64,000 nt of DNA from Cylindrotheca closterium (Eukaryota > Bacillariophyta > Bacillariophyceae > Bacillariales > Bacillariaceae): contig CAKOGP040001668.1 of NCBI GenBank assembly GCA_933822405.4, positions 124,001-188,000 on the forward strand. The letters are read 5' to 3'. This document shows positions 1 through 64,000 of the stretch, piece after piece (position 1 is the first letter of the stretch; the number at the start of each line of letters is the position of its first letter). Below the pieces are notes generated by a model. The model did not search any database and was not told the DNA's origin. It was given only the letters and a program-made list of their open reading frames with translations. Both the position numbers and the translations under genes were made by a program.

Positions 1-1913
1 CAACAAGTTTTATGTGGAGTCAGAGTTCCCTGAAGTGCTGCGAGAATTGTTGCGAGACCCTACGATTGCCCAAGCCAGAATCCAAGAAGACGTGGAAAAT
101 GTCGATGACCACGGTTTCTTGACCAACACCAAACAGGAAGAAATGAAGGAGAACTTGCAAATGCTGCGAGAGCCAGACGATGACTCAGACGATGAAATGG
201 AACAGAATGACAAGAGTAAGAAACCGACGGTAGTGGTATCGTTTCAAGTGGACGGAAGTAAAGTTGAGAATGTGAAGCGACAAGCAATCGAGCTTGATTA
301 TCCGCTGATGGAAGAATACGACTTTCGCAATGATGTGAGTAGGCTTATTGGGACTCGAATTGTTTTGTTTGGACCATGAACTCACTCTAACATCAATCTT
401 CATTACCATTTAGAATATCAACCCGAATGTGCCGCTGATGGATTTGAAGCCAATTACCAGAATTCGACGGTATCAGGAGCGATCGCTGGCCAAGATGTTT
501 GGAAATGGAAGAGCTCGCTCCGGAATCATCGTACTACCTTGTGGTGCTGGAAAAACATTGACAGGTGTCACAGCGGCTCAAACCATCAAAAAGTCTTGTG
601 TCTGTCTTGCGACCAACGCTGTGTCCGTTTTGCAGTGGAAGCATCAATTCCAAAAGTGGACCAACATTCCAGATGACAGAATATGTGTCTTTACTAGTGA
701 CCAAAAGGATAAAATACACCCGGAAGCATGCGTACTGGTCACAACTTACACGATGATTTCATACTCTGGCAAACGGTCTGAGCAATCCCAGAAAATCATG
801 GACCAAATTACTGGCAAAGAGTGGGGCTTGTTGCTGATGGACGAAGTGCATGTGGTGCCTGCAAAGATGTTTCGCCGTGTGATTGGAAGTGTCAAGGCCC
901 ACTGTCGTCTAGGACTGACGGCGACATTGGTCCGAGAAGATGATTTGATTTCTGATTTGAACTTTTTGATCGGGCCCAAGCTGTACGAGGCTAATTGGAT
1001 GGATCTTACAGCTCAGGGGTATCTTGCGAATGTGCAATGTGTGGAAGTTTGGTGCCCAATGACTGGGCCATTCATGAAGGAATACCTAATGGCGACTAAC
1101 GCAAGGCTGAAGCAGCTGTTGTACGTCATGAACCCGTCCAAGCTTCGTGCTGTCGAGTACCTGGTTCGCTTCCATGAGGAACGCGGTGATAAGATCATTG
1201 TCTTCTCTGACCTGGTCTACTCCCTCAAGTTATATGCTGAGATGTTGAAGAAACCTTTGATCTATGGCGAAACCCCAGAACGCGAACGTCAAGCTATTCT
1301 TGGTACCTTCCGTGCTTCTGATATGATTCGCACAATCTGTATTTCGAAGGTCGGAGATACATCCATCGATCTGCCCGAAGCTAATGTCATTATCCAAGTG
1401 TCCAGTCACTTTGGAAGCCGAAGGCAAGAGGCGCAACGCTTGGGCCGCATTCTTCGTCCAAAGTCGTACACGCGACAAGATGGAACGAATAAGTCTACCT
1501 TCAACGCGTTCTTCTACACTCTCGTCAGTTCCGACACTCAAGAAATGTTTTACTCCGCTAAGCGTCAACAGTATTTGATTGATCAAGGCTACACATTCAA
1601 GATTGTGACAAACCTTTGCGAAAAGGCTGCCGAAGCAGCAGTGGAAGAGGGCTACTCTTACAGCACACCCGAAGACGACCGCAAGTTATTGCGCACCGTC
1701 TTGCAATCCGAGACAGACTTGGAGAAGGAGCAACGCGCCGAAGATGCTGCCATTCGCAAGAACAATGCCGATGGAGCTGCCCTTGCAGACGCTGGAACCA
1801 AGCGAAGTACAGGAGCGACCATATCTCAAATGAGTGGTGGATCCGGTATGCGTTACCGAGAAGTCAATTCGAGCAAGAAGCATCCACTATTCCGAAAGAG
1901 ACAAAGACGCTAA
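1..1913 (+). CDS. XPB: TFIIH DNA helicase XPB/ERCC3/RAD25 (5' truncated)
   Basis: 3'->5' DNA helicase/translocase of TFIIH, needed for promoter opening and nucleotide excision repair in the nucleus. The window starts inside the gene: codons run from base 2, exon 2..334, a 79-bp phase-0 intron 335..413 (GTGAGT...TAG), exon 414..1913, giving 610 residues of the C-terminal part. The junction rebuilds [20 protein letters not shown], as in other XPBs. Visible motifs are Walker A (LPCGAGKT), DEVH box ([10 protein letters not shown]), LTATLVRED containing the XPB RED motif, [12 protein letters not shown], and motif VI ([13 protein letters not shown]). The acidic linker before helicase domain 1 is present; the N-terminal domain lies upstream of the window. 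It is convergent with the 7-TM gene, 133 bp apart. Identification is secure; only the exon boundary is inferred. Confidence 0.97.
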
Positions 1914-2046
1914 GAGATTTAATATTTTATCAATTGACCTAGAGTTCAAAAACAGTAACAGTTTCACCACACCAATGGTGCACTCCTCTTGAATGCTAAA
2001 AATACAAGCAAGCCTCAGAGCACAACCAACATCGCCAATAGACAAA

Positions 2047-3216
2047 TCACGTTATCTGGTACGGGGTTGATGGAGACTCTGGATCTTCCTTGTTGGTTGA
2101 GGCTGGCTCCGAGACCATGTTAGATGCATTCTCTGATCCCAGGGCATGTAGAAACTCCCCTAGATCTCCTGCTTGTAATATGTCCTTTCGTACTTCATGT
2201 AGTAGGCGCAACATGGTCACCAAATATACCAAGATTCCCGCATTGGATGCCAGTGGAAACCAATCTGGACCTGGAAATTGTCCAATGAACATAATTATTG
2301 ATCCAACCAAAGTGTAAATCCATGGATTTATGCTGGATGGGTACACAATCATGGAAAATTCACTTCCATACCTCCACAGAAGCGCGGAAAAGTAGAGACA
2401 ACTCAAGGATGTCATTCCCATTGGAAGAAGACTGTAGACGACATGCGCTGAGGAATCTTCTTGCCACGGTTCTGTAAGAATGGTCATCCATCCCGTACGG
2501 CCAGCCAAATCTGGTTTATCCCAAACTACGTCAAAGTTGACCCCAAAACTCAACATGAGAATTGCCACTGTAAAGACTCTCATCATGACCACCATGGTTG
2601 CTGGTCGAATCAATGTCTGTCGATCTTCATCATCTGGTGTGGTGGACCTGGAATTGGTTGATCGCCCTGGCCCTCGGTACACCATACAAAAGGGTATGGA
2701 GCGTGTTCGATAGGACAAAAAGGTAGCCACAAAGGTTGCCATGAATATTCCTGGCGCACACATGCTTTCAAACATGTAAATGGCGACGGCCCACTGCCGC
2801 CAAATGTTAATGTGCGCATAGTCCATTGCCAGAGTCATTGATTCCAAGCCCATGAAAAACATGGCTGCTGGCAGAATTAGTCGAATAGCATTCCATTCGT
2901 ATAATTCTCGCGTCTCTCTTGAAAGGCGATTGGTCAAGTAGCAGGTGACGAAAAAAGCGAGCGCAATGACTCCAAAACCAACGATTTGTTCCACTTGGTA
3001 GACTTCCGTGTCTTTTTTGTAGAAATCATCGTCGCCAATAAAGGTTAATTCACGATGAGTTGAGAGCATAAAAGAATCACTAGACATGGTGGGTGATGCC
3101 ATGCTGATGGTACGAGTTCTTTCGGGAAAGAAGAGAGGTTTGTTGGGTGTTGCAATTGGAAGGTTTTGAGTCGATGTTTGAAAATTCGGAAGTTCATATT
3201 CAGCCTGCCTGCTCAT
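2047..3216 (-). CDS. seven-transmembrane protein, uncharacterised
   Basis: Single-exon ORF of 389 residues. After a polar N-terminus of about 75 residues there are roughly seven hydrophobic segments, beginning near VEQIVGFGVIALAFFV, AIRLILPAAMFFMG, WAVAIYMFESMCAP, TMVVMMRVFTVAILML, HVVYSLLPMGMTSL, WIYTLVGSIIMFIG and GILVYLVTMLRLL. A hydrophilic loop with SRSTTPDDEDRQ sits between segments 3 and 4, and the C-terminal tail is acidic and serine-rich. This is the topology of a 7-TM integral membrane protein. I do not recognise a family, and none of the usual GPCR or rhodopsin signatures (such as a retinal-binding lysine motif) is obvious. The start is the first Met of the frame. It converges on XPB, and its promoter lies in the 175 bp before the next minus-strand gene. 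Coding nature is well supported by length and pattern; function is unknown. Confidence 0.8.
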   Translation of the reverse strand: MSRQAEYELPNFQTSTQNLPIATPNKPLFFPERTRTISMASPTMSSDSFMLSTHRELTFIGDDDFYKKDTEVYQVEQIVGFGVIALAFFVTCYLTNRLSRETRELYEWNAIRLILPAAMFFMGLESMTLAMDYAHINIWRQWAVAIYMFESMCAPGIFMATFVATFLSYRTRSIPFCMVYRGPGRSTNSRSTTPDDEDRQTLIRPATMVVMMRVFTVAILMLSFGVNFDVVWDKPDLAGRTGWMTILTEPWQEDSSAHVVYSLLPMGMTSLSCLYFSALLWRYGSEFSMIVYPSSINPWIYTLVGSIIMFIGQFPGPDWFPLASNAGILVYLVTMLRLLHEVRKDILQAGDLGEFLHALGSENASNMVSEPASTNKEDPESPSTPYQIT

Positions 3217-3391
3217 TATCGTTTGACTAATACGAAAAAAAAGACTGAACTGAATGGTAGTCCTACAGTAGAATGAGAATGAGAAGAAGCTACAGTATGG
3301 ATAATTTGGTTACCAAACACAACTTTGCAATAATTCCCTTGTTCAGTCTCTTTCTAATGTTTTTTCTAACTTTCATCGTCAATCACGTCAA

Positions 3392-4162
3392 TCAAGGACC
3401 CGCTGCATCATCGTCGTCGTCCGAACGAGAATGATCATCGGTCTGGTCCATCGAATAAATTAAATCCCATTCGCTCGAACCTTTGTGACAGCCCCACACA
3501 TCTTTATCATCAAACCAATAGTCCACAGTTCCCAACGTCTTTACATTGCCGTGTGTTTTTTCACCACAACTAGTTTCACATTTGTTCGACGAGGTGCAAC
3601 TCTTTGCTGTATTGTGGCCTTCGTAATATAGCATTATATTCACTGCAGTTAAGGCAATCAGTACCAACACAACCACTACACACAAGCTGCTCCTTGGCCT
3701 TTCTATTTGTGGGCGATTCAAGTCCTCGTTATCAAGGACGTTTTCTTCTGCTACTAGTAGTAGGTTTTCGTCATGTACGTCGGCTATAATGCGTCGCCCC
3801 TCTTTCTTCATGTTCTTATTTATTCTGTTTCCTGATGAGTACAAACTAAGGCTACTACAGTAGTCGCTCCTGCTCCTGTCATCAGTTGCTCTGACTAGAG
3901 ATGGACTTGTTGGTGTGTTTCGTCGTTGCCTTATGATAGTCGATACTGATATTTTATGTAGACTGTAGCATACTGGTATGGCAGCTACAGTACCTCTAGT
4001 AGTTACTAGGCGCCGCGCGTTGATTTCCATTCCAGAGCGTCCACTTTTTTGTGGTCGGTTCTTCATTGCCTTCCCCAAACCCTCTCTCCCCCAACCCTCT
4101 CTCTCAAACTGATCCTTGTGATTGTAAAAATTTGAACGTGTCAAGATATCGCTCTGTTGCAT
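3392..4162 (-). CDS. single-pass membrane protein with short Cys-containing C-terminal domain, hypothetical
   Basis: 256-codon ORF. The first half is basic and low in recognisable structure. A single strong hydrophobic segment (CVVVVLVLIALTAVNIMLYY) lies about residues 163-184, followed by a short domain with four spaced cysteines (SCTSSNKCETSCGEK and WGCHKG) and WFDDKDVWG, ending in an acidic tail (DDDDDAAGP). This suggests a type II or tail-oriented single-pass protein with a small disulfide-bonded ectodomain. The true start is uncertain: the Met at MKKEGRRIIADVHDEN (about residue 117) would give a compact protein and avoid the irregular N-terminus. It is divergent from the gene starting at 4508, sharing about 345 bp of upstream DNA. 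No family recognised. Confidence 0.5.
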   Translation of the reverse strand: MQQSDILTRSNFYNHKDQFEREGWGREGLGKAMKNRPQKSGRSGMEINARRLVTTRGTVAAIPVCYSLHKISVSTIIRQRRNTPTSPSLVRATDDRSRSDYCSSLSLYSSGNRINKNMKKEGRRIIADVHDENLLLVAEENVLDNEDLNRPQIERPRSSLCVVVVLVLIALTAVNIMLYYEGHNTAKSCTSSNKCETSCGEKTHGNVKTLGTVDYWFDDKDVWGCHKGSSEWDLIYSMDQTDDHSRSDDDDDAAGP

Positions 4163-4507
4163 TTTGACACTTGGAGTGCTACGAAAGTGCTAAAGTGTGC
4201 CACGGGTTGATTTTTCTACCCAAACCCCCCCTCCAAGGTTCTTTCGGGACTGGTTCGGGACTGGGTGGTAGTGACGAAAAAGTGACACGTCGCAAGTCAC
4301 AAGTCGTGTTCTTCGTGTCTCAAACGATTGCGACTCCAAATATCCGGGTTGACGACGTACATTCCACGTGCACGCATGCCACCGACATTCGTCGGATCAT
4401 TGATGTTATTCTACCAAATTCCAAACACAAGCACACACAACAATAGAAAAACAAAAGAGGAAGAAACTCACAAATCAAACTGTCATAAGATTTCCACGCA
4501 AAGAAAG
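4163..4507. other. divergent intergenic region
   Basis: 345 bp between two divergent starts. It contains an ACGTGCACGCATGC stretch near 4368 and an A-rich leader just before the ATG at 4508. The plus frame is open from 4328, but the leader composition favours 4508 as the start. No RNA gene seen. Confidence 0.4.
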
Positions 4508-6920
4508 ATGACGAAGACCGAGAAGACAATGCCAGGTATAAAAGAAAAACCGCTTTCAGATTGTTCTGAAGCACCTGACAATGATGATCAAGTTCAAGAG
4601 ACAATCCCACAGGAAAGTGTCAATCTAAACCGAAGTATGGAAGAAGAGAATGACCTAAACAAGACCGCAAATGATACAGTCAATGATAATGACGAGATTT
4701 CACTTTTAACAGGGCTTGATCCGCCTTCCACCTGTCTTGATGGTCCCGCTGAAATCATGTCGTCAAATAAGATTGAGGAGACGACGGAGAATGGCGGGAA
4801 GAAGCTAAACAGGATGAATATCGACAAAATGCTATTGACACAAGGATCGAGAATATCCGATCTTGGCGCAGCTGATGTCTCTGTGATGTCAATGGACCCT
4901 GAGGGGGTATGTCCTGGGCATAGACACATAGATAGTATGTTCCTTACAGATGACATGTTGCGGGAGGATGATACTCCAAGAGAGTGTGCCGGAGTGGATG
5001 ATAGTAGGCCTCCATCTCCCTTGAGCGATAGTGCTGACGTAGTGGAAGAAGAAAAGAAAACTGAAACTGAAATCCAACAAGCTCCCAAGAAAAAGCTGCA
5101 AGAACAGCCAGCCGTTGTTGACGAAAAAAAACTTCAGCTAAAGACCATCACAATAGATACTACACATGAGCCGTCTGATGATCTATCTGGAGGAATTTCG
5201 ATTACATCTCCAGATCGACCATCGCCACTACGTACACATCCCAGAGAACAACATTCCGCAACCAGAGATCAACAGATACCAATTCACTCCTACACTCCTA
5301 CCGAGCACATGATGCCACATATTCCTCACATGCCAGCCTTGATGATTCCTAATCATCATTTGCATGGATCCATGGCCCCAAGCCATATGAGTGGCCACAT
5401 GAGCGGCCACATGAGTGGATATCACACACCAACGCTTCAAGGCTTGCCAATCAATCATCAAGGTCAAATAATGATTAGCACCACTGCTGCTGCTGCTTCG
5501 GCTTCTGCTGCGAATGGTGGCAAACGAAAGATTCATTTACGACTTTTGGAAGATTCACCCATACGCAGCAAACGAGTCTCCTTCTTCCTTGGTTTGAAAA
5601 AGAAACGAGGCAGTCTGCTCATGACACCCCGAAATTCTGATCCACCAGAAGAAGAGGCAGAGCAGGATGAATTCATTGATCGAGGTCGAGTGACAGTGTC
5701 GTGGTACGAGGGAACTTCTTCTTTGGAGTTGTACGAGCACGTTCAGAATAGTGTCCTGCGAAAATTGGGCCTGAACAATACCAACAAGCTATCGGACTTG
5801 AGGATTTTAGACGAAGGCGTTGACCCTCCAGAAGGTAAGAATTTACAACCTCACCCTGCTTTCAGTGGATACACACCAGCATGGACTCACGAACCTTTTT
5901 TCCTCACGCAATACAGAAATTGTTTTGAGCCCTTATATTCCCGATGGATCCAGATTACTACTTCGATTTTCGACGCAAGACAAAGGCGGAGACCTTAGCC
6001 CACCAATCAAACAACCATACAATGATGGACCTCCCATTTCTCCATCCGCTGCACCGAGTCCATATCGCCGCCCATCGATTGATTTGAATGATCTAGGACT
6101 CAACCCTGATCAACTTGCACTTCTTGGGAACCGGTTGAAGGGATTGGAAAAGACTCCCAGGACAGAACGAAAGAGACAGAAGAAAACAAAGGTTAATAAG
6201 ATTGAAAGCAAAGGCAGCAACGACAGCGACAATGACGACCTTACATCTCAAGCGTCAACAACACTAGAGACGAACTCACTGCATCCCGAGGACCAAATTG
6301 AGAAAAGCCTAAGGCAAATCACCGAACTCTTGCTAGCGGACCGAACGAATCGCTATGTTCCACCAAGACGGCGAGAAAAGAGACAAGTGATCTTCACCTT
6401 AGCGAACTATTTTGTCTTGTTTCTTTCCTTGATTGCTATTTCGGCAGAGATTCAAGCACGGGCACCCCAATGGCACAAGTCGATTGAGCAACAGTTCAAG
6501 AATGTCCAAAGTTGCTCCAAAGACGAAGATGCTTTATATGAATGCATTTCCCAAGGAGACTTTGCGGGCTTGATTGCCTCGGTGGTCTTGTGGATCAGTA
6601 AATCCGCAGCCACCCGACGAATTTTCTTGTTTGGATTTCAATCACCCCGCAAGTTGTGGGCTGTTGTGTATGAGTGCTTGGTCAGCTCTGTCTGTTGGGG
6701 TTTCTCTTACATGTTTATTCGGCGCGGTATGAATCCCGATACCTCGACAAATTTTTTGCAAAAGTATTGGAAGGATGCCGTGTATGGCAGCTTGGCAGGT
6801 TTCAATGCTGCGTTTATGAAGCATGTGCTCAAGAACTTGATTCCACAAGAAGCAATCGAAGATGCACTGATGCAAGACAAAAGGTTGAAAATTCTTTCAT
6901 GGCTGTCACTGGCAGAATAA
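4508..6920 (+). CDS. large protein with central beta-rich/ubiquitin-like region and C-terminal multi-pass membrane domain, unknown
   Basis: Exons 4508..5834 and 5917..6920 (82-bp phase-1 intron, GTAAGA...CAG), 776 residues. The N-terminal 300 residues are acidic and disordered. A His/Met-rich segment follows, with three tandem copies of SHMSGHMSGHMSG type (5383-5425), then an alanine run. About residues 340-480 form a folded-looking region (RGRVTVSWYEGTSSLELYEH, then LRILDEGVDPPEEIVLSPY spanning the splice) that may be ubiquitin-like. The C-terminal 200 residues hold about three hydrophobic segments (VIFTLANYFVLFLSLIAI, FAGLIASVVLWISKS, WAVVYECLVSSVCWGFSY). The splice restores one continuous frame. 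An upstream in-frame Met at 4328 is less likely as the start. No named family recognised; probably an endomembrane protein with a cytosolic regulatory head. Confidence 0.75.
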
Positions 6921-7333
6921 GCATAACAATAATAGATGATACAGTATTTTGAGCTATTAGACAATGAATCGATTGGAGATGCTCATAAGCACCAATCTCT
7001 CTAGGCACAAAAATGAATAGTAACAATCGATATCGACGACTCGACTGACTGGCTCCTCCAAACACAGTATTTAGAAGTTAATAGGACAATGATGATGATG
7101 ATGATTAAAAAAGAGATAATGACTCATGGTGTGGATGGATAAAAAAAATGACACTTTCTTCTTCTAAAAGGGTCGTCACAAAGATTGACTTAATACCAAG
7201 AACTGACAACTCTTATTCCAAAGACCAAGATATCAATTCCAAACTGGACTGGTGGATAATGTAGCAAGAAGCATCCAACAAGAAAGTTTGTTTGCTTCCA
7301 TTGTTGGCTGGCTGGTGGGTTCATTTCACTTCT
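6921..7333. other. intergenic, convergent 3' ends
   Basis: 413 bp between two convergent genes. AT-rich, with a short GATGAT run (about 7087-7105) and one TACAGTA near 6940. No gene or structured RNA recognised. Confidence 0.4.
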
Positions 7334-8141
7334 TCACATGATGAAACATCCACAACCTGTTCCAGCTTGATTCCCAGATGGTCCACCACTGCTACTAGCA
7401 GCAGCAGCACCACCCAATCGAATCTTTTTATCACCCCCTCCTTTGGAAGACGAAGCACCCATATTCTCCGGCCGCACCGCCACATTGATGGGAGTTGGAT
7501 GTGTCTTGAACACTGGAACCTCACAATCCTCTAGCGTTCTGGAATCTGGCATTAATATTCCTTTTCCCATGCATATTAGTCTCAGGCGATCACCACCTGA
7601 ACAGCTTGGTAAATCTGAATTGATTGATTCATAATGTTAGAAATAATAGATGGATGCAAGATCACGAGACAGGTTGAATGCTGTAGTAGGGTGCATTGAC
7701 AGCACAGCACAGCACAGCACAGCACAGCACAGCACAACACAACACAACATCACAAGCATACCCCCAACACAAAAGCCGTATCCATTGCAAAAAACATGTA
7801 GTATACATACCTTCTGGCCACACTGACAGGAGCGCCCCCTTCACTTCGCCTATGCAATCTGTTGGATTGCATTCCACGGTAACGGTCAATCCATCTCGAT
7901 TGGCAAAGAGGAACCGTAGAGTAATTTTGTTTGGATCATATTTGTAGGGTGGTCTTGATCGTTTGCTAGAAGAAACCACTGGAGCTGTTGCCCCTTCTTT
8001 TGGTTTTTCTGCATCTGGTTCTTTGGGAGCTTCGTCCTTATCACCAGCTTCTGAGGACGCAGGGGTTGGAGCATCCGCTTCAGGGGTTTCGGCTGGTTTT
8101 TGAGCATTCTCAGGCGTGTCTGTGGCTGGATCTGACATCAT
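7334..8141 (-). CDS. membrane-anchored ubiquitin-fold protein (MUB/UBL3-like), prenylated
   Basis: Exons 8141..7811 and 7596..7334, joined by a 214-bp phase-1 intron (GTATGT...CAG). The spliced product is 197 residues: a Pro/Ala/Glu-rich disordered N-terminus of about 80 residues, then a ubiquitin fold (ITLRFLFANRDGLTVTVE ... SVWPEGGDRLRLICMGKG ... THPTPINVAVRP), a Gly/Ser linker, and the terminus GCGCFIM. CFIM is a CaaX box, with a nearby Cys suited to palmitoylation. The VWPxG...LRLIxxGK pattern matches UBL3/MUB proteins. These are not conjugated (there is no C-terminal diglycine) but sit on the plasma membrane and recruit E2 enzymes or sort proteins to vesicles. Unusual features are the long acidic N-terminal extension and a pentanucleotide repeat inside the intron. 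It is divergent from the next ubiquitin-like gene. Confidence 0.88.
7701..7749. repeat. AGCAC/AACAC pentanucleotide microsatellite in an intron
   Basis: Seven perfect AGCAC units followed by three AACAC units, lying inside the 214-bp intron of the MUB-like gene. On the transcript it reads as a GTGCT/GTGTT run close to the donor site. Confidence 0.95.
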
Positions 8142-8985
8142 TTTTCTCTGTATTGGCTATATTTCCTGTATTCGTTGTAGGTGCAAGTGATTAAACTTCT
8201 TTTGCTGAACTGAACTGAGCTGAGCTGAACGGATGCAGCCAACGTATTCACAAATGAGCGTCTCTCGAAACGGAGGCTTTTGAATCAAGGGCGTGAAGAA
8301 AGAGAGCCTTTCCAAAAAATAGGTGTGGAGTTGAAACCTTTCGCCTTTTTCCTAATCCAGACAGACAACTGAACAGCTCTTGATAATTCAATCAGTCCCT
8401 AATGCTAGCGATGAAACCAAGGTATCCTTCTGATGAGAGCAGCAATGTGGGTTCCGGATGTTCACACTACCGGTACTTTCTTCGATGACTCTCTCCGTTT
8501 TTCAAGGCGTCTTCATCTCACAGCACAGGCCATTCCGAAATATTCCTCGACAGTTGGTCAGCAGGCCGCGTGTCTCCGAGGTCGTACATGTTAATAGAGA
8601 CACGCACGCCAAGCATGGTTAAAAAACCTCATCCGTCGAGCCAGCCTGCCCCAATAATCCGAACAAATTCATCCCGCCGAAGTTCCGATTTGTTTTGCGT
8701 AGTACCCAAACGACACGTACAATTTGGCTCCCGCCGCCTTGTGTTTGGAGAAATGCCTTCTTTCCGCGCGTTTTCGATGGTTGGAATGACCAGAAGTTTG
8801 GGTATTTTCGTGCGTTATCCCGAAAATCGTTGTTTGGGAGTCAGTCAGTGGTGGAAGGGTGGGAGACGCTCGTTCACGTTCGAATCGCAGACTACAGCCA
8901 AAAGACATTCTCAAGTGTTGTTCCACTACCGGTACCGTACAGTAGAATATAACTTTTTGACGCCCACTGAGAAAAAGTAGGGACC
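8142..8985. promoter_or_regulatory. divergent promoter region between two ubiquitin-like genes
   Basis: 844 bp between divergent starts at 8141 and 8986. It contains two copies of the palindrome TACCGGTA (8468-8475 and 8927-8934), the latter about 50 bp before the downstream ATG and followed by TACAGTA. ORFs here look like chance. Regulatory role is inferred only. Confidence 0.4.
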
Positions 8986-11735
8986 ATGACGTCCTCCGAC
9001 CCATGGTCAATATCCGTCAAGGCTGTGGGAATTGGATTCAACTCGGAAGAAGAAGCAACCGCTGCGAGTTCAAGTCGCAATGCTAATGGAGAGCGCCAAT
9101 TTATCGTCGAGGTGTCACCGGAAGATGGAGTCGCCTCCTTGCACGACAAGATTGAAGGAGCGACGGGTCTAAAGGCATCTCAGCAACGACTCATATATAG
9201 AGGGAGGCTAATAGGCAAATTTGAACAAAGAGACGAGAATGAAGAACCGCGCATCAAAGACATTGCAGGTTTGTGTGATGGACAAACGATTCATCTGGTC
9301 AAGAAGCGAGATCAATCGGAAGAGTCCAACAATGAATCGAATGCTGGCAATACCAATGGCAGCAGTTCGGATCCAACAGACTTTCTTGGCAATGCTTCGA
9401 GCAGTGGCGGTGGAGGTTCCTTGCTAGCAGCCTTGCTGGGTCTTGGCAATTTGCCGGAAGAGATTTCCAATGAAGACCGAGACAGCAGCGGTATTAGTAT
9501 TGGTGGTGGTTCTTCCAATACACCTACTGCAGCCATGCCCACTACGGCAGCCTCTCCTTCCAACCCGGGAACTCGGGGACCACGATGGGGCTGGAGGTCC
9601 TCTCGGATAGGACGTCCAAGGCGGCCTCATTACCGATTAACAGCCGAGGACTTGCAGGTCAATGATCCTGGCTCGATGGAACCTGTTCGACAGGGATTGA
9701 TGACTCTTCATACATTATTGCCACATGCGCAACAGGTTCATTCTGACCAAGTTTCCACACCGCTCGAAGCGAATCGTGAATGGTTCCGGGGACAATGGAT
9801 TGACTGTAGAGATACCGTGAACCAATGGCTCGAAGCTACCGTTGTGGAGATTATGAGTCCAGACGATATTTTGCCACCCCGCGACGAAGATTCTTTGACG
9901 TCGTCTGTTAGTAGACGCGGAGCTTTACCGCGACATCAACGGCTACCACATGTGGCCAACGATCCTGCAGTCGGTGCTGCAGATTTGCAGGGAAGAAGGC
10001 GATTGTTGCTTGAACCCTGTGACTCCAATGACTCGGATGCGGAAGAAGGTTCGCTAGCAGGCTCTAGGCGACGCAGCAACAATGAAGGAGTTCAAATGCT
10101 ACTAATTCATTACAATGGTTGGCCTCATCGATGGGACGAATGGATTCGAAGTGATTCGGAACGAATTCGGCCCTTTCGAACAAGAACGAGACATCCCAAT
10201 GTGGTAAGTGGAAGGAATGCAGAAATGCATGAATTCAATCTATTTTGTTGCCTAGTTTGTATCACTTGAACATGTCTGATGAAAATGCATCCATCGTTGG
10301 CCTGCTCTTATAAACACAGTCATCTACTGCCTCGCCTACTCCGCAGTCAGTCTTTAATGATGCTCCGAGTACAAATATTCGATCGGAGGAAGAAGACGAA
10401 GATAGAGTACATTTGTTGCCAGAACTTGCTCGTGCTGTCTCGGCAATCAATGATCTACTCAACCAAGTTGCGGCGTCCGAAACCTCACGAGCTAGACCTG
10501 GAGAAGGTCACGATGACCTTCCTTGGGTTCCAGCAGAACCACAAAATTCATCATCTAGTCCAAACTACAACCGACGCCAGCTACAGAATCTAGCGCCACT
10601 TCTAGATCGACTTGGACGAACTTTGACGGATGCGGCACCGCATTTGGCAGCCTTGGCCGATAGTCTTCCATCGACGCGAACCACTGTGGAAGGGAATCAA
10701 ACGGAATCATCCGAGACTAACGACGATGGCTCGATTCCAGACAGTCTACCCGATCTGAATATGAATCTAAGTAGGAACAGTGGTGATGGTGACCATCATC
10801 CTCCAACTACTGGGGGATTGCTCTCGCTATGGAATCGAGAACGTCGTAGTCAGAATAGTATGCATCCAGACGAAGTGCGATCTGGCCTTTTGACGGATGA
10901 AGATATAGATCCGGACTATGTGGATTATGCCACTGGTGTGGTCAACACATCGCGTGGTGATGTCCGAGCGGGACCGAGGAGTCGGCCGCAAAACGATGAT
11001 GTGGCCAGTTTGTTGGGAGCCTACTTGGCGGCTGCGAGTCTCAGCAATGCAGTAGGAGGTGATGATAATGGTAACGAAGAAGGAGGTGGCGGTATGGGCG
11101 GTGCAGCGCAGTCATTAGGAAGTATACTGCGGGAGCGAGGAAACGGCGGAGGTGGAGGTTCTGGAGGGATTGATATTCACATTCATGCAGTGGTCACTAC
11201 ACCAGGTGGAGGCGGTGGTGGTGGCGGCGGTGGAGGACTGGGATTGGCAGCCTTGGGTGGTGGTGGACCCATTCCAACAGCTACCGTCATTGGAAGTGGC
11301 AATGGCGGTGGGGTTGGTGGTAACACTGGTCTCGGTGGCACGGGACGCACACTTTTTGCATCGCGAGACCGAGGCAGTCGAACTTCAAGCATTTTGAGGT
11401 CCAGGCACTCTCATACTGCTCCAGCTGTACCTGCTTCGGAAGAAATTGAAGACACTAGCCTCTTTTCGGAACTCTACTCTGAGAATCCTGAACCAGTGGA
11501 TCCCAATGGATCCCCTGAACCCGATGCTCGAAGAGCTTCTCGGCCCCCAATAGTGGACGACGATGACACCGATTTTATTCGACGCATTGCCGCCATGAAT
11601 GAAGGTGATGACCGTGATAATGCTGGTACAAATACGAGGCGAAGCCGCAACAGTTTCCGACGACAAAGCACAGAACGCCGTGGTTGGGGACGATTGTTCC
11701 GCCGACGAAGAAGCCATCGGGATTCCAACCTGTAA
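8986..11735 (+). CDS. large protein with N-terminal ubiquitin-like domain and Tudor/chromo-barrel-like motif
   Basis: Exons 8986..10203 and 10320..11735 with a 116-bp phase-0 intron (GTAAGT...CAG), 877 residues. Residues about 10-105 form a ubiquitin-like domain (ISVKAVGIGF, DKIEGATGLKASQQRLIYRG, GLCDGQTIHLVKK) of the type that heads BAG6/Scythe and DSK2-like proteins. About residues 255-405 hold a conserved-looking block ending in LLIHYNGWPHRWDEWIRSD, which resembles the WxxRWDEWI strand of Tudor/MBT/chromo-barrel domains. Exon 2 is acidic, then glycine-rich (poly-Gly near 11200-11245), with several LPD/DL segments, and ends in a strongly basic tail (RRGWGRLFRRRRSHRD). It lacks the C-terminal diglycine of conjugated ubiquitin. 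A role in ubiquitin-linked chaperoning is possible but inferred; BAG6 orthology is not shown. Confidence 0.85.
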
Positions 11736-12456
11736 GAGGATTACTACTGTACCACTGTATTCCTCGGCTACTAGAGACGCGCGCATGTTTTTTCAACTAT
11801 GCCGCGCGATGGAAAGAACTACAATACCCACACAATTTAGAATCCATATCATATTGCTAAAGAACCACCTCATATGTAAGCATTCATCTTTAGTTTCTAG
11901 CGCAGTCGTTTTCTCCTTGTACAGATCTCTATTTCATACTGGCAGTGAATCAATCGATTGCTTATTGAAGATAGTGTCAGAAGGGCAAGTTGGAATTGGA
12001 GCCGATTTGTGAAGTAGTACCTGGTACCAGGTACCTGTGAAATGCAGCGACAACGCGCACTTTTCCCGTTGGAATGTACTAAGTTGCAGATGGTGGATGC
12101 TCTGGAAGATAGAATCAGATTTTGGGAAGTCATATGCATTGAAAGAGAAGTTTCATACCTTGACCGATTGATTCATTCGGTCTAGGCTATTCATCCCAAT
12201 GTAGCCGGTACACACTGTTACCAGATCAATCGACGACACAAACGATGTATTACCTGCAGTGACACTTTTTCAATATCCTAGACTTTGGATGCTCGTCTCT
12301 TTGAAAACTTCAGTAGTCTTTGATCAGCAATCGCAGCAGTAGTAAAAGCCGAGTGACACTAAAATATGTAATAACGTTTTCTATAGGTTGGATTTGTGAT
12401 TATGATGCAGTGTGTTTGGTATACTATGATTTCTAACTCGCCGTCTTTCGCCGTAT
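11736..12456. other. intergenic region with an 18-bp perfect palindrome
   Basis: 721 bp between convergent genes. The only marked structure is the perfect palindrome GTACCTGGTACCAGGTAC at 12017-12034, plus TACTGTA at about 11746. No gene supported. Confidence 0.5.
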
Positions 12457-13705
12457 CTAACTCTCTTTTTCTTCTTTTCCTTGCTCCCACAAGGACAAGC
12501 CTATGCCTCCAGCCAGCAATGAAAATACAACGCCAAGCGATACTTCGGTTGGAACTTCGAACCCAAAGTATTCGCCAATCATTTTCGATCCAATAAAGCC
12601 AAGGATGATGGCAACTGACGTCTCGAGGTATTCCAATTCCTCAGCAGCTTTGGAAAGAATGGTGTAGAGACTTCGAAGTCCCAAAATGGCAAACATGTTG
12701 GAGCTAAACACCACCAATGGATTCTGGAAGAAAAAAAGGAAGCAGAAGCATGTGAGTACTAGTCGCAAGCAGGGAATAATCCATCCAAGAAACGTTTCCT
12801 TGCTATTCCAGCCGGATACGAGTATTACTAATCAGGGGAAACAAGGTTGAGCGAAGATGAAGCGGTGCGTGACGTACCTCTGTGACTCCATAGACAGCAG
12901 GAATACTGTCGACCGCGAACACAACGTCACTCAATTCCACAGCAATGGTACAAAGCAACATTGGGGTTGCAAGCCTTACTCCATCTTGCACAGTGAAGAA
13001 TTTATTGCCATCAAAGCTAGGGGTTGACTTGATAAAGTTGTTGGCAAGCTTGATGATGGCATTATCCGCCAAATCCTCTTCCTCGTCGTCATCACTTCCC
13101 AACAACACTTTGCCGGAGCTGAATAGCAAAATTCCGGCAAAGACCAACAACACAGCGTGGAACTGGTGAATCGCCACAGCACCTGCGCCAATCATGATGG
13201 CTCTCATCATGACAGCACCAATGATACCATAGTTCAAAACACGGTTTTGATATTTCATGGGTACCTGAAAGTATTCAAAGAGCAATAAGAATACAAGCAG
13301 GTTGTCAACAGAAAGGGAAAGCTCCAGAAGGTATCCCGCAAAAAACTCTTCCGAGGTAGTTGAACCAAAGGCAAAACCAAGGCCGGTGCCAAAGGTTGCG
13401 GCTGCTGCTACACATGCCAAAGTCCTTCGAATTGCGGTAGAGAAAATCTTATCCTCCGAGCTCATGGTAATGGATCCTGCCCCATTTGGATCTGTGCTGC
13501 TTAGTGATGGTGAATCGGCCAAATCCTTCTCTGATAGGACGTGTAGTTGTGAATGACGTGATTGTTGGTAGCTGGTATGAGGTCGTGTACTCAAAGAAGA
13601 GCCCTGTTTTACCAGGAACGGGGTGATTGGTATAGTTGGCCCCACGAATCCATTGACAATCCCGCAGGCACTCATGATCGCTATTATTCTGACACTGGAC
13701 TTCAT
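12457..13705 (-). CDS. TerC-family integral membrane protein, probably plastid/thylakoid
   Basis: Exons 13705..12878 and 12723..12457 (154-bp phase-0 intron, GTACGT...CAG). The splice rebuilds DSIPAVYGVTE-NPLVVFSSN, the canonical TerC core. Six or more hydrophobic helices follow, with the TerC signatures ELSLSVDNLLVFLLLF and VELSDVVFAVDSIPA (acidic residues in the membrane) and MFAILGLRSLY. TerC proteins are linked to metal-ion homeostasis; the plant homologue acts in thylakoid membrane assembly. The Met at 13705 starts a good signal peptide (MKSSVRIIAIMSACGIVNGF) ending at a Phe junction of the plastid type; the same frame is open to a Met at 13756. Plastid location is inferred from that presequence. 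Family assignment is firm. Confidence 0.93.
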
Positions 13706-13756
13706 TTTGACGTGAATTTTTATTGGTTGATTCAAGCTTGAAATTGATTCGAACAA

Positions 13757-14803
13757 TGTGTTTGCAGCTGAAACGGGTGCTATCGGTGCTATTGTGCTTG
13801 GTATCCCTTGCTATCGATGATGAATATATGAATGTCTCAAGTATTAATAACTATCAAACTTGATGACTTCTGAACAAAAGACAGTTGACACGATGCAGTT
13901 TTTTCTCTCTGGTGGTCAATGCTGATGATGATTCAGACAAAGTTGAGTCTGGTTCATGACCTGGCTGGTCCTCGGTAGCAGGTGTCAGTCATCCAATCAC
14001 AAACCACTTTCGGCCACGTCATACTCGAAAAATTTGCTCCAGTTTTCCGGTTCTCTAGTTTTCCAGATCCCCAACACACATTCTAATTTGCAACGTCATC
14101 ATCATCTCGAATGAATGAATCAATCTGTGAACGCCCCGCTCCAGATTGCAACATCTTTGTTCGCGTCGAAACGCTGGTAAGAACTATGGTTTTCTTCTCA
14201 AAAGTCTTTAGTGTGCATCGAGATCGTAATCCAACAGATTCTCAGTCGCATGAGTCGTTATATCGGAACTGAATAATCGATTCGCTTGGTCAATATCTCA
14301 ATCATCATCAACAATATCCATGACATTGTTGCAGCCAAACTTGAGAAAGGCAAGCTTACTGGTAGCGAAAAATACAAGTTGAACAATAATATCAACTTTG
14401 AAACATTGGCAGGCAGCTTTTGTTCTATATGGATTCCAGTTGTGATGAAGATATCTTTTGGTGTGATGTGAGTTCATTTTTAAAAAAATATCAGTCCCGT
14501 CGTGAACGCCACGCAATCCATATTCCGTTCGCAACCATATTCGGTCGCGTAGAAACACTTGCACGCCACCATTAAGTCGACATCAACAACAATTCCCGGA
14601 ATCAACATGTTTAGGGAACAAATCAAACTGGACTACAGGAAAAAATGGAAACCACGAATACCCTTCGACAATAATCGACGAAAGAAAGAAAAAAAACTAC
14701 AGCACTGTACTTGTAGGCATCGTAAAAGTAAAGTACAATCTCTATTAGATACAGTAGTAGTCAAAAGTTGTGTGCCAAAATTGCAAAGTAATGGAGAGTA
14801 TGT
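13757..14803. other. intergenic region, nothing recognised
   Basis: About 1.05 kb. Two short plus-strand ORFs (14286-14471, 14559-14897) are AT-rich with no domain pattern and look like chance. One TACAGTA lies near 14750. No RNA gene seen. Confidence 0.4.
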
Positions 14804-15535
14804 TCATGCTGCACCAGCGCATTGCCCCTTCAATATAAGCGGTGATGTATTTTGCACAAAGCCATCCATTTCCCCAACCTCACCACCACGGTTGTAATCA
14901 ACCATGTGAACGTACATCATTGTGCTTAGAAGGTTCTGTAGACACATTTGACGCTTTCGCTCGTTATTGGCCACTCTGTGGATTTCGGAAAGGTTATTGG
15001 CAATGATCATGGAAAAGGCGAGGCAGTTCATTTCTTCTTGGACATGCCATCTGTAGGATAGTTCGTACAGTTTCAGCGCCTTTTGTAGTTTGCGTCTTCG
15101 TTGGTTTTCTTTAGTCTCACCCATGGCGCTGAGGTGGTGTGCAAGAGCCATGTTGTAAGTCAAAATGAAGGAAAACAGAGACCCCATGGGCATGTCGATG
15201 AAATGAGTAGAAATGCGCAGAGGAACTCTGTGGATGAAACCTTCAGAGGAATCCTTTTTGTCTGATGATAGCTGTTTCTCCAAGTCTTGACTTGAAAATG
15301 AAGAGCGGGAGTATCGCAAGCAAGCTTGCAAGGAATGGCCGCCAAAGTTTGTTGGAGGGCTTTGCGTTCCATCAGAAGAATGGCTTGACAGTTGAAACGC
15401 TTTAGCAAGGTAGCGAATCGCATGCTCGTATCTTCCATCGTCGATACAGCTAGCAGCCTTGTTATTGTAGCTTTGAGCAACCGCGTGGCTTTTGAATTCA
15501 GGTTGAGAGGAGGATTGAGTGTTGCTGCTGAACAT
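14804..15535 (-). CDS. TPR-like helical protein of a diatom-type family, unknown function
   Basis: Single exon, 243 residues. Residues about 17-50 (AVAQSYNNKAASCIDDGRYE, AIRYLAKAFQLS) and about 120-165 (FILTYNMALAHHLSAM, LQKALKLYELSYRWH) have the helix-turn-helix spacing of tetratricopeptide repeats: A-x3-Y-N-x-A-x4-G-x4-A and YNMALAHH. A further helix pair (MIIANNLSEIHRVANNER) follows. No signal peptide or membrane segment is present. Proteins of this pattern are, to my recollection, abundant in diatom genomes without assigned function; partners cannot be read from the sequence. The start is the first Met of the frame. Confidence 0.75.
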   Translation of the reverse strand: MFSSNTQSSSQPEFKSHAVAQSYNNKAASCIDDGRYEHAIRYLAKAFQLSSHSSDGTQSPPTNFGGHSLQACLRYSRSSFSSQDLEKQLSSDKKDSSEGFIHRVPLRISTHFIDMPMGSLFSFILTYNMALAHHLSAMGETKENQRRRKLQKALKLYELSYRWHVQEEMNCLAFSMIIANNLSEIHRVANNERKRQMCLQNLLSTMMYVHMVDYNRGGEVGEMDGFVQNTSPLILKGQCAGAA

Positions 15536-16306
15536 GTTTTGATTTTATGATTGTGGCTTTTCAATGTTGTGGAAATAGTCGCGACAAAAATGTGTCTTGC
15601 TTGACAGTGGAAATCCAACCAGTATCGTTCGTTACGAATAAGGCCTGTTAGAAAAGAAAATCGATTCTTTTCCTAGATGAGCTGTTGACGTTCTCCACTT
15701 CGGTGTGACGAATTACATTTATTGAGAGAGGGAGTTTCAGAAACGCCCGGAGAATTTGCAAACCTATTTAAGTTTCGCGTCGTCAGAAACTTCCGGATAA
15801 GGCCTTTTGGCAGTTTGGGTTGCGGGGCTCGGTGAGAAGGGACTCATCTCGTTTTCGGCTAAAATCCTCGCCATTTTGGCTTTTTCCCTTCGAGGTGGTA
15901 GTCTCTCCGTGCTGTTGCTTCCAGGTCGCGAATATCAGACTCTTTGAGTGTTGTCGTTCTTGGTTCTAACAGAAACTAGAATGCGCTTCTAATTGACATA
16001 CCCGGTTCTGAAAACAATTATTGAAACAGTCATAATGATTTATTCGACATTGGTTTCCAATACCAAAACTTGTTTGAACATGCAATGTCTACATAGGGAT
16101 AGAAACGCTATTTGGAATTCTGATGATGCACAATCGAAAAGGCTGCAAAAAAGCTTGGACATTTTCGATAAGAGCTGGAATGTTGGTTTAAGTTGAAGTT
16201 TGGTCCTACATGAACATCTTGCAAGGAGAGTAAAACTATCCCCTCACAAGGCCACAATTTCTGTCACCGGATACGGTAAAGTCGTATCCGGTACATGAAA
16301 GCCGTT
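15536..16306. other. intergenic region, nothing recognised
   Basis: 771 bp between the 5' end of the TPR-like gene and the 3' end of the DWNN gene. The short plus-strand ORF 15993-16196 has no recognisable features. Confidence 0.4.
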
Positions 16307-18439
16307 CTAGTGCCTTCTTCCACCATGACCCCGGTAACCACCTCCACCACCTCGGCCGCCCCAAGAACGACCACCACGTCCCCCTCGACCGTACCCGCCT
16401 CTGTAAGAACTTCTTCCTCCTCCTTCACGGTGATTGCTGCGGTCATCGTGTTCGTCGGATCTGTATCTACTGTCTCTGTCATCATAGCGCTCATGTCTTG
16501 AATGTTTGTTTTGGCTTCCATCTGCCGAGTGATCGTCATTGCGGCTTCTCTTGGATCCACGGTCATGCTATAGGAGTAGTTGTGTGAAATTAGAGTAGAA
16601 AGCGCAATTAGATACCATTCTTGCTATTCTCAATACAAGAATATACATTCCAGTAGTACTTACATCACTCCCACCATCTCCATCATAGCGGCCACCACCG
16701 CGATTGTTGTAATCGCTATCTCGTCCGCCTCTATGGCCGCCCCCGCCTCTACTACCGCGATATCCACCACCATCGTTCTTCTTGTACCTACCCCCACCAC
16801 GACGATCGCCACCGTCCTTGTTGCGGTTGTACCCAGCAGGCCCCATTGTGTATCCTGCGGGTGGACCACGGCGTCGACGTTTGGGAGGAGGTGGAGATTC
16901 CTGTGGTTTATCAATTTCATTCTCTCCTACTTTGGCTTCAGCAGCAGCAGAAGTCGATGAATCCTGAGCAATTCCACTGGATGAAGGATCAGATCTACTG
17001 TTACGATTGGTCTCATCCTTATCGACTCTATTGCTATCGGCTTCTGCGTTTTCACTGGCAGCCTTCTTGACTTCGTCTTTTTTGGCCGGTGTAGCATCCG
17101 CTTCTTTAATCTCTTCCTTCTTCTCTTCTATCTCCACTTCCGTCGGCTTGTCCACTTCCACAGCAAAGACATCACCACCAAAGTCATCGTCATCCGCAAA
17201 CGGATCATCTTCTTCAAACTTCTTTCGAACAATGGAGGACTTTCTGGAAACAATGACTCCCTTTTCAATTCCATCTCCTTCTAGAATATCACTATTCAAA
17301 CCAGAGCTAGCGGCTGTTTCAGCACCTACGTTTTCGTCTTCTTCCACTCGCATTTGTTCGACTTCATCTACCTTGTCCATGACACCCTTGATGAATACGT
17401 CGACTGCTTTGCGCAAACCAATATTTGGCAACAAGTCATCTGGACTAACACCTTCCATTCCCGTCAATGGACAGCGAAAACCGCTTTGGGTGAGAGCATC
17501 TCGAATGCAAGACTCGCAAGTGGAGCGACCTTCAGAATCCCAGGGCAAAAGTGTGGCCTTTCTCAAAGCCTTGTTACAAATGGGACAGAGCAAATAGTCT
17601 GGCACCGTACTGGCAGTCAACTTCAAGGCATAGTCCAAATCATGGCGAGTCCCCGCAATATTCGCCGATAGACCACCACCTCTGCTGACCAAATCCTTGA
17701 ATCCTTGCGAGTTGGGTTGCAATACTGCTACGGCGGTATCATCTCCTTCTTCTCCATCAATGGGAGGCGGCGCCTGCAAACTTTGAAAGGTTCTTGGAAT
17801 GCCAGTCGTTCTGGCCTTTTTGGGCTGGTTTTTCTTTTCTTGTTCTCGGAGCTCGGGGTCGGCATTGGGTCGGAACTGTTGGGTCGCATGAAAGTTATTG
17901 CGTTTTGGAGGACCACCACCACCGCCAGACGATGGAAAGCTGCCGCCGCGAGACGCTGCATACCCTCCTCCCGTCATGGCCGGACCACCAGCCGATTGCA
18001 AATTCGTAGCTGCTTGCAAGGCTGCCAATTCCGATTCCTCATTGGCAGCAGGGGCCTGAACAAATTCATCATCGTCTCCTGCTCGACTTTCAATCGTATA
18101 AAAGCTATTCGGAGCACCACCAATAGAACCTTGAGTCGCCATGCCCGTTCCTGCTTGCTCATTCCTGGCCATTCTCGCCAGGAATCCATGGCCTCGTTGT
18201 GCGGGCAAACGTTGGACAATGAGACGTGTGCCTCTTGGCAAAAGCATAGTCTCGTTACTGTATTCTTCATTGGTATCAGCATTTCTCACTCCCAAATCGA
18301 ATTCCATGCTTCCTGAATCCAATTTCTTGGCCTTAACAATGGCTTTTTTGACGTCAAACAGCCTAGCTGCCGAGCCGGGCAAAGGAAGGGCTTCAAAGGT
18401 TGTACCCGAACGGAATTTGTACAAAATGGTGGACGCCAT
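16307..18439 (-). CDS. DWNN-domain protein (RBBP6/Mpe1 family) with RING/U-box and RGG tail
   Basis: Exons 18439..16664 and 16567..16307 (96-bp phase-0 intron, GTAAGT...TAG), 678 residues. Residues about 4-78 form the DWNN ubiquitin-like domain (ILYKFRSGTTFEALPL, NADTNEEYSNETMLLPRG, RLIVQRLP). GIPRTF lies about residue 212, and a RING/U-box-like domain about 280-340 (LLCPICNKALRKATLLPW, STCESCIRDAL, FRCPLTG). The C-terminus is acidic, then RGG/SR-rich; exon 2 adds RSRNDDHSADG and RGGYGRGGRGGRSWGGR. Family members are subunits of the mRNA 3'-end cleavage and polyadenylation machinery. The CCHC zinc knuckle normally before GIPR is not visible, and two RING ligand positions are substituted. The exon-2 frame was chosen because it continues the RGG composition and ends at a stop (16307). 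Confidence 0.9.
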
Positions 18440-19606
18440 GTTGTTGGTTAGTTTGGTTAAAAATATTGAAAAAGTCTATCAGCGAAATCTTTGTGTGTCG
18501 TTTGAATGATGATTCGTGTTTGCCAAATATGATTGATTGCTTGATTGCTTGATTTGATTGGTACGAATCTCTATTGCAGATCGTGTGTCTCCCCTGTTTC
18601 AGATTGTGATATAGACAGCTGTCTCCTTTTTGGAACAGTAGGGCTGGAAGTGTTCACAATCCTCCACAATATAAAAAGTCTATCTCAACTGCCAAGCTTC
18701 AGTCCCAAGTGCGGAGTTGCGATCTTTTGCTGTGACGATGATTTCTCGTGGATCCAGTCTGGCCGTAGGTAGTACGTGTACAGTGTCGTCACTACTGATG
18801 ATCACCGAAAAATCTGAAGAATAATCCCGATGAATGAATGTACCGGTATGGCAATCCAATCGTTGTCTTTCTCTTGTTTCAACCTTCTACAGTGTACGTC
18901 TACAGTGGTGTCCTCTCCACAGGATGTTTGTCTGCGCTCTCTTTCTCTCGCGGTCAGATGAGAGATGAGTTGAGGTGACGTCAAGAAACAAACACGCGAT
19001 CTCGACGGTGTGTCGAACAGACAGACGAGAAATAAATCGGTTCGGGTCGATTCGGCTGTTTCGAATGAATGCCAGCGCTCGATTCGAATGCCGTTTCGAT
19101 TTCGATTGCCTCCGCCAGTACCAAAATTGAAAATCCTTTCCCCGTTTCGGTGTGGCATTCCAGCCGCATGCTGACACGAAGGGCCCGTCAGTCGGTTTGT
19201 ACGTGGCGTTTCTACCTCGCTCCTGATCGGCAGCAGAGCGAAGTGCAATCAGCTCTGGTCTAGTTCAGTACCAGTGCATTTCATTTCAGGTTCATCATTT
19301 CAATTTCATCATTGTCCAGTAGCATCGTCTGCTCTTTGTCCGAACACAGCGCGCACCGAACGCGAAGCAGAACAGTCATCAAGGGTTGGCACCCTGTGAC
19401 CGGAGCAGCACTCGGAAGATGGAAAAATCGTCCTGACAGCTTGAAGAGAGAGAGCTATCGTTGGATTCATCCGTTTTGGTTGTGTTTCGCACTCCATTAT
19501 ATTACTTATTATAATAGAAGAATCAATCAGTAGTTTTTGAAGCAAAAGGGAGAGCAAGTACCGGTACTTTAGTAGTTGATAAAAGATACAATCATAGAAC
19601 TATAGG
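18440..19606. promoter_or_regulatory. divergent promoter region
   Basis: 1.17 kb between divergent starts at 18439 and 19607. It carries TACCGGTA at 18841-18848 and at 19559-19566 (41 bp before the PP2C ATG). Minus-strand ORFs around 18802-19248 are overlapping chance frames. Promoter role is inferred. Confidence 0.4.
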
Positions 19607-21995
19607 ATGGGTTGTTGTGAATCCGTTGAGGTGGATGCGAGCCAATACGCCGGTGCCAATGGAGGAGCACCACAGGAATCCGCTGTCAAGGCGCCAGAAA
19701 AGGCCTTGCGTAAGGTTGAATGCAGTGAAGAACCAAAGGAAATAATTTGTGGAGGATTGCGGTTACGTTATGCCTTTCTAAGTCAAAAGGGTTATTATCC
19801 AGACGATCCACACAAACCCAATCAAGATGCTTACAGTATCACTGAGCGTTTTGGAAGCAAAGAATCGAACGACTCTTTCTTTGCCGTTTATGATGGTCAC
19901 GGCAGAGATGGTGATCTTTGTGCCCAATTTGCTCGCGATAAAATGTGCGGATACCTTGCCAAACATCTCAAGAAAGCAAAAGACAAGGAAGGCAAAACCC
20001 AAAAGGCAGAGATCCAACAAAGAATTGAACGGCATCCTAATCCTTCTTCTCTTGATCCTTTGAATTATATAGAGCTTCCTAGAGAAGCCTTTCAGCAGGC
20101 TTGCAGTAAGGCTCATGTGGATTGCAACATGGCGATGCACCAAGATCAATCTCTTGATGATTCCTTGTCGGGAACCACTGCCATTTCAGTCTATGTTCAC
20201 GGCCGCAGAAATCGTATTACCATTTGCAACGTCGGTGATAGTCGAGCAGTTCTGGGCAAGTCGTCCACCAGTGGCAAGTCTGGAGCCCGTGAAGCACTCA
20301 AGGCCTTTCCATTGTCCCGTGATCAAACACCTTACCGACGAGATGAACGGGTGCGTATAAGAGCGACGGGAGCAAGAATTCTTTCCTTGGACCAACTGGA
20401 GGGACTAGAACCCATTCTGGATGAATCTCAAAACCAAGATGATCTGGAGCTTGGCGAAGAATTGGACGAGGGTGGTGATCCTCCTCGTGTGTGGAGTCCC
20501 AATGGAGACTATCCAGGAACTGCCTTTACGCGGTCGCTGGGCGATGCCATGGCTGAGGAACTTGGTGTTTTTGCCGAGCCAGAGATGTTGACTCGTGAAA
20601 TCAAGCCAGACGATCGTATCTTGGTGATTGCTAGTGATGGAATTTACGAGTTCCTTACCAATCAGAGTGTCATTGACATTTGCGCTAAGTTCACAGATCC
20701 ACTAGAGGCCTGTAGGGCAGTGGTTGCAGAGAGTTACGAACTTTGGCTCCAATACGAATTGAGAACTGATGATATCACCATCATTGTGGTATTTTTGGAT
20801 CAGATTATGGATGCCAGCCTAATGGAGCGAGAATACATTACTTCCCGACGTGACGATCTCATGTCTGCTAGAAAGGCATCTCTAACTATGATGAGTCCGG
20901 CAGAGCTTGAAGAGTCCGAACACATGGAACCTGGTGCTGACTCGGACGATGAGTTCCAATTGGGACAAGAGGCCTTCCGTCCTGTCCGTACTCGTATGAC
21001 TAAAGAAAAGGCTCAGGAAATTGAAAAGCTCAAGAATAGCGTTGAAACTGACTTTGCCGATGAATTGGCAGAAGAAGTGGACATTGAAAAACTATATACC
21101 GAAAAGACGGTATCCGAAAAGGCGCGTATTGCCGATGCCATCAAGACATCTGTCATGTTCCGAAACATCACGGAAGATCAACGAGAAATGATCTTTGGAG
21201 TGATGGAACCCATTTCCGTCAAGGCTGGAACTTGGGTCATTAAGCAGGGATCCTTTGGAGATCGTTTCTACATTATTGATGAGGGCCGATTTGAAGTTCG
21301 TATTGTCGGAGAAGGCGATCGGGATGATGGTACTGGAGGTTCTCTTATTCACGTATACGAGGGTTCGGTTGCCAAGCACTCTCACCCTTGTTTTGGTGAA
21401 CTTGCCCTCATGTATTCTGCACCCAGATCTGCTTCCATTATTGCCCGAACTGATGGTCACTTGTGGGGGCTTCATCGCTCCGCTTTCCGTCAAGTCTTGG
21501 CGCAATCACAAGGTACTCGCAAGGAATTGATGCACACCTTGTCCGGAATTCCAATGTTTTCTGAACTTGAAGAGGAAGAGATCGTGGCTCTTGCTGTTGC
21601 ATTTGATGAGATTGCCTTTGGCCGTGGTGAAAACATTATTGAACAGGGTCACTTTGGTGATACTATGTATGTCATCACATCAGGATCTTGTGGTAAGTCC
21701 AATATATTGTATGGCTGTGGTTAGTGCACTTGTGTGGCAATGAATTTGAAGCTCATATCGTCTCTCTTTCTACCTCTGCAACACAGAATTGGTGCGACTG
21801 GTGAAGGGAACGGCCAGAAACTCACCCATCAAGGCCGGTGATTACTTTGGTCACGAAGTTATGATCGACCACCAAAAGTATTTGGCTACAGTTGTTTCAC
21901 TGCAAACAACGACTGGATGGAAGATTTCTCGAGCCAAGCTTAACAAGGCAGTGGACATTGAGAAACTGAAGAAGGCTCCCCGCAAAAAGGGATAA
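19607..21995 (+). CDS. PP2C-type Ser/Thr phosphatase fused to two cyclic-nucleotide-binding domains
   Basis: Exons 19607..21692 and 21787..21995 (94-bp phase-1 intron, GTAAGT...CAG), 764 residues. The N-terminus MGCCES has Gly2 for myristoylation and Cys3/Cys4 for palmitoylation. The PP2C domain (about 50-410) shows the metal and active-site motifs NQDAYSI, YDGHGRDG, GTTAISV, GDSRAVLG, TRSLGDAMAE, ASDGIYEFL and TDDITIIVV. Two cNMP-binding folds follow (about 515-640 and 645-764). The first has a complete phosphate cassette, FGELALMYSAPRSAS; the second, split by the intron, reads FGHEVMIDHQKYLAT and lacks the cassette Arg. In plants a PP2C-cNMP-kinase fusion is known; here the kinase is absent. 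Likely a membrane-tethered phosphatase regulated by cGMP or cAMP; the ligand is inferred. Confidence 0.94.
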
Positions 21996-22259
21996 ACTTC
22001 TTGCCTATAAGATGGATTTCTTTGTTTTTTTGTGGCCAGTGACGTGAAATAAATCCATCTACCAAAACGTCTTGTGGAGAAAGTTCCAGTTTCGTATTGT
22101 AAACTAATAAAGCTTCTGGTTCTCTTTTGAGAATTTACTTGGGTGCGTCTTTAGTCTAAAGCAACCCCTTGATATTTCGAACGAAATGCACAAGATGCAG
22201 AACCATATCATTATGCTGTACGGAGGGATTGCACTGTTGATTCAATTTCTTCCTCGAAG

Positions 22260-22811
22260 TCAGAGAGACGACTCGGGTGGTGATGGACCACTAAGTCCCA
22301 ATCTCGGAATCTCCACCTTGGGGCACCGATCCATGACAACCTCCAAACCCGCTTCTTGTGCTTTTGTTGCTGCCTCTTGACTGATCACTCCCATTTGCAT
22401 CCACACAGTCTTGGCCCCAATCGCAATGGCTTCGTCCACAATCCCAGGGCAGGCAGCCGCATTCCGAAAGATATCCACCATATCCACACTGTGATTATCT
22501 TCGTTGATACTAGAGAGATTGGCATAGACCTTTTGCCCCAGCAATTCCTTGCCTTCCATTCCTGGGTTAACTGGAATGACATTGTATCCCTTATCCAACA
22601 AGAACTGCATGACATGATGAGCGGGCCGTTCGGGTTTTGCCGAGGCTCCAACTAGGGCAATGGTTTGGCTCGTCTCGAGTACTTTGCGAATTGTCTCTTC
22701 GCTGTTTGTAAAAGCAGCAGCGGTTGACATGTTTCTAGGGAGTAAGAACAATGAGGAGGATAAATTAAATGGTAACAATAGAGGATTCCGCAAACAACGA
22801 CTGAATCTCAT
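22260..22811 (-). CDS. CoA-binding (YccU-like, Rossmann) domain protein
   Basis: Single exon. The domain starts at EETIRKVLETSQTIALVGAS and runs through KPERPAHHVMQFLLDKGY, VIPVNPGMEG, VDMVDIFRNAA, AIAIGAKTVWMQMGV and VMDRCPKVE. This is the full CoA-binding family pattern (glycine loop, VIPVNP, DIFR, WMQ.G, DRC.K). The role in cells is poorly defined; it is a Rossmann fold that binds CoA in homologues. Met choices are 22871, 22811 and 22730. I favour 22811, because a TACCGGTA site (22844-22851), otherwise intergenic here, lies in the longest extension, and because MRFSRCLRNPLLLPFNL looks like a mitochondrial or plastid presequence. The short form (MSTAAAFTNSEET) would be cytosolic. Confidence 0.88.
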   Translation of the reverse strand: MRFSRCLRNPLLLPFNLSSSLFLLPRNMSTAAAFTNSEETIRKVLETSQTIALVGASAKPERPAHHVMQFLLDKGYNVIPVNPGMEGKELLGQKVYANLSSINEDNHSVDMVDIFRNAAACPGIVDEAIAIGAKTVWMQMGVISQEAATKAQEAGLEVVMDRCPKVEIPRLGLSGPSPPESSL

Positions 22812-23031
22812 GCTTGTCTTCAGAACTGCAATCTGCAATGGCCTACCGGTATATTGCCGCTTCGCATTCAAAAAACACTTTGAATCATGAATGAAAGAGT
22901 CACGAACATCAAAAGCGTACGTACACGTACGTCAATCCCAATTCGACACTTTTGATGGCTCAACAACATTCACACCTCAAAAGTGGTGAACTGTCTTTAT
23001 TCTATAAGTTCATACAGATTTTAGACTGAAC

Positions 23032-24330
23032 ATGACCGGACAAAAAGTTCTCTCCTTGATCTTGGTTACCACTGTCCTCAGTGTCCATTCAGTTCTGGAG
23101 GCATCCGCATTCCTTCCACAACAATACCGAACAATCTATACATCAGACGATGTCACTTCTTCGGCACTTTTCATGGCCAAAGCCGCCAAGAAAAAGAAGA
23201 AAAAGCCTAGTGGTGGTGGCGGCTTGAAAGGTTTTGGCTCTCCTGTCAGCAAAGATTCCTCTGGCGCCATGTCAAATATTGAACTGGATCGATCTGTCGA
23301 TGCTCTAGCCTTTTATGATTTTTTGGAATCAAATGATGCCGGCGACAATCTCAAACGATGTGGATTGGGTTTCTTTCCACTAGAAAATGGTATGAAACTG
23401 CGTGGTGTTGTAGCTTTGAAAACCATCAAGAAGGGCGATGTCATTATTCGGATTCCGTACGAGTTGGCAGCAAATCTGGGGCAAGAAGGCGCGGATCCGA
23501 CCATTCCAGCCCAAGCCTTTCTCAAGGATTACTGCGATGTGTTGGGAGATAGCCCTGGAGAGGGTGATATGGCACGTAAAAGCTACTACAAAATGCTGCC
23601 ACCGTACCGAGGAGACGATTGCTTGGGTTCCACCGACTTTTTCTCGGACGAAACGTTGGAAGCTCTCCAATCTCCCACGATTGTCGAAGAGACGTTGAAA
23701 CGACGAGATTTGACCAAACTCCGATTTGAGCGCGACATTGAAAGCGAAGATTCCCCCGACTTTCCAACTTGGATCGATGGAACTCCCGTCACTGTCGATC
23801 ACTTGCAATGGGCTGTGTGGTTGATTACTTCTCGAGTCTTGACGGTCCAAGGGGCGGAAAGTGACAATAAATCCTACCGACTCTTGATTCCGTTCCTGGA
23901 TATGTGCAATCACGATCGATCCAGTCCTCATATTCTGACTGGTCGAGCGGCTCCAGGAAGAGAGCTCAAGGTTGTTGCGGGAGCAACGGTCAAAGAAGGT
24001 GAACAAATCAACATTTGCTATGGTGGAGGCCAAGCTGGTAATGATCGATTTCTACAGGATTATGGCTTTCTAGATACTGGAGTTGACGGCAAAGCATATA
24101 CCATGGTGGCCCAACAATTGCTGGGGAAGCGGCGAATGGTGGAAGGAGTCAGCGCAGGCAAGCTCTTGTCCAAAGCTGATCAAGATAGAACACTTGATTC
24201 TCTTCGATCGACAGCAATTGAAGCTGACAAGAAGCTTTTAGAAGATACAGACGATCCAGCTTTGAAAACTTCCATAAACTATCGATTGGGAGTGAAGCAA
24301 GCCCTTTCCAAGTTTATTGTATTGCAATAA
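23032..24330 (+). CDS. plastid-targeted SET-domain protein methyltransferase (Rubisco LSMT-like)
   Basis: Single exon, 432 residues. The signal peptide (MTGQKVLSLILVTTVLSVHS) ends at EASAFLPQ, a near-perfect ASAFAP plastid junction, followed by a basic transit segment (KAAKKKKKKPSGGGG). The SET region spans about residues 100-360: RCGLGFFPLENGMKLRG, FLDMCNHDRSS (the N-H motif), and INICYGGG. It is an interrupted SET domain of the Rubisco large-subunit/aldolase lysine methyltransferase type, and the C-terminal helices match the substrate-binding half. It probably methylates a lysine on a stromal protein; the substrate is unknown. The start is supported by the signal peptide. Downstream lies a 10-bp tandem repeat. 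Confidence 0.92.
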   Translation: MTGQKVLSLILVTTVLSVHSVLEASAFLPQQYRTIYTSDDVTSSALFMAKAAKKKKKKPSGGGGLKGFGSPVSKDSSGAMSNIELDRSVDALAFYDFLESNDAGDNLKRCGLGFFPLENGMKLRGVVALKTIKKGDVIIRIPYELAANLGQEGADPTIPAQAFLKDYCDVLGDSPGEGDMARKSYYKMLPPYRGDDCLGSTDFFSDETLEALQSPTIVEETLKRRDLTKLRFERDIESEDSPDFPTWIDGTPVTVDHLQWAVWLITSRVLTVQGAESDNKSYRLLIPFLDMCNHDRSSPHILTGRAAPGRELKVVAGATVKEGEQINICYGGGQAGNDRFLQDYGFLDTGVDGKAYTMVAQQLLGKRRMVEGVSAGKLLSKADQDRTLDSLRSTAIEADKKLLEDTDDPALKTSINYRLGVKQALSKFIVLQ

Positions 24331-24380
24331 TATTAGTATCATAGTTATATACATGTTACTTTAGTCCAGCTGCTTGAGTA

Positions 24381-24410
24381 TGCTAACATGTGCTAACATG
24401 TGCTAACATG
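24381..24410. repeat. three tandem copies of TGCTAACATG
   Basis: Three exact 10-bp units directly downstream of the SET-domain gene. Short, and of unknown meaning. Confidence 0.95.
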
Positions 24411-24550
24411 CATTACAATTCACCAAATCTTAGTACTGTACAAATCGGAAAAGGTTGTTTTCCAATTGCATCAAAATTCTCAACAGTCTTCATGGAGGGC
24501 CATTCAATAGAAGTCAAGTCAACAAGGACAGGAGATCATACAGTATCACT

Positions 24551-25040
24551 TTAGATACTCAAATCCAAATCTTCATCATCATCAGCTGCAAAGCCAGCGT
24601 CCTCAAATTTGTTCAACCGTTCCGATGGATTCTTAACCTTGATTCCAGCAATGGCGGCCACTCCCAACAATTCTTCCAATTCTTGCTGCTTCAAGGATTC
24701 CTTATCGTCTGCGATCTGCCGACGAAAGTCACCTTGTTCACTCATTTTGTAGCCATCAAAGTAGGCTCTATCACTCCGGGCAAATTCTTCTGGTGTTAGT
24801 TCTCGAGAGGATCCACTATTAGTTGCATTGTATGGAATGGGGAATTAAAGTTATATTTTTGTGAGCAATGAGAAGGCAACAAAATTCAATGAGAATGCTA
24901 GAGAAATTCGTGACTTACATTCCCCAGCCTCCAGTTCCGTCACCATCGAAAAGAGCCGTTTCCACGCGGGGCGCTGACTGGGTCATGAATGACAACGATA
25001 ACGTTGGAAGCACAAATAATAAGAGGTTTGAGAGCATCAT
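24551..25040 (-). CDS. small secreted or plastid-targeted protein, unknown, two exons
   Basis: Reconstructed from two exons, 25040..24919 and 24815..24551 (103-bp phase-2 intron, GTAAGT...TAG), 128 residues. The first exon encodes a hydrophobic signal sequence (MMLSNLLLFVLPTLSLSF) and DGDGTGGWG. The second continues IGSSRELTPEEFARSDRAYF, an RQIADDKESLKQQELEELLG helix, GVAAIAGIKVKNPSERLNKF, and an acidic end (ADDDEDLDLSI). The splice gives one clean reading frame with a signal peptide, which supports it. The SLSF-MTQ junction could be a plastid signal, but the following stretch is short. No domain recognised. It is divergent from the cyclophilin gene, about 420 bp apart. Confidence 0.7.
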
Positions 25041-25459
25041 GGTTACTTTGTACGATACAAGGAGAGCTTTTCCTCAGCGTCGAAGCTTTCTGTTGGTTTT
25101 TCTCGTTCGTCGTTCGCTCCCACCAAAGCAGGAAAGCTGACGTCACAACTACAGTAAAGATTGGCGAAGTTAGAGTTGGAGGGAGACAAAAACCCGTTGT
25201 AATTTCCATCTGGCAACTCTTGATTGAAGCTTCGTGATTGGCATATCATTTTCGAACCCCTACAAACGACTACTGATTTTCCCGTACGATTGAAACACGT
25301 CCAGACTGTGATGTTGGTGCATTCTGAATCACACCTTCTCCCACAATTTTGTAATCGTAGGATACCTCACTGCCTCCCCGGCCTTGAAATCCATATCCAA
25401 ACTTTCCCGCTCTCCACACACTGCCTAACAAAGATACTATTTACTATCACAACACAACC
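25041..25459. other. divergent intergenic region
   Basis: 419 bp between divergent starts, with TACAGTA near 25150. Overlapping short ORFs have no domain pattern. Confidence 0.35.
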
Positions 25460-26359
25460 ATGAAAGCCTCCATCCTAGACTTTGCGATCCTCCTATCACT
25501 ATTTATGAGCGTTAGCTCCTTTTCGAGCAACTCTCCCATCACACAGCAATCGAGAACCCCCACACGATTATTTGCAGAAGAACCAGCACGCTCACTAAAG
25601 CGTAGATCCATTTTGGGCAACCTGAGAAAGGCAGTGGTTGGAAGTGCAACGCTTGCCGCGTTCCGCCAAAAGCCTGCTCCAGTCAACGCCGAAGATATTC
25701 TTGCAAGTCCTGGGCGAACCGTCCAACTGGAAATTGCCAACCTCGAAGGAGTGGAAGGCAACACGGGCATTGTAAAGCTCAAGCTTCAACCAGAATGGGC
25801 CCCACGAGGTGTCAAGAGATTTGAGGTAAGCATACATCATAGCATCCACTGAACACTACTATTTCACCTGGTCACTTCTAACATTTTTAAATCACAACTT
25901 TGTGTCTACTTTTATCAGGAACTAACGGATCAAAAGTTTTTCGACCAATGCCGAATCTTTCGAGTGCTACCTGGATTCGTCGCTCAATTTGGAATCAACG
26001 GTGATCCCAATGTGCAGAGCAAATGGAGGTCTAGCAGCATTCCAGACGATCCAGTCAAGGTCAGCAACACTCGGGGCACGGTGGTATTTGCTACAGCTGG
26101 GCCAAACACCAGGACGTCACAAATCTTTGTCAATACAAACGACAAAGGAAATGGTTTCCTAGACAAGCAAGGATTTTCTCCTTTTGGACAAGTAGTTGAA
26201 GGCATGGACGTTGTCGATAAGTTCTATGCTGGATACGGAGAGGGAGCTCCCTCTGGAAAGGGACCCAACCAAGGCTTGATTCAAGCCAAGGGCAACACAT
26301 ACCTGGAAGCATCTTACCCCAAGCTCTCTTACATTAAGAGTGCCAAATTCCTTGATTAA
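25460..26359 (+). CDS. thylakoid-lumen cyclophilin-type peptidyl-prolyl isomerase
   Basis: Exons 25460..25825 and 25919..26359 (93-bp phase-0 intron, GTAAGC...CAG), 268 residues. The N-terminus is tripartite: a signal peptide (MKASILDFAILLSLFMSVSS) with a Phe junction, a short transit segment, then a twin-arginine thylakoid signal (RRSILGNLRKAVVGSATLAA) ending near PVNA. The cyclophilin domain has FFDQCRIFRVLPGFVAQFG (with the catalytic Arg), GTVVFATAGPNTRTSQIFVN and GFSPFGQVVEGMDVVDKFY. It would catalyse proline isomerisation, here probably in the lumen during photosystem assembly; that location is inferred from the presequence. The start has a good A-rich context. Confidence 0.94.
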
Positions 26360-27466
26360 ACTGTGTGCAAAGAATGCCTAGCCTAGCATAAACAAATATA
26401 GAAACGCATCCATTAGAACTTTTAACTTCATTTCGGCGCCCTTCTCATCATAATATTATTACAAATTTTTTTTCTCCAACCGATGAAGGTCTCATTTTTG
26501 TCGAGACATTTCTCCATTTCCCCGCCGAATAACGTCACACACCTTTGCCACATCGTTGAAGAACAGCACAGTACCCTCCTCTTGTTCCCACAAGAAAGAG
26601 AATGCTACCTGTTTACAATGACTTCCTGTTTGTAAGAGCACTTCTATTGGCCAGCGCTAAGTGATGCTGAAAATCAATGACCTACATTTGGATGATTCTG
26701 CTGCATGTGGATAATGAATGACTACATCAATGGACTGCTTGTGTACTTCCCGTGACTTTGTTTTGTCATTGTAACTTACAGTGGAAAGAATCCACTTCAC
26801 TGCTAAGTACTGGATTCTGATCGTCACGAAATGAGTTCGTCTTTTAGTGGATGACCTCTGGATCTTTCGGTATCTGCGGTTCAACTGTTAAGAATGACCT
26901 CTAGTGTTGGTGCGAAACGAAGAGCGAAGTCGTCTCGATCTGAAGAGAGAGTAAAGTTTGGTCGGCTTATTTTTATTTTCGGTTGGCCGCTTCTGCTGAC
27001 TTGAATCGAATACTATCTGTCAACATGGGTGATGAAGAAGAAGGATAACTAATGACCGGGCTGGAAGTATTTTTATTGCTAAAACACTACAATCAGCCGG
27101 CGATTCTTGCTGGAAGTAGGAAGATGGATCAGACCGTCAGCAGCGATACTGGTTCGACCAGGTATCTTGAAAACAGAAAACCATCCAGAGGTACAGTAAG
27201 GTAGGCTTTCGCGTGTCGTTCGTTCGTTTGGACATTGTCAAGGGCTGCTTCACTTTCCTCGTGGAGTCTCGAGAAACCAGAAGGAGAAATATAGAATATA
27301 GAATGTAGAACATGCATCCAGGCAGTTATATATGTAAAGTCTATTTTGTGCATTTACGACGTTCAAGCTCAACAAAGAACGTAAAAACAAAGGATGATAC
27401 AATAGCAGTATCTTGATTGTCGTGATGCGTTTTCCCATCTATTTGGTATGTCATTCAGATTGCCCC
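26360..27466. other. intergenic region, nothing recognised
   Basis: 1.1 kb between convergent genes. Only short overlapping ORFs and one TACAGTA near 27191. No tRNA or snRNA pattern seen. Confidence 0.4.
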
Positions 27467-30075
27467 TCAGCATTTCTCTTGCACCAGAATTTCCCCACTC
27501 TCTGCAAAGCTCTTGTGTGATCCGTTTCGGACTAAGAAAGCCTTGTATGAACCTTCAGCAATGGGCCAAGAAGATCCCGAGGCTGCTGTTTCGTCAAAGT
27601 ATACCGAGCCGTGACGAGTTGTGACTCCGCAATCTTGTCTTCCACAAGTCTTAAGCCACAGTAGAGGCTCTCCAAGTTTCTCAGGATCGGCATTCGAGTC
27701 ATACAATCCAATCCAGTCAGTGCCTTCAGCGTCGCAGTTCGTAATGTGGACTCTGATGTCACTTCCACTCTCGTAGCACGTCTTAATTGCATCAACCTTG
27801 TTTTCGCAGACATTAGCTTCCCCAGAAGTTAGGGATTGTGGGGTTGAGCCGCGAAGCTTTGGTGAATCTGCCTCTGCTATTTGAATTGAGATGCCCTGTG
27901 AAACGACCGAGGCCTGTGACACGCCACTTCCACAGAAGGTACAGCAGTTGCACGTAATTGAGCCTCCTGCTTGGCAGTCTGTCGTGAAGATAGTAAGGTC
28001 GACCAAGGGTTGACAGAACGAGGCTTCTACCACCCCTGTCAGAAAGTTATCAGTTAGCTGCAATTGTTGTAATTTCACCATCTCTGTCATTTCCAGAGGA
28101 ATGCTGCCGCTTAATCTATTACTTTGAACGTCAAGAGATTCTGGTTGCAATGGGTGAGTGAACACTATACTTTCAAGATGAAACGATGCAACTGGCTCCG
28201 TAGTACATACCGAGATTCTTCATTTTTCGAATGTCCGCAGGAATGGCTCCTTCAAAAAGGTTTCTACTTAGGTTCACTTGCTTTACATCCTTAAGCCTTC
28301 CAATGTTCTTTGGGAGTTCGCCGTTGAAAGCGTTGTTGGACAAATCCAATATATTGAGTTTTTTCAAGTCACCAATTTGTTCTGGAAGGTTTCCACTCAA
28401 GCGATTGTTGCTGAGGTCCAAAACGCCTGCAGAGATATCAAAAGTAGTAGGGTGAGAAATACTGAGATATTGTGGGGGGAAAGTACAGTAGCGACAGTGT
28501 GGCACTTACGAAGCGATTTCATGCCTGTGATACTATCGGGGAGCATTCCAAAAAGCATAGAATTGGGGAGGATAAGAGTTTCTGTGGCAATGTGGCAGCA
28601 AGAAATGAACGTTAGAAATGCAAAAACTCAAGATATAGAAATATTGCTCACAGTTACTCACTCAATTTCTCAAGCATGTAAATTTCAGTTGGAAGGGTGC
28701 CATCAACTTTTTGATTCCGAAGCACAATATTCTCTCGAATGCCTTCACGGTTGCAAGCAGCACTTCCGTCCGCTGGAGGGAACCAGTTGCACTCATTGGA
28801 GTAGTCTAGTGCCAGGCGACGACGACGATTGTCCGACGTCTGCAAGGAGAATACACCCAATGCATAACGCTGGATCAAACGATCCTCGCTGTAGGAATAA
28901 AAGTCTGGGTCCGAAAGGAGCCAATCATAGACTTCCTTTTGAGGGCTCCCCGATCGTTCAATGTCAACCAAAACGTCAGGCGAAGCTCCTCCTAAAACCG
29001 TTTGGAATTTTTCTTCCTTGGTCATGGTTGGAGCTGGTGTAGGCGCTTGAGTTGGTGGTGCTGTCGTGGGCTTCATGGTTGGTGCAGATGTTGTGGGTGA
29101 TTGAGTTGGTTGCGAAGTAGTGGGTGATTGAGTTGGAGAAGGCGATGGAGCCATAGAGGGCATCACCGATGGCGTGCGTGAGGGCATGCCGGTAGGTTTT
29201 CTGGTAGGATTTCCGGTTGGAGCGATGGATGGACTTCTTGAAGGCACGCTGGTAGGTGCTGAAGTCGTTGGAACCGTTCCTGTTGGCGCCATTGAAGAGA
29301 AAAATGAAGGACTGGATGTTGAAGGAGATGAGCTGGGAACTGATGTCGAAGGTGTTGAACTTGGAGATGCAGTTGTTGGTGTAAAAGAAGGAGATCCCGA
29401 TACGGTTGGAGGCGAACTCCCTGCTTGTGTAGGTTTGAATGTCCAATCCTCCCAATCCCCAACTAACTGATCCCCAACAATTTGATCTTCATCAAATGCC
29501 CTTTGACTAGACTCAACTGACTCTTTTTCATCCTTAAGGTTCAGAAACCCTAGCGTGAGAGCAGTACTGGATCCGATCAAGAATAGGCCAAAGGCCGCTG
29601 CAATGAAGTACTTTAGTTTCTTGAACGACGATTTCTCGTCTACAATATCTCGCTTGAGACCTTCGTCGTCGCCATCATCGTTTGAGTATCCTTGGTAATT
29701 AAGTGAATTTGCGGGACCTGAGCGTTGCGCCTCTCCACTTTTCGTCTTGATGGCTATTAATGGAAATAGCTTTGTGATGCTTTGACGCCCTGACACCGTG
29801 TCGTTGGCAAGAGTACTGACATCATCAGTGTCACTACCATATGCCAGTTCTTCTGTGGGTCGATCGTCGTTTCCAGTGGAATCCGCGTCAGGATTATAAG
29901 CATAGGGTGCAGGTTGTGTGGTGTTATGGTATGATGGAGGAATTTGTGGAGGAATCTGTGACATCTGTGCCTTTTTCTCTTCCAAGCTGGCCATGGTCTG
30001 ATCACCAAGGACACTAGTGTCCATGGCGATATTGTCGTAGTCAAAGTCGTCACTTCTTGAAGATTGGAATTCCAT
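27467..30075 (-). CDS. single-pass LRR membrane protein with Pro/Thr stalk and Cys-rich terminal module (LRR paralog 1)
   Basis: Exons 30075..28662, 28581..28510, 28426..28211 and 28140..27467, all introns phase 1, 791 residues. The cytosolic part holds VLGDQTMASLEEK, a PPSY motif and DDVSTLANDT, then a TM helix about residues 156-177. A Pro/Ser/Thr stalk of about 150 residues follows (APTGNPTRKPTGMPSRTPS), then a folded pre-LRR region (WLLSDPDFYSYSEDRLIQRY, ECNWFPP). LRRs (LDLSNNRLSGNLPEQIGDL) span the 72-bp and 216-bp exons. A CxCCTxC cap leads to a terminal module (TDWIGLYDS, LLWLKTCG). No kinase is present. It resembles plant-like LRR receptors in the ectodomain only. The start was chosen at the Met before EFQSSRSDD; the frame is open to 30186. 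Confidence 0.9.
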
Positions 30076-30380
30076 GATACAGGTATTTGATATTTTTGAA
30101 ACAGTTTGTGGTTTACAGTTGCAGTTGCCTGCCGGAACTCTGAATTTACAATTTTGGGAGTCTCCGATCATCCGATCAGCTGACACGCATGCAATTTCAC
30201 CGTTGACAACTCCAACAAGACTTCTTCGCGCGTTTCACAAACTACTGGAAGAATTTTGACACCGTTATGTCGCGCGCGAAGATTAATTTTGACGTTATTG
30301 TGTAAGGATTTGGCCATATTTCGAAAATTTTAACGCCGGGCGGGTGCTTTGAATTTATTTCATTGGATCTTTGTAAATCT
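30076..30380. other. intergenic region
   Basis: 305 bp between paralog 1 start and paralog 2 stop. Contains GC-rich TCGCGCGCGAAG near 30271; no gene. Confidence 0.35.
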
Positions 30381-33314
30381 CTAGCATTCATTGGATACCT
30401 CAAACTCACGAGTCTCTTGAAAAGCTTGGTAAGGGCCACCAGAATTATTGTTCCGAATGAGAAAGATCTTGTAATTTCCTTCTGAAAGTGGCCAGGTTGC
30501 AATTCCCTCTGATCCTGAGTCGAATCCTACTCTGGCAGATGAGGTGAGCTGTCTGCAAATCTGATCTCCACATGACCAGAGCCACAAGGTGGGAAAGTCT
30601 AAAGATTGTGGGTCAGCATTTGTAGGATACAGTCCGAAAAAATCATCACGCCGTGCATCGCAGTTGGCGAATTCAACTTCAATGGTTTCGCCTACATCAT
30701 AGCATGACCGTCTTGCTACAAGAAAGTCATCGAACGAACATCGAGTGGGGCTCCCTGTTGGTGCAGGCGTTGCACCAGTAGGCTCAGGGGAAGGCCGAGG
30801 AGTTGGTGCTGGAGTCGGTCCAGGAGTTGGTGGAAGGGTTGGTTTTGGAACTGTTGGCGTTGGTGTTGGTCCAGGTGTAGGTGGCCGTGTTGGATTGCGA
30901 GTAGGGCTAGGTGTTGGTCGAAGGGTTGGAAATCGAGTAGGGGAACTCGAAGGTTCTGAAGTTGGTGGTGCAATACTTGGTGGCGCTGTAACGCCACTTT
31001 CACAACTAGTGCAGCAGGTGCAATCCACTTCTCCAAAACAGTCTGTTGAAAATGACTCAATCACCAAGGAGAAACAAATAATAGATGGAACCTCGCCTCT
31101 CAAAGCGTTTTCGCTCAGTTCAATCTTTCTCAGTGGTGAAATAAGTGCTATCTCTTCAGGTACTCTTCCAGTCAAATCATTGTTTCGAAGATCCAGCGAC
31201 GCTACAAATGTACAACATATGTTTAGCTAAATGCAGCGGCAGCATGTAGTCATTACAGATCATACAGGTAGAACTTACTCAATCTCTCCAATTCACCTAT
31301 TTCTTCAGGAATTGAACCTGAAAACTTGTTGGCAGTGAGAGCGAGACTCTCTGTACAACAAGCGAATATATGGTGTTAGTGCGTCATCGTCAACCGGAAA
31401 AAATAAATCTGTCGACGATCAGTTCTTACCTAAATTTCTGAGCTTCGAGATTTGCGAGGGAATGGTTCCTGTTATCATGTTGTGATTTAGCGCCAGCTCC
31501 TCTTTAACAATGAATATCAACTCCATAATGTCAGATGCGATTTGTAGAAAAGAGGTCAGAGATTTGCAGTGCTTACCGAGTTGTTGAAGAGAACCGATGC
31601 GACCATCTAGACGCCCATCCATGTCATTTCCAGAAAGAACAAGGCGCCGCAACGAAGTCAACAGATATAGTTCTGTCGGTATTCTCCCTTCCAAGTTTGC
31701 ATTGTTGAAAACCAGGCTTCGTAGGACACCGTTTTCGTCGCATTCTGCCAGTCTGTCGTTCGACGAGACAGCCCAAGTACATTCATGCGTGTAATCCAAC
31801 CAATTCGCAAACACATCTTCTTGCAGCGCACCATTGCTCCAGGTAGCTGGAGATAACGACATTGAAAACAATGCCAAGACCCATCTTTGAATAATACGGT
31901 CTTCGTCGTAGGTAAAGTAAAGATCGTCTTCGATGATCCATCGGAAAGCACTGTTTTGAAGCGTGTATGGATTAGAAATCTTGTCAACGGTCGAGGGTGA
32001 GACTCGAGATACGATTTCGGTAAAGTTTCCTCCTTTTGTGTATGTCGGTGAAGTGGACGGTGTCTGCGTGGGAATTGGCGTAACTGTAGGTGACATTGTG
32101 GGGCTTTTTGATGGTTGAACTGATGGTAGCCTGGTTGGCATTCTGGAGGGTGTCGGCGTAGGAAACTGTGTAGGCGAAGTAGACGGAGATGTAGTCGGTC
32201 CTTTTGTTGTTGGGGCGAAAGTTGGCGAAGCGGATACTGACGGTGCTGCACTTCCCTGTACTGTAGGCTTGAATGTCCAGTCAAAGCTGTCGAACTCTTC
32301 CGATTGTGTTGACAATTCAGATTTATCATTGCGGATGTTGGAGAGCATAACTCCACAAATTACCAGAGCCACAACAAGGAAGAAAGCCAAACATGCTGCA
32401 ATTTTGTACTTTTGCCGCATTGATAACAAAGGTTGGTCAGAATCGCCCTCAGACCCAGATATATCATCCTGCTTATCAGGGATCTCAATGAAACCACGAA
32501 AGCCTGGAGGAGTCTCTGGAACAGTAGCCCTATCGTCGGACGAGTCATCTGAGTCCTTTGTGACCGGTTGCATATACGTTGTTGGTCTTTGCGGCGTTGT
32601 CGGGTTGGATTTATCCTCGACTTCTGTGCTCTCTTCGCTTTTCTGGGTCTCGTGTCTCTTTTCCACATTGCGTTTGCCGCGAAATTGGGTTGCAGAAGGA
32701 ACCAATCCAGATATTTTACCAGAAAAAGAAACTGAACGTAACATACTGGTCGTTCGACTATTCTGCTTTGCGACTACACGCTCGCTCTTCCCTCGAGGAA
32801 CTTCCGAAAGTATTTTCGTGACAGATCCTGAATCTTCTGACAGACTGTCCTCATTGCTTGCAATTGCTCCCTCTCCTTTCTTGTCTTTTTTAGTGAGTGG
32901 CACTGCCTTTGATAGAATCTTGCGAATGGAAGCAGTTGGAAGTATTCTCGAGATTCTTCCAGTCTCAGATGGCACTTTCTTGCTTTCTGCTTTCGATTCT
33001 CGATCGTCGTCTCCTTCTTCTTCAGCTTCAGTGGTGGGAGGAAGTGGGGCGTTTTCCAGCTGCGATTTGATTTCACATTTCTGCAAGTCATGCAAAATAT
33101 CAAATTTATGAATAAGTGGGGCCTGACCTCCTGAAAGTGTCGAATCGTCTTCACTATCCACATCCTTTGAACGCGATTTGGATTTACCAATAACACCCTG
33201 TTCCATCAACATTTCACGCAAATATTCCTTCTCAAGTTGTTCCATATCATCCCCTAGCGAAACCTCCTGTCCAGTAGATACAGAGGACGGCAGGGATGGG
33301 GCTGCTGAAGACAT
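30381..33314 (-). CDS. single-pass LRR membrane protein with Pro/Thr stalk and Cys-rich terminal module (LRR paralog 2)
   Basis: Exons 33314..31577, 31501..31430, 31350..31279 and 31201..30381; every intron is phase 1 and the two middle exons are exactly 72 bp, one LRR each. 900 residues. The long charged cytosolic part (about 300 residues) ends with TPPGFRGFIEIPDK just before the TM helix (about 304-325). The stalk is Pro/Thr-rich, then WIIEDDLYFTYDEDRIIQRW and ECTWAVSS lead into LRRs (ALTANKFSGSIPEEIGEL). The cap is CTCCTSC, a second Pro/Thr stretch follows (PTPSPTRNPTRPPTPGP), and the terminal module has DFFGLYPT and LWLWSCG. No kinase or other catalytic domain. Start at 33314 (MSSAAPSLPS) is preferred over the in-frame 33446. 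Probably a surface recognition or adhesion protein; that is inference. Confidence 0.9.
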
Positions 33315-33795
33315 TTTTACAAAGCTGGTGTACGTACAGTGATGTTGCTTGTTTGTTGGACCCTCAACTACTTCCGTCGAAATTGTCGGCGTCGGTTTAT
33401 GTGAGCTGAATGTCATTCCGATAGTTCGGGTCTTGCGTCCAAACAACGGAAAATCTACTTATTGTCACATATGAGATCTTCGAATCTCGTGTTAAACGCA
33501 AGGATATGCCGGCTCGTCTGTTCAGTGGTTTCGACTGTGAAAATTTGACTGGCTCTAGATATCAAATTTTTGGTCGTAAATATCATGGCATATCTTTTTT
33601 TGCTGGCCGTGCTTTCACTGTTCAGTTTAAAAGGTTGGTTCTGGAACATTCTGAAGATTCTAAAAAAAGGAGTAGTACTACTGCGCAACTTGATAGAAAG
33701 AAACTTCCAAGGATGCAAGAAGGAATATACTAGTACATGATCTCTTCTACCAATAAAGAAGAGTTACAAGACCGCTTCTATGTGTGAGTGCTAAG
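33315..33795. other. intergenic region, nothing recognised
   Basis: 481 bp between paralog 2 start and paralog 3 stop. Small ORFs on both strands overlap and lack domain patterns. Confidence 0.35.
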
Positions 33796-36115
33796 CTAAC
33801 AGCTATCGGCAACAGTAAAAGTCTCGGTGGCAGCATAGGCAAAGAATGGTCCAGAAGCACCTCCATCACGGAACATCCACGCTTTGTAACTGCCCGACTT
33901 CAAAGGCCACCTTTCTGTACCCCCACTAGAGCCGTCAAACGATAAGAAACCATCCGTAGTTGCACGGAAACAACCTTGTGAACCACACGAGTATTCCCAC
34001 ATCATTGGGTTGTTCAACTCATAAGCAAGACTTCCAGAATCGTAAATTCCGACCCAGTCATTTCCAACTGGGAGACAGTTCTTAAAGCTAAAATTGATAT
34101 CTTCTCCTCTTGTGAAGCACGTCTTGGTTGTCGCAATTCTATCCCAACACTGTTCGGGTGTCGGTTCAGGGGTGGGGTACGGTGTAGGAAGAGGGGTCGG
34201 TCGTTGTGTCGATGGTGCCGCAGAAGTTGAAGGAAAGCTTGTTGGGGATACACTCGGTGCTGGGACTGGAGTTGGAGCCGGGGTACCAACAGACTCACAG
34301 TTGGTACAGCAAGAACAGAAGATATCTTCGCAATCCGCTTCAAGACTATCGAGTTCAAAAGAACACAAGTCAGCTGGCATGAACCCATTCAAGTCGGTAT
34401 CGGTTAGTTTCACTTCGGCCAGCAACTTCAAGCGATCCATTGGAGGGACAGTTCCGGTCAAGGCATTAGCGCTAAGATCGAGGTTGATTAGGTCTTCCAA
34501 ATTGGAGATGCCTGCGGGGATGGATCCGCTCAGCTGGTTGTTATTCATCTTCAGAGTTTCTATAGGACGAGAAAGTGGCATTGTTAGAACAAAGTCCCAG
34601 TAAAATTTCCACTCACAAGATAACATGGCACTTACGAGACTTTATCGGCAATTCTGGAATTTGTCCAGTCAGCTGGTTATTTCCCAAATCCAAGACAATC
34701 AAGCCTTCCATCTGCCCCAAAGTTGCGGGGATCGTTCCTTGTACTTGATTCGATCTGATCTCAAAATTTTCCAAGAATGTTAGCCCTGACCCCAACTCCT
34801 CTGGGATGGTACCGATGATGTTATTGTCGGACAATACAATGGTATCAAGTCTTGTCATGAGCGCCAATTCCGATGGGATCGTTCCGTCCAAGCCAATGTT
34901 TCGCAGGACCAAGAACTTGAATGATCCTGTAGCATCACAAGGCACACGATTCTCATACCACGAAGTGAACCAGGCACATTCATCCGTGTATTTCATCCAA
35001 GTCTCCAGTGCCTCGTTCAAGCGTCGATCGGAAAGACGGCGACGACTACTGGCAATTTCCAAAGAAAACAAGGCAAGAGCCCATCTTTGAACAACCTTGT
35101 ATTCATTGTAAGTAAAGTAGTCAGGGTCGTTGACCAACCAGTCAAAGGCTTCCTTTTGCTTGGTATCATCGGTTTCAATGTTTGCCAGAATCGAGGGGGA
35201 AATGTCGCCCAGGATTTGTTTCAAACTGGTACTCGCCGAAATAGTTGGTACAAGTGATGGTGTCATTGTTGGACGGCCACTGGGTTGCCCAGTTGGTGGC
35301 CGGGTGGGAGTCGTAGGTTGTGGAATCACTCCTTCGGGTTTGGTCGGTGCCATAGTGGGCGCAGCGGGGGCTGCGGTGACCATGGGTGTTGGTCGAAGAG
35401 TAAAATTCAGGCCTCTATCTTCATCGACTGGAGCCGACAATGAATTGAGATCTCGAACTTTCAGGAATCCATAGCTCAAGGCACCAATGGCAGCCAGTAA
35501 AAATACTGCAAGAATGGAAGCGTACAAGTACTTCTTTCCGCTCCACCTTCTGGGTTGGGAATCAACGTGCATTGGCAACTCTCGATTCTTTGACGAATTG
35601 GGAATTTGAATGGTACCGCCAAATCCCGCTGGAATCTCTTCTCCCTGAGTGTTGGTACTCTGTTGACGTTCGGGAGAAACCGCTCCATTACGAAAGAAAT
35701 TAAATACGGAACCAGTAATACTCCCATTCAATGTGTCGTTTGCAATCGTACTGACATCATCAGGAATTCCCAAAATGGCCATTTCTGTAGGGGGAGGTTT
35801 CGATTCATTCGGATCTCGATAGTAGGAAGGAGGTGGGTATTCAGCTGGAGGCTTGGTAGCTGCTTCCGGAGGGAAATAGGCGGCTGTAAAAGAACCAACC
35901 GAGGTTTCTCGTGGCATGGATGCGTGGGAACTAGATCTGGGCGCGTTTGGGTTTCCCACGTTGCCCATGGAAGGAATAATGTTTGCAGACGACTCTTCAC
36001 CATCTGAAAAATCTTCTTGTGTTACCCGTGGTGCCAAGCTGGATCGGGCCTTCTCGACACGTCCCACCAAGCTGGCAAGAGACTGATCATCGTGTGTTCC
36101 AAGTAGATTGCTCAT
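33796..36115 (-). CDS. single-pass LRR membrane protein with Cys-rich terminal module (LRR paralog 3)
   Basis: Exons 36115..34636 and 34559..33796 (76-bp phase-1 intron), 747 residues. Cytosolic features are HDDQSLASLVGRVEK, PPPSYYRD (PPxY type), DDVSTIANDTLNG at about residues 119-131, and IPAGFGGTIQIPN; the TM helix is about 196-217. The stalk is shorter (about 60 residues). The pre-LRR region has WLVNDPDYFTYNEYKVVQRW and ECAWFTSW, then five to six LRRs (LDLGNNQLTGQIPEL, KMNNNQLSGSIPAGISNL). The CSCCTNC cap, a Pro/Thr linker and the terminal module follow (NDWVGIYDSG, MMWEYSCG, RWPLKSGSYKAWMFRD). Unlike its neighbours most LRRs are in exon 1, as if introns were lost. It is divergent from PHF5A, 565 bp apart. 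Confidence 0.9.
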
Positions 36116-36680
36116 TCTCGTCGTGTTTTCTTTTCGTTGAATTCAAATCGATCAGTTCTTTCAAGCAAGTGGGTGTCGACTTTTGTGAAAGGTTTGTGTG
36201 AAGCAATGCAGAGGAAGACTGGCGAAGTAGGATGTACTCTCTGTTAAAACGATTGGTTTGCTGCAAGAATGTCGAGAGTTGATACGAGTGTCTTGGTTAT
36301 TGTGAAGTAAGAATCAATCAGTTTCACAAAACGAAACTGACCTCAACGAACGGAACAATATTAGTCTAAACAATTCAGCTAAATTTGTCTTGACTAGATT
36401 TTTATACCAGTCTAGCGTCTGCCGTCGACAAAAGCGTATGTGCAAACCATATTTAATTTTGTTTTTGAATATGTGAAGCCAGCCACGATCGGATCAGCTC
36501 CGAAACGGCTGGCTTTGTCGGATGCAAAACTGAATTCGATTTCACGAACGTACTGTAGTCGATGTGGTCCAATATTCAAACCCAAACCCAAACAATAATC
36601 GGGCACACGACAGCCGACAGCAATCACAAAACCACGAACATACTAGTGTTGTTGATTGCCCAAAAGTAGTATAATACATC
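36116..36680. other. divergent intergenic region
   Basis: 565 bp between LRR paralog 3 and PHF5A, which are divergent. TACTGTA at about 36549. The small minus ORF 36412-36627 looks like chance. Confidence 0.35.
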
Positions 36681-37132
36681 ATGGCGAAGCATCATCCAGA
36701 TCTTGTAATGTGTCGTAAGCAGCCAGGGATTGCCATCGGTCGTCTCTGCGAAAAATGTGAGTTTTTTAAAAACTGAATCAATCAATCAATCGATCAATCA
36801 ATCCTGTTGATGTTTGCATTGCAATCATTCATTCATTCAATACATCACTCACTCACGTTTCTTTCCGTCGTTTAGGCGCCGCAAAATGTGTCGTTTGCGA
36901 TTCCTTTGTCAACTTGACAACCTTGGTTCATATTTGCGATGACTGTAATTATGGGAGTCACGAAGGGCGTTGTGTCGTATGTGGAGCTCCTGGAGTAACC
37001 GATGCGTATTATTGCACCCAGTGTACCATGCTAGAACAGGATCGAGATGGGTGTCCGAAGATTGTGAATTTAGGATCGACCAAGATGGATCTGTTTTACG
37101 AACGCAAGAAATATGGATTCAAAAAGCGGTAG
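36681..37132 (+). CDS. PHF5A: PHF5A/SF3b14b/Rds3, U2 snRNP SF3b subunit
   Basis: Exons 36681..36756 and 36876..37132 (119-bp phase-1 intron, GTGAGT...TAG), 110 residues, the usual length of the family. The small zinc protein has many CxxC pairs ([35 protein letters not shown]) and the conserved end [20 protein letters not shown]. It is part of the SF3b complex that holds the branch-point adenosine in the spliceosome. Sequence identity to the animal protein is very high by eye. It is the only plus-strand gene within the LRR block. The intron contains an ATCA tetranucleotide run. Confidence 0.97.
36776..36803. repeat. ATCA tetranucleotide repeat in the PHF5A intron
   Basis: About six near-perfect AATC/ATCA units with one GATC interruption, followed farther on by an ATTC run. 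Simple-sequence DNA. Confidence 0.9.
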
Positions 37133-37416
37133 CATTGGCTTTGGCTGTTGCAAATGTTTCGATCGATTGAAAATTCAATTGTGGGTGGGATTGAATAATA
37201 CAATCAATCGTATGCAACAGCGCAGGCTGCATTACCTTAAGCTTGCAAGTATAATAGGTGATGGTGAGAATCAAAGTGCAGATAGTGCATGGGAATTTTG
37301 GAGATCAGATAATCACTAGCTTTTAATCTTATATTTTAACATTGAAGTATTTATGGAATGTTTCTAATGAATGTATGTTGCAATCATCTCTAGTTGGAAT
37401 CCAAAAAGTGTGAAAT

Positions 37417-40400
37417 CTAAGGTGTGATAACTGTGGCCGCTGTTGGGGTAGAAGTCACTGGTGACGCAGTTGGAGCAGAGGTTATTGGCGCAGCGGTCGG
37501 GGCAGACGTAACAGGAACAACGGTCGGAGCGGCGGTGACGGGAGCAACTGTCGGGGCAGATGTAACTGGTGCCACTGATGGTGCTGCTGTCACAGGGGCA
37601 ACTGTCGGGGCAGAGGTTATTGGTACAGCAGCCACTGGAGCCGCTGTCGGTGCTGTTGTGACAGGAGCCACCGTTGGTGCAGAAGTAATTGGCGTAGCAG
37701 TCGGGGCAGAAGTCACTGGAGCGACTGTGGGGGCCGAAGTTATAGGAGCCACTGTTGGTGCTGCTGTGACAGGGGAAACCGTTGGAGAAGAAGTGAGCGG
37801 CGCAGCAGTCGGGACAGGGGTAGCTGGAGCCGCTGTTGGGGCAGCCGTCACTGGGGAAACTGTTGGAGAGGAGGTTATTGGCGCGGCAGTTGGTGCAGAA
37901 GTGACTGGTGCAATAGTCGGCGCAGGGGTCACTGGGGAAACTGTTGGCGAAGAGGTAATTGGCACAACAGTCGGGGTAGGTGTTACGACCTGCGTGTTGG
38001 TCGGATTCAAGGAGGTGAATTTTGTTCCTTCATAAGCTGGTGAAGGTTGTGTGCTCGGCATTTCCAAAACCCCGATACAGCCCACATTATCCACGCAGCA
38101 ATCGGTGCAACAAGGGCAAGAAACTTCCTCACAGTCAGCCGCGAGTTGAACTCGGGGGCTTCTTGAGCAAAAATCAGAAGGGAGATTTCCCACCACACCA
38201 TTTCTCTCGATTTTGAGGCTAGTCAATGCTGACAAGGAATCAAATGAAGCTGGTACGTCGCCATTTAGTCGGTTGTAAGAGAGATCCAATCGTTCTGCAA
38301 GAATATCAAACAATGAGTCGAACCATACAAAGCAACTATAGTGGAAACGTATGTACCAAACACTTACCAATTGCCGCCATGCCAGCAAATTCAGAGGGAA
38401 TTCTTCCTGTTAGATCGTTTGCGTTCAAAGCCAATTCCGCTTTTAATTGTGGAACAAGACGAATGTTAGAAAACCAATTGGAAAAAATCCAAAATGAGAT
38501 CATTGCCTTACTCAATTGCGACAAGCTTCCAAGTTGAGTTGGCAAACTACCAGAAATTCGGTTTCCATTCAGTTTGAGCGATCTCAAATTTGTGAGGAGA
38601 CCGAGGTTGGGAGGTAGCCCGCCTTCAATATTGTTGTTGTCAAGTCGAAGGTCTGTCAAATTTGAAGCAAGTGATATTTCCATTGGTATTGTTCCCCGGA
38701 GATTATTGGAACTCAAAACGATCCCAGTTATTCGGCCATCAACGTTGCATGAAATACCATTCCATCCGCATTCATTGAAATTTGACAACCAAAAGTTGGA
38801 ATTTGCCCAAAGCTCACCACCAAAGGAGTAATAGCTAGTGACTGCAGTCCACCTTTGAAGCAAATCCGCATCGGACGAGCTTGCGACGTTTGCATCATTT
38901 TGCGTTATCCAACTGAGAGCTCTGTACTGTGGAGAAGTTATATCCGCAAGTGATTGCTCTGATTGAGGCGCTCCGCCTATCAAACGAGCAAGTGTCGCTG
39001 ATAGTAGTGATGCGCTTGTTGGAGGTGGAGTTTGCAAGACTGGGGATGCTGTTGGGGTTGAAGTTTGCAAGACTGGAGCTGGTGTTGGTGGTGGTGTTGG
39101 TGGTGGTGTTGGCGGTGGTGTTGGTGGGGGTGTAGGCCCTGGTGTAGGCCCTGGTGTTGGTGGCGGTGTTGGCGGTGGCGTAGGCCCTGGTGTTGGCGGT
39201 GGCGTTGGTTGCTTGGTTGGATTTTGTGTAGGAAATGTCGTTGGAGCGGGAGTTCGCCGTACCGTTGGTCTAGATGTTGTCGGTGGTCCACGCGTTGGAG
39301 CGGCCGTTGGTTGTCTTGTGAATCTCGTAGGTGAAGATGAAATTGTAGGCGGCACAAACTCCATGGTAGGAACCAGCGACGGAAATACGCTTGGCGCAGA
39401 TGTAGGATTCCAGATGGGAGGAAATGTCACAGGTGCTGCTGACGATGCTGTATTGGATTTTGAAGATACTTGATCTTGCTTGTCGCTTTCCTGAATGATC
39501 AGAATCAGCATAGCAATTGCAGCACCAACAGCCAGAACGAGAATAACCAGAGCCAACTTGAGGAAAAGAAGCCTGTTATTCCGTCTTTGACTATTCCCCT
39601 CCGGGCCCTTATCACCAGACTCTAGATCTTGCGCTGGATTGCCACCACACAAATAAATGAATCCTGGAGGTGGCGGTTTTTCACCTCCAGCAGCGTCATC
39701 GGCGTTAGCTCTGTCTACCAGATCTCGAGGCTTGGCCGCCGAAGGGTTCGACAACGTACTAGCCATTGCACTATTCCCAGCATTGGGTGGCCAAGGGGCA
39801 ATAAAATCATTCGAATCATCTTCAGACATGCTCCTCACCTTTGCCATGTTCTCTGGATCTCCTCTTTCAGGCGACGTTTTTTGTTCTGGCTGCACAGTTC
39901 CAGTTCTCACCAAGCCATAGGTTGCTCCAAGACCACTCGCCACGGCGAGATTGGAGATGTTGCTATCCTGCTCTTGGTCCTTGGTCGTAATGATTTGTCT
40001 GGGAGGAGAATTATTGTTTCGAGGAGGCTGTCTCGCTGGAGCAGTTGAGCTGGCATTCCCCGTTTTCGAAAAGCCGTAGGAATCAGACATCTTGCTACCG
40101 CCAGATGGACTTCTCCGATGAGGACTAATTGGAGGCCTGCCCGACAAAGGACCTGAAATGGTTTCCCTGTTGTCAGCAGGTGGAGTTTCTTTCGGTAGAA
40201 TTTCAGGCATCGGAGTTTCCACATTCGACTTGGGCACGCTGCCTCTTTCATAGGATTGTGACAACAAGGTTGTCCATTGACCACCAGAAGAGCCCGGATT
40301 CCTAGATTTACGAGGAGACTTATTGGATATCGGCATTGTATCACTCTTCACGAAGCCATACGAATCCGACATTTCACTCCTTTTGCTGTTTTCTTTATCA

Positions 40401-41935
40401 GAAGAAGGCACTGGCACCACACTTCGTTCAGGCTCTGATCTTTGCAAATGCGACCCCTGCATGGTACTTGCCACACTCGCACTTCTCAAACTGTTTTCCA
40501 CTCCACTAGCGGCGGCGAAACCATAAGAGTCTGTGGTGGTAGAAGCCCCAGCTGCTGGTTGCATGGGTCGTCTGTTGGCTATGACAGGAGTGGGAGCAGC
40601 GCTAGCAATCGGTACGTTGACTGGAATCGTCCTGGATCTATTAAAACCATACGAATCTGTCATACTTGTAACATCTGCTGGTTCCATTGGTGGTCTGTTC
40701 GCAATCACGGGGGTTTCAGCAACGGCGTCAACGTCATCTGGCTTGGTCACTGGCATTGTTCTGGTTCTGTTAAATCCATACGAATCAGTGTTACTTCTTA
40801 AATCGTGGTCAAACGAAGCCACAGTTGCATCCGTTGTCGTATAAACTGTGCCAGTGGATTTGCTGAAACCATATGAATCTGCACTACTACGAACATCAGG
40901 TTCCACATCTCCGTTTGGATCAACGATTACAGGTTTCCGGCTGGTATGACTTCCCGACTTCGTACTCGCACCGCCAAATCCAAGCGAATCTGTAGTGCTA
41001 TCATTCATATCGGGTTCGGCAGAGCTCATGGCTCCACCTGCTGCAATGTGGTCCGGGTGATGCGACATGCTCATTCCAAGTGACGATTCAGTAGTGCTGT
41101 GTGTATCCTGTTCCATGACGCTCCTAGGAACCACGGAGTATGTGGTACCGTTCGATTTGATTCCAGTCAAATCGCTGGTTCTACTAAAGTCACCAGAATC
41201 GGTAGTTCTGTGATGCGAGGCATCGTTCTTTCCACCAGTTGGTACATGTGGCGAGTTGTGACTGCGGAATGCCTCTTTTGCGTTCTTCAAATTTTGTTCC
41301 ATGTCTGCATTTCCTACACCAATGGATTCTGGGTATGCACGAGCACTCATTTTGATCCCAGTCAGGTCGCTGGATCCACTAGAACTACCATGCTCAGAAG
41401 CAGTATAGGGTCCCGTCGTCCTTGCCGGTTTCGCCATGCCACTGGCATGACTAAATCCAAGCGAATCTGTGGTACTCTGAACATCAGGATCCCTTAATCT
41501 TCTACTCGTGGATGTCGATTGGGAAGCACTGTTACTGTTGGTGCTCTTGCTTCCTGCAACGCTAAATCCCATCGAATCAGTAGTACTCCGACCGCCATGC
41601 TGCGAAGGAACCGTGTATGCCAAGGATGAATCAGAAGCATCCCAGCCGTTCCGCCCCGGTGATTGACCTCCAGTAGCCCCTCCCAGTCGAGATCTCTTGT
41701 CCCCATATTGATCAGCTGGACCACCCCAACTCAAACCATCGCCAAATTCATTTTTAGGTTCCGAATTCATGACAGTTGGAGTATCCATCATACCAGCGAG
41801 GGTACTGTCGCCCATCACGCTGTCCGATTCTATCGCTCCCGTTTGTTGCATGGATCTGAAATAAGCATCTTCTGGATCGTCACTCCAGATGAGAGCGGAA
41901 TCGTATCCGGAGTTGTAGCCATCTTCTTCCGCCAT
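37417..41935 (-). CDS. single-pass LRR membrane protein with TDSYGF repeats and long PT-rich tail (LRR paralog 4)
   Basis: Exons 41935..38512, 38439..38368 (72 bp, one LRR) and 38294..37417, introns phase 1, 1457 residues. The cytosolic part is very long (about 785 residues) and carries about eleven degenerate TTDSYGF motifs, plus MGDSTLAGMM near the start and PPPPGFIYLCG before the TM helix (about 788-813). The stalk is Pro/Thr-rich, with repeated PPPTPGPTP. The pre-LRR region has ALSWITQNDANVASSSDADL and ECGWNGISC, then LRRs (LDNNNIEGGLPPNLGLLTNL). The CPCCTDC cap is present, but the DW.G(I/L)Y module of its relatives is missing; the protein instead ends in about 190 residues of PTxAPVTSA repeats. 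The start at MAEEDGYNSG is preferred over the frame opening at 42043. No catalytic domain. Confidence 0.9.
37423..37985 (-). repeat. PTxAPVTSA-encoding minisatellite in LRR paralog 4
   Basis: About twenty degenerate copies of an 8-9 residue unit (APTVAPVTSAPT type), forming the C-terminus. The opposite strand is also open (a Val/Gly/Ala-rich frame), which is a by-product of the repeat. Confidence 0.9.
40070..41584 (-). repeat. array of degenerate TTDSYGF-motif units in LRR paralog 4
   Basis: Motif copies at about residues 118, 155, 244, 280, 314, 351, 382, 425, 467, 522 and 617, for example RSTTDSMGFS, QSTTDSLGFS, RSSADSYGFS, SNTDSYGFNRTRTMP, SMTDSYGFNRSRTIP and EMSDSYGFVKSDTMP. Spacing is irregular (about 30-95 residues) and the linkers are disordered. 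All are on the cytosolic side of the TM helix. Confidence 0.85.
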
Positions 41936-42563
41936 TGTCGTAGAAAATGGGAAATTTGAAGACGAAATTTTGCGGGAAAAAATTCCCAGAGTAAAAAAAC
42001 TGTCAACATTCGAACGGAAAACAAATAACATGTGCTTCATCAAATATTCATCTCGACCATAATTGAATTGCGCGAGCCAGGTTTCCTGGCCACTATCATT
42101 GGTCGTCGTTCAATTTGATCAGGTCGTGTCCAGTGTCCAAACAAGATGGTCAACTGGAACCACTCAAGCAAGTATTCATTCTCTCTGCTCACTCCGACAC
42201 CTCTTGAGGCATGCTCTGTAGATGACGCATAGCGCAAAGTTAATAATCTCAGTTTTGTAGGGACTCTGATTCTACCTAGAAAGGACAAATTTCAAGATGG
42301 CAGTAGTTTCTTCAACTGAGGAGAATGCCTAAAAAGTTGTTGGTCAGTTTTTATTATTTTTCATAATTTATACTTTTGAAAGTTGACCTGTTGGTCTATA
42401 GTATGAATACTCGTATCGTAGAGTAGCTCATCGTATTCTTCTCTCAAACAAAAGCAAAAAGATATCTGAATATCCACTCGGTTGAGTCGAAACAAGTCAA
42501 ACTTCAACTCACTTCACGTCCACAAACATCAAACATCGTTTCCTGCTGCTATCTTCAATTGCA
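41936..42563. other. divergent intergenic region
   Basis: 628 bp between LRR paralog 4 and the de-epoxidase-like gene, which are divergent. No gene or structured RNA recognised. Confidence 0.35.
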
Positions 42564-43943
42564 ATGAAAGTTTCAGCTGCGTCTCTCCTGATACCATGTC
42601 TGACTGTGGATGCATTTGCTCCAAACACGTTGTCTGGTCCAAAATTTACACAACTGGCGATGCAACATAACACAAACGACAACAACCTTCCGATGAAATC
42701 TGCATTCACATCAGCAATGCTTGGATTGGTACTTTCTTCCGCCAGCGTGTTTGGTGGTTCCGCCGCGCTTGCAGCCGATCCCGCGCAATATGATGGTTTT
42801 GCGGAATATGCTAAGGAGAATAAAATGGAGCAATCTGATGTTGGATGCTTTGTGCAGAAATGTGGGGATCAAACAAAGGCGCTGTTCTCCAACCCACGAG
42901 GGATCAAAGGTGTCACTTGCCTCGGACGATGCAAGGGTGAACAAGCATGTGCGACCAGGTGTTTTGCCGAATACGGTAGTGAAGATCTAAACAATTGGCT
43001 CTCTTGTACTATTGAAGAAAACGAATGCGTCAAGGTACCAAAGAATGTGGATAACTCGGCGGAGAACGTTGGCTACACGGCGGTAGTCCGAAAGTTTGAT
43101 CCTAAATCACTGGTTGGCACATGGTATAAAAGTAAGTTTCCGCTTCCGATTGTCGCATATTTTCAAGGATCCGAACAATGCTTACGCTTGATTTTCGTCT
43201 GCAGCTGATGGATTGAATCCCAACTACGATAAGTTTGACTGCCAAACGAATACATTTACATCTTCGGCGCCTGATTCCTCGGAACTAGATATGGGCATTT
43301 TCTTTAGAGTTCAAAGACCTGAGGAAGCTGGAGGTGGTTTCTGGGAGAATTCTCTCACTGAGCACATGGTGGTTGATTCGTTACTCTCCGATGCTTCACC
43401 TGCTGAAAGGACGATGCATACGGAGGGGAAAATGTATGGGCTTCAGTTTGATGAGAATTGGTATATTATAGGTGAATCGGATGGCAAAGGCGAGGTCCCT
43501 CCCTTTGTTTTGGTAGCTTACAAGGGTCACACCTTGCAAGGAAACTATGAAGGTTCATTTGTCTACTCTAAGGAGCCCAAGCTCCCAGAAGCAGCAATCC
43601 CCGCAGTTAGAGAGGCTGCTAACAAGGCTGGTTTGAATTGGGACGATTACTTTCGCATTGACAACACATGGTAGGTTTGATGGATTCTCGAAAAGTGCAT
43701 ATCAATATTCATCTCTCACTTACTTCAATTGCAGTCCCGTCGGCGAGCCTCTGAATGACTCAAAAGCAGGCACTGGAACTTCGACAACCGACTGGATAGT
43801 AAGTATCTCTCTATTTTTTATTTTTCCTATTGGTTTCAAGATCAGAGTCTCACACACTTGCTTCCAAATAGGACTTGGTCGTTGGTGAGGGTGGTGTAAT
43901 TGATTGGATTTCGCCGGGATGGAGAGGCGAGTACAAGAAATAA
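42564..43943 (+). CDS. violaxanthin de-epoxidase-like protein (VDL type)
   Basis: Four exons, 42564..43131, 43205..43670, 43735..43798 and 43872..43943, with introns of 64-73 bp, 389 residues. The N-terminus is a signal peptide with DAFAP junction, then a transit region and a lumen-type signal ending SAALAADP. The Cys-rich domain follows (GCFVQKCGDQ, VTCLGRCKGEQACATRCF, SCTIEENEC), then a lipocalin-like core (LVGTWYKTDGLNPNYDKFDC, HTEGKMYGLQFDENWYIIGE, VLVAYKGHTLQGNYEG). It ends WISPGWRGEYKK without the Glu-rich C-terminal domain of true violaxanthin de-epoxidase, which points to the VDL branch. VDL proteins of algae act in fucoxanthin and diadinoxanthin synthesis from violaxanthin. Thylakoid lumen location is inferred. 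Confidence 0.92.
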
Positions 43944-44106
43944 GTCAAATGCAGCCTCAGTGACGGCAATTCACGTAATTCTCCTGACGAGAAGCAATAG
44001 AAAAAAGTGCTGCCTTTCGTCTTAAAGAGGGAGCCGAAAATAGAGCTACTAGACTATTTGTTTACACTTGAATACTGAGTCTCGGTCTCTAGTTTCATCC
44101 GGATAG

Positions 44107-45778
44107 TCACTTCTTACCAGACTTTGATTTGGGCTTTTTGCTGCTATCTTTTGACTTTGATTTCTTACTGCTCTCTGTATCGTTCATACTTAATCCTCCC
44201 ATTGCTTCGTCAAAGTTGGATGTACCGGATTTGAAGGGATCGTCACCACCGCCCCCGTCACCGAAACCACTGTCGAAAGCTGTATCAAATGTCGCTTCGA
44301 ATTCGTTGTTGGCATCATTTGTGCCAGCGTCAAAAGGAGAGTCGAAGAATCCATCACCTTTATCTTCAAATCCACCAAAGTCAGCAGCGAAAGCGAAATC
44401 TTGATCCTTTCCAAAATCAGCTTCTGCTTCTTGGGGCTTTGGGTCTGTTCCAGATGCTGCTGCACGCTTTCTTCTTGCCGCAACAGAGTTTGAAGCAAGT
44501 TTCTTTCCTTCTGTTGCCTTTGTTGGGTCGTATACAGCCTCTTGGACACCTTGTCCATCCGTCCGGAAAGTTCCTATTCGTTCTTCGTCGGTTGCTTCTG
44601 TCGTTTTCGATTCGATCGGTTTCTCTGCCTTGCTCTTACTCGGCTCTTTGTTTTTCTTCTTCTTTCGTGGGGGCAACGGTCTTCCAGAATACACAGCCGA
44701 TAGACATAGGATAACTTCAGTCATATCCGCTCGTTCTTTAGAATCAGAGGCGAGCATGCGGTCCAATAATTCTACGAGACCATCACCATATGGATTATCT
44801 TCCGGAATTGTATACTTCCCGGACAGAATCGCTAGATTTGAACCTTCTTCAAAGCAGTTTTTCAGGAAGGCCAAAGAGTATAAACAGCATCCCAATGCCC
44901 ATACATCAGTCCTGCAAGATTCAGCATAGATATTAGGATCACCGTTTTCGTCAGACATATTTAGAGCAAACAACAGAACTTACGCTTGAGTCAGCTTCTT
45001 CGCCATATAGAGATCAACCATCTCCGGAGCTCGAAACATTTGTGTAGTTGTCTTCTGGATTACCTCCTCTTGTTCCGCCTTTGCTTTTGCAGATTTCAAA
45101 TCAACATGACCGAAGACAGCTGAACCAAAATCACATAACTTGTAGGCCCCATTTTTGACAAGGAAATTCACAGGCTTTAAATCTCTGTGCACGACTGGCG
45201 GTCTTTGGGCATGCAAGTAACTCACAGCGTTACAAATTTGACCAAATGCAATGACTAATGTGCTCAGATCAAACCTTTCCCCAGCTGCAGCAAGTCGATT
45301 ACAAACACCTAGCGCATGTCCACCTTCACAGTATTCCATCAAGATCAAGTGCTGCGGTCTTTCCTTCTTGGACCCTTCCTTCTTCACGTCATTGTGCGCG
45401 ATTGAAGCATAGCAGTTGTCGTATATCTTAATGATAGAGGGATGTGATAACTTCATCAGCAACTTGGCTTCTTTTTCTGCAATATCTCGCTGTGATCTCG
45501 AGTGAATTGATGTAACTTTGAGTACCATTTGTGGCTCCTGGTTTCCATTCTCATCCGTGGAGTCTGCCAAGTAAACATAGGAGAAACCACCTTCCAATTT
45601 TCATGAAGAACCACCGAGCCTCAAAGCCTTGAGATATGGTCGACAAACACAGAGACAGCCAATTTAACACTGCGGTCTTACCTTCATCTAGCAGACTGTT
45701 GACGGTAATATTTCGTTTTCCAACGACAACTTTATCGCCGACTATGTGTTCTCCAAGTCCACCATCGGTCGCTGGCAT
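44107..45778 (-). CDS. NAK/AAK1/GAK-family Ser/Thr protein kinase
   Basis: Exons 45778..45682, 45590..44984 and 44911..44107 (91- and 72-bp introns), 502 residues. The kinase domain covers about residues 20-310: glycine loop LLDEGGFSYVYLAD spanning the first splice, MVLKVTS with the ATP lysine, catalytic VVHRDLKPVNFLV, LCDFGSAVFG, TTTQMFRAPEMVDLY, and TDVWALGCCLYSL across the second splice. This EGGFxxVYL/YRAPEMxDLY pattern defines the AAK1/GAK/Ark group, which phosphorylates clathrin adaptors and controls endocytosis and actin. The tail has Asp-Phe motifs (DFAFAADFGGF, DSPFDAG, DDPFKSG) of the type that bind AP-2 ear domains, and a Lys/Ser-rich end. It likely acts on coated vesicles. Confidence 0.93.
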
Positions 45779-46309
45779 GGTTGTGCAATTATAAAGTCAA
45801 TCCCCACCTGGTAACAAAGTAAACTATTGTCGGTCACACCAAAAGTGATTATGTTCCGTTGGCCTCAAATCTTGAGCAATAGGTCGGAAAAAAATTTGGC
45901 GGAGCAATCGGAAATCTTTCGCTGAAACAAAAAAGAACCGTCGGCAATACAGTAGTATGATGACAAGTCCTTCTTGCACAAGATGTTCGTTCTATCTCCA
46001 CTTTACTACGTCTCTGTTTCCGAAACACCTCACGACGGGCTCTACTTCAGTTTTGTACGGACGCCTGCCCATCTGGGACTACTTTAGGCGAAATGGAGGT
46101 TTCGTGAGCATCAATATTGAGAGTATTGTAGATTGTACTGTAGGTATTCTTAATAATTAAAAATAGCGACCCATGATATCCTACAGTATACTTGTAGATC
46201 ATATTTTCTTGAATTGAACCTAACCTAAGTTATCTTACTGAACAAAATCACGACGATGTAGCATGTGACATATTATTTTCCTTCTCGTCGAAAATTAATC
46301 AGTCCTCCT
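45779..46309. other. intergenic region, nothing recognised
   Basis: 531 bp upstream of the kinase. Three TACAGTA/TACTGTA copies (about 45947, 46136, 46189). No gene supported. Confidence 0.4.
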
Positions 46310-47482
46310 TCACTCTGCTTTTTTGTCACCAAAGTCCAAGCCACCCCGTTTGATAATTTCAACCCAGTAGCCATCAGGATCGAGTGCAAATGCGAGCCCT
46401 TTCATTGACCCGCCATCCGGTTCCTGTGAAGAAAAGAGAGACATTGTTAGACTACACGATTGCAAGCTGACTCCACTGTTTTAAATCGCCCAACAAACCT
46501 TTTGGAATCCAAAACCCATTTCTCGGATTCCATCACAAGCTTTGTACACATCATCAACTAAGAATCCAATATGACCGAAACCTTTCCTTTCGTCTTCGTT
46601 GCCAGTGAAGTGCTTGAACGAATCATCGCTTTCAGTGCCATGATTATGTGTTAGTTCCAAAACAGGCTGGAAGAGCTCTTTCACTTTGGAATCACCTTCT
46701 ACAACAGAAGATCCTAGAAAGTACAAGCTGAAATCAGAAAAGTGCCTTTCTTCCAACACCTTCATTCCCATCTTCTTGTAGAAGGCAAGGCTCTTCTTGG
46801 GATCTTTCACCCGCAGCATAGTCTGGGAGAAGTTGCACTCGTTTGGAATCTTAGCATCTTCTGATCTCCTCACAATTTCAACCCAGTAACCATCCGGATC
46901 ATATACAAAAGCGAGTCCCTTCATGCGACCCTCATCAGGCTTCTTCTTGAACGAACAACCAGCCGCCTCCAGTTTGGCCGACATGGCATAAACATCGTCA
47001 GTGTTGACAGCAATATGCCCAAAACCATCCTTGTCTTTGTTTCCATTATGATATGAAAACTCTGCATCATCTTCAGTTCCATGATTGTGAGTCAATTCGA
47101 GCGCCACTCCTTCCATGCTCCACAAATAATCATGGGCCTCTTGGGTTCCAGGCGTCAGCTCGTACTTTTCGCCTTCTGGAAGAGTGGTCAGAAAGTAGAG
47201 ACTGAACTTGTATTGTGGAAAATCAAGCTTATCAATCAATGTGAAACCGAGCAAATCGGTGTAGAAGGGAATGGACTTTTCTGGATTCTTGATCCGAAGC
47301 ATCGTCTGTTGCCATGTTGGCCGTCCTGGAATGATATCACTCGTTGACATCTTGCGATAAAGTACTCCTGCTCGGACTGTTAAATGTTGACAATGAAGAG
47401 AAGATTTTGTTACACCAAAGGCAGCAGTGCGATGTAAATAGAGAAGCGATAGACCAAGAGTCTGGGTACGACAAAGAAACAT
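46310..47482 (-). CDS. two-domain lactoylglutathione lyase (glyoxalase I)
   Basis: Main exon 47482..46499 and last exon 46423..46310 (75-bp phase-0 intron, GTTTGT...CAG). The last exon adds [20 protein letters not shown], completing the second domain. There are two homologous halves, each with QTMLR(I/V)[21 protein letters not shown] and DPDGYWVEI, which carry the Gln/His/Glu metal ligands. It converts the methylglyoxal-glutathione hemithioacetal to lactoylglutathione. From the Met at 47482 the protein begins with a hydrophobic stretch ending [10 protein letters not shown], a plastid-type Phe junction; an internal Met ([10 protein letters not shown]) could give a cytosolic form. The frame is open upstream to 47596. 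Location is inferred. Confidence 0.93.
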
Positions 47483-48156
47483 CGTGAGCTTTCTCGTCAC
47501 TCGCAACGAGAACAGGATCCTGTGAGGAATACGCCCTCCGACCGCAATCCGTGAAAGGCCTTTTTCAGGCCCACCCGAAGGCAATTCTTCATTCATTCAT
47601 TCTACCTATTCGGAGTTGCAGTACACATGTACCGATAAAGTGAGATCATCCCACTCCTACAATGTACTTGAGTGGAGATAGGAACCACGCACATTGATCT
47701 CATAGGAAAATCGTAACACTCCTTGAGCGGAGATGGCGAATACTACTAGCATACATACATATTACTTACTACCTTGCTTCACTTCAGCCATTTCAAACAT
47801 GGACAAAAAAAACTATTGTAAGGCTACCTACTACTATAGAAAGAACCCGAATTTTATTCGATAACCACTGTTTTATCTAGTTTAGTTCTGCTAATGTTCA
47901 TATGAATGGAACATAGCCTATCGCCCAGGTATCCCTTTTGAAGGATGTGGATTATGAGTGTGATAAATCAAGATCGGTGGACGCTTCAACCTGACCACGA
48001 CCTATATTGTATTCCCTTTTGTTGATATTGAAACATGCGATGAAGAAATATTGTTGCGCTTCCAAAAGGCACCAATTTCTGTCGTTTTTGTAAGCTAGCT
48101 AGCCGCACGAGCCACATCAGTATGTGTCTCAATGCATCAACTGCCAATGGATCCCC
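47483..48156. other. intergenic region, nothing recognised
   Basis: 674 bp between the glyoxalase 5' end and the cyclin 3' end. AT-rich, no ORF of note. Confidence 0.35.
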
Positions 48157-49431
48157 TTAAAAGTCACCGTTGAGTGCCATGTTCGCAACACCGCCATACC
48201 GACTGCTGGTGTACTTTTTGTTTACTGCCCGTAGCTCAGGCGAAGACGAGGTCTTCTCAGCAAGGACGGCCCTAGCGATCGGTGTGATCTCCTCTTCACG
48301 ATAGTTGGCATACTTTAGAAGGGTAGGACTCCACGAATTACGTCCGACGGTACGGCGTGCGAGAAAGACTGCAGCAGCAGCAAGTTGACTGGGCAAGTAG
48401 TGGAGTAAGTTGTAGCTTTGAAGGGTGCCATCCAAAATGTAGCAAGAAAGTTGAACAATGCGTTTGTCAGCATGGGCAGCTTTGAGGTATCGAACCAAGA
48501 ATGCATGGGCACTGGGAATGGTGATGTTGTATTCAAGAGTTTTCAAAATCTTTTCCTCCATCTCGATAATCTAAAAAGAAATAGCCAAATGAAAAGTGTA
48601 AGTTGATGTTGGGGAAACCAAACGAAAAGTTGACGGAGCATGGATGCTTACCTCAGAACGGGTGTAGGCTCTGTCACAAATGTAGACCAAGTCTCTAAGT
48701 TCTGGTGGATAGATCTCCTCGTACTTGGAAGCAATGAGAAGGGATGTGACTCCGACGAGTTGTAGCTTTGGTCGCGAAACTTCTTGTCTTTCAAGGTAAC
48801 GGTCAATAAGGTTGGCGGTGAGGTAAAGTGTCTCTGGAACAAGTTTGAATTTGAGGTGAACTTCGACTAGCCAATCGACAAGGATGGAACGCATACGTTC
48901 GTTGATGTGAGGTTGGTTCTCCATGAATACTGGGCGGACTGAAGTGAGAGCTTCCTTTCCACGAAAGTGCTGGTACATGTCCTGGACGTAATCGGTAGCG
49001 CAAAGCGGATCCTCGGCATCCCGCTCATCAATGTTGTCAGCTGGTCCATATTGGTAGCTAGATGGGTTGGATGGGTCTGTGATGGTTCTAGTCATACGGT
49101 TGAGTCCGAGTGCCGGGGGGTTTGTTGTGTTGGTGGGATTACGGTGTTCAATCACAAAAGGTTGTTGATGAAAGTTGTTTTGTCTGGGGACGTAAGCATC
49201 GGTTCGGGCCCCTCTCTTTTCTGGAAGGACGTTTTGACCAGGCTTTCCGCCAACATTGGCTTGTTGGTTTGCATTTGTGAGGTCCTAGTTGGATGAACAA
49301 ATGAAAGCTGTGGTGAGTTTGATGTGAAGTCGAGTAAAAGAAACCGAATCGTCTGGTGATGAACTTACTCTGAAAGCACCCCGACTGCGGGTGTTTCCAG
49401 CAACGTTGTTGTTGGAAGAACGAGTGAACAT
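48157..49431 (-). CDS. mitotic (A/B-type) cyclin
   Basis: Exons 49431..49369, 49284..48652 and 48570..48157, all phase 0 (introns 84 and 81 bp), 369 residues. The first 21-residue exon is MFTRSSNNNVAGN... and its splice completes RGAFRDLTN, a destruction-box-like RxxFxxLxN motif marking it for APC/C degradation. The cyclin box begins INERMRSILVDWLVEVHLKF, followed by ETLYLTANLIDRYL and LLIASKYEEIYPPELRDLVY. The C-terminal cyclin fold has MEEKILKTLEYNITIPSAHA and QLAAAAVFLARR. It pairs with a CDK to drive mitosis. The B type is favoured by the overall pattern, but an A/B distinction needs a tree. The N-terminal exon is supported by the D-box reconstruction. Confidence 0.93.
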
Positions 49432-50258
49432 AGTAGTAATAGTTGTTGTGTAGTTTGTGGAAGATGTGCAAGTCTGGAACCTATTGTCACTTGTGTTGTG
49501 ATGAGTTGCAATGAGTGTTGGTGAGTTGCAAGCCGTTGCGATTGTCCAAAATGTGAGTCTGAAGTCTATGGCGATACTCCCCTCAACGCCCCCGGATGTG
49601 TGTTGTCTGTTGATGGTTTTCGACGGCGATATGGGTTTCGGCGATTGAGTGTTTTGAAATGCGGCTCAAATTGGGCCCTGTGTGACTTCAAACCATTTTA
49701 CTTAATGCAGCGTCCGTTTTGATATCTTTTTCGCTTAATGCAGATACAAATCAGGGCGAAAAAATCACAGGAGCATTAAGTGATTTCACTGCCAGACGAC
49801 AAACGGCCACCGAGGGTGAAAAGGTGGTTTGGAGCTCCGCTGGCGTTCCATTTTCGATTTCCGTTTATACTTGTATACAAAATGGATGAATTTGGGTATA
49901 TCTGCGCCCGGCGTACTCCAACGATTACGGACAAGTATACGCCAGTACGGTAAATATTATTATACGAAACGAGTATGTATAATTAAACTTGAATGTACTA
50001 CATCTTCACACCTGAAAGTAGAAATGAGCACACGCCCTTCTGGGCTTAAAACTGTCTCAATCTTCAATCTTCTCCAGTTCACATAACGCCAACTCACGAC
50101 TGACGGTGGACGGACATGTTTCAAAGTGGGTGTGGTGTGACGTATCTCCACGTACCAGGTACTCTCCGCGGTGATAAATGACAAGTCTCCCTCCACTGTG
50201 CCTTGTCATCATTGTAAAGTTGTTCTACTCGGTAGCATAATAGAGGAACGGCCCCACG
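49432..50258. other. divergent intergenic region
   Basis: 827 bp between the cyclin and MBOAT starts, which are divergent. A CTTAATGCAG motif occurs twice (about 49699 and 49733), and CATTAAGTGA appears in the reverse sense near 49774. The ORF 49829-50086 lacks domain pattern. Confidence 0.4.
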
Positions 50259-51862
50259 ATGTTGTCAGAATTGGAACTCCCCGAGTTCCTAATCAACGCC
50301 ATCGATGCTAGCATCCAACACATTTATTCTTATGGTCCCATGGCCGAGAAGACAGTTGTTCTTGGTACGTTTCAATCATCATTGAATCCTCGTACTGTGT
50401 CGCTGGATGGATACTCATTCGTTCTTCTTCTTCTTTGCATTATCTAGTTCCCGAAGTGTTGAGTAGCCAAGTCGGAAATGTTGCGGATGCAATTGGCATG
50501 GACACGGAGACTGTTTCCTACGTTCTTGGAATGTTCCTGTGTTACCCTCTCGGTCTTATCATGTTGGCCATTCCTCACGGAAAGGCTCGTCACCTGTTCT
50601 CTTTTTTGCTTGGAGCATTCCTTTTGCAATTTACCCTGGGCGTTCAATGGATTCACCACATGATCAGTTCACTTGTTGCCTACGCTATGATTTTGGTTCT
50701 ACCACGAAGTACTTTGAAGACGGCTCTTCCCGTCTTCGCCGTCGCGTACATTACTTTGGGTCACCTTCACCGTCAATACATCAATTATCTTGGATGGGAT
50801 TTGGATTTTACCGGTAGTCAGATGGTTCTCACCCAAAAGCTTTACATGATCGCATTCAACTTGTATGATGGGGAACTCTTGGCCAATGGAAAAGAAGATC
50901 GCGCCGCCAAAAAGCTTGCAAAGTTTTCGTTGAAGGAAATCCCTGGACTCCTTGAATTCCTCGGATACACCTTTTGCTTTTCTACAATCCTTGCTGGTCC
51001 TGCTTCTGAGTACATTACTTACGCTCGTGCTTGCGACGGCAGCGCTTTCAAGACTCCTTCTGGCAAACCTTGCAAACCTCCCAGCAACCTCATCCCCACT
51101 CTTAAGCCTCTATGCATCAGTCTTTTCTGCCTTGGTGTCCACCTCACACTCAGTCCCATGTTCCCTCTTTTGAATGAAACTCATCCCCAAACCGGTACAC
51201 CTTTCATCTTGCAAGAGGATTTCTTGGCCCGGCCTTGGTACCTCCGTTTTTTTCACTCTTGGATGGGTCTATTCGCTCTCAGAGAAAAGTACTACTTTGG
51301 ATGGAAGAATGCTGAAGGTGCCGCCAACGTCTGGTATGCTGGTTTCGACGGATTTGACGAGGACGGAAACTCTCTCGGCTGGGAATCTTCGAACAATATC
51401 AACGTTTTTGGTTTCGAACTGGCGCAAGATCTTCAAAGTGCTACAAAGAACTGGAATATCAAAACTTCTTTCTGGTTGACCCGTTACGTCTACATGCGTA
51501 CCAACGGAAACCTTTTGGCCGTGTATGCTTTGAGTGCATTCTGGCATGGGTTCTACCCGGGATACTACATGTTTTTCTTGTCTGTCCCACTTCCGACCAT
51601 CTGCGATCGCATGGCAAAGAAAAAGATCGGTCCTTACTTTTCCAAGTCCAAGTATACGCTATATGGAGTTCTATCTTTCTTGGCCACTTCCATCACCATG
51701 AACTACATGATCTTGCCCTTTGTTATGCTTGCATACAGCTGGTCCTGGGATGCTTACCAGACCAACTACTTCTTTGGTCATATTGGTTGCATCATTTACT
51801 ACATCATTCTGACCATGCTTCCAAAGCCAAAGGTCGCTGATGACAAGAAGAAGGTCGCTTAA
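50259..51862 (+). CDS. MBOAT-family lysophospholipid acyltransferase
   Basis: Exons 50259..50364 and 50448..51862 (83-bp phase-1 intron, GTACGT...TAG), 506 residues. Multi-pass membrane protein with the MBOAT catalytic signatures: NWNIKTSFWLTRYVYMR (with the upstream Asn) and ALSAFWHGFYPGYYMFF with the active His. It has a dilysine-like KKKVA end consistent with ER retention. Motif spacing matches LPCAT/LPEAT-type enzymes that re-acylate lysophospholipids (Lands cycle) rather than DGAT1. Substrate head group cannot be told from the sequence. The first exon supplies the amphipathic N-terminus. It lies 261 bp before the RNA gene cluster, on the same strand. Confidence 0.93.
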
Positions 51863-52123
51863 AAGAGGCGCAAGATCCAAATACATCAAATGCATAAATG
51901 GCCATTGTAGTAGAAGGTTAAGATTCATATGGTCAATGCTACTTCGCATGACACTTCTATTCCCAGGACACTCGTACTGTAAGAAAAAGGTATCTTGTCG
52001 TGATTGGGAGTCAGTGTAGTCAACTCGTGCATAGTAAAAGAGGTAGACAGGTAACCTGCCCGCTCGCGCGGTCGCAGCCACAAAATGTCTCTTCGATCTT
52101 CTGCGTAGTCATAATTTCCTTTT

Positions 52124-52373
52124 GGAGAGGGTGGACAACAAGCATCGAGGAGGGCCCCACCATCCTATGGTCGAGGGCAAGTGTTTTAGCACAACCTTCT
52201 TGGGGAAATTCCCCGGTCGCAAGGGCAGAGAGTGTCGGCCTGGAAACGGGTACCCGCATGCGAGCCGCACTTGCGACGACGGCCTCGGCAAGAGCATTTT
52301 GTGCAGGCTTCATGTGGCGGTCATAGCAAAGTTATGCTTGATTACTCAACGGGGATTATGTCCAGCCTACTCC
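52124..52373 (+). ncRNA. RMRP: RNase MRP RNA (candidate)
   Basis: About 250 nt. GGGGAAATTCCCCGG (52202-52216) followed by GGGCAGAGAGTG (52223-52234) matches, in order and spacing, the CR-I region and following segment of vertebrate RNase MRP RNA. A CR-V-like AACGGGGATTATG (52348-52360) near the 3' end can pair with TCCCCG of CR-I to form the P4 pseudoknot helix. The proposed ends pair as P1: GGAGAGGGTGGACA (52124-52137) with TGTCCAGCCTACTCC (52359-52373), about 13 bp with one bulge and one mismatch. RNase MRP is an essential ribonucleoprotein that cuts pre-rRNA. RNase P RNA is the main alternative, but the CAGAGAGTG segment favours MRP. The ends are inferred from pairing. Confidence 0.72.
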
Positions 52374-52389
52374 TGAGGAAACAACATTT

Positions 52390-52476
52390 GTGTGTATGAT
52401 CCTGCCTGGTGGTGGGTCAAGGCTTCAAACCTTGGGACGCCTAGCGGCGTAGTTGTTCGATTCAACCTTACGCACG
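52390..52476 (+). tRNA. tRNA-Sec(UCA): tRNA-Sec copy 1 (anticodon UCA)
   Basis: 87 nt. Acceptor 9 bp (GTGTGTATG with CTTACGCAC, one U:U at position 8, as in human tRNA-Sec), 6-bp D stem CCTGCC/GGTGGG with 4-nt loop, anticodon arm CAAGG-CTTCAAA-CCTTG with UCA, long variable arm ACGCC/GGCGT, 4-bp T stem GTTG-TTCGATT-CAAC, discriminator G. This is the eukaryotic 9+4 selenocysteine fold. The acceptor fifth/sixth pairs are of the U:A type. Confidence 0.96.
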
Positions 52477-52546
52477 GCGGTGGTTGCACAATAACCACCT
52501 CTTCGCGAAATTTCTTTGTTGAATTTCTTTGTTGAATTTCTTTGTT

Positions 52547-52633
52547 GTGTGCATGATCCTGCCTGGTGGTGGGTCAAGGCTTCAAACCTTGGGACGCCTA
52601 GCGGCGTAGTTGTTCGATTCAACCTTGCGCACG
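52547..52633 (+). tRNA. tRNA-Sec(UCA): tRNA-Sec copy 2 (anticodon UCA)
   Basis: Identical body to copy 1, but the acceptor reads GTGTGCATG/CTTGCGCAC: the U:A pair at position 6 is replaced by C:G, changed on both strands. Preceded by a TTTCTTTGTTGAA triple repeat in the spacer. Confidence 0.96.
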
Positions 52634-52698
52634 TTGGCGGTAGATTCCGTCTCTTGCTTTCCAAACTTCCAACAGAAACTCTGACAAACTGTTTTGCT

Positions 52699-52785
52699 GT
52701 GTGTATGATCCTGCCTGGTGGTGGGTCAAGGCTTCAAACCTTGGGACGCCTAGCGGCGTAGTTGTTCGATTCAACCTTACGCACG
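52699..52785 (+). tRNA. tRNA-Sec(UCA): tRNA-Sec copy 3 (anticodon UCA)
   Basis: Same sequence type as copy 1 (GTGTGTATG/CTTACGCAC). Its 3' flank (GGTGGTTGTACAGTATCCACC) resembles that of copy 1 (GGTGGTTGCACAATAACCACC), so copies 1 and 3 appear to descend from one duplicated unit. Confidence 0.96.
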
Positions 52786-52847
52786 TGGGTGGTTGTACAG
52801 TATCCACCTCTTTCCTCCAGAAAACTTGTTTTGTTTAATTCTTTTTT

Positions 52848-52934
52848 GTGTGCATGATCCTGCCTGGTGGTGGGTCAAGGCTTCAAACCTTGGGACGCCT
52901 AGCGGCGTAGTTGTTCGATTCAACCTTGCGCACG
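52848..52934 (+). tRNA. tRNA-Sec(UCA): tRNA-Sec copy 4 (anticodon UCA)
   Basis: Same sequence type as copy 2 (GTGTGCATG/CTTGCGCAC). Preceded directly by a T6 run that could terminate transcription of the upstream copy. Confidence 0.96.
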
Positions 52935-53049
52935 AAGTTCCATGTTATTCATTGTTTACAACTCACCCTAGCTGTAGCTTAATGATCAACTAGCATCTAG
53001 TATCTTCACATTGCCTATCATACTAGTCTTAGATGCAGTAAGTGTTGAT

Positions 53050-55862
53050 TTAAAAGCGCCAAACCATGTTCTTGACATTCTGAGGCCCGATAGTTGGGAA
53101 GTCATGAGGCATGGGTTGTATTCTCTCAAGTTTCGCAGAACAACCTGCTTGTTCGAAGCCTCTTTCACAAGATCGTGCGAACTTGATAGGTGTGAGACTA
53201 GCACTATTTGTAGTCGTCCAAAGTAGGCCACCCTTCTTCACGAGTGGTGCAGCTAGCGCCACCAGTTCATGCATGTCATTCCTTACACTCCAGCGTTTCT
53301 TCTTCTTTCCGACACTGGAACTGGGAGGATCCAAAATGACGATATCAAACTTTTCTCCTCTTTTCGCTAGTTTTGCCAACCAATCAAAACCTTTGTTGTG
53401 CGAATGTAATAAGTGAGTGCAATCTTGTCAACAGCAAACAAATTCCAGCTACATCATCCGTCGGACTTACAGTCACCATAAATGCAATCATGTCGCTCAT
53501 CAAACTCGATGCCGTTTGCTTCAAGCTAAGAAAGGAAAGTGTGAGAATCAATACTTCCGTGACGTAGAGTCTCTGTCTATCTTACCTGCGCAGGGACACG
53601 ATCAAGCCACTTTTTGGACAAATCAAGACTGACAGTAGAAGCACCAGCTGTCGCAGCAGCAATACTGAACGCTCCACAGTGGGCAAAACAGTTCAATACA
53701 TGAGTATCTTCGTTGCAGTTGCGTGTCAACCAAGCACGATGAGGGCGTTGGTCAAGGAAGATACCAGTCGATAGATCCTTATCCAGCGAAACATGGTATG
53801 TCACACCATTTTCTTTCACAGATACTATCTCAGGTGCAGGTTTTCCTTCCAGCAGTTTGGGTCTTACAAGAGTAGACGATCCCATTGCGCTACGATCCTG
53901 GTTTGATGGAATGTAGTAAACTCCAGCCGTTTTACCGTCGTGAATGGATGGCAAAGGACCTTTGTACTCCTTTTCGTCATGGGCAACAAGTAGCCATTCG
54001 TCATAGCGGTCGACCGTCCACCCTGGAAACCCGTCCGCTGCTCCATTGATTTCTCTATAGGCGTTTGTCAGTGGATTTTCGCGCAGCGATGTTCGTCCAA
54101 GGAATGATCCTTTCTTGAAGTCGTGGTTATTTAGTCGATCGGAGAGGATAGCGATGTCGTCAGGCATGGTCTCCGTCTCGACCATCACATCTTCATCGCT
54201 TATGAGACTCGATGCAGACAACGAAAAGCAATGGATCAGTCGCCTTGGGCTTCTCCTGTCAAATGGGTTTGCAGCTGGATCACCCCTGATCCCATCATTA
54301 AATTTGGATTGTGCGTGCTCAATAATATTGGCACAAGTGGACTTGTGCTCAGGGATCTCGAAGCGCACAGTTTGGCATGTATCACCCTCTCTTCCCTTTC
54401 GAACTTTGGATACCAATTGGATATCGATATCCTCGCCCGGTATGCTGGAGTCTGCCTTCGAGATTTGGCGAAAGTATCCACCATTTCCTACGACAGCAGC
54501 ATACTCAGCCGTGTCGACGAAGACGTTGCCAACATTTGACTTGGGACAAAGCAGAACCACACCAGAGTCATCAACTTCTGTTGCTCCTGCAGCGGCAGTC
54601 CAGAACTTGCCTCCGCGGATTGGTTGGCCACTTTCAGCTTTCAATTCCTTCAGCCAGTTCACTACTGATGGTCGTGTGTATGACCCAAAAGTTGCTCTGT
54701 CCTTTCTCTTTGCTTTTCGCTTCTCCATGCGTTTAATGTTTTCTTGAGCGGCAGGGTCCAAATCTTCCATCCGAACAGTTTCTGTTTCAGGCTTGCTGGA
54801 TGCAGTGTTCGTCGTTTCATTGATTGTGTTTTGCTGCTTTTCTGCTTCGTACTCTGCAATTTCTTCTGGGGACATCAATGCAAGCATTTCTGCTTCCGAA
54901 AAGGCGGGAATGAAATCTTCTGTTGGATCATAGTCTTCGTCTGTGATCCCCGCTTCTGCTCGTTCCTCGGGTGTCATGTTGGCAACATCATCCCAACCAG
55001 GAATGTCATATGGGACAAGATCAGTATCATCAAAGGCTGGACCAAATCCTGCAAAGATGGGTTCTCCTTGGGCTTCAAGCTGGGCTCTTTCTTTTGGTGA
55101 CAGAAGTGCTAGAACATCGTCTTCGTCGAATTCCAAGAAATCATCCGAACCCTTTGAGTTTTTGATTTTAACTCGCTTGATATTGGAGGAATCGTTGTCG
55201 TCGGAGCTTTTGGTAGCCTTTGCTTCAACCTGCTGTTTTTTCTTCTTCCCAATATTCCCACCAAGGATCGACCAACCTGCTGGCTTATCAATAAGATAAG
55301 CAAAGGCGTCGCTTCCATTGCCATCTCCTACACGCAACTTTGCCAAAATGATAGGTTCCGCTTTGTCCATGGGTGCTTCACAGTGTTGATTCGCTGCTTG
55401 TGTCAGCCCCAATTGACGTGCAATAATGGCGGGAGAGTTTTCATCCAAAATCTCTCTTTCTTTCTCATCCAACTCTACCTCTTCATCGTCGCCTTCAGCA
55501 GATTTCTTGACGACCTTGCTATCTTTCTTGCCGATGTTCTTGCCTTCTCTCTGTAGTTGATCTTTTTGTGCACGATACATGTACTGCTGTTGAGGATTCT
55601 CGACACGCCTCCTTGTTCGCCTAACATTCTTGCCTTTGGATCCTTTGCTTCCTACAAGCGATTCTGGTCTATTCAAGAGTTTTTCTTGCATTTCCTTGAT
55701 GGTAATTTTTGCCTTTTTATTGTCGAATAGTGCTTGAAGGGAAGTCGGTTGCCGTCCCTTATCGATTCCTGGAAGCTGAAATCCAAGAACCGTTGAAAGG
55801 AAAAGCGCTGCAACGAATGATTGATACATCTTTGTTCGGTGATAGGAATTGTCCCTTTTCAT
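53050..55862 (-). CDS. RlmI-like SAM-dependent RNA methyltransferase, plastid-targeted, with long acidic N-terminal region
   Basis: Exons 55862..53586, 53525..53471 and 53423..53050 (introns only 60 and 47 bp), up to 901 residues. The Met at 55829 starts a signal peptide (MYQSFVAALFLSTVLGF) with a plastid-type Phe junction (LGFQLPG). About 400 acidic/basic low-complexity residues follow (ALLSPKERAQLEAQGE and ALMSPEEIAEYEAEK are similar repeats). The enzyme part has a PUA-like VLLCPKSNVGNVFVD region, GFPGWTVDRY, GIFLDQRPHRAWL, the SAM motif VLNCFAHCGAFSIAAATAG, and the catalytic-loop VILDPPSSS in exon 3. Bacterial RlmI methylates C5 of a 23S rRNA cytosine, so plastid rRNA is a reasonable target. 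The very short second intron should be tested. Confidence 0.87.
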
Positions 55863-56152
55863 CTTTTAGGTAGAAACTGAAACTGAGGCAGCAATAATTC
55901 TCCTTCTTTCTGATTCCAAAGTGATGTGATTTCGATTGGTGATGTTGATGCGTCCTTTGCGCGTGACAGACGGTTTGGCATCGGGCGACAGACGGACCGA
56001 GGACACGTTCTAAAAAAATTTCGCGGGAAATATAAATGTCACTACTGCAACCGGGTCAGAAATGTAAGTGAGTGTTACTTCATAAAAGCCCTCCCATTCC
56101 ATACAGTCTAACCACTCCGTTGCTACAGCAACTCTGCGTTTCTTACCACAAA
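55863..56152. other. short divergent intergenic region
   Basis: 290 bp, likely a shared promoter for the RlmI-like and hotdog genes. The frame open at 55926-56111 is not supported. Confidence 0.4.
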
Positions 56153-56935
56153 ATGATTCGGAAATCAATCAGCACCACGCTGAGATTAACTGCCGATATA
56201 TGGTTGCGGGAAGGAGGTGTCCAGCAGCTCTATCCTGCTTCGGCTTTGCGCATAGTGGACCACCATTTGCATGCCAGTGGCATCATTGAACACTCCAAGG
56301 AAAGTTTAGATAGACTCTACGATCATGATTGGTTTTGTGTCAGCCAAGCCGTCACTTGCTTTGACGTGGAGGATTTGTTGGTCAAGTCATTGGATGACCA
56401 GGATTTCGCGTCACACTCGTTCATTTTTGTCATGGGCGTCGGGTCATCCTCAATCCAATTTGGCAATGTAATCACCCTCAACGACGAGGTTTTGGCCACC
56501 ACCCGTCGGATTTTTTGTCGGAAGGAGCCTTCCGGAAAATCGGCGCCGTTCACAGACGAAGAGAAATCTCGATTTTTGGAATCCCAGCCACCAGAACTCT
56601 TGTATTCAATGCCCGAAGTCGAAAAGTTTGGTTCTTTCCTTCCCGGTTCCGAGGAAAACCTTACTCCCGTCTTAACGGTCAATGTCGGTCCGCAACATGT
56701 GAATATGGGGAATCATGCAGACCACGCTTTCTTGGTGGAAACTGCAATCCATGCCATGTCCCTGGCCGACAAGGACATATCCTCAGTGGCGGTGAACTAT
56801 GTATCTGAAGCCAAATTGGGCCATACACTGGAATGTCTCTTTCATTCTGATACATTATATATCACTCGAACATTGTCCACAGGGAGAAAGGTATTGGTTA
56901 TGGTAGCAAGAAGTGCGAGACTTCACGCTGAATGA
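56153..56935 (+). CDS. hotdog-fold acyl thioesterase-like protein
   Basis: Single exon, 260 residues from MIRKSISTTLRLTADIWLRE (possible mitochondrial or plastid presequence). There are two hotdog-like halves. The N-terminal half has RIVDHHLHASGIIEHSKESL and GVGSSSIQFGNVITLNDEVLAT; the C-terminal half has VNVGPQHVNMGNHADHAFLVE and VAVNYVSEAKLGHTLECLF. The H-x-N-x-GNHxDHxxFLxE helix and the following VNYxxEAKLGxTL strand are typical of 4HBT/acyl-ACP thioesterase families. It probably hydrolyses an acyl thioester; chain length and carrier are unknown. An in-frame upstream start (56072) is less likely. Divergent from the RlmI-like gene. Confidence 0.75.
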   Translation: MIRKSISTTLRLTADIWLREGGVQQLYPASALRIVDHHLHASGIIEHSKESLDRLYDHDWFCVSQAVTCFDVEDLLVKSLDDQDFASHSFIFVMGVGSSSIQFGNVITLNDEVLATTRRIFCRKEPSGKSAPFTDEEKSRFLESQPPELLYSMPEVEKFGSFLPGSEENLTPVLTVNVGPQHVNMGNHADHAFLVETAIHAMSLADKDISSVAVNYVSEAKLGHTLECLFHSDTLYITRTLSTGRKVLVMVARSARLHAE

Positions 56936-57455
56936 AGCACCAATATCATGACCATGGGAAAATCAGGGGATTTATATACTGTGAATTGTGTATACGGAAT
57001 TCAATTTCGAAATTTCAAGGTGATGGTGGATGTTGTGAAGGAATGATATGTGACAAAGAATTTAGATGTGTCAAGGCGGTTGTGTGTGTTATTTGTTGAG
57101 TTGAATGCGAGATGATTCGGTTTGAAGTCGATTAGCTATTGGTAAATTGTTATGGTCCTTCATAGTGCTGGGATCATCATCGATATTATCAGCTCTTGGG
57201 TGCAATTTTGATGCAAGGCAAGTCGGCCATCAAGTGAACAGTACGATCTTGTTTTCGATTCTCTTGATATGAGAAGGAACCTACGCCCATGGATGAAGTG
57301 AAGGCTTTCCGCTGCATCGCTCGAGAAACGGTGTAGTTTGCAAGTCCTTCCCACTAAATTTGTGTTCTTGACCTGATCCAGAATGAAACAGTGCCTTCAA
57401 ACTTGTTGGAGGATCTAGACCCCAGAAAATCGGTTGTCCTCGTTTCTTCATTCCA
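56936..57455. other. intergenic region, nothing recognised
   Basis: 520 bp between convergent genes. Only short overlapping ORFs. Confidence 0.35.
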
Positions 57456-57896
57456 TCACTCGTCGTAGTTGATTCGGTAGACGAAACAACAGCCTTCACA
57501 GTCCACCAACAAGCTCCCCGTGGCTTGCTTGACTGGCAAGAAGACTTCTTCACCACACCGACAATCGTAGACTAACATGGTTTCATTGGTCTCTTCATCC
57601 AATGCTTCTTCCACCTCGTCCATGGCGATATCAATGGCACCATGTGTCCGACTGCGCTCTTGCAATTCCTCTTGCTGCAAATTGTCATCGTATTCTTGTC
57701 GCTTTTCGGCAGTCCCCAATGTTTCCCATGCCAGTTGAATCCGTTTAAAATCCAAATTCGCTGTGGTTTGGCGCAACGAATTCTGCTTGTCAGGATGGGA
57801 TTGACGGGCCAGTTTGTGGAAGGCTGCCTTGATTTCACTATGTGACGCTTCCTGGAGGACTCCCAAGACATCATAGAGGGTTTCAGCTACCCCCAT
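57456..57896 (-). CDS. DPH4: diphthamide biosynthesis protein 4 (DPH4/DNAJC24), J domain plus CSL zinc finger
   Basis: Single exon, 146 residues from MGVAETLYDVLGV (frame open 18 bases more). The J domain covers about residues 5-75 (TLYDVLGVLQEASHSEIKAA, the HPD motif in SHPDKQ, WETLGTAEKRQEYDD). The C-terminal CSL-type zinc finger has CxC...CxxC (VYDCRCGEEVFLPV, LLVDCEGCCFVYRI). This pair of domains is that of DPH4, which supplies iron/electrons and J-protein activity for the first step of diphthamide formation on eEF2. Length fits the family. Divergent from prohibitin, about 257 bp apart. Confidence 0.9.
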   Translation of the reverse strand: MGVAETLYDVLGVLQEASHSEIKAAFHKLARQSHPDKQNSLRQTTANLDFKRIQLAWETLGTAEKRQEYDDNLQQEELQERSRTHGAIDIAMDEVEEALDEETNETMLVYDCRCGEEVFLPVKQATGSLLVDCEGCCFVYRINYDE

Positions 57897-58153
57897 GACG
57901 ACGAAAGGAACCAACTCTGGTTATGGACGCTCTGAGAAAGCACAAAGATGAGTTTATTTTGGTGGGAGTATTGTAGATGACTGGTTCGACCAAAAGTTCC
58001 GGCGCCCATAACCCATTGTTTCCAACGAAATCGAAAACCTTCGACCGCTGATTGATTGGTACGAGTAAGATCTGAGAGCCTGAGTCACATCCACCAACAG
58101 CAATCTCACAAGGGTCCTTCTTTTCCATATACGGTATCACTTGAAACTAAACC

Positions 58154-59231
58154 ATGGCCCAACGATTGAGAGAGGCCTTTAAGAAAGTAGCCAAACAGGT
58201 CAACAGTGCCGGAGGAGGTGGCAGTGGCGGCGGTGGTGGTGGCGGCGGCGGAGGTCGAGCAGCTGCTGCAGCGGCCACTAGTGTCACGGCTTTGGCAGTG
58301 GCCGGTGGTCTAGGATATGGTGCCTATAACTCTCTTTTCACCGTCCCAGGAGGTCACCGAGCCATTATTTACAACCGCATCAGTGGTATGAAGGATACAG
58401 TTTACGGCGAAGGTTTGAATTTCAATATTCCGTGGTTCGAGCGCCCCACTGTGTTTGATATCCGAACTCGTCCCGTCAATCTGCAAACGTTGACGGGATC
58501 CAAGGATTTGCAAATGGTTACCATTGCCATTCGTGTCTTGCACAAGCCTGATCCCAACAAGCTGGTGGAGATGTACAGAAATCTAGGACGGAACTATGAT
58601 GAGCGAATTCTTCCCAGTATCATGAACGAATGTGCCAAGGCTATCGTCGCTCGATACAATGCCAATGAACTTCTTACTAAGCGTGACATGGTATCGAAAG
58701 AAATCTCGCATGACTTGAGACTACGTGCTGGATATTTCAATGTCCTTTTGGAGGATGTTGCCATTACACACCTGAGTTTCTCTCCTGAATATGCTCGTGC
58801 TGTTGAGCGAAAGCAAGTTGGTAAGTAGTTTCATTTCTTGTCTGACGAATGTGTATGACAATCACAACAACAGCAGCTACAACAATCGGGTACTAATAAT
58901 ACTCTCTTTTTCTTTCCTTCCTTCCACAGCTCAACAAGATGCAGAGAGAGCCAAGTACGTTGTTATTGGAGCTATACAAGAGAAGCAGACCATTATCACC
59001 AAGGCAAAGGGAGAAGCCGAATCTGCTTCATTGATTGGTCACGCCGTCAAGAAGAACCCTGGTTTCATGAAGCTGAGAAGAATCGATGCTGCTCGTGACA
59101 TTGCCGATATTGTAGCCAAGTCTGGAAATAAGGTTTACTTGAATGCTGATTCCTTGTTGCTCAACTTGTTGGGAGATTCCGACGATAAGTTTGAAAAGAG
59201 CTTGAGCGAAAAAGGTCGATTCTTTGGATAA
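58154..59231 (+). CDS. prohibitin (PHB2-like), mitochondrial inner membrane
   Basis: Exons 58154..58820 and 58930..59231 (109-bp phase-1 intron, GTAAGT...CAG), 322 residues. After MAQRLREAFKKVAKQ there is an unusual Gly-rich stretch (58209-58255) and an Ala run, then a hydrophobic anchor. The SPFH/Band-7 domain follows: VPGGHRAIIYNRISGM, YGEGLNFNIPWFERP, FDIRTRPVNLQTLTGSKDLQ, LEDVAITHLSFSPEYARAVE. The junction KQV-AQQDAERAKYVVIGA starts the coiled coil (GEAESASLIGHAV). Prohibitin rings scaffold the inner membrane and regulate m-AAA protease. The PHB2 type is indicated by NLQT and FNIPW. The poly-Gly insertion is atypical. Confidence 0.95.
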
Positions 59232-59477
59232 ACTATAAATTATAGACAGGCAATGTTTCTAGAAAGCAATGAAAAGCACTCCACTTTTTGAAATTTTCGT
59301 TTGCTTCTGCTTTGTTTATGGGCTTTTGATTAAAATTGGGATTGTTCTATTAATAGTATCCAGTTTATTCAATATTTTAACTTGGAAAGGTACTTACAAG
59401 TCCCTAGGACTATTGTCGTAGCCAATTTATGATATATTTGAGTAATTTAGATATGTCTACCGGTGCACTCTCATTTC

Positions 59478-60473
59478 CTACGACACCTTCTTGGAAGGGT
59501 CCACATCTGGCCGCTTCTTTTGCGCATACGTCAACAAACGCTTGACCGAAGTGAGGTACTTTCGTTGCAACTCACTATTCATGACGTGGGCCACATTGGC
59601 AGCTCCAATCTTCTCTCGGCCACTACGAGCGTGGATACCCACCATTGTCACTCCAATCGGCCAAGCAGCTCTTCCAATACTGACGTCAATGTAGGCATCG
59701 TTGGCCCTGACAAACTCTCCTTCTTTCGCAAACTGAACAATCTTCATCAAGTGTCCCTGAATTCCTTCTCCAAGTTTGCGAGATTTGCAAAGTTTAAAGA
59801 GCGGACGAATGTAATCCTTACACTGTTTGAGTGTTCTAGACTCGTTCCGCCCAGCGAGACTCCGTGCCACAATGTCAGATCGCTCTGTCAAGTCCTGTTC
59901 CCACTGTTTCAACAAGGTCTTGAAAAACTTGTAAATCACTTTCGGGGGATCATCTTGGTCGTCGTTGTCGGCAGCAGCTTCTTTCACTTTTGTTTCCTTC
60001 CTTTCCTCCTCCAGTTTACGTTTCTTGTTTTGGTGCTGCTGTTGCTGCTGCTGTTGCTGCTGCCCTTGATCCTCCTTGCGACCCAAAAACGTGTTGCGAA
60101 TTCCATGACCCTTGCCCAATCGGAATTCATCCATTTCAGATTGTCCAGCAAGGGATTTCTTTTGCTGTTCCAAGGCATCCTTCAACCGTTGGAATCGTTG
60201 ATTGTGACTTTCTCCAAAGAATTGAATGGGCAAACCAAACTCTCGGAGCTGTTTGGTAATGGAACTAGGTGAAAACTGATCTTCCTCACTGACCTGACTG
60301 GACTCTACAGTACCGCTTTTCTTTTTGGATGATTCCTTTTTGCCGCCTTCTGCATCATCATCCTTGGAATTATCGCCCTTGTCCTTGCCCGAATCGGACA
60401 ACGAGTCAGCGTTTTCCTTTTCTTCATGCTGTGCTTGGGATCGTTTCAAGTTGGCTGCTTGGTCCGCGTCTTC
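59478..60473 (-). CDS. PRP18: pre-mRNA splicing factor PRP18 (5' end lost in assembly gap)
   Basis: C-terminal 331 residues; the frame runs into the gap at 60474. The order is an acidic segment, the PRP4-like motif LREFGLPIQFFGESHNQRFQ, a poly-Gln run (about 60036-60061), then the helical Prp18 domain (IYKFFKTLLKQWEQDL, KQCKDYIRPLFKLCKSRKL). The conserved loop follows (FVRANDAYIDVSIGRAAWPI and GVTMVGIHARSGREKI), then AHVMNSELQRKYLTSVKRL. PRP18 acts with Slu7 in the second splicing step. The missing N-terminus should lie in or just beyond the gap. Confidence 0.93.
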   Translation of the reverse strand, partial: EDADQAANLKRSQAQHEEKENADSLSDSGKDKGDNSKDDDAEGGKKESSKKKSGTVESSQVSEEDQFSPSSITKQLREFGLPIQFFGESHNQRFQRLKDALEQQKKSLAGQSEMDEFRLGKGHGIRNTFLGRKEDQGQQQQQQQQQHQNKKRKLEEERKETKVKEAAADNDDQDDPPKVIYKFFKTLLKQWEQDLTERSDIVARSLAGRNESRTLKQCKDYIRPLFKLCKSRKLGEGIQGHLMKIVQFAKEGEFVRANDAYIDVSIGRAAWPIGVTMVGIHARSGREKIGAANVAHVMNSELQRKYLTSVKRLLTYAQKKRPDVDPSKKVS

Positions 60474-60867
60474 NNNNNNNNNNNNNNNNNNNNNNNNNNN
60501 NNNNNNNNNNNNNNNNNNNNNNNNNNNNNNNNNNNNNNNNNNNNNNNNNNNNNNNNNNNNNNNNNNNNNNNNNNNNNNNNNNNNNNNNNNNNNNNNNNNN
60601 NNNNNNNNNNNNNNNNNNNNNNNNNNNNNNNNNNNNNNNNNNNNNNNNNNNNNNNNNNNNNNNNNNNNNNNNNNNNNNNNNNNNNNNNNNNNNNNNNNNN
60701 NNNNNNNNNNNNNNNNNNNNNNNNNNNNNNNNNNNNNNNNNNNNNNNNNNNNNNNNNNNNNNNNNNNNNNNNNNNNNNNNNNNNNNNNNNNNNNNNNNNN
60801 NNNNNNNNNNNNNNNNNNNNNNNNNNNNNNNNNNNNNNNNNNNNNNNNNNNNNNNNNNNNNNNNNNN
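60474..60867. other. assembly gap (394 N)
   Basis: Run of N. It truncates PRP18; frames running through it are not meaningful. Confidence 1.
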
Positions 60868-61098
60868 CACGAAACTGGTACCAGTACTTTTCGTACGTGA
60901 AATACCGTACCTGGTACCGGTAATGCCTGCACCATGTGATATTCGCAGTGTTGAAGTCTCCCAAAAAGAAAGTGTACCGCTCCTCTGTGTGCCCAAAGGA
61001 TTTGGTGTGCTTTAACATCGTTTGAACTCCGCAGTACCGGTACCACCATTCTTTCCAACAACCACACAACAACAGTACGGTAGCTTGATCCACTAACA
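60868..61098. promoter_or_regulatory. upstream region rich in GGTACC/TACCGGTA palindromes
   Basis: Contains CTGGTACCAG at about 60875, TACCGGTA at 60915-60922 and 61035-61042, the latter 57 bp before the ATG at 61099. Regulatory role is inferred. Confidence 0.4.
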
Positions 61099-62105
61099 AT
61101 GGCCACCAAAGCGGCTCGATTCCAAAAAAATAACAGTACCGCTGGAAGCTCTGACAAGGAACGAGCTCCTGCTGGCTCTGCCGCCCACGAACCGGACATC
61201 GCGGCTGGACAATTGCGAATCCGAAAGTGCATGTCACTTCCGTACGAGCAAGAGTACAAGTCCATCTTGAAATGCAAGACTGTAGATGAGAGCTTGCACA
61301 GCGTAGCGCGGTCAGAACCAGCCGACATAGGAAGATCCGATAAGGGCATTACCTTTGGCAACATTGGAGTCCGCGAATATTCTCGGACGTTGGGTGACAA
61401 TCCTTCTTGCAGTAGCGGTCCACCAGTCAGGTATGTCCATGAGTCTTGTTATATATATATATATATATATATATCATGACATGATATATGATGATAGATA
61501 GGATACGGTTGCTTCGACGTTTGCCTTGCTAACACTGTACATCCACCATGTTGTTTTCATCACATTCCACCAACATCAACACCAACAGCATATCTTGGGA
61601 CTACAAGCCGCTGCGGGAAATGTCTGTGGAAGCCTATGAGGAAAGCAGACCTTCCAGACGAAGCCAAATGGAAATGGTGCTACCAAGGAAGCTAAGGTCC
61701 GAAATGCTAAAGAAGGACTGGGCTATCAGCCAACGCCAGATTGCGGAAGCAGTCCGTCGCAATGTCAAGATCAAGAACCAAAGAAGGACCACTGTAAACA
61801 ACCTTGGAAAGGCAAGCAGTTTCGAAGTTACCTTTGAAAAACTTACCAGGAAAATCAAACGAACACTTATGTTTCAAAAGTCGGTATCGAAACAGTGCAA
61901 GGAACTAGAAATGAAGCACAACGAAGCCCAGCGACTGCGAAAGCAGCAAATGCTGGAAGCTCAAATGGCAGATGAATATGAAACGGAGGCCCGCTCTGTG
62001 GTCTCCAAGGAAGCCAAGGATTCCGTCGTAGAAGAAAAATCTGGAGTTTCCGTGGATAGTCCAATGCAAGAGCCTGAAGAAGAAAGTGCTACCGAAGATA
62101 TCTAG
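61099..62105 (+). CDS. DNPSCSSGPP-motif protein (diatom-type family), copy A
   Basis: Exons 61099..61430 and 61589..62105 (158-bp phase-2 intron, GTATGT...CAG), 282 residues. Exon 1 ends ITFGNIGVREYSRTLGDNPS then CSSGPPV; the splice gives SISWDYKPLREMSVEAYEES. A basic, helix-rich segment follows (RSEMLKKDWAISQRQIAEAV, RRNVKIKNQRRTTVNNLG), then a Lys-rich coil and an acidic end. No catalytic motif, TM or signal. The V.(I/V)REY.R.LGDNP..SSGPP...W signature recurs in diatom proteins of unknown role, from memory. The neighbouring gene is a paralog with the same exon structure. A nuclear or nucleic-acid role might be guessed from the basic NQRRTTVNNLG region, but this is not shown. Confidence 0.8.
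61451..61474. repeat. (AT)12 microsatellite in intron
   Basis: Twelve AT units in the intron of copy A, close to the donor site. Confidence 0.95.
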
Positions 62106-62131
62106 ATATAGATATCTAGATATCTATCTAG
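62101..62131. repeat. TAGATATC-rich near-palindrome after a stop codon
   Basis: Repeated TCTAGATATAGATATC / TAGATATCTATCTAGA at the end of copy A. It could form a stable hairpin in the 3' UTR; function unknown. Confidence 0.7.
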
Positions 62132-62918
62132 AAGCTTTCATGTTGATTGCTTCGACATTTTTCCGTTTCGATAATATCCCTTTTTGGTGACTTCCAGCTT
62201 TAGTCACAAGATTTTGAACATTTTGTATGTTTCATGGGTGAATACAGATTCAGTTCCCCATCTTTGTGAACTTTCTCTCTTGATGCTGTTGAGGATAACA
62301 TCGATCATCTTTGTTTGTTGTTGTTCGAGACTTCAAGGACCAAGTTCGTTTTTAAAATTAAAAAAATGCCTAGACAATAATAATGAATATTACATTTCCT
62401 ACTGCTAGGTACAGGTTATTGCGGTAGCTTAGATTGCAGAAGGGTGCCAAATCATGGCTGATGCTTCTAGACCTCATGTACTATTACGACTATCGACATT
62501 GTTTTGTGTGAATGAATGATACCCTACCGGTACCTGGTGCCGCAACCAACAGCATACCGCCGGTATGCCTGATGCTCTCCAACAAACTTCGCCTTTTCCA
62601 GTGGGAAGATCATCGGGTTAGGACACAACCCCGGTTCTCTGACGTTCGCGTCTTTAACTAAAAGAATTGCTTTTTGTCCTGATGAAAGTCCGATCGATCA
62701 AACAATTAACACTTATGCCAAACATTAATGAGAATGTGCCTCCGCCCAAAAAAACGACGGCGAAAGACCTACAGGTACCTAAAACCACCTCCTTGATTGT
62801 GGAATGCACTTTCGAAAGACGTCATTACGAGTATAGTATTGGCGGAAAAGGAGAACGATAGAAGGAAAGCAAGAGATCTACAGCAATCGTAGTCCATTTG
62901 TTTGTGGGCGAGGTCAAA
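62132..62918. other. intergenic region
   Basis: About 790 bp between the two paralogs. TACCGGTA at 62525-62532, followed by CTGGTGCC and a CCGCCGGTATGCC stretch. The ORFs 62184-62408 and 62667-62861 lack domain pattern. Confidence 0.4.
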
Positions 62919-64000
62919 ATGTCGCATTCGCAGGAGGAATCAAAATCAAGTGGTGAAAGGACTCCAAATCATCATTCGGACCGAGCTACGATGAATTCAG
63001 GAAGCAAATCCAAAGGCGCCTCGTCAGCAGGCATCCAAATCAGTGTTGCGAGGAGTGCGCCGTCAAAAGAGTCGACAAAGACAGGGCCAAAAAGAAAATC
63101 AGTACGATTCACTGATATTCAAATCCGAGATTACGAGAGAACTGTCGGAGATAATCCCAGTTGTAGTTCTGGACCGCCTATCTGGTAAGAAAGATTCGTG
63201 TAATGAATCTGGTAGTTCTTCTTCCAAGGTCGTTTGAGTGCTAACCATTGTTTCCTTTTTTGCAATATAATAGTATCGGATGGGCACATGGACAGACACG
63301 GTTTGTAAACATTGATAGCTATGAGCATTCAAGATCGGCTCGAAGGACACAGAGAAAGTTGGTACTGAATCGACAAAACAGAGAAGCGCTTCTTGCATAT
63401 TGGGCTGTTCCCGTCAATGAAATTGTGGAAGCGATCCGAGGGAATGTGAGAGTAAAAAATCAACGGCGGCAGACGGTAACCAATCTTGGAAAGGTTGAAA
63501 AGCTAGAAGAGGCATTTGAGAGTGCCGCGCGAAAATTGAAGAAGACTTTGTTGAAACGTAGAAAAGGAGGGAAACTAAAGGGATACCCAGTTCATTCACG
63601 TATAGCTCCAACGCCTGCTATGGGTGCCATGAAACTACGCAATGGAGAGCACTTGCGAGACTTTCATGCAATATCTCCTGCGGAGAGAGCTACGGCCGGT
63701 CAGGAAACTAGCGAAGTTAAAGATGGAACCGAATATTGGGGCGAAGATGCTGATCAGCATGGTGCTGGAAAACCCCCTGAAATTGTGTATGAAAATGACG
63801 ACACCGGATCATCGCTGAGTGGGTTCACAATTGGAAATAGTACGACGGCATCAATCATGGAAATCGAAAGATTCTATCGCGAATTGGAAATGGAAATGTT
63901 TGGAGATCTTGACGAACCACCATCGATGGTTGGGCAGACGTTAGAAGTCCCCGGAGTTAACATTCCTGATGATCAAATGTACGGAGAGGATACTATGGAA
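62919..64000 (+). CDS. DNPSCSSGPP-motif protein (diatom-type family), copy B, 3' truncated by window end
   Basis: Exons 62919..63184 and 63274..64000+ (89-bp phase-2 intron, GTAAGA...TAG), 331 codons in the window, still open at the edge. Exon 1 ends VRFTDIQIRDYERTVGDNPS then CSSGPPI; exon 2 begins CIGWAHGQTRFVNIDSYEHS. The conserved second block is LNRQNREALLAYWAVPVNEI, EAIRGNVRVKNQRRQTVTNL, followed by a Lys/Arg coil. The tail is acidic with SSLSGFTIGNSTTASIMEIE. Intron position and phase match copy A, so the two are tandem paralogs. Start chosen at MSHSQEESKSSG; the frame opens slightly earlier. Function unknown. Confidence 0.8.

What the first reader, a model, noticed from the sequence alone, without database searches (positions are those of the whole stretch)
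52390..52934. Four tandem selenocysteine tRNA genes in two alternating types with a compensatory acceptor-stem change
Each 87-nt unit folds as a eukaryotic tRNA-Sec: UCA anticodon in CTTCAAA loop, 9-bp acceptor with the U:U mismatch also present in human tRNA-Sec, 4-bp T stem, 6-bp D stem with 4-nt loop, long variable arm. Copies 1 and 3 have U:A and copies 2 and 4 have C:G at acceptor pair 6, changed on both sides, so structure is under selection in all four. Most eukaryotes carry one or few tRNA-Sec genes; a tandem array suggests high selenocysteine demand, plausible in a marine alga with many selenoproteins.
Basis: partly seen in the sequence, partly recalled or inferred. Interest (0 to 1): 0.88.

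Follow-up and report, generated by a model that had tools for sequence, protein, structure and literature searches.

The report
Diatom selenocysteine tRNA array beside MRP
A diatom genome carries four intact selenocysteine tRNA genes in a row directly behind an RNase MRP RNA gene, without the usual stop signal close behind each tRNA, so some of them may be made as one long precursor; extra copies of this tRNA are already known from a related diatom.

Summary
Confirmed: four complete tRNA-Sec genes at 52390-52934, + strand (74.0-74.3 bits, cut-off 47; ARAGORN). Copies 1 and 3 are identical, as are 2 and 4; the two types differ only by a two-sided change at acceptor pair 6. A fifth intact copy on another contig has its own two-sided D-stem change. 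Spacers 1 and 3 are homologous but diverged, while the tRNA pairs show 0 differences in 174 nt: a duplicated two-gene block kept by selection, not an assembly error. The host is a Cylindrotheca-like diatom with Sec-pathway genes.

A multi-gene precursor is my leading, untested reading.

Multi-copy tRNA-Sec with compensatory changes is known from Fragilariopsis cylindrus, and copy number did not track selenoprotein number (PMC5330540, passages), so 'high demand' is unproven.

The parts
52125..52371 (+). RNase MRP RNA gene, Rfam RF00030 match; P1 helix predicted as 52124-52136 with 52360-52373
   Evidence: 51.8 bits against cut-off 50, E 1.1e-11; only match reported in the genome; P1 duplex -20.3 kcal/mol
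52374..52389 (+). 16-nt linker between the predicted MRP P1 helix and tRNA-Sec copy 1, no T4 run
   Evidence: sequence, T-run scan
52390..52476 (+). tRNA-Sec copy 1 (U6:A81 type)
   Evidence: RF01852 74.0 bits; ARAGORN
52477..52546 (+). spacer 1: predicted 8-bp hairpin 2 nt after copy 1, then three 13-bp repeats AATTTCTTTGTTG (the last reaches 52547); no T4
52547..52633 (+). tRNA-Sec copy 2 (C6:G81 type)
   Evidence: RF01852 74.3 bits; ARAGORN
52634..52698 (+). spacer 2: weak predicted hairpin; first T4 at 52692-52695, 3 nt before copy 3
52699..52785 (+). tRNA-Sec copy 3 (U6:A81 type), identical to copy 1
   Evidence: RF01852 74.0 bits; ARAGORN
52786..52847 (+). spacer 3, diverged homologue of spacer 1; T4 at 52829, T6 at 52842-52847 directly before copy 4
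   Evidence: alignment score 66 against maximum 42 of 300 shuffles; T-runs
52848..52934 (+). tRNA-Sec copy 4 (C6:G81 type), identical to copy 2; next T4 416 nt downstream
   Evidence: RF01852 74.3 bits; ARAGORN

Best explanation
Four functional nuclear tRNA-Sec genes arose when a two-gene block (a U:A-type gene, a spacer, a C:G-type gene) was duplicated next to the RNase MRP RNA gene of a Cylindrotheca-like diatom; selection then kept the tRNA bodies while the spacers drifted. Together with a fifth, dispersed copy they supply tRNA-Sec for selenoprotein synthesis. Because the array copies lack the close T4 signal of other nuclear tRNA genes, and no T4 lies between MRP and copy 1 or between copies 1 and 2, I infer that they are made within longer precursors, most likely MRP-Sec1-Sec2, with copies 3 and 4 made separately or by read-through, and that RNase P and RNase Z cut them into units. 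Shown: identity, structure, duplication pattern, missing close terminators, linkage, several Sec-pathway genes. Inferred: expression, co-transcription, processing and polymerase. I hold the shown part at about 0.97 and the shared precursor at about 0.45; the figure below is for the whole.
For: Covariance-model and ARAGORN identity. Sequence types and spacer homology. 0 of 174 tRNA positions differ between the duplicates against 9 of 58 ungapped spacer positions, Fisher P 2e-6. Copy 5 carries a second two-sided pair change; two complete pairs among 5 variable sites has chance about 0.001 by position alone. T4 within 15 nt: 31 of 36 non-Sec nuclear tRNA loci and Sec copy 5, against 0 of 4 array copies (Fisher P 0.0014); within 40 nt: 35 of 36 against 0 of 4; background for random places of the window 0.08. 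MRP RNA match ends 18 nt upstream and is the only one reported in the genome. SepSecS, SPS2 with Sec, a SelT-like protein with CVSU, and in-frame TGA at the catalytic site in 5 of 6 GPx loci. Precedents for multi-gene small-RNA precursors: plant tRNA-snoRNA dicistrons and S. pombe dimeric tRNA precursors (titles seen in reference lists).
Against: No RNA data. Five of the 36 control loci also lack T4 within 15 nt: three Ala-AGC (34-36 nt) and two Thr-AGT (32 and 58 nt); in the Thr genes a T discriminator followed by TTT makes a T4. Two internal T4 runs (52184, 52297) lie inside the MRP gene, awkward for Pol III, although a tRNA-Lys gene (L060) contains TTTT too. T4 or T6 runs do stand before copies 3 and 4, so the whole array is not terminator-free. 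Control loci include near-identical gene copies, so the Fisher value overstates independence. The MRP score is only 1.8 bits over its cut-off. No related diatom DNA could be examined.
Confidence: 0.6

Rival explanations
1. Four independent Pol III genes, each started from its own promoter, which stop at weak signals such as the short hairpin with UCUU behind copies 1-3 or at distant T-runs; the MRP neighbour is incidental.
For: Predicted hairpins begin 1-2 nt behind copies 1, 2 and 3, with UCUU at or next to the 3' foot of the stem; a B-box-like GTTCGATTC is present in all five copies; T4/T6 runs stand at 52692, 52829 and 52842. Three Ala-AGC loci also have an AGAGG...CCTCT inverted repeat in the trailer before a T-run, the predicted fold in two of three.
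Against: Only the copy-1 hairpin clearly beats shuffles (z -2.8; copies 2 and 3: -1.1 and -0.2). Behind copy 4 the best fold is a weak one starting 9 nt on (z -1.2) and the first T4 is 416 nt away. Copies 1-2 have only T2-T3 before 52692.
Confidence: 0.33
2. The MRP-tRNA-Sec unit is transcribed by RNA polymerase II, wholly or in part, as reported for the tRNA-Sec gene of Leishmania major (Pol II and Pol III). This overlaps with the best explanation, which leaves the polymerase open.
For: No close Pol III terminators in the array and two T4 runs inside MRP; U6 has TATATATA 23-30 nt upstream and MRP has none there. Precedent: title of the Leishmania paper seen in the reference list of PMC6463643.
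Against: Copy 5 has a normal T4 and all copies keep B-box-like sequence; no Pol II promoter was shown. MRP RNA is a Pol III product where I know it (recalled).
Confidence: 0.15
3. The array is a silent or redundant relic and copy 5 supplies the tRNA-Sec.
For: Only copy 5 has the normal close terminator.
Against: No decay in any copy: 0 of 174 differences between duplicates against 9 of 58 in the spacer, full covariance-model scores.
Confidence: 0.07
4. Assembly error duplicated one or two copies.
For: Identical tRNA bodies within each type.
Against: The spacers all differ; the one homologous pair (1 and 3) differs at 9 of 58 ungapped positions plus gaps.
Confidence: 0.02

Closest known systems
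Multiple tRNA-Sec genes of the diatom Fragilariopsis cylindrus (Secmarker survey, PMC5330540, passages)
   Same: A diatom (same order, recalled) with several intact tRNA-Sec genes, three with compensatory changes, two of them sharing the same ones
   Different: Eleven non-identical predictions there, two of them disrupted; tandem arrangement and neighbours are not described in the passages seen. Five copies here, four in tandem behind MRP
Tandem and dimeric tRNA gene arrays in a stramenopile (Phytophthora infestans, PMC9584435, passages)
   Same: Tandem tRNA arrays, a third of them with dimeric or trimeric units, attributed to unequal crossing-over
   Different: Thousands of tRNA genes there, the examples in the passages being canonical tRNAs; here two variants of tRNA-Sec, four copies
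Plant dicistronic tRNA-snoRNA genes (Kruszka 2003, title seen in the reference list shown)
   Same: tRNA directly joined to another small stable RNA, tRNA ends used for processing
   Different: Partner here is RNase MRP RNA, the tRNAs follow it (order in the plant genes recalled as tRNA first), and co-transcription is not shown
tRNA-Sec gene of Leishmania major, Pol II and Pol III (title seen in the reference list of PMC6463643)
   Same: tRNA-Sec transcription departing from the ordinary tRNA pattern
   Different: One gene in L. major (PMC2695483, passages); no MRP neighbour mentioned in the passages seen

Membership tests
Eukaryotic tRNA-Sec (RF01852) | Covariance-model score above cut-off over the full model | tested here: met
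   74.0-74.3 bits against 47, four of four copies
Eukaryotic tRNA-Sec (RF01852) | UCA anticodon, 9-bp acceptor, 4-bp T stem, 6-bp D stem, long variable arm, G73 | tested here: met
   G at the last base of each unit
Eukaryotic tRNA-Sec (RF01852) | Expressed, serylated and converted to Sec-tRNA | not testable with these tools
   needs RNA; SepSecS and SPS2 genes are present; PSTK, eEFSec and SBP2 were not searched
Genomes with several bona fide tRNA-Sec genes | More than one intact copy, distinct flanks, compensatory differences | tested here: met
   five copies over the cut-off, two different two-sided pair changes
RNase MRP RNA (RF00030) | Score above cut-off over the full model, with closing P1 helix | tested here: met
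   51.8 bits against 50, full model; P1 duplex and fold. The margin is small. RF00009 (RNase P) gave no match at E 0.001 in the genome, but no control genome rang either
Ordinary Pol III tRNA gene | T4 or longer close behind the tRNA | tested here: not met
   distances 215, 58, 43 and 416 nt for copies 1-4; copy 5 at 2 nt; 31 of 36 control loci within 15 nt
Polycistronic small-RNA gene | Same strand, short spacing, no terminator between units | tested here: inconclusive
   met for MRP-Sec1 (18 nt) and Sec1-Sec2 (70 nt), which hold no T4; not met for Sec2-Sec3 (T4) and Sec3-Sec4 (T4 and T6)
Polycistronic small-RNA gene | Shared precursor RNA | not testable with these tools
   no transcript data

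The most novel reading that the evidence does not exclude
A nuclear operon-like unit in which RNase MRP RNA and selenocysteine tRNAs are made as one precursor, the tRNA 5' end (cut by RNase P) freeing the 3' end of the MRP RNA, so that supply of an rRNA-processing RNA and of Sec decoding is coupled in a diatom.
Probability: 0.35. Interest if true: 0.62.

Novelty: new variant of a known kind. Interest (0 to 1): 0.42.

Why it matters
Why some genomes keep several tRNA-Sec genes is open; the Secmarker survey calls their significance unclear and found no link to selenoprotein number (PMC5330540, passages). Here two tRNA types differ by one base pair, so their expression can be told apart in small-RNA data. 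The MRP linkage and missing close terminators suggest that organisation for expression, rather than demand alone, may matter, and RT-PCR can test this.

Tried and rejected
Related loci: exact and degenerate tRNA-Sec patterns in viral contigs gave 0 matches, and a pattern in genome contigs (bacteria and archaea) gave 0; metagenome scans were capped at 0, so conservation of the array in other diatoms is untested. RNase P RNA (RF00009) and SRP RNA (RF00017) gave no match in the genome, but no control genome rang over the cut-off either, so absence is not shown. Shared promoter elements: the U2 upstream regions shared no word of 8 or more bases with those of U6, MRP or Sec copy 5. U6 has TATATATA 23-30 nt upstream; MRP has none there. 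A 12-base word (TTGGAGAGGGTG) occurs 42 nt before both U6 genes and at the MRP 5' end, and a 9-base word far upstream is shared with one U6 copy; I could not explain these and treat them as possible coincidence.

Hairpins behind copies 1-3 as a terminator class: weak against shuffles for copies 2 and 3, kept only as a rival. In one search I measured terminators without turning minus-strand loci; those counts were discarded and redone. In one search the base printed as 'disc' is for most genes the first trailer base, because the tRNA match already includes the discriminator; this shifts distances by about one base and changes no count. Rows left out of the terminator count: of the 63 matches, 28 on low-GC contigs C7, C95 and C70 (10, 14 and 4; taken by me as organellar from GC and gene density) were dropped and all 35 others used; one tRNA-Ser (L006) was added, giving 36. 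One search scored 63 of 1908 candidates, so the genome has more tRNA genes than these.

Papers: searches for multiple or tandem tRNA-Sec genes and for MRP RNA joined to tRNA genes listed no tandem tRNA-Sec array and no MRP-tRNA unit by title and start of abstract; listings were cut at 15 of 149, 20 of 116 and 12 of 580, complete in the others. (Cylindrotheca genome; diatom U6 promoters) gave nothing that I used. Only open-licence PMC text is covered. One paper sought by DOI was not held.

Full report
Observation. Each scores 74.0-74.3 bits against a cut-off of 47, over the whole model, with UCA anticodon, 9-bp acceptor containing U8:U79, 6-bp D stem, 5-bp variable arm, 4-bp T stem and G73. The units are at 52390-52476, 52547-52633, 52699-52785 and 52848-52934. 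Copies 1 and 3 are identical and copies 2 and 4 are identical; the types differ only at positions 6 and 81, which pair with each other.

Other copies. A search of the own genome gave 11 matches at E up to 0.001 (53 of 3704 candidates scored), five of them over the cut-off: the four copies and one on contig C124 (72.4 bits). The other six all lie below the cut-off; three of them were among the eight loci fetched, and ARAGORN calls tRNA-Ser or tRNA-Leu at those places. The C124 copy is of the C:G type and differs from copies 2 and 4 at three sites: U11 to C, and C13:G26 to U:A, a second two-sided change. Two complete pairs among five variable sites has a chance of about 0.001 by position alone and 0.00016 when the new letters must also pair.

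Origin of the array. Spacer 1 and spacer 3 align with score 66 against a maximum of 42 in 300 shuffles; the other five of six spacer or flank pairs do not exceed their shuffles. The simplest history is one duplication of a block holding copy 1, spacer 1 and copy 2. Since then the spacer has collected 9 differences in 58 ungapped positions, besides gaps, and the two tRNA pairs 0 in 174 (Fisher P 2e-6). This shows constraint on the tRNA bodies, or gene conversion confined to them within each type, and makes assembly duplication very unlikely.

Host and pathway. An MBOAT acyltransferase encoded upstream (50435-51862; Pfam MBOAT) is 94% identical to its best match, a transcriptome protein labelled taxon 2856, which is Cylindrotheca closterium, Bacillariales. 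The genome has SepSecS, SPS2 with TGA at its active site, a SelT-like protein with CVSU, and six GPx loci, taking the two C529 matches as exons of one gene, of which five have in-frame TGA at the catalytic place; in two of these five the stretch before the TGA is outside the match. The TGA counted in the second SepSecS match lies in the stretch between the two exon matches, probably an intron, and is not taken as Sec. I did not count the whole selenoproteome, so 'high demand' cannot be judged here. Diatoms in the algal survey have 20-44 selenoprotein genes (PMC7539508, passages), and the Secmarker survey found no correlation of tRNA-Sec number with selenoprotein number (PMC5330540, passages).

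What lies upstream. An RNase MRP RNA gene, the only match reported in the genome (25 of 346 candidates scored), runs from 52125 to 52371 on the same strand (51.8 bits against cut-off 50, E 1.1e-11). Its P1 helix is predicted at 52124-52136 with 52360-52373, so 16 nt separate that helix from copy 1, and these hold no T4. By my own arithmetic, chance placement of one gene within 20 nt upstream of one of two tRNA-Sec loci in 47.6 Mb is about one in a million. The pair was noticed afterwards, so this overstates the surprise, and the linkage may be historical rather than functional.

Terminators. I measured the distance from the tRNA end to the first T4 or longer run for 36 nuclear non-Sec tRNA loci: 31 of 36 within 15 nt and 35 of 36 within 40 nt, where random places of the window give T4 within 15 nt in 8%. 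The five beyond 15 nt are three Ala-AGC loci (34-36 nt) and two Thr-AGT loci (32 and 58 nt), the latter with a T discriminator followed by TTT. Sec copy 5 has T4 at 2 nt. The array copies have it at 215, 58, 43 and 416 nt: 0 of 4 within 15 or 40 nt (Fisher P 0.0014 for the 15-nt cut; the loci are not all independent). Both U6 genes end in a T-run. A T4 stands 3 nt before copy 3 and a T6 directly before copy 4, so transcripts from copies 1-2 and from copy 3 could stop there.

Reading. The tRNA genes pass every sequence test made here. MRP, Sec1 and Sec2 form a same-strand run with no T4 from 52301 to 52691, which fits one precursor cut at tRNA ends. Two T4 runs inside MRP (52184 and 52297) mean that Pol III would have to read through them, or that Pol II is used, as reported for Leishmania tRNA-Sec (title seen); a tRNA-Lys gene here also contains TTTT, so read-through is plausible. 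Small predicted hairpins with UCUU behind copies 1-3 offer a rival view of weak individual terminators, but only the first beats shuffles clearly, and copy 4 has no such element.

Novelty. Multi-copy tRNA-Sec with compensatory changes is known, F. cylindrus being the nearest case found, and T. cruzi has eight unclustered copies. Tandem and dimeric arrays of tRNA genes are known in another stramenopile and in plants. I saw no report of a tandem tRNA-Sec array or of MRP RNA joined to tRNA genes in the listings, some of which were cut short and all of which cover open-licence PMC papers only. Hence 'new variant of a known kind', with the co-transcription part unproven.

Noticed in passing
52125-52371: RNase MRP RNA gene, the only match reported in the genome, directly upstream of the array.
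   Followed up: yes
52122-52133 and loci L040/L041: The 12-base word TTGGAGAGGGTG occurs at the 5' end of the MRP gene and 42 nt before both U6 genes; meaning unknown.
   Followed up: partly
L048, L049, L050: Three tRNA-Ala(AGC) loci have an AGAGG...CCTCT inverted repeat in the trailer before a T-run at 34-36 nt; it is the predicted hairpin in two of three.
   Followed up: partly
52509-52547: Three perfect 13-bp repeats AATTTCTTTGTTG fill the end of spacer 1 up to the first base of copy 2.
   Followed up: no
L067 (contig C5): Two U6 genes in inverted orientation about 8 kb apart with nearly identical near flanks and a TATATATA box.
   Followed up: partly
L069-L075, L068, L046: Exons with in-frame TGA at Sec places: five of six GPx loci, SPS2, and a SelT-like protein.
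   Followed up: partly
37475-37956: Long imperfect repeats with periods of 27, 54, 69 and 108 bp, all multiples of three; not checked for coding.
   Followed up: no
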